From positions 1 to 64,000 of the forward strand of contig CALKND010000004.1 in assembly GCA_938092065.1 (NCBI GenBank): a stretch of 64,000 nucleotides of DNA. Direction: 5' to 3'. Shown here in pieces: positions 1-64,000 of the stretch. Source of the DNA: an uncultured Rhodospirillales bacterium (GTDB taxonomy: Bacteria; Pseudomonadota; Alphaproteobacteria; Rhodospirillales; JABHCV01). The notes below the pieces were generated by a model that was given only the letters and a program-made list of their open reading frames with translations, ran no database searches and had not been told where the DNA came from. A program made the translations under genes and the position numbers. Every line of letters starts with the position of its first letter. Positions within the stretch are counted from its first letter, which is position 1.

Positions 1-94
1 ATCCCATAGCTTCAGCAAAACCTTCCGGGTTTGCACCAATCATATCAATAACCTCTTGCGGCATCTCAGGCATTGGCATTGGATACATTGTCAT
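1..94 (-). CDS. Partial CDS, N-terminus only: Met-rich MTMYPMPMPEMPQEVIDMIGANPEGFAEAMG..., unknown function, runs off left edge
   Basis: Reverse complement of 1..94 is open from ATG (92-94), with an AGGGAG Shine-Dalgarno-like sequence just upstream; not in the ORF track because truncated. Confidence 0.5.
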   Translation of the reverse strand, partial: MTMYPMPMPEMPQEVIDMIGANPEGFAEAMG

Positions 95-209
95 TGAAAT
101 TAAACTCCCTGTAAATGCGTATGGACTGGATTATATCTTCAATTTAATACTTATTTACTCTATTAAAATTTGACTAATTAAAGTTGTTTCACTTTTATCT
201 ACGCAGGTA

Positions 210-225
210 TGTGATCAACGTCACA
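210..225. promoter_or_regulatory. CRP-type site TGTGA-TCAACG-TCACA
   Basis: Exact TGTGA-N6-TCACA palindrome in the gap between the Crp/Fnr-family gene and the partial minus-strand CDS. Confidence 0.6.
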
Positions 226-365
226 TTACTTGTATTTTCTGTAAAAAACTTAAAGATCCTATTCCTGCGATTAAAGAAAATGGGTTACAAACTTATTGTG
301 CGAACCTAGCAAGAATTTGGCTGCTTATTTGAATATTTTCGATGCAAAGGAAATTAAGCACAAGA

Positions 366-1091
366 TTAATTTCGCCACATAAATGTTCGCCGCTCTAGTT
401 GCTCACGGTCGGGAATGCAAAGTCCTCGTTTGTTGTGAACGATAAGAGAATCTTCCCTTAGTTTCTGAAATATTCGCGACACCGTTTCGCGCGAAACTCC
501 AACTAAATTCGCAAAATTAGCATGCGTTATCATAGGGAAAATTACATACCCTCCGGGCTCTTCCTTGTCTGGTTTTGCCATTCTAAGCAATTCAGCGCAG
601 GCTCGCTGTTCAGCTCCTAACAAGGTGTGATTCGTTAAGCGTTCATCTAAAAGACGAATGGTAGATGACATTCTACGTAATAGGGCCAAGGTCATCTCTG
701 GATTGTGAGGCAACAATTTTAAAAATTCTGAGGCTGGGGCAGTGGCCATTTGACAATGTGTGATACTACAAACCCAGGCAGAACGAGGTAGGCCGTCAAT
801 TGCAGCCAATTCGCCAAACATATCCCCTTCTTTAAGAGCTGCATAAGTAAAGGCACGACCAGTCTTTGAATAATTTAGAACGTGCACAGTGCCGGTAATT
901 ATAAAGTATACGTTGGAATCTTTCATCCCTCGCTCAATAATACTTTCATTTGGACTAAATTCTAGCCACCGACATTTGGTTGCAAAATTGTCTCTGGCGT
1001 TGTCACTTAAATAGGATAGTAGTGCCACATTAATAAGTCTTTTTGAGAAACCTCTAGCATTGGGTAGGTTCATTTTATACTCCTGAAACAA
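366..1091 (-). CDS. Crp/Fnr family transcriptional regulator, CRP-like
   Basis: cNMP-binding motif FGELAAIDGLPRSAWV and HTH recognition helix VSRETVSRIFQKL. Confidence 0.9.
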   Translation of the reverse strand: MFQEYKMNLPNARGFSKRLINVALLSYLSDNARDNFATKCRWLEFSPNESIIERGMKDSNVYFIITGTVHVLNYSKTGRAFTYAALKEGDMFGELAAIDGLPRSAWVCSITHCQMATAPASEFLKLLPHNPEMTLALLRRMSSTIRLLDERLTNHTLLGAEQRACAELLRMAKPDKEEPGGYVIFPMITHANFANLVGVSRETVSRIFQKLREDSLIVHNKRGLCIPDREQLERRTFMWRN

Positions 1092-1327
1092 TGTTTAAGG
1101 GTTTAGCAGAAAACTTCTCGTCTCATAAAAGTCCTTGAGGTTTCATAGGGCATTACTCAATTATTAGCATCGTTTTAGGCTTATTTTTATAATACATATC
1201 AATCATGTGTTGAGTCGAGGCCAACTTTTTCCACATCGTATTGGTTGATAAATATTGAAAAATGGTTGTGAAAGTATAGGTTCCGTCAAGCGCTCTCGTA
1301 GCGCATAATTGACTTTTATGGAGCCTT

Positions 1328-2668
1328 TTGATGAATGCTAATGGCTACAGTGACCTTTTGGAGCGCTTTGAACTTAAAACTGCCAAGGTTGGTATTATCG
1401 GTTTAGGTTATGTAGGACTGCCGCTTGCATTAGCTTGCGCTAAATGCGGCTTTACCACTATTGGCTTTGATGTGGATGAAGCCAAAATTGCGACTCTTGA
1501 CCAGGGGCAATCGTACTTAAAACATATTTCTAGCAAAAAAATAAAAATAGCCATTGATAGTGGGGCACTTGATGTAAGTGGCAACTTTGGACGGCTTATG
1601 AATATGGATGCTATTTTGATCTGTGTGCCAACGCCCCTTGCGTCTGAAAATAAGCCGGATTTGAGCTATGTTACTTCGACGGCAGACACTATTGCCAAAA
1701 ACTTACAAGTGGGTCAGCTTATTGTTCTGGAATCAACGACCTACCCTGGCACAACGGCTGAAATTTTGCGGCCTATACTGGAAGCTGGTGGCCTTAAATC
1801 CAACGAAGACTTTTATCTGGCCTACTCACCGGAACGTGAAGATCCTGGCAACCCAAATCACGAAACCTCAACTATTCCAAAAGTCGTAGGTGGCGACGGT
1901 GCGGAAGCCCTGAAGTTGGCAGAGGCAATGTACAATCAAATTGTCGTTAAAACTGTACCAGTTTCTTCGTTGGATACAGCAGAGGCAGTAAAGCTAACAG
2001 AAAATATCTTTCGCTCGGTCAACATTGCCCTTGTAAATGAGTTGAAGTTAATTTACGGCAAAATGGGTATTAATGTATGGGAAGTGATAGAAGCTGCTAA
2101 AACCAAACCTTTTGGTTACATGCCATTTTATCCAGGTCCAGGCCTAGGGGGGCACTGCATCCCTATTGACCCATTTTATCTGACCTGGCGCGCAGAGCAA
2201 TTTGGTCAGAAAACACGCTTTATTGAGTTGGCTGGCGAGATCAATACGGCGATGCCAAGCCATGTAGTTCAAGTTCTAGAAGATGCGCTTAAAGAGCGCT
2301 TTGACAAAAATATGGATAGTGCAAAAATTCTTGTTTTGGGCGTCGCATATAAGAAGAACATCGATGATGTAAGAGAGAGTCCAGCCTTTGCTATTATTGA
2401 GATTCTGGAAGACAAAGGCGCATCAACGGACTTTTATGATCCCCATGTTGCAGAAATTCCGGAGACTCGCGAGCATATGCGATTGGCAGGTCGCCGCTCA
2501 ATTGAATGGAAACCTTCGTTCTTATCTGATTACGATGCGGTTTTGATTGTTACAGATCATGATGAGGTCGACTATGCAGAATTAGTCAAGAAAAGCCAAC
2601 TTATCGTTGATACCCGCAATTCAACAAGCACGATCGAGGACCCTGAAGACAAGACACTTTTAGCCTAA
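1328..2668 (+). CDS. Nucleotide sugar dehydrogenase (UDP-N-acetylglucosamine 6-dehydrogenase, WbpA/TviB type)
   Basis: GLGYVGLPLA Rossmann motif and GPGLGGHCIPIDPFYL active-site motif. Confidence 0.9.
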   Translation: MMNANGYSDLLERFELKTAKVGIIGLGYVGLPLALACAKCGFTTIGFDVDEAKIATLDQGQSYLKHISSKKIKIAIDSGALDVSGNFGRLMNMDAILICVPTPLASENKPDLSYVTSTADTIAKNLQVGQLIVLESTTYPGTTAEILRPILEAGGLKSNEDFYLAYSPEREDPGNPNHETSTIPKVVGGDGAEALKLAEAMYNQIVVKTVPVSSLDTAEAVKLTENIFRSVNIALVNELKLIYGKMGINVWEVIEAAKTKPFGYMPFYPGPGLGGHCIPIDPFYLTWRAEQFGQKTRFIELAGEINTAMPSHVVQVLEDALKERFDKNMDSAKILVLGVAYKKNIDDVRESPAFAIIEILEDKGASTDFYDPHVAEIPETREHMRLAGRRSIEWKPSFLSDYDAVLIVTDHDEVDYAELVKKSQLIVDTRNSTSTIEDPEDKTLLA

Positions 2669-2676
2669 ACAATAGC

Positions 2677-4677
2677 CTAAGATTTAGTAATCCACTTCTC
2701 ATACCAGGCTGTCAAATTATAAAGAGTCCACAAGTGGAGGGAGTTATCGCGCCGTCCTTCAATGTGATCGCGGAATTGTTTGGAAATATTACCACGATTA
2801 AGAAAGCCACGATCCAAAAGCGGTGATGTTAGAACGCATGCTTCAGCTCGATGACCAAGTTCACCACGTAACCATTCAGCCATAGGAGCCGCAAAGCCCA
2901 TTTTTTTTCGATACAAAATGTCTTCTGGTAATAAATCTTTCAGCGCTTTTTTAAGTAAGTATTTTGTTTCACCACCTTTGATCTTCCACTTCATGGGAAT
3001 GTCCATAGTGAACTCAACCAGCTTATGGTCTAAAAATGGAACCCGAGCTTCAATTGATGTGGACATGCCAATCTTATCGACCCGCATTAGCAACAATTCT
3101 GGAAGACGCAGTCGAAACTCACTATAGGCCATGCGGGTTAGTTGATCCTGCCCTGGGTGTTTTTTATCAAAGGACTTTAGATAAGATGAGATGATGGCCC
3201 CACTGTCTGCATTGTTGAGGTCCGAAATATCGAGCCCAGCCTGTTCCAATTCGCAAAGGTTACTTGTTCCTAACGTGCTCTTCAGGGTGCGCCGCTTGTG
3301 GACGTTCCAGAAGGCATTGGCACCAGACCAGAAAAGCTCTTGGTTTTTGCCTGCTCGTGAGAGAACCTCAGCGATCTTATCAAATCGTGGCGTTAAGACC
3401 GCTAGCTTTTCAGCAATAAAGCCAATCATTTTTCGCAAGATTGAGGGGAACTTAATATAGTTATCCCAAAACCTTCGGTGAAGTTTCAAGTAGGTCATGT
3501 AGCTATCGTAACCACAAAATTGCTCGTCAGAGCCTTCTCCAACCTGAACCACTGTAACGCCGCAATCTTTGGCAAGCTTTGAGACAAAATAAAGGGGGAT
3601 GCAAACCCAGTCAGCAATTGGCTCATCTTGAGAGTATATAAGATCATCCACGTAACCTATCATGTCCGTCTCGTCGATTAGTATTTCGTGGTGATTCGTT
3701 TTAAATTCTTTGGCAATGCGATTAGCATAGTCCAGTTCGTTCAAATGTTTGTGATCCTTGAAGCCTACCGTGAAGGTATCAACAGGTCGATTCATCATCT
3801 GGCTCATCAAGGCGACATTGGCAGACGAATCAATGCCACCCGAGAGAAATACTCCAATTGGAACATCTGACATCATGCGCTTGCCAATTGCCTTTTCAAG
3901 GTGTGTACGAATGCCACGGGTATAGAATGTCTCCAGCTCAGATTCTGACAAATGACTAATTTTGGATGGATCAGTGCCCTGGCCTGGAACTGCATCCCAA
4001 TACCGTCGAAATGACATTTCCCCGTCTTCGGAAACTTCCATTATATGGGCCGCTGGTAATTTGAAGATACCCTTGAACATGGTCAGTGGCGCTGGGGCAA
4101 TCATAAAACTGAGAAAATGATTAAGCGCCTGTGGGTCGATGTCCCTCTCAATATTTGGATCGGCAAGGATCGCCTTAATTTCAGATGCAAAAACAAAGCG
4201 CCCATCTGTTTTGGTGAAATAAAGCGGTTTGATACCAATACGGTCACGTGCGAGTACAAGTTTTTTAAATTTACAGTCCCAAATGGCAAAGCTGTACATG
4301 CCTTCAAGGCGCTGAAGTAGGCCGTCTATACCCCATTCCAGATAACCGTGTATCAAAACTTCTGTGTCAGAGTGATCCGTTGCGAAGACCCGGCCGGCTT
4401 TTTCTAACAGTTTGCGAAGAAAAGTATGATTATATATTTCGCCATTAAATGTGATCCAAACCTTATCACGCCCGTCAGTCATTGGCTGTGCAGCCTTTGC
4501 TGATAAATCAACAATTGCTAGACGCAGATGGGCAAGCCCGATATTCCTCTGGGGTGATATCCACTGGCCATCACCATCTGGCCCCCTGTGGCGCATGGTG
4601 CGTTGCATGGCCGTAAGTTCGTCACTTTGAGGCGGGCATTTGGCTGTGCTATCTAGAATTCCGGCTATTCCGCACAT
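2677..4677 (-). CDS. asnB: Asparagine synthase (glutamine-hydrolysing)
   Basis: MCGIAGI N-terminal nucleophile glutaminase, SGGIDSS PP-loop; start moved from 4692 to 4677 so that Cys2 is the catalytic residue. Confidence 0.92.
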   Translation of the reverse strand: MCGIAGILDSTAKCPPQSDELTAMQRTMRHRGPDGDGQWISPQRNIGLAHLRLAIVDLSAKAAQPMTDGRDKVWITFNGEIYNHTFLRKLLEKAGRVFATDHSDTEVLIHGYLEWGIDGLLQRLEGMYSFAIWDCKFKKLVLARDRIGIKPLYFTKTDGRFVFASEIKAILADPNIERDIDPQALNHFLSFMIAPAPLTMFKGIFKLPAAHIMEVSEDGEMSFRRYWDAVPGQGTDPSKISHLSESELETFYTRGIRTHLEKAIGKRMMSDVPIGVFLSGGIDSSANVALMSQMMNRPVDTFTVGFKDHKHLNELDYANRIAKEFKTNHHEILIDETDMIGYVDDLIYSQDEPIADWVCIPLYFVSKLAKDCGVTVVQVGEGSDEQFCGYDSYMTYLKLHRRFWDNYIKFPSILRKMIGFIAEKLAVLTPRFDKIAEVLSRAGKNQELFWSGANAFWNVHKRRTLKSTLGTSNLCELEQAGLDISDLNNADSGAIISSYLKSFDKKHPGQDQLTRMAYSEFRLRLPELLLMRVDKIGMSTSIEARVPFLDHKLVEFTMDIPMKWKIKGGETKYLLKKALKDLLPEDILYRKKMGFAAPMAEWLRGELGHRAEACVLTSPLLDRGFLNRGNISKQFRDHIEGRRDNSLHLWTLYNLTAWYEKWITKS

Positions 4678-4823
4678 GTTCTCGCCGAGCAATTGGAATT
4701 TGTTTTATATAAATATGTCATGTCTTGTGTAATCACGTAGGATAATTTCGGGTAATAATTTATTAGATTCTCTACAATACATTAACTCAGTGTTTTCCAG
4801 ACTAATAGGATGGTAATGATAAT

Positions 4824-5942
4824 TTGGCACAACCGTTCAAGCTATTGATCAATGGGCTACATGCTAAATCTGGTGGTGGGGTAACGTATTTGCGTAATAT
4901 ACTGCCCTTTTTTGCCGCCGATGAAGCTATGGAAACGCATCTTTGTATTCACGAAAGTCAATCTGATACGTATAGAGATGTTTGTGATGGGATTGTACTT
5001 CACACTATGAATTTCCGTTCTGGCTTCTGGCGTTTGCCAATTTGTGAACAATTTTTGGTGCCACGACTCGCTCGTAATATTGACGCCAGTGTGACATTTT
5101 CACCAGCTAATTATGGCCCCCTGTTCGCACCAGGCCAGATTACCATGTTACGTAATGCACTTGGTGTTGCCTTTGTCGAAAAAAGAATTTCTAAAATTGC
5201 CTATTGGGTGATTATTTATCTGGGTACTTTTCTCTCGATGTTGCGCTCAAGAAAGGTAATTGCCGTATCAAATTTTGTTTTAGACACTACTGGCAAAATG
5301 TTCCCCAAACTATTTGCGGACAAGTTTTTAGTAATAAAACATGGTGTAAGCGATAATTACTCCCCACCACAGGAAGGACAACCCCGCGCGAATTTTATTC
5401 TGGCAGTATCGGATATCTACGTACAGAAAAACATTAGCTCTCTTTTATTGGCTATCGACAAGATTAGAAAAAAGCATCCAAATGTGCTGCTTAAAATTGC
5501 AGGACGTAAATTGGATCAAGGATATTTTGAAGACTTACAAAAAATTATCACGGATAGTGGAATGGAAAATAACGTCAGTTTCTTGGGCTCGGTTACGCAA
5601 AATGAGTTATCTTACTTATATAGAACCTGTAAATTTTTTGTGTTTCCGTCTCTTGTCGAATCTTTTGGCAATCCATTAGTTGAGGCAATGGCGTCGGGAA
5701 CTCCAATCGCTTCGTCTAATTTAGCGGCAATGCCAGAGGTTGTTGGTACGGCTGCCCTTTTGTTTAATCCAGCCAGCATTTCTGACATGGCAAGCGCTCT
5801 TGAGAGACTTTATGAAGATGAGGATTTGCGCTACAATTTGAGTGAAAAGTCACTACAGCGGGCCCAGTTATTTTCTTGGTCGAACACAGCAAAAGCGACC
5901 TTGGAAGTAATTAAAAACGTTGCCGCCGAGGGTCGTGAATGA
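4824..5942 (+). CDS. Glycosyltransferase family 4 protein
   Basis: GT4/GT-B C-terminal pattern FVFPSLVESFGNPLVEAMASGTPI; TTG start preceded by AGGATGG. Confidence 0.9.
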   Translation: MAQPFKLLINGLHAKSGGGVTYLRNILPFFAADEAMETHLCIHESQSDTYRDVCDGIVLHTMNFRSGFWRLPICEQFLVPRLARNIDASVTFSPANYGPLFAPGQITMLRNALGVAFVEKRISKIAYWVIIYLGTFLSMLRSRKVIAVSNFVLDTTGKMFPKLFADKFLVIKHGVSDNYSPPQEGQPRANFILAVSDIYVQKNISSLLLAIDKIRKKHPNVLLKIAGRKLDQGYFEDLQKIITDSGMENNVSFLGSVTQNELSYLYRTCKFFVFPSLVESFGNPLVEAMASGTPIASSNLAAMPEVVGTAALLFNPASISDMASALERLYEDEDLRYNLSEKSLQRAQLFSWSNTAKATLEVIKNVAAEGRE

Positions 5943-7864
5943 GCCTTAAATACCTAGCGCGCCAAGCTTTTTCACTTCAACCACATATAGCAATTGTAAA
6001 GTCATTGGTTTATGGCTTGCGCATACTCAAGGCCTGTTTTCATCAGTTTGTCCAACGTCAAAGCTTGTCTTTTGAACCAAAGAGTGAGGGTTGTCTTCAA
6101 AGTTTTCTTGGTGAGTTGAAGGTTGACTCGTCTTCGGTTCCAATAAGTAAAACCCTGGATCATCAGTTTAATCTACTTGGGTCGGGCTGGGTCAAGGTTG
6201 CTGGTTCGGCTGATATATTGCAGATTTCACCTGGCAATAGATTACGTTCAGCCAACATTCGGGCCATGATTGATTTTGATTATTCACCTATAGACTGGCA
6301 ATTGGATTTTAAATCGGGCTATCGCTGGCGGGAAGATTGTAAATCAGGAACCCTGCGTTATGGGCATGAGCCGAGCGTTGATGTGAAAGTGCCGTGGGAA
6401 CTAGCGCGAATGCAGCATCTTCCCTGGTTGGGTATGTCTGGGGATGATTCAACTGCAAAGGAATTTCGTAATCAGGTGCTGGATTTTGCTTCAGCTAATC
6501 CACCTGGTTACGGAGTTAACTGGTTGTGTACCATGGATGTGGCTATCCGTGCAGCTAATATACTTATGGCTTATGATTTGTTTGTTGCCCAAGGAACCAA
6601 ATTTGACAAAGGCTTTCAAAGTGAATTACTTGCCCTGATTATTGCTCATGGCAAACACATTATGGATAATCTTGAATGGCATGACGTTCACCGGGGCAAT
6701 CATTATTTAGCTAACGTTGTTGGCTTGCTATTTGTCGCCGCCTATCTACCAACCACTAAGCAGAGCGATACTTGGCTAAACTTTGCTATCCAAGAATTAA
6801 TTAAGGAAGTTGAACGCCAGTTCACGTCGGATGGAGCTAATTTTGAGGCCTCAACCAGTTATCATCGACTATCTGCAGAATTGGTCATATACGGCACAGC
6901 TTTGATTTTGGGTATGAATAAAGAGCCTAAGCTCCCTGATTGGTATTTTGAGCGTCTTGAACGCATGGCCGAATTCACAATGCACATAACCAAGCCCAAT
7001 GGTCGGATCGTGCAGATTGGTGATAATGATAGTGGCCGTCTTTTCAAATTATGCCCGTTGGCAGAATTAGATCACCGGGCTACGGTTAGCGCAATTAATG
7101 GCTTGTTTAATCGTAGCGACCTAGCCGATTTTGCTGGGACGAAGACTTTTTTCGAGGCTTCTGTCGTCAGGACTTTGGCAAAGGGGCAGAAGATCGTTAG
7201 TTACTTGAAATCTGGCGAAAGCCCACGGGCTGAAGGGATATCTATAAAAGAGAATAATACGAATAATTTGAGTGTAATAGCAGACACCACAATTGAGCTT
7301 CCAGACGCTGAAGTGCTGAACGGCCTTGTCACATATGCCTATCCTGACTTTGGTATCTATATTTGGCGTTCATCAGTGTTTTTCTTGTCTGTTCGCTGTG
7401 GACCTGTCGGGCAGAATGGTAATGGTGGACATGCTCATAATGACCAGTTGGCAATCGAGTTAAACATTGAGGGAGAAGATTGGATCGCCGACCCAGGCAC
7501 ATATCTTTACACACCGTCTCCAAAAGATCGTAATATCTATCGTTCTGTTCATGCCCACGCAACTCCAAAGCTTGGACTGCAAGAACCCGCAAGGCTTGAT
7601 CTGGGTATGTTCAGACTTGAAGATAAAGCCCATGCTAGGTGCTTCAGTTTTGGCCCGGATGAGTTTGGGGGATCGCACATGGGATATGGCAAGCCATGCC
7701 AACGTTCTATTGTGTTTAAGGCTGGAAATATTCGCATTTTAGACAAGGGGTCAGTGATGGAGCAATGTGATGCCAAACCAATAACCGTCAGGGACGCTAA
7801 TTCCTTAAGGAATCTATGGAAGCTGGATTTGTCATTTTCTCCTAGCTATGGCCAGAAGGATTAA
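5939..7864 (+). CDS. Heparinase II/III family protein (alginate lyase-like)
   Basis: N-terminal helical domain (WHDVHRGNHYLANVVGL) and C-terminal heparinase II/III-like segment (GHAHNDQLAIELNIEGEDWIADPGTYLYT); 4-nt overlap with upstream glycosyltransferase. Confidence 0.9.
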   Translation: MSLKYLARQAFSLQPHIAIVKSLVYGLRILKACFHQFVQRQSLSFEPKSEGCLQSFLGELKVDSSSVPISKTLDHQFNLLGSGWVKVAGSADILQISPGNRLRSANIRAMIDFDYSPIDWQLDFKSGYRWREDCKSGTLRYGHEPSVDVKVPWELARMQHLPWLGMSGDDSTAKEFRNQVLDFASANPPGYGVNWLCTMDVAIRAANILMAYDLFVAQGTKFDKGFQSELLALIIAHGKHIMDNLEWHDVHRGNHYLANVVGLLFVAAYLPTTKQSDTWLNFAIQELIKEVERQFTSDGANFEASTSYHRLSAELVIYGTALILGMNKEPKLPDWYFERLERMAEFTMHITKPNGRIVQIGDNDSGRLFKLCPLAELDHRATVSAINGLFNRSDLADFAGTKTFFEASVVRTLAKGQKIVSYLKSGESPRAEGISIKENNTNNLSVIADTTIELPDAEVLNGLVTYAYPDFGIYIWRSSVFFLSVRCGPVGQNGNGGHAHNDQLAIELNIEGEDWIADPGTYLYTPSPKDRNIYRSVHAHATPKLGLQEPARLDLGMFRLEDKAHARCFSFGPDEFGGSHMGYGKPCQRSIVFKAGNIRILDKGSVMEQCDAKPITVRDANSLRNLWKLDLSFSPSYGQKD

Positions 7865-8259
7865 CATTTCTCCACCAGCTTTATGGATAATGAATTTATG
7901 CAATAGCGAAGACCTGTTGGTGCGGGTCCATCATTAAAGACATGGCCAAGGTGGGAGTCACAGCGCGTACAGGTGACTTCTATTCGCATCATTCCGTGTG
8001 TGTTGTCTTCATGTTCTGTGACTGTTTCCCCCGGTGCGGTTTTGTTGAAACTTGGCCAACCGCAACCACTTTCGAACTTGGCCTCAGATGTGAACAATTC
8101 CTCACCGCAGCATGTGCAAGTGTATATGCCTGGTGTATTAGAAGCATTGTACTTTCCAGTATACGGGCGTTCTGTTCCTTTTTCTCGGCAAATTGCGTAC
8201 TCTTCTGGTGTTAAAATTTTTAACCATTCTTCCTTTGTTTTATTAATTTTTTCGGTCAT
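7861..8259 (-). CDS. msrB: Peptide-methionine (R)-S-oxide reductase
   Basis: Zn-binding CxxC pairs (CTCCGEELF, CTRCDSHLGHVF) and RYCINSLSI. Confidence 0.95.
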   Translation of the reverse strand: MTEKINKTKEEWLKILTPEEYAICREKGTERPYTGKYNASNTPGIYTCTCCGEELFTSEAKFESGCGWPSFNKTAPGETVTEHEDNTHGMMRIEVTCTRCDSHLGHVFNDGPAPTGLRYCINSLSIKLVEKC

Positions 8260-8609
8260 TTTTCTAATCCTTTAAGTGTTTTGCAAACGTTATCTGTGAA
8301 GCCCACTAGCACGGTCTCTTGTAGTTCAAACACTGGACGCTTGATAAGGGTTGGTTTCTCAATGGCTAAAGTTATGAACTTTTCCTTATCAATGGTTTGC
8401 TTGTCTATGTCACTTAATGCACGCCATGTGGTTCCACGCCGGTTAAGTAGGATTTCCCAGTCGACAAGTGAGATCCACCTGATAATCGTCTCACTTTTAA
8501 GCACATCAACACGAATATCTATGAAATGATGTTCAAGGCTTTCAGCTTTCAGCCATGTGAGTGTTATGAGGCAAGTATTGCAGTTCTTCAATCCGTAAAC
8601 AGTGATCAT
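8256..8609 (-). CDS. ArsC/Spx family thioredoxin-fold protein (YffB-like)
   Basis: N-terminal YGLKNCNTC CxxC motif and KRPVFE; ATGA overlap with msrB. Confidence 0.85.
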   Translation of the reverse strand: MITVYGLKNCNTCLITLTWLKAESLEHHFIDIRVDVLKSETIIRWISLVDWEILLNRRGTTWRALSDIDKQTIDKEKFITLAIEKPTLIKRPVFELQETVLVGFTDNVCKTLKGLEK

Positions 8610-8679
8610 CTTTGTGGCGTAACGCGTCCCAGTTTGCTAAAATAGCCGTATGTTTAATTATTTATTCAAGGAGTAGACT

Positions 8680-9450
8680 ATGCTTGCTCTTGTTTCGCCA
8701 GCCAAAAAACTTGATTTCAGTGAAATGGCCGCGCCAATATTTCATTCACAACCAGATTTTCTCGAGCAATCAACAGTTCTGGTTGAACAGGCCAAGAAAT
8801 TAAGTCAGGTAGAGCTTTCCCGTATGATGAAACTGAGTGACAAACTCACTGATCTTAATTTCCAACGCTTTAAAGCGTATTCAACACCTTTTACTAAATC
8901 TAACGCAAAGCAAGCTGCATTGGCGTTTAATGGTGATACATATGTTGGATTGGATGCACTGAGTTTAAGCGAGGATGATCTTATTTATGCACAGGACCAT
9001 CTTCGAATTCTTTCTGGCCTGTATGGTCTGCTTCGGCCCCTTGATCTCATTCAGCCTTACCGCCTAGAGATGGGATCAAGGCTTAAAAACCCGGAGGGTG
9101 CTGACCTTTATGAATTCTGGGGTGATGATCTTGCACACGCCATTGATAAAATTGTAACGACACACAAAGAGCCAGTAGTAATTAATTTAGCATCCAATGA
9201 ATATTTCAAGGCTGCTCGTCAGAAGACCATACAGATGCGGGTAATCACACCGGTGTTTAAAGAGGTCAAAGATGGTGTTGCCAAGGTACTGGGCCTATTT
9301 GCAAAGCGGGCGAGGGGTTGTATGGCCCGTTACATCATTGCTAATCGCATTGAAGATTCTGAAAAGCTAAAAAAATTCAAAACCGATGGCTATGCCTACG
9401 AAGAAGAGCTGTCCAATCAAGATACCTGGGTCTTTACCCGCCAAAGGTAA
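8680..9450 (+). CDS. yaaA: Peroxide stress protein YaaA family
   Basis: LVSPAKKLDF N-terminus, LYGLLRPLDLIQPYRLEMG, CMARYII. Confidence 0.93.
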   Translation: MLALVSPAKKLDFSEMAAPIFHSQPDFLEQSTVLVEQAKKLSQVELSRMMKLSDKLTDLNFQRFKAYSTPFTKSNAKQAALAFNGDTYVGLDALSLSEDDLIYAQDHLRILSGLYGLLRPLDLIQPYRLEMGSRLKNPEGADLYEFWGDDLAHAIDKIVTTHKEPVVINLASNEYFKAARQKTIQMRVITPVFKEVKDGVAKVLGLFAKRARGCMARYIIANRIEDSEKLKKFKTDGYAYEEELSNQDTWVFTRQR

Positions 9451-9646
9451 AAATAGAGTGTCGGTCTCGCCCGCGACAAAGAAAGTAAGTAAGGTGGGAT
9501 AGAATCCTTCATGAATGGGTAGGCTATTATATTTAAAGCTTCATAAACTATCCTAAAGTTAGCAATCGAACTATGGTAGATTGATGTCACAATAGCGCTT
9601 GTGATTGCGTCCAACTAAACTCAGCCTTTAAAATATTTGCATAACT

Positions 9647-10120
9647 CTAATCTTTAAGCGGCGCATTTTTAGATTTTTTAGCGAAAGCTACAGATTTACA
9701 AAATTTTGCAAAAGCTCGTTTTGATACAATAGTTGTAAATGTTCTACTGGGGTCATTTTCACAAACTTCTCGGTATAATTCAGGGGCCTGTGCAACTAGT
9801 TCATTTATCTGCCAAGGAAAACGTTCAAAAGCAGCGACGGCAGAACCAATTAGTGCTGGAGCATTATGCATCCATTTTTTTGAACTTTTAGCTGTGAGCA
9901 ATCCAGCAATGGCCAGAAGGGCTGCCCTATTCCAGCAGTCCTTTGAAACCTGATCATCATACTTTTCCAGAAGTGCTTCATTGTCCTCTCCAAGAGAGAA
10001 TAAAATGTCAAACTTGTCTGTAACACCGCTGGCGTAAAGAGCATGAACACGTGATAGGATTGGGTGCAGATTAACCGCCGCACAATTTTTGCCACCAGGG
10101 CAGATATCACAAGTTCGCAT
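9647..10120 (-). CDS. Hypothetical protein with N-terminal CxxCxxxxxC motif
   Basis: 157-aa ORF on the minus strand, start MRTCDICPGGKNCAAVNLHP; no family recognised. Confidence 0.7.
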   Translation of the reverse strand: MRTCDICPGGKNCAAVNLHPILSRVHALYASGVTDKFDILFSLGEDNEALLEKYDDQVSKDCWNRAALLAIAGLLTAKSSKKWMHNAPALIGSAVAAFERFPWQINELVAQAPELYREVCENDPSRTFTTIVSKRAFAKFCKSVAFAKKSKNAPLKD

Positions 10121-10359
10121 AGCGGTTCCTTTTATTTACATTTTAGGTGCATCTAGAACATTCTTATCAAGAATGTAAGTCGTTGACAAAGTAGATTACT
10201 AAACTTGAACTCCATAAAATTATGGTGCTTTCATTATATTTTCGGCTTATTGAGGAACATTCTGGGTCAAGAAAGTACTGAAATTTTTTTTCGGTTGGCA
10301 CTAGTAGGCCTAATTTTCTGTCCTTTATGTTTCATCGGTTGTGGGTCAGGAACTATGGC

Positions 10360-11256
10360 ATGGGTATTTTTCAACAATTCTGGGCGGTGGCAACACCGGG
10401 TATTTTCGTGTTGCTGTGGAGTACAGGATTTGTTGGCGCAAGAATGGGTGCCCCTTATGCAGATCCGTTTGTATTTCTATTGTACCGCTTTGTTATTCTG
10501 GCTTTTTTACTAGGTGCTGCTGGGTTCATTTGGCGCGCCCCTTGGCCAAAAAACTGGCGCCAGGTGGGGCATTTGGTGGTGGTTGGACTGCTAATTCATG
10601 CCAGCTATCTAGGAGGTGTGTTCTGGGCTATATCCAATGGGGTTTCTGCCGCTATTGTAGCTCTTATCGTTAGTATTCAGCCACTTCTTACGGCTGTTGT
10701 AGCTCGCCCATATTTGGGAGAACCAGTCAGTAGCCGACAATGGACCGGCTTGCTTTTCGGTTTTACTGGGGTTGCCCTAGTTATTGGAGATGACATAAAT
10801 CTTGTCAGTAGTAGTGGGGTAGGGATCATTGTTTGTTTTATGGCATTACTGGGTATCACACTTGGAACTCTTTATCAGAAGCGCCATGGAAGTGAAATGG
10901 ATTTACGAACAGGTTCGGCTATTCAATTCTCTGCCGCTGCTATCGCAGTAGGGGGGCTAACGCTTTATTTTGAAGAACGTCCAATAGAATGGACTGGTGA
11001 GTTTGTTTTTGCCCTCGCGTGGTTAATTGTCGTGCTATCTATTGGCGCCATTTCACTTCTGTATTTGTTGATCCGTCAGGATGCTGCATCTAAGGTTGCA
11101 AGCTTGTTTTATTTAGTTCCACCTGTTGTTGCCATAGAAGCTTATTTAGTGTTTGGCGAGACACTGAATTTTTTTGACATTACTGGAATGATTGTCGCGA
11201 TGGGAGCTGTGGCGCTTGTCCTTCACACTCAAAAGTTAGAGGTTAAGAAGGAGTAA
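10360..11256 (+). CDS. DMT/EamA family transporter
   Basis: Hydrophobic ten-helix pattern typical of EamA proteins; ATG at 10360 is a more plausible start than 10327. Confidence 0.88.
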   Translation: MGIFQQFWAVATPGIFVLLWSTGFVGARMGAPYADPFVFLLYRFVILAFLLGAAGFIWRAPWPKNWRQVGHLVVVGLLIHASYLGGVFWAISNGVSAAIVALIVSIQPLLTAVVARPYLGEPVSSRQWTGLLFGFTGVALVIGDDINLVSSSGVGIIVCFMALLGITLGTLYQKRHGSEMDLRTGSAIQFSAAAIAVGGLTLYFEERPIEWTGEFVFALAWLIVVLSIGAISLLYLLIRQDAASKVASLFYLVPPVVAIEAYLVFGETLNFFDITGMIVAMGAVALVLHTQKLEVKKE

Positions 11257-11290
11257 AAGAAAAAAGTGAATTATATCTCCATAATATGGA

Positions 11291-12181
11291 CTATGCCTTT
11301 ACATCATCCTTACTGGGCTTATTTTCACGGTGAAAAATGTAAAGTCCGCTCCCGGCTACTATAAAGGCGCCTGATATGGTCCACAGATCAGGTAAATCGG
11401 AAAACAGAACATAGCCAAACAAAGTCATCCAAAGCAAATTTGCATAGGTGAACGGAACCACAGTTGGTGCTGGAGCATGCTCATAGGCTTTAATCATAGA
11501 AAAATGTCCAAGATTTGATGTCACTCCAAGTAGAATCATAATTAGCCAGCCCTCTGTGTTTGGCGCGATCCAATAGAGAGGAACCAGGCTCGACAATATG
11601 ATCGTCCCAGATGAGGCCGTATAAAAAAGTGTTGTCATCGCATTATCTGTTCGCCCAAGGAACCGTGTTGATATCTGATAAAGGGCATAAAGACAGGCGG
11701 CTCCAAGTGGAAATAAGGCCGTTAACTGTATCATCCCATAGCCGGGCCGAATGATGATTGTCGCGCCGATAAAACCCACAAAGATACCAGCCCACCGGCG
11801 GGCCCCAACCCGTTCTCCCAGTAGGGGCATGGAAAGGATAGTGACCAATATAGGCGCCACAAACATAATGGAAGATATGTCGGCAAGTGCTAGTTTTGAT
11901 AGCCCAAAGAAAAATAGAACTGATGTTCCTAATAACAAAAAAGAACGCACTATTTGTAGTTGTAGCTTACTTGTAACAAGTACATTTTTAAGACTTGGGC
12001 CCAGGAAAAGCACTAACAAAACAAACTGGAAGAAATATCGTGCCCAGACAATCTGTATAACCGAATAGTCCGCCATTAGAAATTTGGCAGAGGAATTTGT
12101 GACAGAAAACATCATCATTGCGCCCATCATCCAAAATATTCCCAATTTTGCATTAACTGGTTGATCTTTGGCGCGTGTCAT
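11291..12181 (-). CDS. DMT/EamA family transporter
   Basis: EamA repeats, e.g. PLLGERVGARRWAGIFVGFIGATIIIRPG. Confidence 0.9.
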   Translation of the reverse strand: MTRAKDQPVNAKLGIFWMMGAMMMFSVTNSSAKFLMADYSVIQIVWARYFFQFVLLVLFLGPSLKNVLVTSKLQLQIVRSFLLLGTSVLFFFGLSKLALADISSIMFVAPILVTILSMPLLGERVGARRWAGIFVGFIGATIIIRPGYGMIQLTALFPLGAACLYALYQISTRFLGRTDNAMTTLFYTASSGTIILSSLVPLYWIAPNTEGWLIMILLGVTSNLGHFSMIKAYEHAPAPTVVPFTYANLLWMTLFGYVLFSDLPDLWTISGAFIVAGSGLYIFHRENKPSKDDVKA

Positions 12182-12297
12182 GAAGGTGATCCTGTAGGGC
12201 TATTTTTAGTTGGGGTAGAGATATTATCTTAAGATTTCAAGAAAATTACTGGACCATATATAAATAGTTGAACAACTTAAAAAGTAGGACTTGAGTG

Positions 12298-13605
12298 TTA
12301 TCTTTCTCCCATAGCACCGCTTATGGTGTTTAGAAATGGATCGGTCAGATACTCAATAACAGTGCGGTCTCCCGTGCGAATGCTTGCGATTACTTGCATG
12401 CCAGGGAACAATCTATATTGGAGGGCGCCACGTTGGAAACGGTCATTTTCTGTTTCAATGCGTACTTTGTAGTATGGTATACCTTGTTCGGTAACAAGTG
12501 TGTCTGGGCTAACGTTGGTGACAGTGCCATCCATTCCTCCGAAGCGAAGTGCGTCAGTTGAAGCTAATTTTATCAGTGCTGATTGACCTGCCTTTACGTA
12601 TCCGATGTCCTGAGTTTGTAATTTGGCTTCAACAATCAGACGATCATCAATAGGGACCACGTCAACAACCGTTTGCCCAGCCCTGAGAACGCCACCGATT
12701 GTGGTGATGTAGAGGGTTTTGATAACGCCATCAACGGGAGAGCGCAAAATTGTACGGGCAAGATTGTCATCAAATTTTTGTTCGCGTTGGCTTAACTCAT
12801 TAAAGTTCAGGCGAGCTTCTTCGAGTTGCATTCCTGATTCCTCACGAAAGGCGGTGATAATGCCATCCATATTTGCTTCTGCCTCTTTGAGTGCCGACCT
12901 TGCCCTATATAAGGCGGAGGCATCTTCTTCTATACGGCCTTGAATGCCACTGGCTTCCTTAAGAAGGTCAAGATGGTTGTAGCGATTAGTCAGGTCTTCT
13001 TTCAGTAGCTCTTCGCTGATAAAGATCTGTTCTTTCATGAGCGCCAAGTTTTGATTAAGATTTATTATTCTAGCACTAATCTCTTTTATTTCCTGACCGC
13101 GCTGGGCGATAGTTTCGGATTGAGAGTCAATGCGGCTTTGTAGAGACTTCTTGCGTGAGATAAATCTTGCCAGAGTTTGTTTGACCATTCGTGGGTTGTC
13201 AGCCATTAAATCAGCTTCGAAGTTTGGTGCTTCTGCCCCGTTGACTTCTGCTTCAAGTCGAACAATTTCGGCCCTAAGCGAAAGCAGACGAACTCGGATT
13301 TCACCCACATCAGCGCCACTTTGTGTTGGCTCCAGCACGATAAGTTCTTGGCCTTGTTTTACTTGTTCCCCCTCGCGAATTAAAATTTTTCGAATGATGC
13401 CACCTTCTAGATGCTGAACACTTTTTATTTGTGAAGAGGGAATGACTTCTCCGTTGGCCAAAGATACTATGTCCAAAGTAAAAATTGACGCCCAAATGAA
13501 GAACGCAAAGCAGGTTGTAACGCACATTGCTAATAACCAATGTGTACTTCGTCCAGCCACTGCTGCTGCCATTAGCTCCTTCGATATCAGTTTGTCATCG
13601 TTCAT
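12298..13605 (-). CDS. HlyD family type I secretion periplasmic adaptor subunit
   Basis: N-terminal TM, VQHLEGGIIRKILIREGEQVKQGQELIVLE, C-terminal PGMQVIASIRTGDRTVIEYLTDPF. Confidence 0.93.
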   Translation of the reverse strand: MNDDKLISKELMAAAVAGRSTHWLLAMCVTTCFAFFIWASIFTLDIVSLANGEVIPSSQIKSVQHLEGGIIRKILIREGEQVKQGQELIVLEPTQSGADVGEIRVRLLSLRAEIVRLEAEVNGAEAPNFEADLMADNPRMVKQTLARFISRKKSLQSRIDSQSETIAQRGQEIKEISARIINLNQNLALMKEQIFISEELLKEDLTNRYNHLDLLKEASGIQGRIEEDASALYRARSALKEAEANMDGIITAFREESGMQLEEARLNFNELSQREQKFDDNLARTILRSPVDGVIKTLYITTIGGVLRAGQTVVDVVPIDDRLIVEAKLQTQDIGYVKAGQSALIKLASTDALRFGGMDGTVTNVSPDTLVTEQGIPYYKVRIETENDRFQRGALQYRLFPGMQVIASIRTGDRTVIEYLTDPFLNTISGAMGER

Positions 13606-13614
13606 GATGATATT

Positions 13615-15294
13615 TTACCTTTTGCGGATGTCGTTTTTGGTGGGCTGTGGCCGTTCGCTAATCCTTGGCATGGGCTTGGCATTAAGGTCAATTGTGACAT
13701 GTGCTCCCCTGAGGATTTTAGGATCGTGGGATACGACAATAATCGTGCGCCCGCGTGTAGCCAGATCTTTCATCGTTGAAAAAACACAAGATACACCCTC
13801 GCTATCCATCCCCTCGGTTGGTTCATCGAACACAACCAGCATACCCTCTGTCGTAAGGGCCCGTGCAAGAGCAAGGCGGCGACGAATTCCAAGAGATAAA
13901 TTACGGCCGTTATCTATAACTAAGGTTTCAAGGCCTTGGGGGCTCTCATCTAAATAATTGGTTAGTCCAGCGGACGTAATAGCTCTAGATAATTGTTGTG
14001 GGTCCAGTTCTGGATTAAGGGTCGTAAGGTTTTCGCGAATGGTTGTATTTAATAAGGTTGGCTCCTGAGGCAAGTAGACGATTTGCTTGCGCCACCATTC
14101 AGATGAAGCCTGTCGCAGGTCAAGACCGTCAGCTAGTATATGTCCACGAACAGGCTCCAGAATACCAGCAATCAAGCGTGTTAGCGTCGTTTTGCCTGTG
14201 CCGTTAGAGCCACGAATGACTAGTATCGACCCAGGTTTTAGAGTGAGTGATAAGGATTCAAAAAGAGGTGTCGTCGTTCCGGGCAGGACAAAAGAAACAT
14301 CCTTGAATTCCAACCCGCCTTTATAGAGGGGTTTAAATGAACTGCTATTGGATTCCACAGGTAGTTTTGCGAATTCCTTTAAAATCGAAATGCTTTCGCT
14401 TGCCTCTGCGAAGGTTGATCCTAATTGGGAAAAACGCGAAATAGGCATTAAGGCCCGAGCAGCAAGAATATTAGCGCCTATCATGGCGCCTACATCTAAT
14501 TTACCCGCAACAACCAGTGTAGCGCCAGTGGCAACAACGAGAACGCTCATCAGGGCTGTGGCTGTCTGGATGGTGGTTCGTGTTCCGTTCTGGCGGGCTT
14601 CAATGGTACGGCGTAAACCCTGCACTTTGTATAATTGTGTAGCCCACAAATTGCTTAAAAATGACGATGCATTAAAAGCACGTACCGTATCGATTTCTGC
14701 AGTAGCACTGTGAATTAAAGCATTACTCGCTCCTGATGTTTGAATTAATGCACGGGTATCTTTTTGTAGGCGCAATGCACTGATAGTACCCATGATAAAG
14801 ACGGTGATCAGAAAAAAAGTAACAATTCCAGACAGAGTTGGGCTAAGTAAAAAAAGAACACCAAGAAATAGAAAAGCAAAGGGTACGTCAAAAACAGCCC
14901 CTATATTGCCAGATCCGTAAGCCTTTTCTATGGAAGATGTAGCACTTATAATTTGCTGACGTTGACCTTGTGGAATGCGCTTGAGGGCACTTGCCTTGAC
15001 CTTCAGTAAAACATTAAATCCAGCGATGGCGTTGTTGGTGTCTGGTCCAATGCTAACGGCCTGACCCAAGCGCATACGGATTTTTCTGAAGGCATATTCC
15101 AGACTGATCGCCAACAGCACGCCTGTGGTCAATGTTGCTAGTGTGGCATCTACGCCATGAGCCACATAGCGGTTTAAAACTTGAATGACGAAAAGAGGTG
15201 CAGCTAACGCAAGAATGTTGGCAAATAAGGAGGCGAGGCCAATTTCAAGGGTAAGGCCGGGAGTTTGTTTCAATCGGCGAAAGAATTCATTCAT
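13615..15294 (-). CDS. Type I secretion system permease/ATPase (PrtD/LapB-like without C39 peptidase domain)
   Basis: N-terminal TM domain, Walker A GSNGTGKT, Walker B MLVVFDEPTEGMD; C-loop is LSLGI; 9-nt gap to HlyD gene. Confidence 0.88.
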   Translation of the reverse strand: MNEFFRRLKQTPGLTLEIGLASLFANILALAAPLFVIQVLNRYVAHGVDATLATLTTGVLLAISLEYAFRKIRMRLGQAVSIGPDTNNAIAGFNVLLKVKASALKRIPQGQRQQIISATSSIEKAYGSGNIGAVFDVPFAFLFLGVLFLLSPTLSGIVTFFLITVFIMGTISALRLQKDTRALIQTSGASNALIHSATAEIDTVRAFNASSFLSNLWATQLYKVQGLRRTIEARQNGTRTTIQTATALMSVLVVATGATLVVAGKLDVGAMIGANILAARALMPISRFSQLGSTFAEASESISILKEFAKLPVESNSSSFKPLYKGGLEFKDVSFVLPGTTTPLFESLSLTLKPGSILVIRGSNGTGKTTLTRLIAGILEPVRGHILADGLDLRQASSEWWRKQIVYLPQEPTLLNTTIRENLTTLNPELDPQQLSRAITSAGLTNYLDESPQGLETLVIDNGRNLSLGIRRRLALARALTTEGMLVVFDEPTEGMDSEGVSCVFSTMKDLATRGRTIIVVSHDPKILRGAHVTIDLNAKPMPRISERPQPTKNDIRKR

Positions 15295-15365
15295 AGCTCA
15301 ACAACGGTCCTCTGATTATCATTGTTGAACTATAACACTGAGAATAATTGATCATTGAGGAAAAA

Positions 15366-15470
15366 ATGCTCAAATTAATTTCTTGTTGGATATTTGCTTT
15401 ACGTTTCATCGCAACTTTATTCAAATTACCCAAGAAATTGACTAGAAAAATGTTGGATATAGCAATTTAG
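15366..15470 (+). CDS. Candidate small protein, 34 aa, hydrophobic (MLKLISCWIFALRFIATLFKLPKKLTRKMLDIAI)
   Basis: ORF with GAGG five bases before ATG; single hydrophobic segment followed by a basic stretch. Confidence 0.3.
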   Translation: MLKLISCWIFALRFIATLFKLPKKLTRKMLDIAI

Positions 15471-15599
15471 AAACGCTTAATCTTTAACTGTCCCATAGCT
15501 AATAATTGTGGTTTTCCCGCTAGTTCAAGAAGGGTAGTGCGACAATTATGCGTACGTTTCTTGGAGGCAAAAAAGAGAAGGTTATTCGTAAAATTGATG

Positions 15600-15633
15600 A
15601 AGGTTGAACTATTGCCAACCTTTTGTTTGTTTT
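15600..15633 (+). terminator. Possible rho-independent terminator
   Basis: AAGGTTG-aactattgc-CAACCTT perfect 7-bp stem followed by TTGTTTGTTTT. Confidence 0.5.
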
Positions 15634-15720
15634 AAAAAAAGAGTTCACTCGAATTTGTTTAAGTTATGAATTAATATCGAATAGGGAGGCTTTCCAAGTG
15701 TATAGGCTGAAAGAGTATTA

Positions 15721-16500
15721 ATGGCAAATCAGTTAAATTTTATGGATCTAACACATCGTGCAAAGCTGACATATTTAGCTCATTTGGCGAAGGGCGTGAC
15801 CAAACAGCATCATGCCTGGATGAAGTTTCTGCTTCGAAAATTTATCTATAACGACTCGATAATACTCGACATCGGTGGGCATTCTGGCCAATACGCAAAG
15901 TTGTTTGCCCGCCTTGCACCACAAGGAAAAGTTTATAGCTTTGAGCCTGGGAGCTACCCGCGCTCTATCTTAGAGCTTTCTGTGCGTTTCAATCGGCTCC
16001 ATAACGTTGTGGTCATCGGCAAGGGGGTTGGTGCCGAGGCGGGCATGCTGAACCTCGTTACACCATTAAAAGATAACGGAGTTTTCCGTTTTGGTCTGGG
16101 CCATATAGGCACGAAGGAGCACTGTTCTTCGACAGAAACAGAAGAAGTGCCCGTGACTTCCATTGATTTGTTTGCTGTTGATTTTGGGTTAAAAAGCCTA
16201 GACTTCATAAAAATAGACGTTGAGGGTTGGGAAGCGCAAATTTTGAAAGGCGGTAGCAAAACTATTCGCCGTTATTGCCCCACAATGTTGGTTGAACTAG
16301 TCGCTAGCCAACTTAGCCGCACTGGCGATGACCTAGAGGCGGTCTGGGCGATGCTTTTGTCATGGGGTTACAACCCATACGTCCATGTAGACAAATATAC
16401 TCTTGTACTTCACCCCGACCCTCGCGACGGAGACACTTTCTGGGTGCACGACCGACTTCTTCCACTTGATAATGGGATGATTGCTTCAGGCGTTGATTAA
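15721..16500 (+). CDS. FkbM family methyltransferase
   Basis: ILDIGGHSGQYAKLFARLAPQGKVYSFEPG and LDFIKIDVEGWEAQILKGG. Confidence 0.92.
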   Translation: MANQLNFMDLTHRAKLTYLAHLAKGVTKQHHAWMKFLLRKFIYNDSIILDIGGHSGQYAKLFARLAPQGKVYSFEPGSYPRSILELSVRFNRLHNVVVIGKGVGAEAGMLNLVTPLKDNGVFRFGLGHIGTKEHCSSTETEEVPVTSIDLFAVDFGLKSLDFIKIDVEGWEAQILKGGSKTIRRYCPTMLVELVASQLSRTGDDLEAVWAMLLSWGYNPYVHVDKYTLVLHPDPRDGDTFWVHDRLLPLDNGMIASGVD

Positions 16501-16656
16501 GGATTTGAATTGATTCTGGTAGAATTAAAATTTGACATTTATCCAAAACAAAAAAACAATTTATGGAATTTATATGCACGTAAAGGTTTATGCTAATGCT
16601 TGATAACGGGTCTTAGAACTAGCCATGTCGGAAAGCTGTCTATTTCCATGAAAGCG

Positions 16657-16684
16657 TTGACATGCGGGCTTTAAGGGGTATATT
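16657..16684 (+). promoter_or_regulatory. Sigma-70-like promoter for rplU-rpmA
   Basis: TTGACA-16 nt-TATATT located 134 bp upstream of the rplU start. Confidence 0.55.
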
Positions 16685-16817
16685 GCCGCCTTTCTATTTA
16701 CCCGAGCTAAGTCTTGTGGTTTTTTTAATGCGCTATCATTGGTGAGGCGTTTTCTCGAAAAGTTGCTAGATTGTAGCGCCACCAAACGATGCGGTAAGAA
16801 ACAAAAAGGGCAAAACC

Positions 16818-17300
16818 ATGTTTGCAGTCATTAAAACTGGTGGAAAGCAATATAAAGTCGTTGAGAACGATGTCATTAAAGTCGAAAGGCTTATTGCTGA
16901 AGCAGGCTCAACTGTCGAGTTGGATAATGTCCTTATGCTTGGCGAAAGTGGCAAAGCTGCAAAAACAGCTTCTGCTGATCTTCTGAAGGCTGCGGTGTTT
17001 GCTGAAGTTCTCGAGCAAAGCCGTGCAGACAAGATCATTGTCTTCAAGAAGAAACGTCGTCATAACTACCGCCGCAAGGCCGGTCACCGTCAGGATCAGA
17101 CAGTTTTGCGTATTACTGGTATTAGCGCCACCGGCACCAAGCCAAAAACTGCCAGCAAGAAAGTAGCTCCGGTTAAGAAAGTTGAAAAGGCGGACGCTGC
17201 GAAGCACCAAAAAAAAGCAGCTGCGAAATCTGAAGTAGAATCTAAAGTCAAGCCCAAGACAAAAACTAAGGCTCCGGCTAAGAAAAAAAATAAGGAGTAG
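16818..17300 (+). CDS. rplU: 50S ribosomal protein L21 with a Lys/Ala-rich C-terminal extension
   Basis: [14 protein letters not shown]...[15 protein letters not shown]. Confidence 0.97.
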
Positions 17301-17305
17301 AAAAA

Positions 17306-17566
17306 ATGGCACACAAAAAAGCAGGTGGAAGTTCCCGCAACGGTCGCGATACTGCAGGTCGCCGTCTTGGCGTCAAGAAGTTTGGCGGCGAAGAAGTCAT
17401 ACCCGGTAATATTATCATTCGCCAGCGTGGCACCAAGTGGCACCCAGGAACTAACGTAGGAATGGGTAAGGATCACACCATCTTTGCTCTAATTGAAGGC
17501 CGTGTGAAATTCCAGCACAAGTCACAAGGGCGTGTTTTTGTTGGAGTGGATCCTTCAGCAGGATAA
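17306..17566 (+). CDS. rpmA: 50S ribosomal protein L27
   Basis: [29 protein letters not shown]. Confidence 0.98.
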
Positions 17567-17596
17567 TTTAGGCGTTACCATTCACAATGTTTTTCG

Positions 17597-17625
17597 AAAG
17601 GGAATGGGTAGCCATTCCCTTTTTT
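17597..17625 (+). terminator. Rho-independent terminator after rpmA
   Basis: AAAGGGAATGG-GTAG-CCATTCCCTTT perfect stem followed by T-run. Confidence 0.9.
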
Positions 17626-17640
17626 GATTCAGAGCATTAA

Positions 17641-19807
<2,167 letters not shown>

Positions 19808-19811
<4 letters not shown>

Positions 19812-21082
19812 GCATAATTAAAAAAAATGATATACCTGCCTTGATGCGGAACATGGGAAAAGCTGCCAAGGCCGCTGCCGCTGAACTGGCTATTGCCACT
19901 AGCGATGCCAAAAATATGGCCCTAACAGAAGCCGCTAAGTCCCTGCGCGTGCGAAGTGTTAATATTATGGATGCAAATGCAAAGGATATGAGCGCAGGTG
20001 TGGAAAAAGGCCTTAAGGGATCATTTCTAGATCGTTTGCTACTGGATCAAGATAGTATCGAGGCCATGGCTCAGGGGTTAGAAGCAGTTGCTAAGCTGGC
20101 TGAGCCTGTTGGGGGCACTTTAAATAAGTGGGCGCGTCCCAATGGGCTGCTTATTGAGCGTGTCAGCACGCCGCTTGGTGTCATTGGTGTGATTTATGAG
20201 TCACGTCCCAACGTGACAGCCGACGCAGGTGGTTTGTGCTTGAAGGCGGGCAATGCGGTGATACTGCGCGGCGGCTCGGAGAGTTTTCACTCATCAAGCG
20301 CCATCATGGTGTCGTTGGCGGAAGGTCTAAAAGTTGCGGGGTTGCCGGAAGCCTCGATCCAGCTTGTGCCAACCCGCGACCGGGACGCTGTCGGCGAATT
20401 GTTGCGTCTGACTGACTATGTGGACGTTATTGTGCCGCGTGGCGGTAAGTCATTGATTGAACGGATCTCGTCAGAAAGTCGCATTCCCATGTTCAAGCAT
20501 CTGGAAGGCATTTGTCATATATATGTGGACGTGGCGGCTGATGAGCAGATGGCTCGAAAGATTATAGTTAATGCCAAGATGCGCCGCACCGGCATTTGTG
20601 GAGCTGCGGAAACCGTTCTCGTGCATCGCGGCGTTGCGGGCACCATGCTAGCTTCCATTGTAGGTGATCTGGTCGATGCAGGATGTGAGGTGCGCGGTGA
20701 TGCGGAAGTTCAGGCCATTGACGGGCGTGTTGTTTTGGCAACGAATGATGACTGGGATACGGAATATCTTGATTCTATAATTACCCTCGGGGTTGTTGAT
20801 GATGTGTATGCAGCAATGCAGCACATAGCCAAGCACGGTTCTCAGCATACGGACTCGATCATTACTGAAGATGTTGACACGGCTGCGATCTTCCTGAATG
20901 AGGTCGATAGTGCCATTGTCATGGTCAATGCTTCGACTCAGTTTGCCGATGGTGGTGAATTTGGTATGGGGGCGGAAATCGGTATTTCTACCGGAAAACT
21001 GCATGCCCGCGGACCGGTTGGTGTCGAACAACTGACTAGCTTTAAATATTTAGTGCGCGGAACTGGACAATGTCGCCCATAA
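19808..21082 (+). CDS. proA: Glutamate-5-semialdehyde dehydrogenase
   Basis: [45 protein letters not shown]. Confidence 0.97.
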
Positions 21083-21666
21083 CCCGGGGCCAGCGTGTAG
21101 GTCTTTTGGGGGGCTCGTTCAATCCAGCCCACGAGGGACACATGCATATTTCTTCACTGGCCCTGAAAATTCTGAAACTTGATGAGCTTTGGTGGCTAGT
21201 CAGTCCACAGAATCCTCTGAAGACAAAATCGGACATGGCCTCTTTCAAAGATAGGATGAGGGTGGCAAAGAAAATCGCGGCTTACAATCCTAATATTGTT
21301 GTCAGCGATTTGGAGAATTGCCTTTCTACCTGCCACACGGTAGATACTATCAAATCACTTAAGGCTAAATTTCCTGAGATTTCCTTTGTTTGGGTCATGG
21401 GCGCAGACCTATTGGTTCAGGTGCCGCAATGGAAGCGCTGGCGGGCACTATTTAGAATAGTTCCCATTGCGATCTTCGCCCGCCCAGCTTATTCTGCAAG
21501 GGTGTTGAGTGGAAAAGCCGCCAGACACTTCAAGGGCGCTAGGGTCGCCCGCTATCGGGTTGGATCGTTGGCTAAGATGAGGCCGCCAGCCTGGGCTTAT
21601 ATGCGGACCCGCCTTAACCGCCAGTCTGCAACACGTATCCGGGCCAAAGATGGCCATGGAGAGTAG
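21070..21666 (+). CDS. nadD: Nicotinate-nucleotide adenylyltransferase
   Basis: [18 protein letters not shown] nucleotidyltransferase motif. Confidence 0.95.
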
Positions 21667-21731
21667 AAGTAAGGATTTAGGGGTCGTCCCACAATCCACA
21701 TCCAACGGTTAAGGAGACGACCATAGCTCGC

Positions 21732-22106
21732 ATGAAGAAAACACCATTGGTACCAGCGGAATTACTCAAACTGGTAGAAGTAGTATTAGATGAAAACAAG
21801 GCCCAAGGAACAGTAGTTATTGATCTTAATGGCAAAACATCTTTAACTGATTATATGGTCATAGCCAGTGGCACTTCGCAACGCCATGTCGGTGCAATGG
21901 CTGATCATCTCCGCGTAAAAATCAAGGAATGTGGTTTTAGCGCCATGTCTGTCGAAGGAAGGTCTCAGTGCGACTGGGTTTTGGTTGACGCCGGAGATGT
22001 CATCATCCATCTGTTCCGTCCGGAAGTTAGAGAATTTTATAACATCGAAAAAATGTGGGGTGTCCCCATACTTGGGGATTTAGAGACCCAAAGCGAAAGG
22101 GCTTGA
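21732..22106 (+). CDS. rsfS: Ribosome silencing factor RsfS
   Basis: DYMVIASGTSQRHVGAMAD...DWVLVDAGDVIIHLFRPEVREFYNIEKMW. Confidence 0.95.
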   Translation: MKKTPLVPAELLKLVEVVLDENKAQGTVVIDLNGKTSLTDYMVIASGTSQRHVGAMADHLRVKIKECGFSAMSVEGRSQCDWVLVDAGDVIIHLFRPEVREFYNIEKMWGVPILGDLETQSERA

Positions 22107-22150
22107 TTTAACGATCTCTTCTCCAACTTTGTGAGAGAATGGAATAAAAA

Positions 22151-22615
22151 ATGCGAATTTTAATCGCCGCGGTGGGACGGGCTAAGTCCGGGCCCGAGAA
22201 GGTGCTGTTCGAACATTATCACGCCCGTGTGCAGGCACCTTTTTCTTTAAAACTAATAGAGGTTGAGGAAAAACGTGCCTTCCTAGGAGACCAGTTGAAG
22301 CATAGAGAAGCCACCTTGTTGCAAGGTTGTATTCCTGATGGAGCGATTGTTATTGCCTTGGATGAAAAGGAAAAGTCCCTGTCAAGCAAAGATTTTGCGG
22401 GGAAGATAGGAAGCTGGCGAGACCAGGGAATACGCGATCTTGTGTTTATGATCGGCGGTGCGGATGGCTTGGACGAAGTAGTTAAGAAGCTGGCCCACCA
22501 AACCATATCTTTTGGAGCGCAAACTTGGCCGCACATGTTGGTGAGGGGACTACTAGCTGAACAACTATATCGTGCTCAATGCATTCTTTGTGGTCACCCT
22601 TATCATCGCGAATAA
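22151..22615 (+). CDS. rlmH: 23S rRNA (pseudouridine1915-N3)-methyltransferase RlmH
   Basis: LDEKEKSLSSKDFA, FMIGGADG, EQLYRAQCILCGHPYHRE. Confidence 0.93.
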   Translation: MRILIAAVGRAKSGPEKVLFEHYHARVQAPFSLKLIEVEEKRAFLGDQLKHREATLLQGCIPDGAIVIALDEKEKSLSSKDFAGKIGSWRDQGIRDLVFMIGGADGLDEVVKKLAHQTISFGAQTWPHMLVRGLLAEQLYRAQCILCGHPYHRE

Positions 22616-22949
22616 TAATAATATTTAATGTTAATGAATATGTTGCCCCAAAGAATTTGTTTTTGGATTTTCATTTAACTTAAGCATCAGAGTAAGCTTG
22701 GTGGATATAAAATAATTTTTTGATTAAGTTTTTGACAGAGGCACAATGGCACAAGTGGATTTGAGCAGAGCCCTTGAAGGAGATATAGGGATTCAACCAA
22801 AAAGCAGGGCTTGGTTTGAGTTGTGACCATATGACACGCCTATCATTTACAAGAGCTTACTAAAATTGGATCAAAAAGCATCTCTAAAATTAGTATATTC
22901 GAATAAATATACCAACGACTTGATCGATTAAGATTGTTATATTCTTCTG

Positions 22950-24506
22950 ATGGTAGATTCTATGAATATTCGCAAGCCTGTGGTTCTTTGCATTCTTGAT
23001 GGATGGGGAGAACGATCCGAAAGTGACAATAACGCCATTGCCTTGGCAACCACACCAAACTGGGACCGCTACTGTCAATCTTTGCCAAGGTCCCGATTGC
23101 AAGCCTCGTCCCTTAATGTAGGCCTTCCAGAAGGCCAAATGGGTAATTCTGAGGTTGGTCACACTAATCTTGGTGCCGGGCGTGTTGTTATGCAGGACTT
23201 GCCACGTATTGATGCGGCGTTGGCCGATGGCTCTTTGGTTAAGAACCCGGTATTGAATGAGTTCATCTACAAACTGCAGTGTAGCGGTGGCACGTGCCAC
23301 CTGATGGGGCTGTTATCCCCTGGTGGCGTACACTCTCATACAAGTCATATGGTTGGGCTAACAAAGGCTATAGCTGGTTTGGGTGTACCTGTGATTATCC
23401 ATGCTTTTCTAGATGGCCGAGATACGCCGCCAAAAAGCGCTCTAAGTTTCATGCAAAGTTTTCTTGCAGATTTGTCAGAAGTTGATGGGTGGCAAGTGGG
23501 TACCGTAACTGGTCGCTATTACGCCATGGATCGTGACAATCGCTGGGAACGAGTTTCACTTGCTTATGATGTTATCGTCGATGGTAACGGCGAAAAAGCA
23601 CCAAATGCCCTAAGTGCAATTAGTAAAAGTTATGATGCCAAAATTGTTGACGAATTTATGTTACCCACAGCTATAGGCGATTATGTAGGAATGCGAGATG
23701 GGGATGGCCTCTTTATGGCTAACTTCAGGACTGATAGGGCGCGAGAAATACTGGGAGCCCTCGTGGACCCTGATTTAGATATTTTTCAACGCTTACGGAT
23801 CATTAAGTTCGCGGCCTGCACTGGGATGGTGCGCTATTCGAGTAACCTTGCTCCATTTCTGACCATGCTATTCCCAAGTATTGAACTAAATAATATTCTT
23901 GGTGAAGTTGTTGCTAGAGCGGGATTGAAGCAATTGCGAATTGCCGAGACAGAAAAATATGCCCATGTGACCTTTTTCTTTAATGGTGGGCGAGAACACG
24001 AGTTTGAGGGGGAAGAGCGCATTCTGGTGCCTTCCCCAAAGGTAGCAACCTACGATCTGCAGCCAGAAATGTCGGCCCCAGAAGTGGTGAACAAGCTGGT
24101 AGGTGCTATTCAGGGAGGAACATTTGATCTTATTATTGTTAACCTTGCCAATGGTGATATGGTCGGCCATACGGGTATACTGGAAGCTGCTAAAAAGGCT
24201 GTAGAAACTCTTGATAGCTGTCTCGGCCGTTTGGAAGATGTCGTGAAACAGGCTGGTGGCGTTTTACTGGTAACTGCTGATCATGGCAACTGTGAGCAGA
24301 TGTGGGACGCCTCCGCAGACCCAGCGCAACCCCACACGGCACACACGTCCAATCCAGTTCCCTTGTTGATGATAAATGGACCAGATTGGGTTAATGGCTT
24401 GAGGGAGGGGAATTTAGCTGATATTGCGCCAACCTTGCTAAGGCTTCTTGAATTGGAACGGCCAGAAGAAATGACTGGTCGCAGTCTAATTAAGGAAACT
24501 TCTTGA
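22950..24506 (+). CDS. gpmI: 2,3-bisphosphoglycerate-independent phosphoglycerate mutase
   Basis: VVLCILDGWGERSESDNNAIALA...GQMGNSEVGHTNLGAGRVV. Confidence 0.97.
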   Translation: MVDSMNIRKPVVLCILDGWGERSESDNNAIALATTPNWDRYCQSLPRSRLQASSLNVGLPEGQMGNSEVGHTNLGAGRVVMQDLPRIDAALADGSLVKNPVLNEFIYKLQCSGGTCHLMGLLSPGGVHSHTSHMVGLTKAIAGLGVPVIIHAFLDGRDTPPKSALSFMQSFLADLSEVDGWQVGTVTGRYYAMDRDNRWERVSLAYDVIVDGNGEKAPNALSAISKSYDAKIVDEFMLPTAIGDYVGMRDGDGLFMANFRTDRAREILGALVDPDLDIFQRLRIIKFAACTGMVRYSSNLAPFLTMLFPSIELNNILGEVVARAGLKQLRIAETEKYAHVTFFFNGGREHEFEGEERILVPSPKVATYDLQPEMSAPEVVNKLVGAIQGGTFDLIIVNLANGDMVGHTGILEAAKKAVETLDSCLGRLEDVVKQAGGVLLVTADHGNCEQMWDASADPAQPHTAHTSNPVPLLMINGPDWVNGLREGNLADIAPTLLRLLELERPEEMTGRSLIKETS

Positions 24507-25684
24507 ATATCCTATCATACATGACTGTTTGGGCGCTTTTATGGCTTATTGCAATCCCAATAGTGTCCACAGCGTCGACAAAAAACACAGACAGCCAGTT
24601 AAGGAATGTCGAGCGTGCTATTAACCTTGGCAAAAAGCAGCATGAAGATCTGGAAGAGACTTCTATTGATCTTCGCAATGACCTCGAACTATTGAAGGCG
24701 AAAACAGTAAGATTGGCGGCAGCTATCCAGCAACAGGAAACTAAGGCCTTTGATCTAAACGAGACGCTTCAGCAATTGCATCAGACTGAAAAAGAAAAGC
24801 TTAAGCTTCTTGCTGGTAAACGTGAACAATTTAGCTATGTGTTGATGGCCCTACAAAGAATGGCGCGCCACCCGCCAGAAGCGATGATTGTGGCACCGAT
24901 TAGTCCCTCAGAAACAGTGCGTGTCGCTATTCTATTGCGTGCCGCTGTTCCGGCTATTGAAGATAATGCAACAAGTTTGCGACATAGTATTACAGAGTTG
25001 GTTGAAGTTCGTAATCAGGGCATTAAGAAAAGTCATAAACTAGCATCTGTGCGTATAGATCTAAATGCTGAGCGTAAAAGCCTGAACACCCTTTTGGCAA
25101 ACAAAAGAAAACTAAAAAGAAAAACTGACGGTGAGGCTCAGAAAGTAAAAAAAAGAATGCAAAGCCTTGTTGAGAAGGCAAAAAGCCTACGTGACCTTAT
25201 GTCACGTATAGAAGTTGATCGGAAAAAAAGACAAAAAAATAAAACTATAAAATCCAAAGAAACTCATTCACTGAATATTACTAGCACTCCGGGTAAACTG
25301 CCCTATCCAGCTGTTGGGCGTCTGGTTGGGCGCTATGGACAGGCCACGAAAACTGGCTTGACCCGCAAAGGAATATCCATTGAGACTGGAACTAATGCTC
25401 AGGTTGTTGTGCCGCGAGATGGAACTGTTGTATTTGCTGGGGCATTTAAAGGATACGGGCAGCTATTGATCATCGAGCATGACGGAGGATATCTTAGCCT
25501 GCTAGCAGGTTTGGCACGCATTGATAGTACAATTGGCCAACAGGTATCATCCGGCGAACCTGCTGGTATAATGGGAAAGCCGGGCAGTGGACTTCCCGTT
25601 TTGTATGTTGAGTTGCGCCGCAAAGGGCATCCCATCAACCCCTTGCCTTGGCTGGCTGCACGTAAGATAAAGGTAAATGGATGA
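24503..25684 (+). CDS. Murein hydrolase activator EnvC family, LytM/M23 domain
   Basis: N-terminal signal and coiled coil; C-terminal KGISIETGTNAQVVVPRDGTVVFAGAFKGYGQLLIIEHDGGYLSLLAGL. Confidence 0.9.
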   Translation: MNILSYMTVWALLWLIAIPIVSTASTKNTDSQLRNVERAINLGKKQHEDLEETSIDLRNDLELLKAKTVRLAAAIQQQETKAFDLNETLQQLHQTEKEKLKLLAGKREQFSYVLMALQRMARHPPEAMIVAPISPSETVRVAILLRAAVPAIEDNATSLRHSITELVEVRNQGIKKSHKLASVRIDLNAERKSLNTLLANKRKLKRKTDGEAQKVKKRMQSLVEKAKSLRDLMSRIEVDRKKRQKNKTIKSKETHSLNITSTPGKLPYPAVGRLVGRYGQATKTGLTRKGISIETGTNAQVVVPRDGTVVFAGAFKGYGQLLIIEHDGGYLSLLAGLARIDSTIGQQVSSGEPAGIMGKPGSGLPVLYVELRRKGHPINPLPWLAARKIKVNG

Positions 25685-26997
25685 ATAAACGATTACTCCA
25701 CTTTTCTGCCTTTGTGCTTTTGGTTGTTCCAACTTTATTGCTGGTACCTCCAAAAAGTGCTTCGGCACAGGAAAATCAAGCAAATAATGAAGAAACATAC
25801 AGGTTGCTCAATCTGTTTGGGGATGTGTTTGAAAGGGTGCGCGCTGATTTTGTGGAAGAATTAACCGATGAGGAACTGATTGAAGCTGCCATTGCTGGAA
25901 TGCTAACTTCTTTAGATCCACATTCAAGTTTTATGAATGCCAAGAAATACAAAGCCATGCAGGTTCAAACACGTGGAAGGTTTGGAGGTATTGGCATCGA
26001 AATAACTATGGAAAATGGGTTGGTTAAGGTGGTTTCCCCTATTGATGAAACGCCCGCCCATCGTGCCGGGATTATGGCTGGAGACTTGATTACCCAATTG
26101 GAAGGAGAACGTGTGCTTGGCCTAACCCTAGCCCAAGCTGTTGAAAAGATGCGTGGCAAGGTTGGGACAAATATCAAATTGCGGGTTCGTCGCAAAGGAG
26201 TTGAGGATTTTGACGTTACAATTACAAGGGCTATTGTAAAAATTCGTGCTGTGCGCTCGCACATGGATGGTTACGTTGGCTATCTGCGCATTACTTCATT
26301 CAGTTCTCAAGCTAGTGACGGTGTAAAAAAGGCAATAGGTAAGTTTAGAGAAGAAGTTGGGGAAAAACTTCAGGGTGTCATTATTGATCTTCGCAATAAC
26401 CCTGGTGGCCTTTTGGATCAAGCGGTTAAGATTTCTGATATGTTTCTCGAACAAGGAGAAATTGTTTCCACCCGTTCTCGTCAGGTGGAAGACACATCGC
26501 GCTTTAATGCCCGCAAGGGTGACTTAACTAATGGTTTGCCGCTGGTAGTGTTGATCAATGGTGGTTCAGCCTCCGCCTCTGAAATTGTTGCTGGAGCACT
26601 TCAGGATCATAAACGGGCAATCTTGCTGGGAACGAGGTCTTTCGGGAAAGGATCTGTACAAACTATCATTCCGCTTTCAACGCAAGGGGCAATGCGTTTG
26701 ACAACCGCGCGTTATTACACGCCTTCAGGTCGTTCTATTCAGGCTGTCGGCATAGAGCCTGATATCGTTGTCGAGCTGGCAAACATCGAATCACTAGCTA
26801 GCAAACCAACTACCCGTGAGGCTGACCTGCGAGGAGCTCTTGAAAATAGTGCCGCTGACCCAGCTAAGGGAATTGATGATATTACTAAGGGTGATAAGTC
26901 CAAGGAAAGCAAGAGACAGGACTATCAGTTGGAAAGAGCGCAAGATTTGATCCGTGGGATTGATCTATTCTCTGATAAAATTGTTGTGGGCCAGTGA
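25681..26997 (+). CDS. ctpA: S41 family C-terminal processing peptidase
   Basis: PDZ domain and NGGSASASEIVAGALQDHKRA...GTRSFGKGSVQT. Confidence 0.95.
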   Translation: MNKRLLHFSAFVLLVVPTLLLVPPKSASAQENQANNEETYRLLNLFGDVFERVRADFVEELTDEELIEAAIAGMLTSLDPHSSFMNAKKYKAMQVQTRGRFGGIGIEITMENGLVKVVSPIDETPAHRAGIMAGDLITQLEGERVLGLTLAQAVEKMRGKVGTNIKLRVRRKGVEDFDVTITRAIVKIRAVRSHMDGYVGYLRITSFSSQASDGVKKAIGKFREEVGEKLQGVIIDLRNNPGGLLDQAVKISDMFLEQGEIVSTRSRQVEDTSRFNARKGDLTNGLPLVVLINGGSASASEIVAGALQDHKRAILLGTRSFGKGSVQTIIPLSTQGAMRLTTARYYTPSGRSIQAVGIEPDIVVELANIESLASKPTTREADLRGALENSAADPAKGIDDITKGDKSKESKRQDYQLERAQDLIRGIDLFSDKIVVGQ

Positions 26998-27022
26998 TGG
27001 CTTTTGACAGGCAGGTGTCAAA

Positions 27023-28528
27023 GTGAAACTACCTTTTAACTTACCAAAGTTTGGAAAGAAAGAAGTTGATGAAGACGATGATGAAGAGGACTCTGATTTT
27101 GATCCCTCTGAGTTGGAAGGCGCTCCAGCTGTTGGCCTGGATGACGAGAATATCGAAGATGAGACTGTATTGGATGACGTCTTGGATGAGCCCACCGATG
27201 AAGATATGGGCGAAGCTTTGCCTTCTGAAGCAGTTTCATTAGAAATTCAAAGTGAAGAGAGCCTGGATGCTCCAGAAGGCCAGGATGGTCCCATAGGTGT
27301 AGACAAGAGCTCCTTAGGGGAAGCAACGGCCGAAGACAACGAAGAACTAAAATTTAGTGATGATGACAACGAGAATAGTAGTTACGACGAAGACGAGGAA
27401 GAAGACGAGGAAGAAGACGAAGCAAAACCAAAGAAAAAACTATTTTTGGTTGGCGGCGGGGCTACTGCAGTCCTCATTCTAATTGGTGGAACATTTTGGT
27501 ACTCCACACTTGGTGGCACTAATGATGAATCTTCTAATGAAAATTCCAAAATTCCCAAAGTGGCAATGGATATTGCTCCTAAAACAAATCCTAAGGTTGG
27601 CGGTCTGAACGCACTAATTGGTGGATCTGCTGGTGCGGGTGCCTCTCCCACCAAGTTGTTAGTGCCAGTTATATCGCCTATGGCTTTCGCATCTCTTGCC
27701 CCGCCCAAAGTCACAGATAGCCCACTAGGCGAGTCTAATGACCCGGCTTTAAGTGAAGAAAGCCCACAAGGCCTCTTACCTATAATAGCCAAGGATGGGC
27801 GTCAGGCATGGCAAGTGTACGCAAAGCCTTTTGTAAACGAGTCTGCCAATCGCCGTGTCTCTATTGTTGTTATGGGCCTCGGGCAAAGTATGTCTGCAAC
27901 TAATGCGGCAATTAATCTATTGCCGGGAAATGTGACGCTTGCCTTCGACCCTTATGCACCCAATTTATCGGATTGGATGAGAAAAGCACGCGCGGCAGGT
28001 CACGAAGTTATGCTAATGGTGCCATTGGAGCCTACCACCTTTCCATATGATGATCCAGGGCCACTGGGATTAATGACTGTCAATGCACTGGAGGAAAATC
28101 GCCTTCGACTAGAAAATATTTTAAGCCTAATGACTGGATACATTGGAGTAATGACGGTAATGGGCTCAAAGTTCAACACTTCCGATGAACATTTGAGATC
28201 ATTTCTTGATGTGATCAAAAAGCGTGGGTTAATGTTCCTTGAAGGGGCTGTCAATCCTAATACTCTTGCCCCTAAAATCGCGAAAGAGTTAGGTTTGCCC
28301 TATGCAGTTACCAATATTGTTCTTGATTTAATTCCGACTAAATCTGAAATAGATGTCCGGCTGGCTGAATTGGAAAAGGTTCTTGCAAAAAAACCCGCAG
28401 CGGTCGCCATAGCGGGGGGTTATCCGTCCTCTATTGAGCGTATTGCTGCCTGGACAACTGATCTTCAGGCAAAAAACCTAGTCCTTGCTCCCTTGTCGGC
28501 GCTCGCCAACAAACAGTCCCTGGAATGA
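27023..28528 (+). CDS. Divergent polysaccharide deacetylase family protein with long acidic cytoplasmic N-terminus
   Basis: C-terminal RRVSIVVMGLGQSMSATNAAINLLPGNVTLAFDPYAPNLSDWMRKARAAGHEVMLMVPLEP; acidic N-terminal ~140 aa, then one TM helix. Confidence 0.88.
   Translation: MKLPFNLPKFGKKEVDEDDDEEDSDFDPSELEGAPAVGLDDENIEDETVLDDVLDEPTDEDMGEALPSEAVSLEIQSEESLDAPEGQDGPIGVDKSSLGEATAEDNEELKFSDDDNENSSYDEDEEEDEEEDEAKPKKKLFLVGGGATAVLILIGGTFWYSTLGGTNDESSNENSKIPKVAMDIAPKTNPKVGGLNALIGGSAGAGASPTKLLVPVISPMAFASLAPPKVTDSPLGESNDPALSEESPQGLLPIIAKDGRQAWQVYAKPFVNESANRRVSIVVMGLGQSMSATNAAINLLPGNVTLAFDPYAPNLSDWMRKARAAGHEVMLMVPLEPTTFPYDDPGPLGLMTVNALEENRLRLENILSLMTGYIGVMTVMGSKFNTSDEHLRSFLDVIKKRGLMFLEGAVNPNTLAPKIAKELGLPYAVTNIVLDLIPTKSEIDVRLAELEKVLAKKPAAVAIAGGYPSSIERIAAWTTDLQAKNLVLAPLSALANKQSLE
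27386..27422 (+). repeat. Short in-frame tandem repeat (12-nt GACGAGGAAGAA unit, coding D-E-E-E)
   Basis: cgaagacgaggaagaagacgaggaagaagacgaag read directly. Confidence 0.75.
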
Positions 28529-29010
28529 TAAAAATACATAAGGATAAATTGCCTTACCGCCCCTGTGTAGGAGCTATGCTAGTCAATGCTAGGGGAGGGG
28601 TTTTTGTCGCCAAACGGATCGATGGTATGGCTGATTACTGGCAGATGCCCCAGGGTGGCATTGATGAGGGAGAAGATCCTGCAAAGGCGGTAATGCGTGA
28701 ATTGCAGGAGGAAACCGGCACAAGTAAAGCTGAAATCATTGCAAGAAGTGAGCATTGGCGGACTTACGATTTGCCTGATGATCTAATTGGTAAATTATGG
28801 GGTGGAAAGTACCGTGGTCAACGGCAAAAGTGGTTCGCTCTGAAGTTTTTAGGGGAAGACAGTGACATTAATATAGAAGCCCATGAAATTCCAGAGTTTA
28901 GCGATTGGAAATGGGTTGAAATAGATGAATTGGTTAATCTAGTAGTTCCCTTTAAACACGCTCTGTATGGGGATATAGTTATGGAACTGAAACCACTTAT
29001 CGGCTCATAA
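28525..29010 (+). CDS. rppH: RNA pyrophosphohydrolase (Nudix)
   Basis: YRPCVGAMLVN, Nudix box GGIDEGEDPAKAVMRELQEETG. Confidence 0.95.
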   Translation: MIKIHKDKLPYRPCVGAMLVNARGGVFVAKRIDGMADYWQMPQGGIDEGEDPAKAVMRELQEETGTSKAEIIARSEHWRTYDLPDDLIGKLWGGKYRGQRQKWFALKFLGEDSDINIEAHEIPEFSDWKWVEIDELVNLVVPFKHALYGDIVMELKPLIGS

Positions 29011-29014
29011 TTTG

Positions 29015-29989
29015 ATGATGTATCTATATGTTTTGCTTGGTTTTATTTTTCTTACGGGTAGTGCCGATATTTTAGTTCGTGGTGCTGTTGGCCTCGCTCG
29101 CAGACTAGATATTCCACCTCTAGTTATCGGCATGACTATTGTTGCATTTGGAACCTCTCTGCCAGAATTCCTTGTAAGCATGGATGCAGCACTGGCTGGA
29201 TCATCTGCCATGGCACTGGGAAATATTGTAGGCTCAAATTTGGCAAATATGCTGCTGATTGTTGGTGTTGCAGCTTTCCTAAAACCAATTCAGGTTAAAC
29301 CATTTGTTCTTCTTGGGGACTTTTTGGTTTTGCTTGGTAGCAGCGCACTATTTATCTTGTTTTGTTGGCATGGCCCTGTCGGGCGTATGCAAGGTGGACT
29401 GCTATTGCTGATTATGGCGGTTTTCTTGATACGCTCCTATTGGTCAAATTTTTATAAGGGTGGCGTCAGTGTGGAAAACAACTTGGAGGAAATTAAGAAT
29501 TTTGAAGGGCTTAAGTCCCTGAGTAAAATTTTGATGGCCTTGTTTGCCGGTTTAGCTGGGGTGGTAATTGGAGCTGATCTCATTGTCGATGGGGGCGTTG
29601 AAATGGCGCAGGTGTTCGGTGTTTCTGATGAAGTGATAGGCTTGACTGTATTTTCTATTGGAACATCTTTGCCAGAACTAGCGGCCTCAGTTATGGCTGC
29701 CATGCGTGGCCATCTTGATATGGCTTTGGGTAATGTGGTTGGCTCAAACCTATTTAATATTTTGATTGTTGTTGGTGGCGTTGCCATAGTCGTGCCGCTG
29801 GAAGTTCCTCAACAAATTCTTGACTTTGATTTGTGGTTGATGATGTTCGTGACCGTGCTGATGCTCCCTTTTTTTGTTGTTGGTTGGCAGATTGGTCGAG
29901 CGGTAGCAGTCATATTCTTAGCTGTGTATGTGGGCTATGTTATTGCTCAGGCTTATGGTATTTCTTCACTGGTTTTGGATTTTATCTGA
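29015..29989 (+). CDS. Calcium/sodium antiporter (CaCA family, YrbG-like)
   Basis: Two alpha repeats: VAFGTSLPEFLVS...GNIVGSN and FSIGTSLPELAASV...GNVVGSN. Confidence 0.94.
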   Translation: MMYLYVLLGFIFLTGSADILVRGAVGLARRLDIPPLVIGMTIVAFGTSLPEFLVSMDAALAGSSAMALGNIVGSNLANMLLIVGVAAFLKPIQVKPFVLLGDFLVLLGSSALFILFCWHGPVGRMQGGLLLLIMAVFLIRSYWSNFYKGGVSVENNLEEIKNFEGLKSLSKILMALFAGLAGVVIGADLIVDGGVEMAQVFGVSDEVIGLTVFSIGTSLPELAASVMAAMRGHLDMALGNVVGSNLFNILIVVGGVAIVVPLEVPQQILDFDLWLMMFVTVLMLPFFVVGWQIGRAVAVIFLAVYVGYVIAQAYGISSLVLDFI

Positions 29990-30009
29990 ATTAATTAAAA
30001 TGTTGTGGA

Positions 30010-30780
30010 ATGAGTAATAGCTATAAAAACACTGTCTTGATTACCGGGGCAGCCAAGCGTATTGGCAAGGCTATTGCTCAAGGTATGGCCGCTGATGGTT
30101 GGCGGGTCGTATTGCATTACGGCACCTCCAAGGAAGAGGCAGAAAATCTTGTCCAGTTGATACGTGATAATGGTGGAGATGCAATCACACTTCATGCAGA
30201 TTTATGTGACGAAGAGCAGACAGGGTCTTTAATCCCAAGAGCTTTTAAAATGGCTGGCCCTATTTCGTGCTTAATCAATAATGCCTCACTTTTTGAAGAG
30301 GATTCTGCTGAGACGGCTAGTCGGGAGTCGTGGGATGCCCATATGCAAATTAATCTGCGATCGCCTTTCGTGTTAATCCAAGCCTTACGTGACCAGTTGC
30401 CGGCAGGCCTTGAAGGTAATGTTATTAATATTGTTGACCAACGTGTTAGGAATTTAACACCACACTTTCTCTCTTATACCTTAAGTAAAGCAGGGCTATG
30501 GACCCTCACCCAAACACTGGCCTTGTCTCTTGCCCCACACATTCGTGTTAACGCGATTGGCCCGGGTCCGGTGCTGGCCAATTCTAGACAAACTGAAGAG
30601 ACTTTTATCAAGCAATGGTCTTCACTCCCGCTAAACCGGAGTGTAGCGCCGCATGAAATAGTTGATGCTATTAGATTTATAATTGATGCCCCTTCTATGA
30701 CTGGGCAACTGATAGCCCTTGATGGCGGCCAACATCTCGGCTATTCACAAGCGCCATCAAGTGGCGGAGTAAATGAATAA
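30010..30780 (+). CDS. SDR family oxidoreductase (pteridine reductase-like; next to folB)
   Basis: ITGAAKRIGKAIAQGMAADGW, YTLSKAGL, NAIGPGPVL. Confidence 0.85.
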   Translation: MSNSYKNTVLITGAAKRIGKAIAQGMAADGWRVVLHYGTSKEEAENLVQLIRDNGGDAITLHADLCDEEQTGSLIPRAFKMAGPISCLINNASLFEEDSAETASRESWDAHMQINLRSPFVLIQALRDQLPAGLEGNVINIVDQRVRNLTPHFLSYTLSKAGLWTLTQTLALSLAPHIRVNAIGPGPVLANSRQTEETFIKQWSSLPLNRSVAPHEIVDAIRFIIDAPSMTGQLIALDGGQHLGYSQAPSSGGVNE

Positions 30781-30813
30781 TGAACAGGTTCAGATAAAAA
30801 GTGAGATTAGCTT

Positions 30814-31239
30814 ATGACCGTTAGTCAGATAGGACGTACTCAGTTGCGCAGTATCGCCGATGCTCGTGTGGCCATTCGTCACGTTTTTGTTCGTAACCTA
30901 GTTCTAAATTGCTCCATCGGGATTCATCAGCACGAACGTTTAGCCGTGCAGAGAATTCGTGTTAATCTTGATTTAGCCGTCCGTGAAGGTGAGACCAATG
31001 GTCAACTTGATGACGAGCTTGCCAACGTTGTCTGCTATGAAGGTTTAACAAAGGGTTTACGCGCTCTTGCCTCACGAGAACACGTAAACCTTGTTGAAAC
31101 TTTGGCCGAAGACGTCGCTGCCATGTGTTTGGGTGATGATAGAGTCTGCTCTGCTAGGGTTTGTATTGAGAAGCTTGATATTGTTAATGATGCAGAAAGT
31201 GTTGGTGTAGAGATTGAAAGATTCAATCCAGAACTTTGA
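30814..31239 (+). CDS. folB: Dihydroneopterin aldolase
   Basis: VFVRNLVLNCSIGIHQHERLAVQRIRVNLDL. Confidence 0.9.
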   Translation: MTVSQIGRTQLRSIADARVAIRHVFVRNLVLNCSIGIHQHERLAVQRIRVNLDLAVREGETNGQLDDELANVVCYEGLTKGLRALASREHVNLVETLAEDVAAMCLGDDRVCSARVCIEKLDIVNDAESVGVEIERFNPEL

Positions 31240-31538
31240 CAGTCATATTCATGCTCTTTACTCTTCCTCAATAACTCGTAAATCTTCTTTAAAATGCCTA
31301 GAAATTCATGCAAGCCATTGCAATAAATAGATTAATCAAATCTTGGTAAGTAGAGTTGTGCACAGGTATTGAAAACGTAATATTTCAATATGTTAAATAA
31401 AAACGGAAATTTCTTTTAAAGACGTAATCCTACTTGAATTAATTTTATCAATATAAACAAGTACTTATATAAATGCTCATTTTTTAGGCGAAGTGATTAT
31501 TTCCTTGTGATTTCCCACACTTTGCTTATCAAGGGTGG

Positions 31539-31573
31539 ATATCCACAGTGTTATCCACAGTAATGGTGGATAG
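31539..31573. promoter_or_regulatory. DnaA-box cluster upstream of uvrC
   Basis: Exact TTATCCACA at 31551-31559, ATATCCACA (one mismatch) at 31539-31547, weaker inverted GGTGGATAT (31534-31542) and GGTGGATAG (31565-31573). Confidence 0.6.
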
Positions 31574-31656
31574 TTCTGTTAAAATCAGAAATAAAACGGT
31601 AATTATTTATAATCGTGTGCGTTGACGTGGAGTAAGGTTTCGTCCAAATAGCACGT

Positions 31657-33561
31657 ATGGCAAAAAAAAACTCGATTACAGAAACCTCAAAAGCTTTTAA
31701 AAAGGGAGGAGCGCCCAAAGTTGGGGGTGTGCTTGTTATTGAAGCCTACTTGAGAACTTTGGAGTCCACGCCGGGTGTTTATCGCATGATCAATAGCAGT
31801 GGTGATGTTCTGTATGTTGGCAAGGCGAAAAATTTGAAAAAAAGAGTCGGCAGTTATACCAACCTGAATCGCCAGCCGACCCGATTGCAGCGGATGATTT
31901 TCGAAACACAGAGCATGGAATTCGTCACAACCCATACGGAAGCCGAGGCCTTGCTTTTGGAAGCCAATTTAATTAAGCGTTATAAACCACGTTACAATAT
32001 CCTGCTTCGCGACGATAAATCCTTCCCAAAAATCCTGCTGACCAGCGGCCACCAATATCCCCAGGTATTGAAACACCGTGGAGTGGAAAATCGTGAGGGA
32101 AGTTATTTTGGCCCTTTTGCCTCTGTTTGGGCAGTCAATGAGACATTAACTATCCTGCAAAGAGCATTTCTTTTGCGCACCTGTTCAGACAGCGTTTTTA
32201 GAAATCGTACCCGGCCCTGCTTGCTTTTTCAGATCAAACGCTGTTCGGCACCCTGTGTGGCCCGTATCAATGAGGCCGGATACGGCGAGTTGGTATCAGA
32301 AGCGCGGACTTTCTTAACCGGTGAAAGTCAGAAAATTCAGCGGGGCCTGGCAAAGCGTATGCAGGAAGCCAGTGACAATATGGAGTACGAGATTGCTGCC
32401 AACTATCGGGATCGCATTCGTGCGCTAACCCAAGTACAGGCTCATCAGGGCATTAATTTTTCTAGTATTGGCGAGGCCGACGTTATTGCCGCCTACCAAG
32501 CGGGTGGGCATACCTGTGTAGAGATCTTTTTCTTTCGTGATGGCCGTAATTTTGGTAACCGGGCCTATTATCCCTCGCATGCTGACTATGAGGATGCGCC
32601 TCATGTACTGGAAGCTTTCATAGGTCAGTTTTATTCCGGCAAGGAAGCACCCAAGGCCTTAATATTATCTCACATCTTGCCCAATCAATCGCTCATGGTT
32701 GATGCCTTGAGTGTCACTGCTGGTCGTAAGGTTGATATTTCTTGCCCTAAACGTGGTGATAAGATGAACCTTGTAGATCATGCTTTAAACAATGCCCGGG
32801 AGGCTTTGGGAAGGCGGCTTTCAGAGAGCGCCTCCCAACGCCGCTTGCTTGAAAGCCTTTCTGATGTTCTGGACTTGGCATCAGCCCCAGAAAGGATCGA
32901 AGTATACGATAACAGTCATATTTCTGGCACGAAGGCAATTGGTGGCATGATTGTCGCTGGCCCTGAAGGCATGTTGAAAAAAGCCTATCGCAAGTTCACC
33001 ATCAAAAATTTGGAGATGGTTCCAGGTGATGATTATGCCATGATGACAGAAGTCTTGACCCGGCGTTTTTCTCGAGCTCTGAGAGAAGACCCAGAGCGTG
33101 CTCTTGGCCAATGGCCAGATCTGGTATTGATTGATGGTGGTGCTGGACAATTAAGTGTTACGCTAAAGGTGTTCGAGAAATTGGGAGTAGAAGATGTAGC
33201 TGTTGCAGCTATCTCAAAGGGGCCGGACCGTAATGCTGGGCGTGAGCGTATATTTCTGCCCGGCCGTGACCCAATTTCTTTGCCTGCTCGGGATCCGGTG
33301 TTGTACTTTCTTCAACGTCTGCGGGATGAAGCACACCGTTTTGCTATTGGCTTTCACCGCCAAAAAAGATCAAAGGCTTTGTCTAAATCCAGTCTTGACG
33401 GGGTTCCAGGAATAGGGCCAAAACGAAAAAAGGCTCTACTGCATCATTTTGGATCTGCTGCTGCTGTTGAAGGATGCGGGTTGACTGACTTGGAGGCGGT
33501 AGAAGGTGTTAGTGGAGCAATGGCTAAGAAAATTTATGACTGGTTCCACACAGACGGTTAA
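31657..33561 (+). CDS. uvrC: Excinuclease ABC subunit C
   Basis: GIY-YIG domain (GVYRMINSSGDVLYVGKAKNLKKRVGSY), UVR motif, C-terminal HhH (GVPGIGPKRKKALLHHFGS). Confidence 0.97.
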   Translation: MAKKNSITETSKAFKKGGAPKVGGVLVIEAYLRTLESTPGVYRMINSSGDVLYVGKAKNLKKRVGSYTNLNRQPTRLQRMIFETQSMEFVTTHTEAEALLLEANLIKRYKPRYNILLRDDKSFPKILLTSGHQYPQVLKHRGVENREGSYFGPFASVWAVNETLTILQRAFLLRTCSDSVFRNRTRPCLLFQIKRCSAPCVARINEAGYGELVSEARTFLTGESQKIQRGLAKRMQEASDNMEYEIAANYRDRIRALTQVQAHQGINFSSIGEADVIAAYQAGGHTCVEIFFFRDGRNFGNRAYYPSHADYEDAPHVLEAFIGQFYSGKEAPKALILSHILPNQSLMVDALSVTAGRKVDISCPKRGDKMNLVDHALNNAREALGRRLSESASQRRLLESLSDVLDLASAPERIEVYDNSHISGTKAIGGMIVAGPEGMLKKAYRKFTIKNLEMVPGDDYAMMTEVLTRRFSRALREDPERALGQWPDLVLIDGGAGQLSVTLKVFEKLGVEDVAVAAISKGPDRNAGRERIFLPGRDPISLPARDPVLYFLQRLRDEAHRFAIGFHRQKRSKALSKSSLDGVPGIGPKRKKALLHHFGSAAAVEGCGLTDLEAVEGVSGAMAKKIYDWFHTDG

Positions 33562-33602
33562 GTTTTATTTTTATAAATAATAAATTTAATGTTGGAAAGT
33601 AA

Positions 33603-34169
33603 ATGTGGTTAAATCTGCCTAATATCCTAACTTTTTCGCGGATTGGAGCTATTCCCGTAATTGTTGGCTTGATGTTTTTGCCCACACCACTTGGAAATTG
33701 GTTGTCGTTCAGCGTGTATATCTATGCCTGTCTCACGGATTTTTTTGATGGTTATTTAGCCCGTGCATGGGAGCAGCAATCGGCAATGGGACGTTTTCTT
33801 GATCCTATAGCTGATAAATTGCTGGTTTCTGGTGTGTTGTTGATGTTGGTAGCTACAGATGGAATTTCTGGACTTTCAGTTTTGCCAGCTGGAATTATTT
33901 TGTTCAGAGAAATTTTGGTATCGGGTCTTAGGGAGTTTCTTGCCGAAGTTCGGGTCAAAGTGCCTGTCACTGTATTGGCCAAGTGGAAGACAACACTACA
34001 AATGTTAGCACTGGGATTTCTTTTGGTAGGGTCTGCGGGGCCAGATTTTGGTTCCGTAACAACGCTTGAGATCGGTATTGTTAGTTTATGGCTGGCCGCA
34101 ATTCTTACTGTAGGTACAGGTTATGACTACATGAAAGCTGGTATGCGGCATATTTCGGATACTGAATAA
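33603..34169 (+). CDS. pgsA: CDP-diacylglycerol--glycerol-3-phosphate 3-phosphatidyltransferase
   Basis: CDP-alcohol phosphatidyltransferase motif TDFFDGYLARAWEQQSAMGRFLDPIADKLL. Confidence 0.95.
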   Translation: MWLNLPNILTFSRIGAIPVIVGLMFLPTPLGNWLSFSVYIYACLTDFFDGYLARAWEQQSAMGRFLDPIADKLLVSGVLLMLVATDGISGLSVLPAGIILFREILVSGLREFLAEVRVKVPVTVLAKWKTTLQMLALGFLLVGSAGPDFGSVTTLEIGIVSLWLAAILTVGTGYDYMKAGMRHISDTE

Positions 34170-34684
34170 TGAAGGTTTTTGGTATAATCGGATGGAGTGG
34201 CAGTGGCAAAACGACTTTAATGGTAAAACTTCTACCAGAACTCATTGGGCGTGGTTTTAGAGTCTCAACCATGAAGCACAGCCACCATAGCTTTGATGTT
34301 GACCGTAAAGGCAAGGATTCTTTTAGACACCGCCAAGCAGGGGCCAGTGAAGTTTTGGTTTCATCGTCTAGCCGCTGGGCTTTGATGCACGAACTTCGTG
34401 AAGATGCTGAGCCAGCTATGGAAGAGTTGATAAAACATATGACCGCAGTTGATCTTTTGTTGATCGAAGGATTTAAGGATCACAAATACGACAAGCTTGA
34501 AATCCATAGGGAGTCGACTGGAAAGCCACTACGCTGCACCGAAGATGAGGGCATAGTCGCAGTTGCATGCGATAGATCTATTGAGGGGCTTCATATACCG
34601 GTGATTGACCTGAATAAACCTGCTGTCATAGTCGATTTTATAGTTGAGCATTGTGAGCTGAAAAGGGGCTGCAAAAATGGCTGA
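34169..34684 (+). CDS. mobB: Molybdopterin-guanine dinucleotide biosynthesis protein B
   Basis: GIIGWSGSGKTTLMVKLLPEL, MKHSHHSFDVDRKGKDSFRHRQAGA. Confidence 0.95.
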   Translation: MKVFGIIGWSGSGKTTLMVKLLPELIGRGFRVSTMKHSHHSFDVDRKGKDSFRHRQAGASEVLVSSSSRWALMHELREDAEPAMEELIKHMTAVDLLLIEGFKDHKYDKLEIHRESTGKPLRCTEDEGIVAVACDRSIEGLHIPVIDLNKPAVIVDFIVEHCELKRGCKNG

Positions 34685-35936
34685 GTTTAAGGATGACTGC
34701 TTTGCTCTCAGTAAGGAGTTAATGTCACTTGAACTCGCACTGGAAGAACTTGAAAAATTTATTGAGCCGGTTGCAGGTGTTGAAAGGGTTCAGCTTGCTA
34801 GCGCTCTTTCTCGGTTTTTAGCAGAAGACGTTGTGGCAACACGTAATGTCCCGCCCCATGACAACTCGGCTGTGGACGGCTACGCGGTGTTCCACGGTGA
34901 TTTATCGAACAGCGAAGATACCCGTCTGCCTGTGGCTGGGCGCATTACCGCTGGACACCCATTGAAGACAGTAGCAAAAAAGGGAAATGCCTACCGTATC
35001 TTTACGGGAGCTGCTATGCCACATGGTACTGATACTGTATTCATGCAGGAAGACGTTCGCACCGAAGGAGCTGACGTTATTTTGCCTGCTGGTATTCAGC
35101 TTGGTGCTAATCGTCGTTTTATGGGTGAGGATGTTCGCATTGGCACAATTATTTTGGACCGTGGAAAACGCATCAGACCGCAGGAAATAGGCTTGGCGGC
35201 CTCTATAGGGTTAAGCGAGCTTATGGTTTATAAGCCGCTTTGTGTTGCCGTCTTTTCCACTGGTGATGAGATTTGTGATCCGTCAGCAGACATACGCAGG
35301 GGATGTATTTTTGATTCCAATCGTTACACCGTCATTGGCCTGCTTACTGAGCTTGGCTGTAATGTAACAGATCTTGGAATTCTAGAAGATGATCAGCAAA
35401 TAATTTGTGACGCCCTAAGTGGGGCAGCTGTGGAGCATGATCTAATTTTCACATCTGGGGGCGTTTCAGTTGGTGAAGAAGATCATGTTAGGCAGGCGGT
35501 AAAAGCATTGGGTAGTATATACTTCTGGCGACTAGCGATTAAGCCTGGTCGGCCTATTGCTTTTGGCACTATTGCATCTACTCCTTTTGTTGGTCTGCCA
35601 GGTAATCCAGTGGCAGCCATGGTCACCTTCATGCGAATTGCACGCATTTTAGTGCTGCGACTATCTGGTGCTACTGGCGATATAAGTCCCACACTGTATA
35701 AAGTAGCTGCGGCTTTCAGCTTCAAGCCGCGTGGCCAGCGGCGCGAATGGTTGCGCGCACATTTAAAAGTCGATGAAAATGGCTTCCGTTTTGTTCATCT
35801 ATTTCCAGCCAAAGGCTCGGGGGTGCTTATATCGATGGTTGGTTCACATGGCTTTGTTGAAATAAATGAAAGTGTTAAACAAATAAAAGATGGAGATCTA
35901 GTTGATTTTCTGCCTTTTAACGAGATGTATAGCTAG
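34677..35936 (+). CDS. moeA: Molybdopterin molybdotransferase
   Basis: PPHDNSAVDGYAVF, FTGAAMPHGTDTVFMQED, TSGGVSVGEEDHV. Confidence 0.96.
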   Translation: MAEFKDDCFALSKELMSLELALEELEKFIEPVAGVERVQLASALSRFLAEDVVATRNVPPHDNSAVDGYAVFHGDLSNSEDTRLPVAGRITAGHPLKTVAKKGNAYRIFTGAAMPHGTDTVFMQEDVRTEGADVILPAGIQLGANRRFMGEDVRIGTIILDRGKRIRPQEIGLAASIGLSELMVYKPLCVAVFSTGDEICDPSADIRRGCIFDSNRYTVIGLLTELGCNVTDLGILEDDQQIICDALSGAAVEHDLIFTSGGVSVGEEDHVRQAVKALGSIYFWRLAIKPGRPIAFGTIASTPFVGLPGNPVAAMVTFMRIARILVLRLSGATGDISPTLYKVAAAFSFKPRGQRREWLRAHLKVDENGFRFVHLFPAKGSGVLISMVGSHGFVEINESVKQIKDGDLVDFLPFNEMYS

Positions 35937-35954
35937 ATTGCTTAAGGAGAAAGC

Positions 35955-36206
35955 GTGAAGATTTTGTATTTTTCATGGGTCCGTGATAGGATTGACCTGG
36001 GAAATGAAGAGATTGTTCTCCCAGAAAATGTGACCACCGTTGAACAGCTTGTAAACTGGCTTCAGTCGAAGGGTGATGGCTATGCCAGTGCCTTTGCAGA
36101 CCTTTCCATGATTAGGGTTGCGGTCAATCAAGAACACGTAAAGCTGGGTCATCCAATTGGTGAAAATGATGAAGTTGCCTTCTTCCCGCCTGTGACGGGG
36201 GGATAG
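35955..36206 (+). CDS. moaD: Molybdopterin synthase sulfur carrier subunit
   Basis: Ubiquitin-like, ends PPVTGG; GTG start after AAGGAG. Confidence 0.95.
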   Translation: MKILYFSWVRDRIDLGNEEIVLPENVTTVEQLVNWLQSKGDGYASAFADLSMIRVAVNQEHVKLGHPIGENDEVAFFPPVTGG

Positions 36207-36209
36207 AAA

Positions 36210-36674
36210 TTGATAAAGGTGCAACAAAAAGATTTTAACTATAGCCTTGAAGTTGCTGCTTTAAGCGAGGGTAACCACGATGTCGGCGGTGTTTGCGCCT
36301 TTAGTGGACTGGTTCGTGACTTGGTGGGGGATAAACACATAGACTATATGACCCTAGAACACTACCCAGGAATGACCGAAAAGTGCCTTGCCGAGATTGA
36401 GGCTGAGGCTCATCACAGATGGCCTCTAGAGAAGACCCTGATTATTCACCGCTATGGCCGGTTGGAACCGGGCGATCAAATTGTTCTTGTGGCGGTTTCT
36501 TCAGTCCACCGAGAAGCGGCTTTTGATGCCTGTCGCTTTTTGATCGACTTTCTCAAAACAAATGCACCTTTCTGGAAGCTGGAATGTACAGGTGGGGATT
36601 CCAAGTGGGTTACCGCCAAGGATACGGACACACAAGCCTGCGATCGTTGGCTTAACGGCGATAAAAAGGAATAG
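36210..36674 (+). CDS. moaE: Molybdopterin synthase catalytic subunit
   Basis: GGVCAFSGLVRD, TLEHYPGMTEKCL, VHREAAFDACRFLIDFLKTNAPFWK. Confidence 0.95.
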   Translation: MIKVQQKDFNYSLEVAALSEGNHDVGGVCAFSGLVRDLVGDKHIDYMTLEHYPGMTEKCLAEIEAEAHHRWPLEKTLIIHRYGRLEPGDQIVLVAVSSVHREAAFDACRFLIDFLKTNAPFWKLECTGGDSKWVTAKDTDTQACDRWLNGDKKE

Positions 36675-36678
36675 TACT

Positions 36679-37305
36679 ATTGTTTACCAGGCAATTTTTT
36701 TAGATTTCGACGGTGTTATCGTCGAATCAAAACAAATAAAAACTCAAGCTTTTCGCACGCTATATTCTAAACACGTGGAAGCACTTGATGATGTTGTTGC
36801 ATATCACATTTCCCATGAGGGAATCTCTCGGTTTGAAAAGATCCTTTATTGTCATGAGATTTTTTTGGGTATTAAACTAAGTGAAAACGAACTTGCTGAA
36901 CTGGCTGGGGATTATAGTGCATTAGTTAAACAGGTTGTTATCGATTGCGATAGTGTTCCCGGTGCCCTCGACTTTCTTCAGGCTAATTCTACCAATCTTC
37001 CTATGTTCGTGGTTTCTGGAACCCCGGAAGAGGAATTGAGAGAAATCATCGAAGTGCGCGGATTGAGCAGCTATTTTACCTCTGTACATGGCTCACCTCA
37101 ACATAAGGCCCCCATAATAAATGAACAGCTTCAACTCCACGGCCTTGACGGGGATCAGTGCCTGTTTGTTGGTGATGCTATGACAGATTACAACGCGGCG
37201 AAGGAAACCGGCCTGGCTTTTATTGGCAGGGTTGAGCAAGGTGGTGTTAATTTGTTTCCGAAGGGAACTACGATCATTAAGGACCTAACGCAGTTGACTA
37301 TCTAG
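36679..37305 (+). CDS. HAD family hydrolase (phosphoglycolate phosphatase-like), probable non-canonical ATT start
   Basis: YQAIFLDFDGVIVESK, FVVSGTPEEEL, LFVGDAMTDYNAA; frame-consistent ATG at 36562 would be buried 113 nt inside moaE. Confidence 0.8.
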   Translation: MVYQAIFLDFDGVIVESKQIKTQAFRTLYSKHVEALDDVVAYHISHEGISRFEKILYCHEIFLGIKLSENELAELAGDYSALVKQVVIDCDSVPGALDFLQANSTNLPMFVVSGTPEEELREIIEVRGLSSYFTSVHGSPQHKAPIINEQLQLHGLDGDQCLFVGDAMTDYNAAKETGLAFIGRVEQGGVNLFPKGTTIIKDLTQLTI

Positions 37306-37539
37306 CATGGGGCTAAAAGAAGGAAGCAAAGCCGTATGATAACAGAAAATGTGTTATTGGCGGCGGACCAATCAAGACTTGTAAAATATCAAGTTCTCGC
37401 TGTTGCATGTTGGCCCAACCATGGATTCTGTCTGCTGATATTTTGAATTCATTTGACGCTTTGACAATATTAATGAGGTTTTAACGTCAAAGTAAAAAAC
37501 CACTGTCAACGAATTTGGTGATTGAATGTGGCAGAAGCT

Positions 37540-38472
37540 TTATGTCGTCTGCACCTTCCCCACGGCCCTATCATAATCTTCCATCATTGTTTTGCAGACT
37601 ATACCTGGTACGTATTTATGGGTGTCAATTTCACCCACTGGCGTTACTTCCGCGGCGGTGCCGGTCAAAAATACTTCATTTGCGTCAGCCAATTCCTCGG
37701 GCATGATTGCGCGTTCTATGACGTCTATGCCGCGGGCCTTGGCCAGTTCAATGACGGTTTGCCGGGTGATGCCGTTCAGAAAACAGTCTGGTTTTGGTGT
37801 GTGCAGTTTGCCATCGCCCATGAGCAGGAAAATATTGGCGCCGGTCGATTCTGCAACTTGGCCTCGCCAGTCGAGCATCAGGGCATCGTCATAGCCCTCA
37901 GCCTCGACTGCATGTTTTGATAAAGTGCAAATCATATATAAACCTGCGGCCTTGGCGTGAACTGGTTCCGTCTCTGCCGATGGGCGTTTCCAAGGGCCAG
38001 TTTTTAGACGTATGCCTTTCATACGGGCTTCAGGTGTAAAATAAGAGGGCCACTTCCAGGTTGCGACTGACAGATGGATGGTCGTTGCTTGAGCGCTGAT
38101 CGCCATCATTTCGCTGCCGCGCCACGCAAGAGGGCGCAAATATCCATCGACAATATCGTTGGCGTTGCAAGTCTTGATGCATGCCGTGTTAATTTCTTCT
38201 AGTGAATAGGGTATTTTAAAACCCAACAATGCAGCTGAATCGATCAGACGTTGGGAATGTTCTGTCAGTTTAAAAATATTTCCACCATATGCCCGGACAC
38301 CCTCAAATACAGACGAGGCATAGTGAAGTGCGTGGCTAAGGATATGGATTTTGGCATCGCGCCAATTAACCAATTCACCATCTAGCCAAATCAGACCGTC
38401 GCGGTCGTCAAAAGAAGGTGCTGTCATGAAATTATCTTTCTTAATAGCGCGCAAGACGAAAGTTGGTTGCAT
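37540..38472 (-). CDS. ilvE: Branched-chain-amino-acid aminotransferase
   Basis: HALHYASSVFEGVRAYGGNIFKL, STGANIFLLMGDGKLHTP. Confidence 0.95.
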   Translation of the reverse strand: MQPTFVLRAIKKDNFMTAPSFDDRDGLIWLDGELVNWRDAKIHILSHALHYASSVFEGVRAYGGNIFKLTEHSQRLIDSAALLGFKIPYSLEEINTACIKTCNANDIVDGYLRPLAWRGSEMMAISAQATTIHLSVATWKWPSYFTPEARMKGIRLKTGPWKRPSAETEPVHAKAAGLYMICTLSKHAVEAEGYDDALMLDWRGQVAESTGANIFLLMGDGKLHTPKPDCFLNGITRQTVIELAKARGIDVIERAIMPEELADANEVFLTGTAAEVTPVGEIDTHKYVPGIVCKTMMEDYDRAVGKVQTT

Positions 38473-38490
38473 TATTTATCAGTACAGTGC

Positions 38491-38517
38491 ATATATGTCA
38501 ATAAGGCTGACATATAT
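38491..38517. promoter_or_regulatory. Inverted repeat ATATATGTCA-N7-TGACATATAT, candidate MarR operator
   Basis: Perfect 10-bp arms in the 49-bp gap between divergent ilvE and marR-family gene. Confidence 0.7.
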
Positions 38518-38521
38518 ATAG

Positions 38522-39028
38522 ATGGTGTCCATTTTTGTGATAGCAAAAGATAATTCCAATATTGCCTTCTTCTTAGAGACGGAGCTAGAGGGTTTGCGTC
38601 AATCCATTGAGTTGTTATTCCTAGCCTATCGAGACTTCACAGCTGAGCCGGACGAGATACTGTCAAGGTCAGGCTTTGGCCGTGCTCACCACAGGGTGAT
38701 TTATTTTGTCGGGCGAAATCCTGGTATGACTGTCAGTCAGCTTCTCGATATTTTGCAAATAACGAAACAAAGTCTGGCCCGGGTGCTTCGCCAATTGGTT
38801 GATGAAGGTTTTATCGAAAAACGCCTTGACGAAAAGGATGGCCGTCGCCGTTTGCTTCACTTATCGGCTAAGGGTAGCGAGATTGAGATTTTGCTGACCA
38901 CACTTCAGGCTGAGCGTATCCGCACTGCATTTGATCAGGCAGGAAAAGACGCTGAAAGTGTGTTCAAGGATGTTCTGCGGGGCATTATTAATGAGAAAGA
39001 CCGTGGACGAGTTAGCGATAATTGTTAA
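38522..39028 (+). CDS. MarR family transcriptional regulator (PetP-like)
   Basis: Winged helix: MTVSQLLDILQITKQSLARVLRQLVDEGFIEKRLDEKDGRRRLLHLSAKG. Confidence 0.9.
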   Translation: MVSIFVIAKDNSNIAFFLETELEGLRQSIELLFLAYRDFTAEPDEILSRSGFGRAHHRVIYFVGRNPGMTVSQLLDILQITKQSLARVLRQLVDEGFIEKRLDEKDGRRRLLHLSAKGSEIEILLTTLQAERIRTAFDQAGKDAESVFKDVLRGIINEKDRGRVSDNC

Positions 39029-39073
39029 GAGTGATGTAATTGAATCTGGGTTATTCAGGGGAAACCTTTTACT

Positions 39074-39757
39074 ATGGATAGTGACCTGCCTCATATTTTA
39101 GTTATTGACGATGATAATCGTTTACGTGAACTTTTGCGGCAGTTTCTCAGTAAAAATGGCTTTTGGGTATCTGTTGCATGCGATGCTGCCGATGCACGCG
39201 AGCGATTAAAGGGGTTAACATTTGATCTTCTGGTTCTCGACCGGATGATGCCAGGAGAAAGCGGTTTGGAATTTGCTGCCAATATTCGCAAATCAAGTAT
39301 GGTACCCATTCTGATGTTGACTGCCATGATTGAGTCAAAGGATCGTATTGATGGATTTGAAGGCGGTGTTGATGATTATCTTACCAAGCCTTTTGAGCCT
39401 CGGGAACTTTTACTACGTATCAACAGTATTTTGCGCCGCATACCAACCAAGCCCCCTGTGCCAGACGAAATTCAGCTTGGCGATGTAGTTTATTACTCTA
39501 AACGTGAGGAAATCATGCGAAAAGGCGTCCACATCCGTCTGACAGATGTTGAGGCGGCTCTGCTAAAGGCGCTAGTGACAAGCCTTGGAGTTGTATTGAG
39601 CCGGGAAATTTTGACAAAGGTCACTGGAGCTAGTGGGGGTGTCAGGGCCATTGATGTTCAGGTTACCAGATTACGCCGCAAGATAGAGCCAGATCCAAAA
39701 CTACCAATTTACCTGCAAACAGTGCGTGGTAAAGGTTATGTTTTACATCCCGATTAA
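39074..39757 (+). CDS. OmpR family response regulator (PetR-like)
   Basis: Receiver (VIDDDNRLRELL, LVLDRMMPGESG, VDDYLTKPF) and winged-helix output domain. Confidence 0.95.
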   Translation: MDSDLPHILVIDDDNRLRELLRQFLSKNGFWVSVACDAADARERLKGLTFDLLVLDRMMPGESGLEFAANIRKSSMVPILMLTAMIESKDRIDGFEGGVDDYLTKPFEPRELLLRINSILRRIPTKPPVPDEIQLGDVVYYSKREEIMRKGVHIRLTDVEAALLKALVTSLGVVLSREILTKVTGASGGVRAIDVQVTRLRRKIEPDPKLPIYLQTVRGKGYVLHPD

Positions 39758-39766
39758 TAGGCACTC

Positions 39767-41083
39767 ATGTTAAAATTCCTTACAAAAAGTTTTTTACCAA
39801 AAAGCCTGCTGGGTCGTTCCTTGATGATCGTTGTCATGCCGCTGGTTTTGCTACAGGTTATTGCGGGATATATTTTTTATGAGAGCCACTGGCGAAAAGT
39901 ATCACTTACTTTGTCACGTGGGGTTGCTGGTGATATCGCCAGCGTTATCGAATTGATGCGGCGTGAAAATGGGAAAAATAATTTTAATTTGATTTTTCAG
40001 GTGCCCGCCAACCACATGGGCTTGTCAATGTCTTATAGCGAGGGGAAAATACTCTCTGATATGCAACCTACGGCATCAGGAAAAATGGAAGAAACTTTGG
40101 CAAAAGCGTTGCGAGAAGCAACTGCGCGTTCTTTTACAATTAATTCTGAGAAAATAGACCGACACGTGGTTATTGACGTGCAGTTGTCAGATGGTGTGCT
40201 ACATGTAGTTACAGCCCGTAAGAGGTTGTTCAGTACGACAACGTATATTTTTTTACTTTGGATGGTAGGCTCCTCACTTGCTTTGTTCGCCGTGGCCACT
40301 ATTTTTATGCGGAATCAGGTCAAGCCGATCCGTCGTCTAGCTGAGGCTGCTGATGAATTTGGCAAAGGCCGCGATGCAAGCAAATTCAAACCGGAAGGAG
40401 CCACTGAGGTGCGCCAAGCAGCCATCGCTTTTATCGCTATGAGGGAGCGCATTCAGCGCCATATTACCCAGCGCACAGAAATGCTTGCTGGTGTTTCTCA
40501 CGATTTACGGACGCCGTTGACCCGTATGAAGTTACAATTGGAATTGGCTCCTGAAACTTCTGGGCTCACCAATTTAAGGGATGATCTCTCCGAAATGGAG
40601 ACCATGCTGTCCGGTTATCTTGATTTTGCTAAGGGAGAAGGAGGTGAAAAACAGGTCTTAACCAATCTGAGCAATATGCTGAACATTGTCGTATCCCAAG
40701 CAAGGCGAAAGGGTGGTGTTATTGATCTCCATGTAGAAGGTGAGATTAATGTGCACGTTCGACCTAAGGTTTTTAAGCGCTCCTTGATAAATTTGATTGA
40801 CAATGCTGTGCGTTACGCAGAGCACGTTTCTCTAAGGGTGGGGAAGCGTGAATCTTTTGTAGACATTATTATAGATGACGATGGACCCGGTATTCCTGAA
40901 GAAAGCCGCGAAGATGTATTTAAACCCTTTTTTAGAATTGAGGAGTCCAGGAATTTGGAAACAGGGGGTGTGGGGCTTGGTTTGTCTATCGCCCGTGATG
41001 TTGTGCGTGGTCATGGAGGTGAAATTATACTTGATACAAGTCCCGTTGGTGGTCTGCGTGCCCGAATCAGGTTGCCGTATTAG
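39767..41083 (+). CDS. Sensor histidine kinase, EnvZ-like
   Basis: HAMP, H-box GVSHDLRTPLTRMKLQLEL, N-box LINLIDNAVRYA, GGVGLGLSIARDVVRGHGG. Confidence 0.95.
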   Translation: MLKFLTKSFLPKSLLGRSLMIVVMPLVLLQVIAGYIFYESHWRKVSLTLSRGVAGDIASVIELMRRENGKNNFNLIFQVPANHMGLSMSYSEGKILSDMQPTASGKMEETLAKALREATARSFTINSEKIDRHVVIDVQLSDGVLHVVTARKRLFSTTTYIFLLWMVGSSLALFAVATIFMRNQVKPIRRLAEAADEFGKGRDASKFKPEGATEVRQAAIAFIAMRERIQRHITQRTEMLAGVSHDLRTPLTRMKLQLELAPETSGLTNLRDDLSEMETMLSGYLDFAKGEGGEKQVLTNLSNMLNIVVSQARRKGGVIDLHVEGEINVHVRPKVFKRSLINLIDNAVRYAEHVSLRVGKRESFVDIIIDDDGPGIPEESREDVFKPFFRIEESRNLETGGVGLGLSIARDVVRGHGGEIILDTSPVGGLRARIRLPY

Positions 41084-41428
41084 TTAATAAAGCTTGCCAC
41101 CATTTGGGACTTTCTTTTTGGGGCCAATCATCACGACATCACCTTCCTCGTCGGGAAATCCTAGCAGCAGTACTTCTGACATAAACTTACCGATCTGACG
41201 TGGTGGGAAATTAACCACGCAGCCAACTTGCATGCCAATTAGTAATTCGAGAGTATAGTGTTTGGTAACTTGAGCGGATGTTTTTTTCTCGCCGATTTCA
41301 GGACCTAGATCAATCCAAATTTTGAAAGCTGGCTTTCTAGCCTCTGGATATGTTTCTGCACGTACAATTGTGCCGACGCGAAAATCAATGCGGGAAAAGT
41401 CTTCGTAAGTGACCTTAGGGCTTTCCAT
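41084..41428 (-). CDS. csaA: tRNA-binding protein CsaA family
   Basis: DFRVGTIVRAETYPEARKPAFKIWIDLG...VVNFPPRQIGKFMSEVLLLG. Confidence 0.92.
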   Translation of the reverse strand: MESPKVTYEDFSRIDFRVGTIVRAETYPEARKPAFKIWIDLGPEIGEKKTSAQVTKHYTLELLIGMQVGCVVNFPPRQIGKFMSEVLLLGFPDEEGDVVMIGPKKKVPNGGKLY

Positions 41429-41654
41429 AGTTCACATTTGAGACAGTATGTCTTTGCTAGTCAAAAGAAATTGCCTCCCTCTTTTTGCAAGAGTGATGTA
41501 ATTTTGTTATTGCTGCCAACAGAGAAAACTCTATTTTAATTACTTAAAAGTAACCTCCTGAGCAAAATTTTTATGTCACATATTATGATTGGTAATTTAG
41601 ATAAAATAAATTAATTTAAATGCCTACTTAGCTTTTTTAAATAATAATGAAAAA

Positions 41655-42470
41655 CTATTCAGCCAAATCACGAGATTTATTAGTCGCAGCAGCAATAGCC
41701 TCATCTAAAAGTGGCTGCCAACCATTGTCTGCCATCAGCACCTCAAGAGCCTTGGCAGTGGTGCCACCAGTGCTGGTGACATTTTGACGCAGGGTGGCAG
41801 GATCTTCATTGGAGCGATGCAGAAGTTCACCTGAACCGGCAACAGTTACCCTTGCCAGCCGTTTGGCTATGTGTTCGGGTAATCCTGCTTTGATAGCCGC
41901 TTTGCCAAGGCACTCTGCTAGTAAAAATACATAAGCAGGGCCGCCGCCCGATAAGGCAGTGACAATATCGATATGACTTTCATCGTCGACCCAAGCCACT
42001 TCGCCAATGCTGCTGAGTAAATCCTCACACAAAGCGATTTGTTCGGTGCTGACTTGGTCGTTGGCGCAGTTAACGGTTATGCCCCGCCTGACGGCTGCCG
42101 GCGTATTCGGCATGGCGCGCACAATAGAAGCATTCTTTCCCAAGATATTTTCAAAATAAGAAATGGGCTTGCCAGCCGCAATAGACAGGTAAACGACATC
42201 TGTATCAACAAAGCGGGCATAGGCTGGTGCAACAGCGTCCATGATTTGCGGTTTGACAGCAAAAACAATGACATTGGGTTTTGTACTGATGTCAATATTT
42301 TTTGAGGAAGTGGTTGTGGCAACGCTGTATTGAGTGCGCAGGGCAGCGGCAGTATCGTCATTAGGTTCGATGACTGTGACGTTTTCAGGAGGGATGCCTT
42401 GTTCAAGCCAACCGGCTAACATTGCCCCACCCATCTTGCCACAACCGGCCAAAAGTAATTTTACAGCCAT
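41655..42470 (-). CDS. proC: Pyrroline-5-carboxylate reductase
   Basis: LLAGCGKMGGAMLAGWL, VRAMPNTPAAVRRGIT, ALSGGGPAYVFLLAE. Confidence 0.96.
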   Translation of the reverse strand: MAVKLLLAGCGKMGGAMLAGWLEQGIPPENVTVIEPNDDTAAALRTQYSVATTTSSKNIDISTKPNVIVFAVKPQIMDAVAPAYARFVDTDVVYLSIAAGKPISYFENILGKNASIVRAMPNTPAAVRRGITVNCANDQVSTEQIALCEDLLSSIGEVAWVDDESHIDIVTALSGGGPAYVFLLAECLGKAAIKAGLPEHIAKRLARVTVAGSGELLHRSNEDPATLRQNVTSTGGTTAKALEVLMADNGWQPLLDEAIAAATNKSRDLAE

Positions 42471-42475
42471 GATCT

Positions 42476-43030
42476 TTAAGCTTCACCCACAGTGTCAACC
42501 AATGCCACAGCAATTGATTCTGTGGCGCTTTTGCCTCCCCAGATTGTGTGTTGGAAAGCGGGATAGAAACGTTCGCACTCATTAATTGCTGTGTCGACCA
42601 TATCCTCCATTTGGCCAAGACTTGGTCCACCAGTTCCTCGCAGGGGTAGAGCATGACGATACATTGGCAGACCTTCTTCGTCCCAAATGCCGAAATGACC
42701 AAGCCAAAGTTTTTCATTAATTAAGATTAGGAGTTCATGAATGTTATCACGGCTTTCATTAGGCACCCGCAAATCAAAGGCGCAAGTAAAGTGGACGGCA
42801 TCAGCAGTGTCATTCCAAGCGAAGTACATTGAGTATTCGCACCACTTTCCTGGAACTTGAACAGCTATTTCCTGATCGTTGCGGCGGTCAGAAATCCAGT
42901 CGTTGTCATCAACGATTTGCTCGATCACATCCAGTGGATGTTGGATGTTTTTATTGGTCGCAAGGGTGATAGTGGCCAAAAATATGTCTCTCCATGCTAT
43001 GACAGGTAAATAAAATAGCAGTTTGTACAC
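42476..43030 (-). CDS. YbjN domain-containing protein
   Basis: YbjN pattern (HPLDVIEQIVDDNDWISDRRNDQEIAVQVPGKW...LWLGHFGIWDEEGLPMYRHALPL); TM-less start probably at about 42979. Confidence 0.82.
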   Translation of the reverse strand: MYKLLFYLPVIAWRDIFLATITLATNKNIQHPLDVIEQIVDDNDWISDRRNDQEIAVQVPGKWCEYSMYFAWNDTADAVHFTCAFDLRVPNESRDNIHELLILINEKLWLGHFGIWDEEGLPMYRHALPLRGTGGPSLGQMEDMVDTAINECERFYPAFQHTIWGGKSATESIAVALVDTVGEA

Positions 43031-43181
43031 ATATACCCACCAGATAAAGCGTAAACTACATCATATGGTAGATTATATCGCAAGCGTTACTATTTGTAGC
43101 CATAGCAATAGGTGAGACCGGGCGCAAGAAAAAGAAATGATGTTAAAGGATTTTATTGTGGATAAGGTAAGCTCACCTCAC

Positions 43182-43210
43182 CTCAGCTCCCCTTTGAGGG
43201 GGCCGCTGAG
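43182..43210. other. Imperfect hairpin CTCAGC-t-CCCCT-ttg-AGGGG-gcc-GCTGAG
   Basis: Two nested complementary arms directly 3' of the minus-strand ubiK-like gene. Confidence 0.6.
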
Positions 43211-43212
43211 AG

Positions 43213-43521
43213 TTACGATAGTGTTTTCTTAGCCTTGGCCTTTTTTTTGTCTTTGGTTTTAGCAGTGACTTTTGTCGAAGTTAACTTGATCTCAAGGCTC
43301 TTGACGCGGGCTTCTAGTTTTTCCTGTTCGGCGCGGGCCTTAACTGCGACCGCTTTGATAACGTCAAATTCTTCACGTTTAACGAGATCAGCGTCTTTGA
43401 GCAGGCGCTGCAGTTGTTGGTGGACAAAGGTTTCGATTTCCGACTTTACGCCGCTTAATGTTGAAGCCGCACCATTGGCAACTTTTGCTAGGTCGTCGAG
43501 TATACGATTTGATGTTTGCAT
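43213..43521 (-). CDS. Accessory factor UbiK family protein (BMFP domain)
   Basis: N-terminal LDDLAKVANGAASTLSGVKSEIETFVHQQLQRLLKDADLVKREEFDVIKAVAVKAR, coiled coil, Lys-rich tail. Confidence 0.87.
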   Translation of the reverse strand: MQTSNRILDDLAKVANGAASTLSGVKSEIETFVHQQLQRLLKDADLVKREEFDVIKAVAVKARAEQEKLEARVKSLEIKLTSTKVTAKTKDKKKAKAKKTLS

Positions 43522-43646
43522 AAAAACACTCCTAAACTTTAATAAAATACATCATGATCTTTTTTCAAGCAGGGTGCAACTGAGGACGCTACTTGCCCCG
43601 CTCGGCAACCGGCTTTATAAACAAGTTCACACTACATTAGAAGGAA

Positions 43647-44648
43647 ATGTCCATGTACGTGATAACAGGGGGGGCTGGGTTTATTGGCTCAAATATCGCG
43701 GCCGCTATCGAAGCGCGTGGCCTTGGCAAGATTGTTGTTTGTGACCGCCTGGGCAATGAGGAAAAGTGGCGAAATATTGACAAGCTTGAACTGTTCAATT
43801 TTATCCAACCTGAAGAATTATTTGAATATTTAGGTGGCAATGAATTTGGCATCAAGGGTGTCATTCACATGGGAGCGATCTCCTCAACTACGGAAACTGA
43901 TGCTGATTTGATCTTCAGCAATAATTTTAGATTGTCTCTTAATCTTTGGAAGTGGTCCGCGTCTCATTTTGTTCCTTTTATTTATGCTTCTTCGGCGGCT
44001 ACCTATGGTGATGGTTCTCAGGGCTTCATTGATGATCAGGCCCGTAGTGCACTTGGCAAACTTAGGCCGCTTAACCCATATGGTTGGAGCAAGCACTTGT
44101 TCGATCGGCGAGTTATGCGAATGATCGAGGATGAAGAAATACCACCACCGCAATGGGCAGGGCTCAAGTTTTTTAATGTTTATGGCCCTAATGAGTATCA
44201 CAAAGGCTTAATGCAAAGCGTCGTCTCTAAGGTGTTCAATGATGCCAAGGCAGGTAAAACTGCAACACTATTTAAGTCCCATCACTCGGATTACGATGAT
44301 GGTGGCCAACTGCGTGATTTTATCTGGGTCGATGATTGCATCAACGTGGTTATGTGGTTGCTTGAAAATCCTCAGATTAGTGGCTTGTTTAATTGCGGCA
44401 CGGGCAAAGCTCGTTCTTTCCTCGACTTGGTCAATGCAGTTTATTCGGCCATGGGCAAAAAGGCTGATATCAACTTCGTTCCGACACCGGAAGAGATTCG
44501 CGATAAATATCAGTATTTTACTCAAGCCAACATGAATAAGCTCTCTGCTGCGGGTTTTGATCAACCCTTTACGTCGCTTGAAGATGGTGTTGGGGCCTAT
44601 GTACGTGACTATCTTTTAAAAAATGACAAGTACCGGTCTGCCTTATGA
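43647..44648 (+). CDS. rfaD: ADP-glyceromanno-heptose 6-epimerase
   Basis: VITGGAGFIGSNIAAAI, SSAATYGDGSQGF, NPYGWSKHLFD, FFNVYGPNEYHKG. Confidence 0.95.
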   Translation: MSMYVITGGAGFIGSNIAAAIEARGLGKIVVCDRLGNEEKWRNIDKLELFNFIQPEELFEYLGGNEFGIKGVIHMGAISSTTETDADLIFSNNFRLSLNLWKWSASHFVPFIYASSAATYGDGSQGFIDDQARSALGKLRPLNPYGWSKHLFDRRVMRMIEDEEIPPPQWAGLKFFNVYGPNEYHKGLMQSVVSKVFNDAKAGKTATLFKSHHSDYDDGGQLRDFIWVDDCINVVMWLLENPQISGLFNCGTGKARSFLDLVNAVYSAMGKKADINFVPTPEEIRDKYQYFTQANMNKLSAAGFDQPFTSLEDGVGAYVRDYLLKNDKYRSAL

Positions 44649-45442
44649 GCCTGTTTGCCATTCCTTACCCAGCCATTGATCCTATTGTCTTTCAGGCAGG
44701 TCCCTTAGCTATTCGCTGGTACTCTTTAGCCTATATTTGTGGGTTACTTTTTGCTTGGCGTTATATGCTACACCTTGCAGCACGCTCACCTGATGTGGCC
44801 AGTCATGAAGATGTGGATGACTTTCTCATATGGGCAACACTTGGCATAGTTCTGGGTGGACGAATCGGCTATACGCTATTTTATAACTTCGAATATTATG
44901 CTGCCAACCCGTTAGTCATTTTGCAAATATGGAAGGGCGGAATGTCCTTTCACGGGGGTGTCCTTGGTGTCATCTTTGCTGGCCTTGTTTTTGTAAAGCG
45001 TCGGGGTATTTCGCCCCTCAGGTTTGCCGATATAGTCGCCTGTGCGACACCTGTAGGACTGATGCTTGGAAGGTTGGCCAATTTTGTTAATGGCGAACTG
45101 TTTGGTCGTGTAAGTGATGTGCCATGGGCTATGGTGTTCCCTCGTGGTGGCTCTGAGCCCCGTCACCCGAGCCAGCTTTATGAGGCTGTCTTGGAAGGGC
45201 TTGTATTATTTATCGTTTTGGCAGTTCTCTCGAAGAACAAGACTATTTGCAAACGCCCCGGTGTTCTTTTGGGAGTTTTTTTACTGGGATACGCATTGGC
45301 CAGAACAACTGTTGAATTATTCCGTCAGCCCGATGCCCATCTAGGAGCTCTTGCTGCGGGTTTGACTATGGGTCAATGGCTGTCCCTGCCAATGGCTGTT
45401 AGTGGGATTTATCTGATTATAAGCAATAACAAGAAAGTTTGA
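44645..45442 (+). CDS. lgt: Prolipoprotein diacylglyceryl transferase
   Basis: GGRIGYTLFYN, GGMSFHGGVLG, GRLANFVNGELFGR, RHPSQLYEA. Confidence 0.97.
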   Translation: MSLFAIPYPAIDPIVFQAGPLAIRWYSLAYICGLLFAWRYMLHLAARSPDVASHEDVDDFLIWATLGIVLGGRIGYTLFYNFEYYAANPLVILQIWKGGMSFHGGVLGVIFAGLVFVKRRGISPLRFADIVACATPVGLMLGRLANFVNGELFGRVSDVPWAMVFPRGGSEPRHPSQLYEAVLEGLVLFIVLAVLSKNKTICKRPGVLLGVFLLGYALARTTVELFRQPDAHLGALAAGLTMGQWLSLPMAVSGIYLIISNNKKV

Positions 45443-45448
45443 TGAGTT

Positions 45449-46537
45449 ATGTCTCTTGAAGAAATCCTAATAGAGCGCATTGGCAATAATGGTCCGATAA
45501 GCATAGCGGACTTCATGGAGCAGGCCCTAGCTCATCCTGAGTATGGCTATTATATGCGTCGCGATCCTTTTGGTGTTAACGGTGATTTCATTACAGCCCC
45601 TGAAATATCGCAGATGTTTGGAGAACTACTTGGTCTTTGGGCGGGTGTCTCTTGGATGATGGCAGGATCTCCTAATTCTATAAATCTTGTTGAGCTGGGG
45701 CCGGGACGCGGCACTCTAATGGCTGACATGCTACACGCGGCGCCTTTAGTTGAAGGCTTTGCCGAGGCTATTGTAGTTCACATGGTTGAAACTAGCCCTG
45801 TTTTGAGTTCTATTCAGGAACAAACTTTGAAGAAGGCAACTCTGAGCGAACCACCTCTTTGGCACAAAGCTCTAGCTGATGTGAGTGAGGGATCGTCAAT
45901 CATCATTGCTAATGAATTCTTCGATGCTCTGCCCATTGAGCAATATTTCAAGGCTGGGGACTACTGGTGTCCGCGCGTTGTAGATGTCAAACCTGACGGA
46001 GATGGCTTGTGTTTTGTACTTCTGCCACCTTTTGATATGCCGGAACTGCCACCGGGACTTGTTAATGTTGAATCTGATGTGATGGTCGAGGTTTGCCCAC
46101 CAGCTCTGGATATTATGGCAGATATTTCTCGGCGTATAACAGAATATGGCGGTGCTGCCCTGCTAATTGATTATGGTCATTCTCAAAGTGCTGCTGGAGA
46201 AACCCTGCAAGCCCTTAAAAATCATAAATATCAAAATCCGCTGGTTGATCCGGGTGAATCAGACCTGACTGCACATGTGGATTTTGGAGCACTCGCTCAG
46301 CGTGTCTTTGCCTCAGGCGCAAGGGCTATAGGGCCCATTACTCAAGGTGATTTTTTATGTGCTCTGGGAATTAGTCAACGAGCAGATGCTCTAATGAAAA
46401 AAGCTAGTCCCAAGCAGGCTAAAGATATAAGTAGTGCCTTGAAACGTTTGACTGACGTTGAAGAAATGGGGGAACTCTTTAAAGTCATGGCCGTGGTCCA
46501 ACAAGGCGCTCCGGTCCCTCCGGGATTTGAACAGTAG
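45449..46537 (+). CDS. MidA/NDUFAF7 family class I SAM-dependent methyltransferase
   Basis: DFITAPEISQMFGELLGLWA, LVELGPGRGTLMADML, IIANEFFDALPIEQY. Confidence 0.95.
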   Translation: MSLEEILIERIGNNGPISIADFMEQALAHPEYGYYMRRDPFGVNGDFITAPEISQMFGELLGLWAGVSWMMAGSPNSINLVELGPGRGTLMADMLHAAPLVEGFAEAIVVHMVETSPVLSSIQEQTLKKATLSEPPLWHKALADVSEGSSIIIANEFFDALPIEQYFKAGDYWCPRVVDVKPDGDGLCFVLLPPFDMPELPPGLVNVESDVMVEVCPPALDIMADISRRITEYGGAALLIDYGHSQSAAGETLQALKNHKYQNPLVDPGESDLTAHVDFGALAQRVFASGARAIGPITQGDFLCALGISQRADALMKKASPKQAKDISSALKRLTDVEEMGELFKVMAVVQQGAPVPPGFEQ

Positions 46538-46576
46538 CATATTCCATGAAGCTGACAAAATATACGCAATGAACAC

Positions 46577-47347
46577 ATGTTAAAAGCAACAAACCTTGCC
46601 GCGCTGAAAGGAATTCGCCATGGCTTTTTCAGCCGCCTTGGTGGGGTTAGCTCAGACGTTGGCATGAGCGGCCTAAATTGTGGTTTCGGTTCTGAAGATA
46701 CACCTGAAAATGTTGCGCAAAATCGTGAAATTGCGCTTAAGCTTTTGGGGGCTGCTGACCGTGATCTTGTTACTACCTATCAGATTCACTCCTCCATTGC
46801 CGTTCGGGTCAGAAAATCTTGGCACAAAGAGGAGCCTCCTAAAGCTGATGCCATGGCTAGTGATAGTGCGGATGTAGTTTTGGGTATCCTAACTGCTGAT
46901 TGTGCACCGGTGCTGTTTGCCGATAGTACTGCGAGGGTTGTAGGCGCAGCTCATGCAGGTTGGCGAGGCGCGCGCGCGGGTGTACTTGAACAGTGTCTTG
47001 AAGAAATGTGTGGCCTGGGCGCTGACCCATCCAACATCAGTGCTGCCGTTGGACCCTGTATTGCCCAAAATTCTTACGAAGTGGGATCAGAGTTTCAGAA
47101 AGAATTCATTGATGAAAATCCAGACAACATAAAGTTTTTTAAGGCTGCTACGCGTGCTAATCACTTAATGTTCGATTTGACTGGTTATGTTGAGAAGTGT
47201 CTTTTTGATTTGGGCATAGCGTCTGTTGAAGGACTTGGCCTTGATACCTTCGCTGACCCTGAACGCTTTTACAGTTATCGTCGTTGCACCCTGAATGGCG
47301 AGAATTTTTATGGGCGTCTATTATCAGCTATAATGTTGGAGTACTAG
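46577..47347 (+). CDS. pgeF: Peptidoglycan editing factor PgeF / multicopper polyphenol oxidase family
   Basis: GIRHGFFSRLGGVS, ADCAPVLFAD, AAHAGWRGARAGVLE, AVGPCIAQNSYEVG, FYSYRR. Confidence 0.95.
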   Translation: MLKATNLAALKGIRHGFFSRLGGVSSDVGMSGLNCGFGSEDTPENVAQNREIALKLLGAADRDLVTTYQIHSSIAVRVRKSWHKEEPPKADAMASDSADVVLGILTADCAPVLFADSTARVVGAAHAGWRGARAGVLEQCLEEMCGLGADPSNISAAVGPCIAQNSYEVGSEFQKEFIDENPDNIKFFKAATRANHLMFDLTGYVEKCLFDLGIASVEGLGLDTFADPERFYSYRRCTLNGENFYGRLLSAIMLEY

Positions 47348-47508
47348 ACCTATTGCACTGTTTTAGCGAGGAAGAAAAGGTCCTTGCTCTATCGAGATAA
47401 CCTGCAATCTTAACTCCGTATGCTGTATTATTATGGATGATTATCTTTAGTAGTGATAGCGAAGCACCGAAAAACTCGCTCGATTATTTGTTTCACTCAT
47501 CACTGAGC

Positions 47509-48438
47509 TTGATAAGGGAATATTTACTTTCCATGTCTTATTTATCTTTTATTTTGGTGGTATTGACGGCGTGCTCGCCTATTGATTTTCCGTCGGGAAA
47601 TCAGTTCATTAATGATGTAGAATTGAATGAAAACAAGATCACTGATGTGCGTGTTGAGCTCGTTCAAGGCCCGGCTCTGCCGATGGCTAAACTACTCACT
47701 AGTGCAATTGCCACTGCCTTATTAGAGAACGGTGTCACAACATCAGTAAAGCCCGATGAGTTAAGCCGTTTTGTACTTAAGGGCTTGGCCAAGGCCAATT
47801 GGGAAGGTAGGCAGGTTCCTTTTGTTGTGTTGATTGACTGGACGCTCTATGACCTCACTGGTAAGGCTATTGGCACTTATACACAAGGTGTGCGTGGGGC
47901 TCGTTGGAAGTGGGAATTTGGTGATCCTCGAATTATTAGTGCTGTAGGTTACGGTGCGGCAAAGCCCCTAGCTGCGATGATTTTGGAAGAAGAGAAAAAT
48001 CCCTTACCAAATCTACTGCTCGGCACAGGTGTTCTTGTTAAGCCAGTGACCGGCGCACCTGGTGACGGTAATGAATCCCTGCGTATTGCCATAGTTAGAG
48101 TAATGCGTATTTCAGGTATAAAAGTCGCTGAGGACATTCGACAGGCTAGCTTGACACTTACTGGTCATGTTTCCTTGAAGCCATCGGGGTATGGTTTGGA
48201 TGAAGTGCTTGTTACCTGGCGCGTCCAGACTATGGATGGGTCCGAGGTAGGTCGGGCAACACAGGCAAATAATATCCTCAGTGGCAAGTTGGATAGGTTA
48301 TGGGGTGATGAGGCTGAAAAGATAGCTGAAGCTGCGCTGATAGGCATTGATAGAATTATCGGTTTGGGCAAAACAAAAAGCTTACAATCTATAAATGATA
48401 CTAATGGCCAGTCTGTGCCGACACTCAATTTGGAATAA
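47509..48438 (+). CDS. Putative lipoprotein of unknown function
   Basis: LSMSYLSFILVVLTAC-SP lipobox; TTG at 47509 gives a signal peptide with a charged n-region; track start at 47437 is less likely. Confidence 0.7.
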   Translation: MIREYLLSMSYLSFILVVLTACSPIDFPSGNQFINDVELNENKITDVRVELVQGPALPMAKLLTSAIATALLENGVTTSVKPDELSRFVLKGLAKANWEGRQVPFVVLIDWTLYDLTGKAIGTYTQGVRGARWKWEFGDPRIISAVGYGAAKPLAAMILEEEKNPLPNLLLGTGVLVKPVTGAPGDGNESLRIAIVRVMRISGIKVAEDIRQASLTLTGHVSLKPSGYGLDEVLVTWRVQTMDGSEVGRATQANNILSGKLDRLWGDEAEKIAEAALIGIDRIIGLGKTKSLQSINDTNGQSVPTLNLE

Positions 48439-48586
48439 ATCCCTAATTAGCCTATGCCAATACTGCAATGAAACTAAGCTTTTTTGACCTGAAGGCTTTG
48501 TTTGCTAGAATTCTCGTTTACAGGACGTGAGGACGCTGGTAAATACTATTTTATTCATGGCTGGATGGTTTGACTTGTTGGTGCCG

Positions 48587-48592
48587 TATAAT
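48587..48592 (+). promoter_or_regulatory. Candidate -10 element TATAAT inside palindrome CCGTATAATACGG, upstream of prs
   Basis: Palindrome 48584-48596 read directly. Confidence 0.4.
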
Positions 48593-48662
48593 ACGGTTGC
48601 CGCGTCGAGGGAAAATTAGATTATGTTGATCTGATACCATAGGCCCCCGGGGAACTGCCAAG

Positions 48663-49595
48663 ATGAAAATCATTGCCTGCAACTCTAACAGGCCCCTTGC
48701 CGAAGCCATATCCGCTTATCTGAACCTGCCTCTGACAAAAGCCAGTGTGCTAAGGTTTTCGGATATGGAAGTTTTTGTCGAAATTCAAGAGAATGTTCGC
48801 GGGGAGGATGTCTTCGTTGTTCAGTCTACTTCGTATCCAGCTAACGATAATTTAATGGAGTTGCTGGTTGCTATCGATGCACTTAGGCGTGGCTCTGCTC
48901 GGCGTATTACGGCGGTTATTCCTTATTTTGGTTATGCACGTCAGGATCGAAAATCTGGGCCGCGTACACCTATTTCGGCTAAATTAGTGGCTAACATGAT
49001 TTCAACAGCTGGTGCTGATAGAGTTTTGACCTTGGATTTGCATGCAGGCCAGATACAGGGTTTTTTTGATATTCCTGTTGATAATCTCTTTGCTGCGCCA
49101 GTGTTAATTAAACATGTCCATGATACCATGAACGGTGAAGATCTGGTTATTGTTTCACCAGATGTGGGTGGAGTTGTACGCGCCCGTGGATTGGCCAAAC
49201 GCTTGAACGTAGATCTTGCCATCATCGACAAACGCCGTGAGCAAGCTGGGGTTTCAGAAGTCATGAACATTATTGGCGAGATTGAGGGTCGTCACTGCAT
49301 TATCGTTGATGATATTGTTGATTCTGCTGGAACATTGTGTAATGCCTCTGTGGCGCTAAAAGAAAAAGATGCCGCATCTGTCTCATCATACGTCACCCAC
49401 GGGGTGCTGTCAGGCGGTGCAGTAGCACGAGTGTCCTCTTCACCAATGGAAACACTGGTAATTACAGATTCAATTCAGGCAACTGAGGCAGTAAGAGTAT
49501 CACATAACATTAAGCAGTTGACTATAGCCCCACTGATTGCCGAAGCGATCCGGCGTATTAGTGACGAAAGTTCCGTTTCAAGTTTATTTGATTAG
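48663..49595 (+). CDS. prs: Ribose-phosphate pyrophosphokinase
   Basis: [46 protein letters not shown]. Confidence 0.97.
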
Positions 49596-49603
49596 TATTT
49601 TTT

Positions 49604-50674
49604 TTAGTAGTCGCCGAAGTGTATAGGGTACTGCTGCGCATTCCAGTTTAACATGCCACCAGCTAGGTTGGCCACATCATTAAAACCTGCCTTGTGTAAA
49701 ATCACAGTTGCCTGTGCGGACCTTCCTCCTGCGCGGCAGATGGTGATGATTGGACGTTGTTTATCCAGTTCGTCAACACGGCTTTCAAGATAGCCAAGTG
49801 CTATTGGTATAGCGCCCTCAACGTGTCCAAGCTTTCCGTTGAACTCTTTCTTCTCACGCACATCAAGGATTTGCGCCACGTCTAGATTCTCAGCCAGCCA
49901 GTGTGGCTGAACTTCCCAAAAACCCGCAAAAGTGAGGGTTAATTCTGCCCATGCTGGCTGGCTAAAGTTATTAATGTCCTCGTCAGGCCGGCCACATTTA
50001 AGGTTGCCTGGAACAGCAATATCTATTTTCTTCGGATGATCTAGGCCCAAATTATCCATAAAGCCCACGAAATCTTGCTCGCTTAACTTGCCACCTAGGC
50101 GTGGGTTAAAGAATTTTTCCTCGGCGACACAAGTGGCAGTAAGACCCTTATAGTCATGACCAGGGTATAGAAGGCAGTCTTCCGGCAGGGTGAATATATG
50201 GCTTTGGATTGAACGGTACATTTGGGCTGCATCACCACCTTGAAAGTCAGTACGTCCGCAACCGCGTATCAAAAGGCAATCGCCGGTGAAAGCTATTTTC
50301 TTAGTTTCCAAAACAAAGGTAAGGCAGCTCTTGGTGTGACCGGGTGTCGACATGACCATAAGGAAGTGCTTGCCGAATTTAATTTTGTCGCCATGAGCAA
50401 GTAGCCTATGCATCCCTTCTGCGCCAGCTTGGCTTGAGAGGGCAATCTTGCTGCCCATCTTTTTGTGCAGTAACCAAGCACTAGTAATGTGGTCTGCGTG
50501 TATATGGGTTTCAAGTGTATAGAGTAGCTTTAAGCCCAGTTCGTTGAGCAGGGCCTCATCACGCATAGCTTGCTCATAAACTGGATCAATTAACACTGCT
50601 TCGCCAGAATCTTTATCAGCTAAAAGATAAGTGTAAGTTCCAGTTTGTAGATCGTAAAGCTGACGTAAAAACAT
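49604..50674 (-). CDS. Persulfide dioxygenase-rhodanese fusion (ETHE1/Blh-like MBL fold plus rhodanese domain)
   Basis: TLETHIHADHITSAWLLHKKMG, FTGDCLLIRGCGRTDFQGGD, C-terminal rhodanese loop ICRAGGRSAQ. Confidence 0.92.
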   Translation of the reverse strand: MFLRQLYDLQTGTYTYLLADKDSGEAVLIDPVYEQAMRDEALLNELGLKLLYTLETHIHADHITSAWLLHKKMGSKIALSSQAGAEGMHRLLAHGDKIKFGKHFLMVMSTPGHTKSCLTFVLETKKIAFTGDCLLIRGCGRTDFQGGDAAQMYRSIQSHIFTLPEDCLLYPGHDYKGLTATCVAEEKFFNPRLGGKLSEQDFVGFMDNLGLDHPKKIDIAVPGNLKCGRPDEDINNFSQPAWAELTLTFAGFWEVQPHWLAENLDVAQILDVREKKEFNGKLGHVEGAIPIALGYLESRVDELDKQRPIITICRAGGRSAQATVILHKAGFNDVANLAGGMLNWNAQQYPIHFGDY

Positions 50675-50943
50675 TGCGTTGCCTAGTTTCGAAATAAGAA
50701 TAGATACTTAATTAAAATACAGGTGTTTTTTGTGTTCAACAATATAGCATGAAAGATGATAAAAATTAATGGTGGTATGATAGGCGATTTTCTTTTCTAT
50801 GTTTGACTGTTGGCTTGCATCAATATAAAAGACAGGCCACTCCTTGATGTCCGAGATAATGGTCAACAAAACCGTTAGCACCCCTGGAGGCTAGCAATTT
50901 ACAGAGCGTGGAACATAAAGCACTGATTTTTAGGAGAATACCA

Positions 50944-51621
50944 ATGGTTCAAGCCGCTACTATGAATGTCGAGCTGCGCAATCGGGCAGGTAAGGGGGCA
51001 GCCCGTGCCACACGCAGGGCTGGTCGGGTGCCCGCCGTTATCTACGGCAACAAACTAGACCCCATCATGATTTCCCTCGATCCCATAGAACTCATGCTGC
51101 AGATAAGAGGCCCCGGGTTCTTCTCTCGAGTTTATGAACTAGACGCGGGCGGGAATAAAAATCGCGTTCTGCCGCGTGATTTGCAATTAGACCCTGTCAC
51201 AGACCAACCAATCCACGTTGACTTCATGCGCTTCAGTTCAAAGACGCGCCTAAAAGTTGAAGTTGCCGTTGTGTTTGAGAATGAGGAAGGTTGCCCTGGC
51301 CTGCGTGTGGGTGGTGTTCTTAACGTTGTGCGTCATGCAATTGAACTGCTTTGTTCCCCCGATAGCATACCGGAAAGTCTTGTTGTTGACCTTAGCGGTC
51401 TCGAAGTAGGTGACAGCGTCCATATTAGCTCAATAAAGCTTCCAGATGATGTTGAGTTGACAATTAAGGATCGCGATTTCACAGTAGCTACTATTGCCGC
51501 ACCGACCATTAACATTGAAACTGAAGATGAGGAAGGTGAAGAGGGTGAAGAGGGTGAAGCAGGTACCGAGGGTGAAGAAGGTGCCGAAGGTAAAGCCGAA
51601 GAAAACGATTCCGGGGACTAA
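50944..51621 (+). CDS. rplY: 50S ribosomal protein L25/general stress protein Ctc
   Basis: ELRNRAGKGAARATRRAGRVPAVIYGNK...RDLQLDPVTDQPIHVDFMR; start at 50944 (MVQAATMNVELRN) more likely than 50908; acidic C-terminal tail. Confidence 0.95.
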   Translation: MVQAATMNVELRNRAGKGAARATRRAGRVPAVIYGNKLDPIMISLDPIELMLQIRGPGFFSRVYELDAGGNKNRVLPRDLQLDPVTDQPIHVDFMRFSSKTRLKVEVAVVFENEEGCPGLRVGGVLNVVRHAIELLCSPDSIPESLVVDLSGLEVGDSVHISSIKLPDDVELTIKDRDFTVATIAAPTINIETEDEEGEEGEEGEAGTEGEEGAEGKAEENDSGD

Positions 51622-51641
51622 TCCTTCAGGAGCCGATCGTC

Positions 51642-52238
51642 ATGTTGTTGCTCGTTGGTTTGGGTAATCCCGGTGGGGTATACTCTAAAAATCGTCACAA
51701 CATTGGTTTTTTGGCGGTGGACGAAATTGTCCGCCGTCATTCTCTTCAGTCGTATCGCGACAAGTTCAATGGCAAATTGGTGGAAGGCAGTATCGGGTCG
51801 GAAAGAGTCCTAGTCTTGAAACCCTCAACCTTTATGAATGATTCTGGTCGCAGCGTTGTTGCGGCTGCTCTTTTTTATAAAATACTGCCTGAGGACATCT
51901 TCGTCATTCACGATGAACTTGATTTGGATGTTGGAAAATTACGCCTTAAATCTGGAGGCGGTCATGCAGGGCATAATGGTTTGCGTTCAATCCATGCTCA
52001 TATTGGAGAGGGTTACAGGCGTTTGCGCCTGGGTATTGGTCATCCGGGCGACAAATCGATGGTTAGCTCATATGTTTTAAGGGACTTTTCCAAGGCAGAT
52101 ATTGAGTGGCTTGATCCTTTGCTTGCGTCTATCGCCGACCATATTGAGTTGGCTTTGGTTGGTGACGATGCCAACTTTCTCAATAAGATAGGGTTAGATA
52201 TTAAGCCGCCAAATATTAACCAGAGGAATAAAAGATAA
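51642..52238 (+). CDS. pth: Aminoacyl-tRNA hydrolase
   Basis: LLVGLGNPGGVYSKNRHNIGF, KPSTFMNDSGRSV, GGGHAGHNGLRSI. Confidence 0.96.
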   Translation: MLLLVGLGNPGGVYSKNRHNIGFLAVDEIVRRHSLQSYRDKFNGKLVEGSIGSERVLVLKPSTFMNDSGRSVVAAALFYKILPEDIFVIHDELDLDVGKLRLKSGGGHAGHNGLRSIHAHIGEGYRRLRLGIGHPGDKSMVSSYVLRDFSKADIEWLDPLLASIADHIELALVGDDANFLNKIGLDIKPPNINQRNKR

Positions 52239-53338
52239 TGGGTTTTAACTGTGGCATTATTGGATTACCCAATGTCGGTAAATCAACACTGTTTAATGCT
52301 CTGACAGCAACTGCTACTGCGGAAGCGGCGAACTTTCCCTTTTGTACCATTGAGCCCAACACAGGCCGGGTTGGGGTTCCAGACCCCCGCCTTGAAATTA
52401 TAGCTGCTATTGGCAAATCGGCTAAAATTGTGCCGACCCAGCTTGAATTCGTCGACATTGCAGGCTTAGTGCGCGGAGCCTCTAAGGGGGAGGGCTTAGG
52501 TAATCAGTTCCTTGCTAACATACGCGAGGTTGATGCTGTAATTCATGTGCTTCGATGTTTTATTGATGAAAATGTCACTCACGTCGAAGGGAAAATTGGC
52601 CCTGTGCGTGATGCTGAAACTGTCGAAACTGAATTGATGCTAGCAGATATGGAAATGTTAGAGAAGCGTGTCGCCTCGTTGTCCAAAAAAGCGCGAGGCA
52701 ACGATAAAGCCGCAGTTACTCAGTTGGCCATGGTAGAGCGTATCTTGTCAGGTTTGCAAGAAGGACAGCCAGCTCGAAATATAGAAATATTGGAAGAAGA
52801 TAAGAAGATTTTTGACATGTTGCAGCTGCTTAGTGCCAAACCGGTTCTTTATGTCTGTAACGTTGAAGAAAATAGCGCATCTGAGGGTAATACATTATCT
52901 AACAAAGTGGTCAAGATGGCTATTGAACAAGGTGCAGTCTCAGTAGTAATTTCGGCCAAGATTGAAGAAGAAATATCTGCCCTTAAGGACGAGGCAGATA
53001 AAGTTGAATTTTTAGAAGAATTAGGCTTAAAAGAAACTGGACTGACCCGAGTAATTCGAGCTGGATACGAGTTATTGCACTTGATTACCTTTTTTACAGT
53101 TGGTCCAAAAGAGGCCCGCGCTTGGACTGTGCGCAAAAATGCAAAGGCCCCACAGGCTGCGGGTGCTATCCATACAGATTTTAAAAAAGGTTTCATTAAA
53201 GCGGAAACTATAGCCTACAGTGATTTTGTTAACTGTGATGGTGAACAAGGGGCTAAGGAAGCTGGTAAAATGCGGCAAGAAGGACGTGACTACCAAACTC
53301 AGGATGGCGACATCATGCTGTTTAGGTTTAATGTTTAA
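52238..53338 (+). CDS. ychF: Redox-regulated ATPase YchF
   Basis: GFNCGIIGLPNVGKSTLFNALT, NFPFCTIEPNTGRV, AIHTDFKKGFIKAETI. Confidence 0.97.
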   Translation: MGFNCGIIGLPNVGKSTLFNALTATATAEAANFPFCTIEPNTGRVGVPDPRLEIIAAIGKSAKIVPTQLEFVDIAGLVRGASKGEGLGNQFLANIREVDAVIHVLRCFIDENVTHVEGKIGPVRDAETVETELMLADMEMLEKRVASLSKKARGNDKAAVTQLAMVERILSGLQEGQPARNIEILEEDKKIFDMLQLLSAKPVLYVCNVEENSASEGNTLSNKVVKMAIEQGAVSVVISAKIEEEISALKDEADKVEFLEELGLKETGLTRVIRAGYELLHLITFFTVGPKEARAWTVRKNAKAPQAAGAIHTDFKKGFIKAETIAYSDFVNCDGEQGAKEAGKMRQEGRDYQTQDGDIMLFRFNV

Positions 53339-53419
53339 GAACCAAATCTCCATTGCCTTTGCATTGTCCCTGGCTAATACTCTCTACAAAGTAAAAGTAG
53401 GATTGACTATGGAGAATCT

Positions 53420-54307
53420 ATGACAAAGCCAGGTACACCTCCAGTCATTGGTGTTATTGGTGGCAGTGGTGTTTATAATATTGACGGATTAGAAAATGCG
53501 AGCTGGCAAAAGGTGTCCTCACCCTTTGGTACGCCATCCGATGAATTATTTTTCGGCGAACTTGAAGGCCAGCAGTTGGTCTTTTTGCCGCGCCATGGCC
53601 GTGGCCACCGAATCCCACCGTCAGATGTGAACTATCGAGCGAATATTGACGCGCTTAAACGTTCAGGTGTGACAGAAATTATTTCGATAAGTGCTTGCGG
53701 ATCACTTAAAGAAGAGCTTTCGCCCGGACATTTTATTATTGCAGATCAGTTCATTGACCGCACTTTTGCTCGGGTCAAAAGTTTTTTTTCCACTGGTCTG
53801 GTAGCTCATGTGAGTTTGGGCCATCCAGTTTGTTCTCGCCTTGGTGACGCTTTGGAAGATGCCGTAAAAAGCTTGGGAATTCCTTATCAACGGGGCGGCA
53901 CGTACATTACTATGGAAGGGCCACAGTTCTCTACCAAGGCTGAATCCAAGCTTTACCGCTCCTGGGGCTGTGACATTATAGGTATGACTAATATGCCGGA
54001 AGCCAAGCTCGCCCGTGAGGCAGAGATGTGCTATGCTACTGTCGCTATGGTTACGGACTTTGACTGCTGGCATCCGGATCACGATGATGTCACTGTAGAT
54101 GCAATTGTGAAGGTGCTGCTAGATAATGCGGATAAAGGACGCGCTTTGGTTAAGCAAGTAACGCCTGTTTTAAGTGGCCGTGAATTATCTTGTACGGACA
54201 GTTGCCACACAGCACTCGATTTTGCCATCATTACATCACCTGAAGCGCGTGAACCTGAAATGGTAAAAAAGCTCGACGCTGTCGCCGGTCGTGTGTTGAG
54301 AAGGTAA
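53420..54307 (+). CDS. mtnP: S-methyl-5'-thioadenosine phosphorylase
   Basis: VIGVIGGSGVYNIDGLE, FLPRHGRGHRIPPSDVNYRAN, TYITMEGPQFSTKAES, IGMTNMPEAKLAREAE. Confidence 0.95.
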   Translation: MTKPGTPPVIGVIGGSGVYNIDGLENASWQKVSSPFGTPSDELFFGELEGQQLVFLPRHGRGHRIPPSDVNYRANIDALKRSGVTEIISISACGSLKEELSPGHFIIADQFIDRTFARVKSFFSTGLVAHVSLGHPVCSRLGDALEDAVKSLGIPYQRGGTYITMEGPQFSTKAESKLYRSWGCDIIGMTNMPEAKLAREAEMCYATVAMVTDFDCWHPDHDDVTVDAIVKVLLDNADKGRALVKQVTPVLSGRELSCTDSCHTALDFAIITSPEAREPEMVKKLDAVAGRVLRR

Positions 54308-54310
54308 ACT

Positions 54311-55405
54311 ATGCTTGTAGATGGAAAATCCACACGTACTATCTGGCTTGCAGCTAATAGGTCGACCGTAAAAATTATTGATCAGACTCGCTTGCCTCAC
54401 GAATTTATCATTGTTGACTTGGACACACTAGATGATGCAGTTAAGGCAATCTCTAATATGCAGGTTCGTGGTGCGCCCTTGATTGGGGTAACTGCAGCGT
54501 ATGGCATGGCGTTGGCTATGGGCGATAATGCAACGGATGCCGGTGTAGACATTGCTTGCAAAGTGCTTTATCAAGCGCGCCCGACAGCGGTTAACCTGCG
54601 TTGGGCTCTAGATGATCTAAAAGCTATCCTTGATCCCCTGCCAGAGCGAGAACGTAAGATTGCTGCCTACGCTCGTGCTGCTGAAATTGCGGACGAAGAC
54701 GTAGAACAATGTTCGTCATTGGGTGATCATGGAAAAGTAATAATTAAGAAAATGTGGAACGACAAAAGTCGGCCTGAACGCATCAATATATTGACTCATT
54801 GTAATGCAGGCTGGCTGGCAACTGTTGATTGGGGTACAGCGTTATCGCCCATTTATAAGGCCCATGATGCGGGAATTCCTATTCATGTGTGGGTCGATGA
54901 AACCCGTCCACGCAATCAGGGTGCTAACTTAACATGCTGGGAGTTGGGGCAGCACGGAGTTCCTCATACGCTTATCGTCGATAATGTGGGTGGCCACCTT
55001 ATGCAGCATGGTCAGGTAGATTTGTGCATTGTCGGTACCGACAGAACAACTGCCGCCGGGGATGTGTGCAACAAAACAGGTACCTACCTGAAGGCGCTGG
55101 CAGCTGCAGATAACAATGTACCTTTCTATGTAGGGTTGCCTGGACCGACTATCGACTGGACCATCAAGGATGGAGTTCGTGATGTAAACATTGAAGAACG
55201 TGATCCAAGCGAAGTGACGAGGCTTATTGGCCTAACAGAAGATGGCTATATTTCAACTATTGCCATCTCACCAAAAGCTAGTCCAGCTGCTAATTTTGCT
55301 TTTGATGTGACGCCTGCACGTTTGGTCACTGGCCTAATTACCGAGCGCGGTGTTACTGATGCATCTGAAGAAGGGCTGGCAAAACTGTACCCGGAATTCA
55401 AATGA
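54311..55405 (+). CDS. mtnA: S-methyl-5-thioribose-1-phosphate isomerase
   Basis: MQVRGAPLIGVTAAYG, LTHCNAGWLATVDWGTALSPIYKAH, VGTDRTTAAGDVCNKTGTY. Confidence 0.95.
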   Translation: MLVDGKSTRTIWLAANRSTVKIIDQTRLPHEFIIVDLDTLDDAVKAISNMQVRGAPLIGVTAAYGMALAMGDNATDAGVDIACKVLYQARPTAVNLRWALDDLKAILDPLPERERKIAAYARAAEIADEDVEQCSSLGDHGKVIIKKMWNDKSRPERINILTHCNAGWLATVDWGTALSPIYKAHDAGIPIHVWVDETRPRNQGANLTCWELGQHGVPHTLIVDNVGGHLMQHGQVDLCIVGTDRTTAAGDVCNKTGTYLKALAAADNNVPFYVGLPGPTIDWTIKDGVRDVNIEERDPSEVTRLIGLTEDGYISTIAISPKASPAANFAFDVTPARLVTGLITERGVTDASEEGLAKLYPEFK

Positions 55406-55596
55406 CAGACACATGCGTAGAAAAAAGTAACACAACGCTGGCCTCCTTCATAAAACCAAAAAAAACAGATGTTAATGACCAATTTTTTAGTATTGAAAGC
55501 CAAAAAATATCTAATAGGAGGCGTTTTCATTCACGCAGAATTAACATAAGCAAGGACGCCTTTGACATGATGCCTTTTGAAAAATTGGTGATGTGA
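55402..55596 (+). CDS. Candidate small ORF (64 aa), unknown
   Basis: ATGA overlap with mtnA stop codon; no recognised homology. Confidence 0.25.
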   Translation: MTDTCVEKSNTTLASFIKPKKTDVNDQFFSIESQKISNRRRFHSRRINISKDAFDMMPFEKLVM

Positions 55597-55720
55597 CTAT
55601 TCTCGTTATTAAATTTAGCCTTACTAAGGCTGTTATCAAATAACTACCCGGTTTAATCACTGGGTTCAAAACTGGAAGTACGCCTAGAGTTGTATTTAAC
55701 AGAAAATTAATGGAGACTTC

Positions 55721-57754
55721 ATGAAAAATCTTTGGTCCAACAAACAGGCCAAGGCGATAGTTCGCCGCTATGCGCGTAAGGGTGTTAACAGTGATCGGGC
55801 GCTTCGGGTCTATACCTCGCGATTACTAGGAAACGAGCCTCGTCTGGTCTTGCACGGTGGCGGCAACACTTCTGTAAAGACGAGGATGAAAGATGTCATG
55901 GGTAAAAACATTGAAGTCTTATGCGTTAAGGGAAGTGGTTGGGACATGGGGAATATTGAACCACAGGGCTTGCCTGCGGTGCGGCTCGAGAATCTACGAG
56001 AGCTAATCTCTCTGGACAAGCTTAACGATGAGGACATGGTCAATGCTCAGCGAGCTAATCTTTTGGATAGTTCATCCCCCAATCCTTCTGTAGAAACCCT
56101 GCTGCATGCATTTCTACCTCATAAATTTATTGACCATACACATTCCAACGCGGTTCTTTCCTTGACTGATCAACCAGATGGTGACGCGTTATGTCGCAAA
56201 GTGTTCGGCAAGAAAATGGGTTATGTACCCTACATTCTGCCGGGTTTTGATTTGGCTAAAAAAGCATTTGAAGTTTATCAGAAGGACCAAAGTATTGAGG
56301 GCCTAATCTTATTGAAACACGGCATCTTTACCTTTGGTGCGACTGCAAAAGAGGCTTATAGCCGTATGATAGAACAGGTTACTTTGGCTGAAAAACGTGT
56401 GGAAAGAAGCAAGAAAAATATATTTGTAAGAGCAAATTTGCCAAAGAAAGTCGCCGATGTTGCTGACGTAGCTCCAATATTGCGTGGTCTTTTTGGCGAT
56501 GCTGGGCGGTGTGTAGTGATGGATTTTCGCACAAATGCTAAGGTGCGGGCTTATGTGGATGGTAAAGATGTGAGACGGTATAGCCAAAAATCTACGGTAA
56601 CTCCAGATCATGTAATTCGCACCAAGCCAAACCCATTGATTGTACCCGCCCCTGATGCAAATAATTTAGGTGGTTTTGCTAAGGGAGCTAAAAAAGCCTT
56701 GGATTCCTATCAAAAATCGTATCACAGTTATTTTGAGCGCCAAAACAAGCGTGTTGGATTCTCAAAAACGGAATTAGATTTGATGCCACGAATTATTCTG
56801 GTGCCTGGGCTGGGTCTGTTTGGACTTGACGGAAATTCGAAATCCGCTGCCATTGTTGCCGATCTAGCTGAAACTAACGTGGGTGTTATTACAAATTGCG
56901 AATCCATAAGTTCTTATCAGGCAATTCCTGAAAATGATGTCTTTGATATTGAGTACTGGTCCCTTGAGCAGGCTAAGCTGGGTAAGGGCGATGCAAAGCC
57001 GCTAGATTCTAAAATATGTGTTGTGTCTGGTGGAGGTTCAGGTATTGGGGCAGCGACAGCTCAAGCTTTTTCTGATCAGGGTTGCGAGGTCGCAGTACTT
57101 GATTGGAATTCTAAGGCGGTTCGGGCCGTTGCGGATGATATTGGGGGTCTTGGTCTAGTTTGTGATGTCACCTCAGCAAAATCAGTAAACAAAGCTTTAG
57201 ACAAGGTAGCTGCCCATTTTGGTGGTGTTGATATTCTTGTTTCCAATGCCGGGGCGGCGTGGCAAGGACGTATAGGCGAAGTCTCCAACAAAATATTGCG
57301 CCAAAGCTTTGAGCTCAATTTTTGGGGGCACCAAAATCTTGCCAGTAAGGCAACAGCGATAATGAGAGCACAAGGAAACGGAGGTTGTCTGTTGTTCAAT
57401 ATCTCTAAGCAGGCCATCAATCCTGGACTCGACTTTGGTCCCTACGGTCTTCCCAAAGCTGCGACATTATCCCTTATGCGGCAGTATGCTGTTGATTATG
57501 GTGATGACTCAATTCGCTCTAACGCTGTGAATGCTGACCGTATTCGCTCTGGTTTACTTAGTGATGCCCTGATTGAGGACCGTTCAAAAGCAAGAGGTCT
57601 TAGTCAGAAGGATTATATGTCTGGTAATTTGTTGGGTAAGGAAGTTTTTGTTGAAGATGTAGCCCAAGCATTTGTTGATTTAGCTTTAGCAAAAAAAACC
57701 ACGGCCTCAGTGACAACTGTTGATGGTGGGAACATCGCTGCCGCCCTGAGGTAA
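55721..57754 (+). CDS. Bifunctional class II aldolase / short-chain dehydrogenase (RhaD/RhaE-like fusion)
   Basis: Class II aldolase (HGGGNTSVK, KGSGWDMG, FIDHTHSNAVLSL, LLKHGIFTFG) fused to SDR (VVSGGGSGIGAATAQAF, YGLPK). Confidence 0.93.
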   Translation: MKNLWSNKQAKAIVRRYARKGVNSDRALRVYTSRLLGNEPRLVLHGGGNTSVKTRMKDVMGKNIEVLCVKGSGWDMGNIEPQGLPAVRLENLRELISLDKLNDEDMVNAQRANLLDSSSPNPSVETLLHAFLPHKFIDHTHSNAVLSLTDQPDGDALCRKVFGKKMGYVPYILPGFDLAKKAFEVYQKDQSIEGLILLKHGIFTFGATAKEAYSRMIEQVTLAEKRVERSKKNIFVRANLPKKVADVADVAPILRGLFGDAGRCVVMDFRTNAKVRAYVDGKDVRRYSQKSTVTPDHVIRTKPNPLIVPAPDANNLGGFAKGAKKALDSYQKSYHSYFERQNKRVGFSKTELDLMPRIILVPGLGLFGLDGNSKSAAIVADLAETNVGVITNCESISSYQAIPENDVFDIEYWSLEQAKLGKGDAKPLDSKICVVSGGGSGIGAATAQAFSDQGCEVAVLDWNSKAVRAVADDIGGLGLVCDVTSAKSVNKALDKVAAHFGGVDILVSNAGAAWQGRIGEVSNKILRQSFELNFWGHQNLASKATAIMRAQGNGGCLLFNISKQAINPGLDFGPYGLPKAATLSLMRQYAVDYGDDSIRSNAVNADRIRSGLLSDALIEDRSKARGLSQKDYMSGNLLGKEVFVEDVAQAFVDLALAKKTTASVTTVDGGNIAAALR

Positions 57755-57884
57755 AGGTACAAACATTGTCTGACCCCGTTGAATGAGTAACTGACGCTAG
57801 TTTGATTACAGTTTCGCATGCGTATATTTGGACGTGATATTAACGCTAGTTTTAACCCAAACTGACCGCGGGCTTAATTATTTA

Positions 57885-59078
57885 TCAGGCTAGTTTGTCT
57901 CGACGCCAGATCATCACAATTATAGTTATCGAAGCTGTTGCTATCACAGGGATAGCAACCTGATTTATAGTCTGCCAGTCGTAGAAGTGGAATAGCGTGC
58001 CCGATGTCAGAGAACACAGGGCGACGAATCCGAAAACCATGAAGTCATTTAGAGCCTGTACTTTGGCTCTTTCTTCCGACTGATAGGTTTCGGTTAGCAA
58101 GTAAGAGGCACCAATGAAGGTAAAGTTCCAGCCCAAACCCAGGGCGAAAAGGGATGCCCAGAAGTGGGTGACGGTCTCCCCTGCCAAGGCAGCGGTGATG
58201 GCAAGAAATAGCAAAAGTGTGCCACTCATGAGAACTTTCATAACGCCATATCTATTAATCAAACTTCCAGTGAAGAAAGCTGGCCCAAACATAGCTACCA
58301 AATGCCACTGAATGACAAATGAGGCATCATGTACCATATAGCCATGTGCAACCATGGCCAGAGGTGTGGCTGTCATTAACAGGCTCATCATGCCATAGCC
58401 GATCATGCCAACAAAGACAGCACCTATTAATTCGGGTTGCTGGATAATCTTTCTTAAGGGTCGACCGCTAGATGAGCGCTCAGTGAAGCTAGGGCGGGGT
58501 ATGTTTATCAGGCCAAGTATCAAAATGGCCAGACTTGCTAAAATAACAATACTTACAAAAGATCCAAAGAATGGCACCACGTGTATATCAAACGTATAAT
58601 TTACTAGTGCTGGTCCAAGAAACGCAGCGATGATGCCACCTGAAATGACTAAAGAAATAGCTTTGCTTTTAAAATCCGCTTTAGCTACATCTGCAGCAGC
58701 AAAGCGGTAGTACTGGGCAAATCCACCATGTATGCCTATGGTCATAGTTCCAATTACAAATATCCAAAAACTCGAATGATAGATGCCATAAGAGGCAATA
58801 CAGCCTCCAATGATAGCAAATGTTGCACCCAGCATAAATCCTATTTTCCGGCCAAAGCGTTTCATCAGTAGGGATGCAGGAATCGTAGTAAGAGCTGTAG
58901 TGACAATGATTACAGTTATAGGCAAGGTGGCTAGTGCCTTATTTTCAGAGAGATCTGCACCGACTAATCCTGCAAGAATGAACATCATTGACTGTCCCGT
59001 CATGAAAAGTGCCTGACATAGGGCTAAGACAAAAACATTTTGGTGGTCACGAGATAAGTGCATGGAATTTCCAAACAT
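57885..59078 (-). CDS. MFS transporter
   Basis: Twelve-TM pattern, SLLMKRFGRKIGFMLGA loop 2-3 motif. Confidence 0.92.
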   Translation of the reverse strand: MFGNSMHLSRDHQNVFVLALCQALFMTGQSMMFILAGLVGADLSENKALATLPITVIIVTTALTTIPASLLMKRFGRKIGFMLGATFAIIGGCIASYGIYHSSFWIFVIGTMTIGIHGGFAQYYRFAAADVAKADFKSKAISLVISGGIIAAFLGPALVNYTFDIHVVPFFGSFVSIVILASLAILILGLINIPRPSFTERSSSGRPLRKIIQQPELIGAVFVGMIGYGMMSLLMTATPLAMVAHGYMVHDASFVIQWHLVAMFGPAFFTGSLINRYGVMKVLMSGTLLLFLAITAALAGETVTHFWASLFALGLGWNFTFIGASYLLTETYQSEERAKVQALNDFMVFGFVALCSLTSGTLFHFYDWQTINQVAIPVIATASITIIVMIWRRDKLA

Positions 59079-59089
59079 GAAGAATGATA

Positions 59090-59112
59090 AACACGAATAT
59101 TGTGTTCGTGTT
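59090..59112. promoter_or_regulatory. Inverted repeat AACACGAA-N7-TTCGTGTT upstream of MFS gene
   Basis: Perfect 8-bp arms 12 bp upstream of the MFS start codon. Confidence 0.55.
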
Positions 59113-59255
59113 CACATTACAACAAAACAAAATTAAGCAAATGTTTTGTTTTTTATTATGCAATGTTTGGTGCGTAGTTAAAAAATCATGTCATAGAATA
59201 GCAAAAAAACCCAACTGGCCTCGCTGACTAACGACCAACTATGCCTACTTTTGTG

Positions 59256-60041
59256 CTAGTGCAATTTAGCCCAAATCTTCTTCTTTAATGCCATCAGCAT
59301 AGCGGTCCATATAACTAAGAATAAAATAACCTTAATACCAAGACGCTTCCGTTCCTCCATTTCTGGGCTAGCTGCCCAAGTTAAGAACGTAGTTACATCT
59401 TTGGCATGCTGTTGCAGTGTTGCCTTTGTGCCGTCTGCATACTCAACAGTTTCATCCTCAAGCGGTGCTACCATGGCAATCTGCTGACCAGGGTAAACCT
59501 CATTGTAATTCATCCCATCAGCGATTTCCATGCCTTCAGGCACCTCATCTTTATAACGGGTCAGTAAGCCATATATATAGTCTGGTCCATTCTTACGAGC
59601 TTTTGACATTAATGAAAGATCGGGTGGGTAGGCGCCATTATTAGACGCGCGAGCTTCTTTTTCGTTAGCATATGGCGATACAAATTTGTCTGACTGCCGG
59701 GCTGGGCGCATGTACATCTCACCCTCATCGTCAGGGCCATCCTTAACTTCATATTCGGCGGCAATTTCTTTTATCTCTGCTTCGCTAAAACCAATTTCTT
59801 CAAGATTGCGATAAGCAAGATACTCTAGGGAGTGGCAGCTAGAGCATACTTCAGAATATATTTGATAGCCGCGCTTCAACTCCCCACGGTCATAAGTGCC
59901 GAAAATACCAGAGAATGACCAATCCTGTTTTTCAAGTTTAACACTATCTTCTGCTCCGTAAGCTGATTTTACTTGCAACCCACCCAAGACAATTAGCGTT
60001 AAAGCAGAGCAAAGCAAAGTAATTTTAGTATTGAGATTCAT
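59256..60041 (-). CDS. petC: Cytochrome c1
   Basis: Heme motif EVCSSCHSLEYLAYRN; C-terminal TM anchor. Confidence 0.95.
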   Translation of the reverse strand: MNLNTKITLLCSALTLIVLGGLQVKSAYGAEDSVKLEKQDWSFSGIFGTYDRGELKRGYQIYSEVCSSCHSLEYLAYRNLEEIGFSEAEIKEIAAEYEVKDGPDDEGEMYMRPARQSDKFVSPYANEKEARASNNGAYPPDLSLMSKARKNGPDYIYGLLTRYKDEVPEGMEIADGMNYNEVYPGQQIAMVAPLEDETVEYADGTKATLQQHAKDVTTFLTWAASPEMEERKRLGIKVILFLVIWTAMLMALKKKIWAKLH

Positions 60042-60045
60042 TGAC

Positions 60046-61311
60046 TTACTCTGCGCCTTGGAGTTGGGCAGCAGGCTCGGCCGTCTTACTCTTTAGTTGT
60101 GCTTCGAGAACACCCGCACTTATGCTTTCAGGGGGCTCAAGTGGTCGCTCGAATTTAGCTACTAGGGGTATTATAATCAAAAAGTGCGCAAAGTAATAAG
60201 CGGCAGCTAGGCGCCCAATGGTGACAAAAGGTTCAACGGCACTTTGAGCGCCAATATAACCAAGTAGAAAGCAGTCGGCGACAAACAACCAGAAAAACTG
60301 CCTGTAAATAGGGCGAAATTTTGCGCTGCGTACACGTCCGCGGTCTAACCAAGGTAGAACGAACAGAATGGAGACAGCAGAAAACATTGCTATAACCCCT
60401 AACAATTTGTCATCGATCGAGCGGAGTATTGCGTAGAATGGCAGGAAATACCATTCTGGCACAATATGTGCTGGAGTGACCAAGGGGTTAGCTTCTACAT
60501 AATTATCGGGGTGACCAAAATAGTCCGGTGCGAAGAAGACAAAGGTTAAGTAGAAGGTGAGAAAAACTCCAAGCCCTAACAAATCCTTTATCGTGTAGTA
60601 TGGGTGGAAAGGAATACTGTCAGCTGGGGTTTTCATGTCTACCCCTAACGGATTATTCGAATGATGGCTATGCAGTGCCCACAAGTGGAAGAATACGAGC
60701 AAGACTATGATCATCGGCATCAGATAATGAACGACAAAGAACCTCATTAAAGTATTGTCACCTATAACAAAACCACCCCATATCCATGTGACGAGCGAAT
60801 CGCCAACAATTGGAATGGCAGAAAATAGGCTAGTTATAACGGTTGCCCCCCAATAGCTCATTTGTCCCCAAGGAAGAACATATCCCATGAAGGCCGTAGC
60901 CATCATTGCCAAATATATAGCAACTCCAATGATCCAGAGAAGTTCTCGTGGCGCTTTAAAAGAGCCAAAATACAAACTGCGAAACATGTGAATATAAACC
61001 AAGATAAAGAACATTGAGGCCCCGCTGGAATGCATAAATCGTATTAACCAGCCATAATTCACGTCGCGCATCAAGTGCTCAACACTTGCAAAAGCAAGTT
61101 CAGTGTGAGGAGTATAATTGAATGCTAAGAATATTCCAGTGATGATCATAGTCATCAAGGTTATTCCAAGTAGGGCACCAAAATTCCACCAATAGTTCAA
61201 ATTTTTTGGAGTCGGGTAGTCAACAAGATTTTTCCGCACGTATGAAAACACCGGCAGCCGATAATCCACCCAGTCATGTATAGGCAGAACTATATTTTTG
61301 TAGAAATTCAT
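60046..61311 (-). CDS. petB: Cytochrome b of the bc1 complex
   Basis: [36 protein letters not shown]. Confidence 0.97.
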
Positions 61312-61322
61312 TCACTGTTTCC

Positions 61323-61877
61323 TTAGCCAATTTTCACAGTCGTATCATCAAGGAATTGGTAGGGCGGGACTTCAAGGTTAGTTGGTGCGGGGCCCTTTCG
61401 AATACGGCCAGCTGAGTCATAATGTGAACCATGACATGGGCAGAACCAACCATTAAAATCTCCTTTTGGATCGGTTTCGCGCTGGCCGTTAGGTATGCAA
61501 CCTAAATGAGTGCATACTCCTACCATTATTAACCATTCAGCTTTTTGGGTCCGTTCTTCATCACTTGCAGGATCTGGAAGAGAGTCAAGTGGAACAGCCC
61601 TAGCTTCTTTTATTTCAGTATCTGTACGGTGGCGAACAAAAACTGGGCGACCTCGCCACATAACAGTAACGCTCTGTCCCACTTTAATAGACGAGATGTC
61701 AATTTCACTTGATGCCAGAGATAGAACATCTGCTGGGGGATTAATGCTATCTACTAAAGGCCACACAGCCATTCCTGCACCAACGCCACCAACTGTGTAG
61801 GTGGCTATCTGAAGAAAATCACGTCGGTTGGGGCTTTCATCAACAATTTCTTTATTGTCATCAGCTTGATCGTTCAT
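61323..61877 (-). CDS. petA: Ubiquinol-cytochrome c reductase Rieske iron-sulfur subunit
   Basis: CTHLGC and CPCHGSHYD cluster motifs; twin-arginine RRDFL signal. Confidence 0.97.
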   Translation of the reverse strand: MNDQADDNKEIVDESPNRRDFLQIATYTVGGVGAGMAVWPLVDSINPPADVLSLASSEIDISSIKVGQSVTVMWRGRPVFVRHRTDTEIKEARAVPLDSLPDPASDEERTQKAEWLIMVGVCTHLGCIPNGQRETDPKGDFNGWFCPCHGSHYDSAGRIRKGPAPTNLEVPPYQFLDDTTVKIG

Positions 61878-62079
61878 ATTAAACCTCTAGAGAGCCCTTT
61901 CGCGACATTTTTATACACATATATAGATATCTCTTAAACTTTTTTACTAGTATTTAAGGACCTTTAGTGATGGATATAATCCAAACCACACTGCATTCAA
62001 AGGGTTAAGATTAAAAAAATATTTTGCCGCCTTTAAGCTCAAGTGAGATATCACTATTTTATACGAAAAAAACATACGA

Positions 62080-62535
62080 TTGGCCTTGTTTCAGCCTGAT
62101 ATTCCTCAAAATACTGGCACATTACTGCGTATGGCGATGTGTTTGGCTATTTCAATTGATATTATTAAGCCCTGTGGGTTCATTTTTACTGATCGACGAC
62201 TAAAGCGAGCAGGCATGAACTATCTCAATGATGCTGACGTTACCCATCATGATTCATGGGAAGCTTTCAGGGAATTTGTTGCTGAGGAAGAAAGGCGTCT
62301 AATTCTATTATCGACAAAAGCACAAACAATTTACACTGATTTTTCATACACAGAAAATGACATTTTAATGGTTGGACGTGAAAGTGCTGGCGTTCCAGAT
62401 CATGTCTTTAATGCTGTAGATAGGCGTGTTCGTATTTCCATGTCTAAAAATGCACGTTCTCTAAATGTTGCAATTGCTGCAGCCATAGTCCTTGGGGAGG
62501 GCTTGCGTCAGCTTAAAGGACCAAGTGCTCTTTAA
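62080..62535 (+). CDS. trmL: tRNA (cytidine(34)-2'-O)-methyltransferase
   Basis: SPOUT pattern: LFQPDIPQNTGTLLRMA, LMVGRESAGVPDHVF, RISMSKNARSLNVAIAAAIVLGE; TTG start. Confidence 0.93.
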   Translation: MALFQPDIPQNTGTLLRMAMCLAISIDIIKPCGFIFTDRRLKRAGMNYLNDADVTHHDSWEAFREFVAEEERRLILLSTKAQTIYTDFSYTENDILMVGRESAGVPDHVFNAVDRRVRISMSKNARSLNVAIAAAIVLGEGLRQLKGPSAL

Positions 62536-62769
62536 ATAAAACCAGCGGATAAGATTTAGTTATACTAATTTGAAGTTGGTTTGTTATGCTTCTAGCGCAG
62601 GTCTGATATGACTGCAGCGCTGATCTGTAACATGTCCTTAGTGTTGGTTTCATTGACTAAATGCGATGTCCGTCTGTATTTGTGTCCCTCATAATTTAAA
62701 ATTACACCATCATTATATTAGTTGAGACAAAACTAATCATTGACGCTAGTTATTTTGTAATAATAGTAT

Positions 62770-62788
62770 GATATTAATTATCATTCTC
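62770..62788. promoter_or_regulatory. Putative Fur box GATATTAATTATCATTCTC
   Basis: 15 of 19 positions match GATAATGATAATCATTATC by hand alignment. Confidence 0.65.
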
Positions 62789-62876
62789 ATCAATTCACTT
62801 TCTGATGAGATTTTTAAGAGAGCATTAACTTATGAAACTTCAAAAACTCCAAGTAATTAGAAAAGAATTTTAAAGA

Positions 62877-64000
62877 ATGTATCATACAAAATTCAATAAA
62901 ACTTTAGCGGCAATATCACTATCAACAGCATTTCTAATCTCAGGTAATGCGATAGCAGGTGGGCATATTTATTCTGGATTTCCTATAACAGAAAAAAGTT
63001 ACACTGGTAAAAAAAAGACTTCGGTTTCCTACACAGGCCAAATTGCCCGTCATGTGCTTCATGACTCGCTGAAAAAATTAGCAGTATCAGGTAATGGTAA
63101 AGAAAATGCCGATCTAAAGAAAAAGATGCTTTCATACTACAACGAAAAAGACCCTGGGCGTGCTATTCTGGCTCCTAAGACCAAGGGACCTTTTATTGTA
63201 AAACAGTCTAATGTAGATGAAATTAGTAAAGGTAAGAATTTAGCAGGAAAAACCTATAAAGGAATTATAACTGGCATGCCTAACGGTATGACCGGTATAG
63301 AATTAGTAAATTTCTGGATAGATAAAGCCTCATCAGCGAACAAGGGCGTGGATACTGTGAATGGTTATAACTACGGCCAGTTGATTTCTAAATTTATAAT
63401 GGGAGCAATATCCTACAATCAAGCTGTTGACAATTATTTAGATGAAAAATTATCAGCAGATAATAAGCCAAATGATAAACCATACAAGAAAGGTGCCGCA
63501 TACACTGGAAAAGAGCATTCCTGGGATGAGGCATTTGGTTATTTTGGAGCGCCTGCTCATACATTAACATTATCGCCAAAAAATGTTTACGAAATTGCAA
63601 AACAAGGTAGCAAATCTAAGAAGCCAGAAGATGCCCTTGCCTATGCAGATTACAACAAAGATGGAAAAGTAGATTTAAAAACTGAATTCACTTTTGGCCC
63701 AGCGTACTATGCTTCAGGATTTGACTCTAAGGTTTATGACAAGGGTAAAAATACGTCATACCTTCATACCATAACCAAAGCTTTTCTGGATGGACGTAAG
63801 CTTTTAACTGATGCGCATGGAAAAAAGTTAAATGACAGTCAGCGCAAAATTCTACAAGGTCACGCAACCGTGATCGAAAAAAATTGGCAGCAAGTCCTTG
63901 CAGAGGCAACGTTTAAGTATGCCGGTTCCAGTTATAAGGATATGGCAAAACTGAAAACAATCATTGACGCCAAGGGAGATACATCAAAGGCTCTCAAAAA
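62877..64000 (+). CDS. DUF4856 domain-like exported protein, truncated at right edge
   Basis: Open frame from ATG 62877 to the window end, absent from ORF track because no stop; signal peptide MYHTKFNKTLAAISLSTAFLISGNAIAGG; KEHSWDEAFGYFGAPAH and DYNKDGKVDLKTEFTFGPAYYASG. Confidence 0.75.
   Translation, partial: MYHTKFNKTLAAISLSTAFLISGNAIAGGHIYSGFPITEKSYTGKKKTSVSYTGQIARHVLHDSLKKLAVSGNGKENADLKKKMLSYYNEKDPGRAILAPKTKGPFIVKQSNVDEISKGKNLAGKTYKGIITGMPNGMTGIELVNFWIDKASSANKGVDTVNGYNYGQLISKFIMGAISYNQAVDNYLDEKLSADNKPNDKPYKKGAAYTGKEHSWDEAFGYFGAPAHTLTLSPKNVYEIAKQGSKSKKPEDALAYADYNKDGKVDLKTEFTFGPAYYASGFDSKVYDKGKNTSYLHTITKAFLDGRKLLTDAHGKKLNDSQRKILQGHATVIEKNWQQVLAEATFKYAGSSYKDMAKLKTIIDAKGDTSKALK

Follow-up and report, generated by a model that had tools for sequence, protein, structure and literature searches.

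A putative DARS-type site for DnaA reactivation in the gap upstream of uvrC in Alphaproteobacteria

The gap upstream of uvrC in an uncultured Rhodospirillales bacterium probably holds a DnaA-reactivating sequence (DARS) like DARS1 and DARS2 of E. coli, that is, an ADP-to-ATP exchange site for DnaA, as suggested by the arrangement of its sequence motifs. We infer that DnaA and IHF bind to the cassette found there and that it is a place of nucleotide exchange with a part in cell-cycle timing. If this is true, Alphaproteobacteria have a route to regenerate ATP-DnaA. The conversion of ADP-DnaA to ATP-DnaA has been little explored outside gamma-proteobacteria, and the DARS literature that we found deals with E. 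coli and its relatives. A 2014 paper restricts the DARS2 core to E. coli and related gamma-proteobacteria, and a passage of a review, citing the 2009 discovery paper, places DARS-like sequences in many proteobacterial species (PMC10380432). Our literature search, with the species list of the 2009 discovery paper left aside, found no report of a DARS for Alphaproteobacteria and no paper joining DARS2 with uvrC.

Results and Discussion

The folB–uvrC gap contains three DnaA boxes in a fixed arrangement

The window, by which we mean the whole 64,000-nucleotide stretch of DNA analysed, contains a non-coding gap of 417 bp (31240–31656) between the plus-strand genes folB and uvrC. Its GC content is 0.32 vs 0.45 for the window, in agreement with the earlier note, which had described an AT-rich non-coding stretch of this length before uvrC. 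Neither a structured RNA or tRNA nor a sigma-70-like promoter or terminator was found in the 417 bp. The features of the locus are collected in Table 1, with offsets measured from DnaA box II.

Table 1. Features of the folB–uvrC locus in the window
Feature	Position	Strand	Remarks
folB (FolB-domain gene), 5' neighbour of the cassette	30814–31239	+	TIGR00526 above cut-off
Outer motif TGCAAGCCATTGCAA	31309–31323	+	About −243 from box II; conservation limited to close relatives and some families
Distal DnaA box TTGTGCACA	31356–31364	+	−195 from box II here
IHF-type site AAACAAGTACTTA, predicted	31455–31467	+	One mismatch to WATCAANNNNTTR; −96 from box II
Fis-like palindrome GCTCATTTTTTAGGC	31475–31489	+	No mismatch to the Fis consensus GNNYANNNNNTRNNC; −76 from box II
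Core DnaA box III, ATATCCACA	31539–31547	+	Consensus in relatives TTTTCAACA
Core DnaA box II, TTATCCACA	31551–31559	+	Separated from box III by 3 bp
Core DnaA box I, CTATCCACC	31565–31573	−	Head-to-head with box II; 5-bp spacer GTAAT
uvrC, 3' neighbour of the cassette	31657–33561	+	TIGR00194, E 1.6e-163

The exact and the one-mismatch DnaA boxes that the earlier note had reported were confirmed at their positions (TTATCCACA at 31551–31559 and ATATCCACA at 31539–31547), and its two inverted copies correspond to ATATCCACC (31534–31542, overlapping) and CTATCCACC (31565–31573). The core (31539–31573) consists of boxes III and II in tandem with a 3-bp gap, followed after 5 bp by the inverted box I, which is the layout of a DARS core. 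The comparison of box numbers with the background, proposed earlier as a check, gave no excess, since single DnaA boxes were not enriched either in the window (21 with at most one mismatch vs 17.8 expected) or genome-wide (17 exact boxes vs 23 for a reversed control pattern). Therefore, only the arrangement of the boxes counts, and by its arrangement and its conservation the cluster is real and above chance. A sequence-only core model, which was trained on 33 alphaproteobacterial cores with the window's own core as 1 of the 33 training rows, gave one strong match in the genome of the window (E 1.3e-9; the next, 1.24).

The core shares its geometry with E. coli DARS1 and DARS2

The core of the window reads ATATCCACA GTG TTATCCACA GTAAT GGTGGATAG. 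DARS1, on the minus strand of the bioD–uvrB gap, reads TAATACACA TGG TTATCCACA GGAAT AGTGGATAA, and DARS2, between rppH and mutH, reads TTCTTCACA ACT CTATCCACA GAAAA GGTGAATAA, with the same gaps (3 bp and 5 bp) and box orientations in all three. DARS1 is nearly identical over 28 bp to the cores of relatives (ACA-TGG-TTATCCACA-GGAAT-AGTGGATA vs ACA-TGG-TTATCCACA-GGAAT-CGTGGATA), many of which also have the GGAAT spacer. We scanned ~81 kb of E. coli DNA with DARS1, DARS2, oriC, datA, and dnaA, using the alphaproteobacterial core model. As a result, DARS1 scored 27.7 bits, far above the rest of this DNA, and DARS2, whose core sequence is less similar to the alphaproteobacterial cores than that of DARS1, scored 11.3 bits in a match that ran through box I. 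By bits alone, the partial matches to datA (16.5 bits) and oriC (13.6 bits) exceeded that to DARS2, but both covered only the tandem III–II half, and box I is hence the distinguishing feature. The opposed boxes I and II have been described as characteristic of DARS and indispensable to it, box III having an assisting role (PMC10380432; PMC8682772).

Predicted IHF sites, Fis-like palindromes, and distal DnaA boxes lie at nearly constant distances from the core

The core is present in ~35 Rhodospirillales, with the IHF, Fis-like, and distal sites at nearly fixed distances. In 29 of 35 Rhodospirillales, the IHF consensus WATCAANNNNTTR occurred with at most one mismatch at −96 to −99. Within 320 bp upstream, these 35 sequences had 12 perfect matches in total, each at −97 or −98. 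Of the 35, 27 had the Fis consensus GNNYANNNNNTRNNC at −76 to −79. In relatives, the distal box TTGTGCACA occupied positions from about −197 to −203, in most cases −197 to −200. Furthermore, among 38 loci from across the class, which were mostly picked by the core alone and not by flanking sites, 26 had the IHF consensus at −97 to −100 and 27 the palindrome at −77 to −79. For the IHF counts of both sets, fewer than one match was expected from the remaining upstream DNA. This recurrence across the class is the least circular evidence for the cassette as one unit.

Both ihfA and ihfB are present in the genome of the window, and the predicted IHF site at about −97 in the alphaproteobacterial cassette can be compared with an IHF-like site at −99 of DARS2 (opposite strand, one mismatch). 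DARS1, in contrast, is without a convincing IHF site near −100. DARS2 also has a perfect consensus DnaA box at −197, close to the position of the distal box. Box V of DARS2 is a perfect consensus box by the essential Fis sites and provides negative feedback by ATP-DnaA (PMC8682772). The −197 box of DARS2 is presumably this box V, as judged from position and sequence rather than from a published coordinate, and the distal box TTGTGCACA, lying outside the IHF site, may be its counterpart by position. With regard to Fis, the cassette differs from DARS2. The essential Fis sites of DARS2 lie beyond IHF, whereas the Fis-consensus palindrome of the window lies between IHF and the core. The ~91% complete assembly also yielded no stand-alone Fis gene; its good HTH_8 matches occurred only in ORFs of 459–490 aa, a context known from NtrC-type regulators. 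The palindrome would need another protein in place of Fis, possibly one with a Fis-type domain.

If the cassette works as a DARS, ADP-bound DnaA would occupy boxes III, II, and I, and the head-to-head II/I pair would make two AAA+ domains face each other, with the result that ADP is expelled; apo-DnaA would then leave and bind ATP. IHF would bend the DNA ~100 bp upstream and, together with a protein on the Fis-like palindrome, switch the site on. The distal box (about −197), once bound by ATP-DnaA, could turn the site off again in the manner of box V of E. coli DARS2.

The cassette recurs in much of the class, mostly beside uvrC

Searches with UvrC covered 60 relatives, 59 of which gave a match, and yielded 24 named loci, mostly from metagenome-assembled genomes of Rhodospirillales. 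The common order in relatives was folB–gap–uvrC, with ~400–500 bp between the two genes, and alignment of the gaps revealed sharp conserved islands (AGTTGTGCACA; TCAA....TTA; TGC..A.TTTTT..GCA; T.TCAACA...TTATCCACA....TCGTGGATAG) in otherwise unconserved DNA. Thus, the boxes proved to be conserved in orthologous uvrC upstream regions, which had been named earlier as a check. Two relatives of one family (f16) lacked both the DnaA cassette and folB adjoining uvrC. The core model matched 248 of the 386 alphaproteobacterial genomes searched, usually with uvrC adjacent; the other 138 gave no match at the threshold used. Among the 29 best-scoring loci of the class, 21 had uvrC by the core, 2 more had folB, and 6 had neither. 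One core away from uvrC (L141) kept the IHF-like site and the palindrome; its neighbours, read from sequence, are pdxJ-like and hisZ-like genes.

The association with uvrC raises the alternative that the boxes are mainly a DnaA-responsive operator that ties excision repair to replication, in the manner of E. coli uvrB. DARS1 adjoins uvrB as the alphaproteobacterial cassette adjoins uvrC, both being genes of nucleotide excision repair, and it overlaps the uvrBp3 promoter, with DnaA repressing uvrB (PMC6015884). The DARS1 core lies on the strand opposite uvrB, whereas box II of the window reads in the direction of uvrC. This alternative, which could coexist with a DARS role as it does at uvrB, is nevertheless unlikely to be the main function. 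The distance from the core to uvrC ranges from ~100 to 480 bp across relatives, in place of a fixed position to a promoter or start, whereas the internal spacing is nearly constant; the cassette therefore looks autonomous rather than like a uvrC operator. The gap is also without a sigma-70-like promoter, there is little conservation from the core to the uvrC start in the aligned gaps of relatives, and cores were found away from uvrC too.

A datA-like site, namely, an IHF-dependent cluster promoting the hydrolysis of DnaA-bound ATP, or a site of DnaA titration, is less probable still. datA, which is defined by boxes 2 and 3 at a fixed spacing around an IHF site, likewise lies off the origin and needs two boxes and IHF (PMC4585315). 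In the cassette, compared with datA by the order of its sites, DnaA boxes flank the IHF-like site. However, datA matched the core model without the head-to-head box I, the II/I pair being the DARS hallmark (PMC10380432), and the strong boxes are few for a titration site. A DARS, our preferred reading, was absent from the options listed in the earlier note, which were a replication origin, DnaA titration, and DnaA control of uvrC; the latter two are retained as possible side effects of the cassette.

The origin of replication is likely upstream of hemE

The remaining option, that the gap is the oriC of this chromosome, can be dismissed with near certainty despite its clustered DnaA boxes and AT-richness, because there is no GC-skew sign change at ~31.2–31.7 kb, where the cumulative skew of the window keeps rising with no turning point. 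The alphaproteobacterial origin usually adjoins hemE. In the genome of the window, hemE is located on another contig (C5:79443–80447, minus strand), and on the side of its start the skew changes from about −0.04/−0.07 to +0.06/+0.08, next to a stretch of 21–30% GC with seven DnaA-like boxes (at most one mismatch) within ~400 bp. Since the skew flips there beside these boxes, the origin is likely the segment upstream of hemE at G000:C5:80449–81000 (L210). In a complete single-contig relative (G049), the skew flips at 420–600 kb, an interval that includes hemE (433 kb) but not uvrC (1.21 Mb), and this too argues against the gap as the origin. The skew change was also around hemE in another relative (G020), and the skew of Defluviicoccus (G060) was too irregular for use. 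The earlier note was hence right to doubt the origin that it had listed.

Significance and further observations

A conserved and well-delimited cassette in most sampled alphaproteobacterial genomes is directly testable. On a broader view, to which we would give even chances, DARS goes back far in the proteobacteria and has kept a ~200-bp architecture (core, DNA-bending sites, and distal feedback box); in Alphaproteobacteria it would lie mostly in front of uvrC, under the control of IHF and of a Fis-family or other Fis-replacing protein.

In a sample of the phylum, the core model had matches in 107 of 199 genomes. DARS-like cores in other proteobacteria (L185, L196, L203, and L189) were beside priA-like or recG-like genes, as judged by eye from translations. 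The pattern of DnaA-reactivating cores by repair and restart genes (E. coli uvrB and mutH, uvrC here, and priA and recG in other proteobacteria) is strengthened.

For 12 genomes whose core is linked to uvrC, the distance of uvrC from hemE was 0.16–0.59 of a replichore (median, ~0.39), with sizes rounded and hemE as the origin proxy. E. coli DARS2 lies, from its coordinates, at ~0.41. This likeness in position is suggestive only, and gene order alone could explain it.

The gene rppH adjoins DARS2 in E. coli; in the window (28525–29010), it lies ~2.5 kb upstream of the cassette. Among the Rhodospirillales loci with enough flank, it was ~2.3–2.8 kb upstream in the window and ten others (L039–L054 and L062). 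The presence of rppH near both the cassette and DARS2 is possibly an old linkage, or a coincidence.
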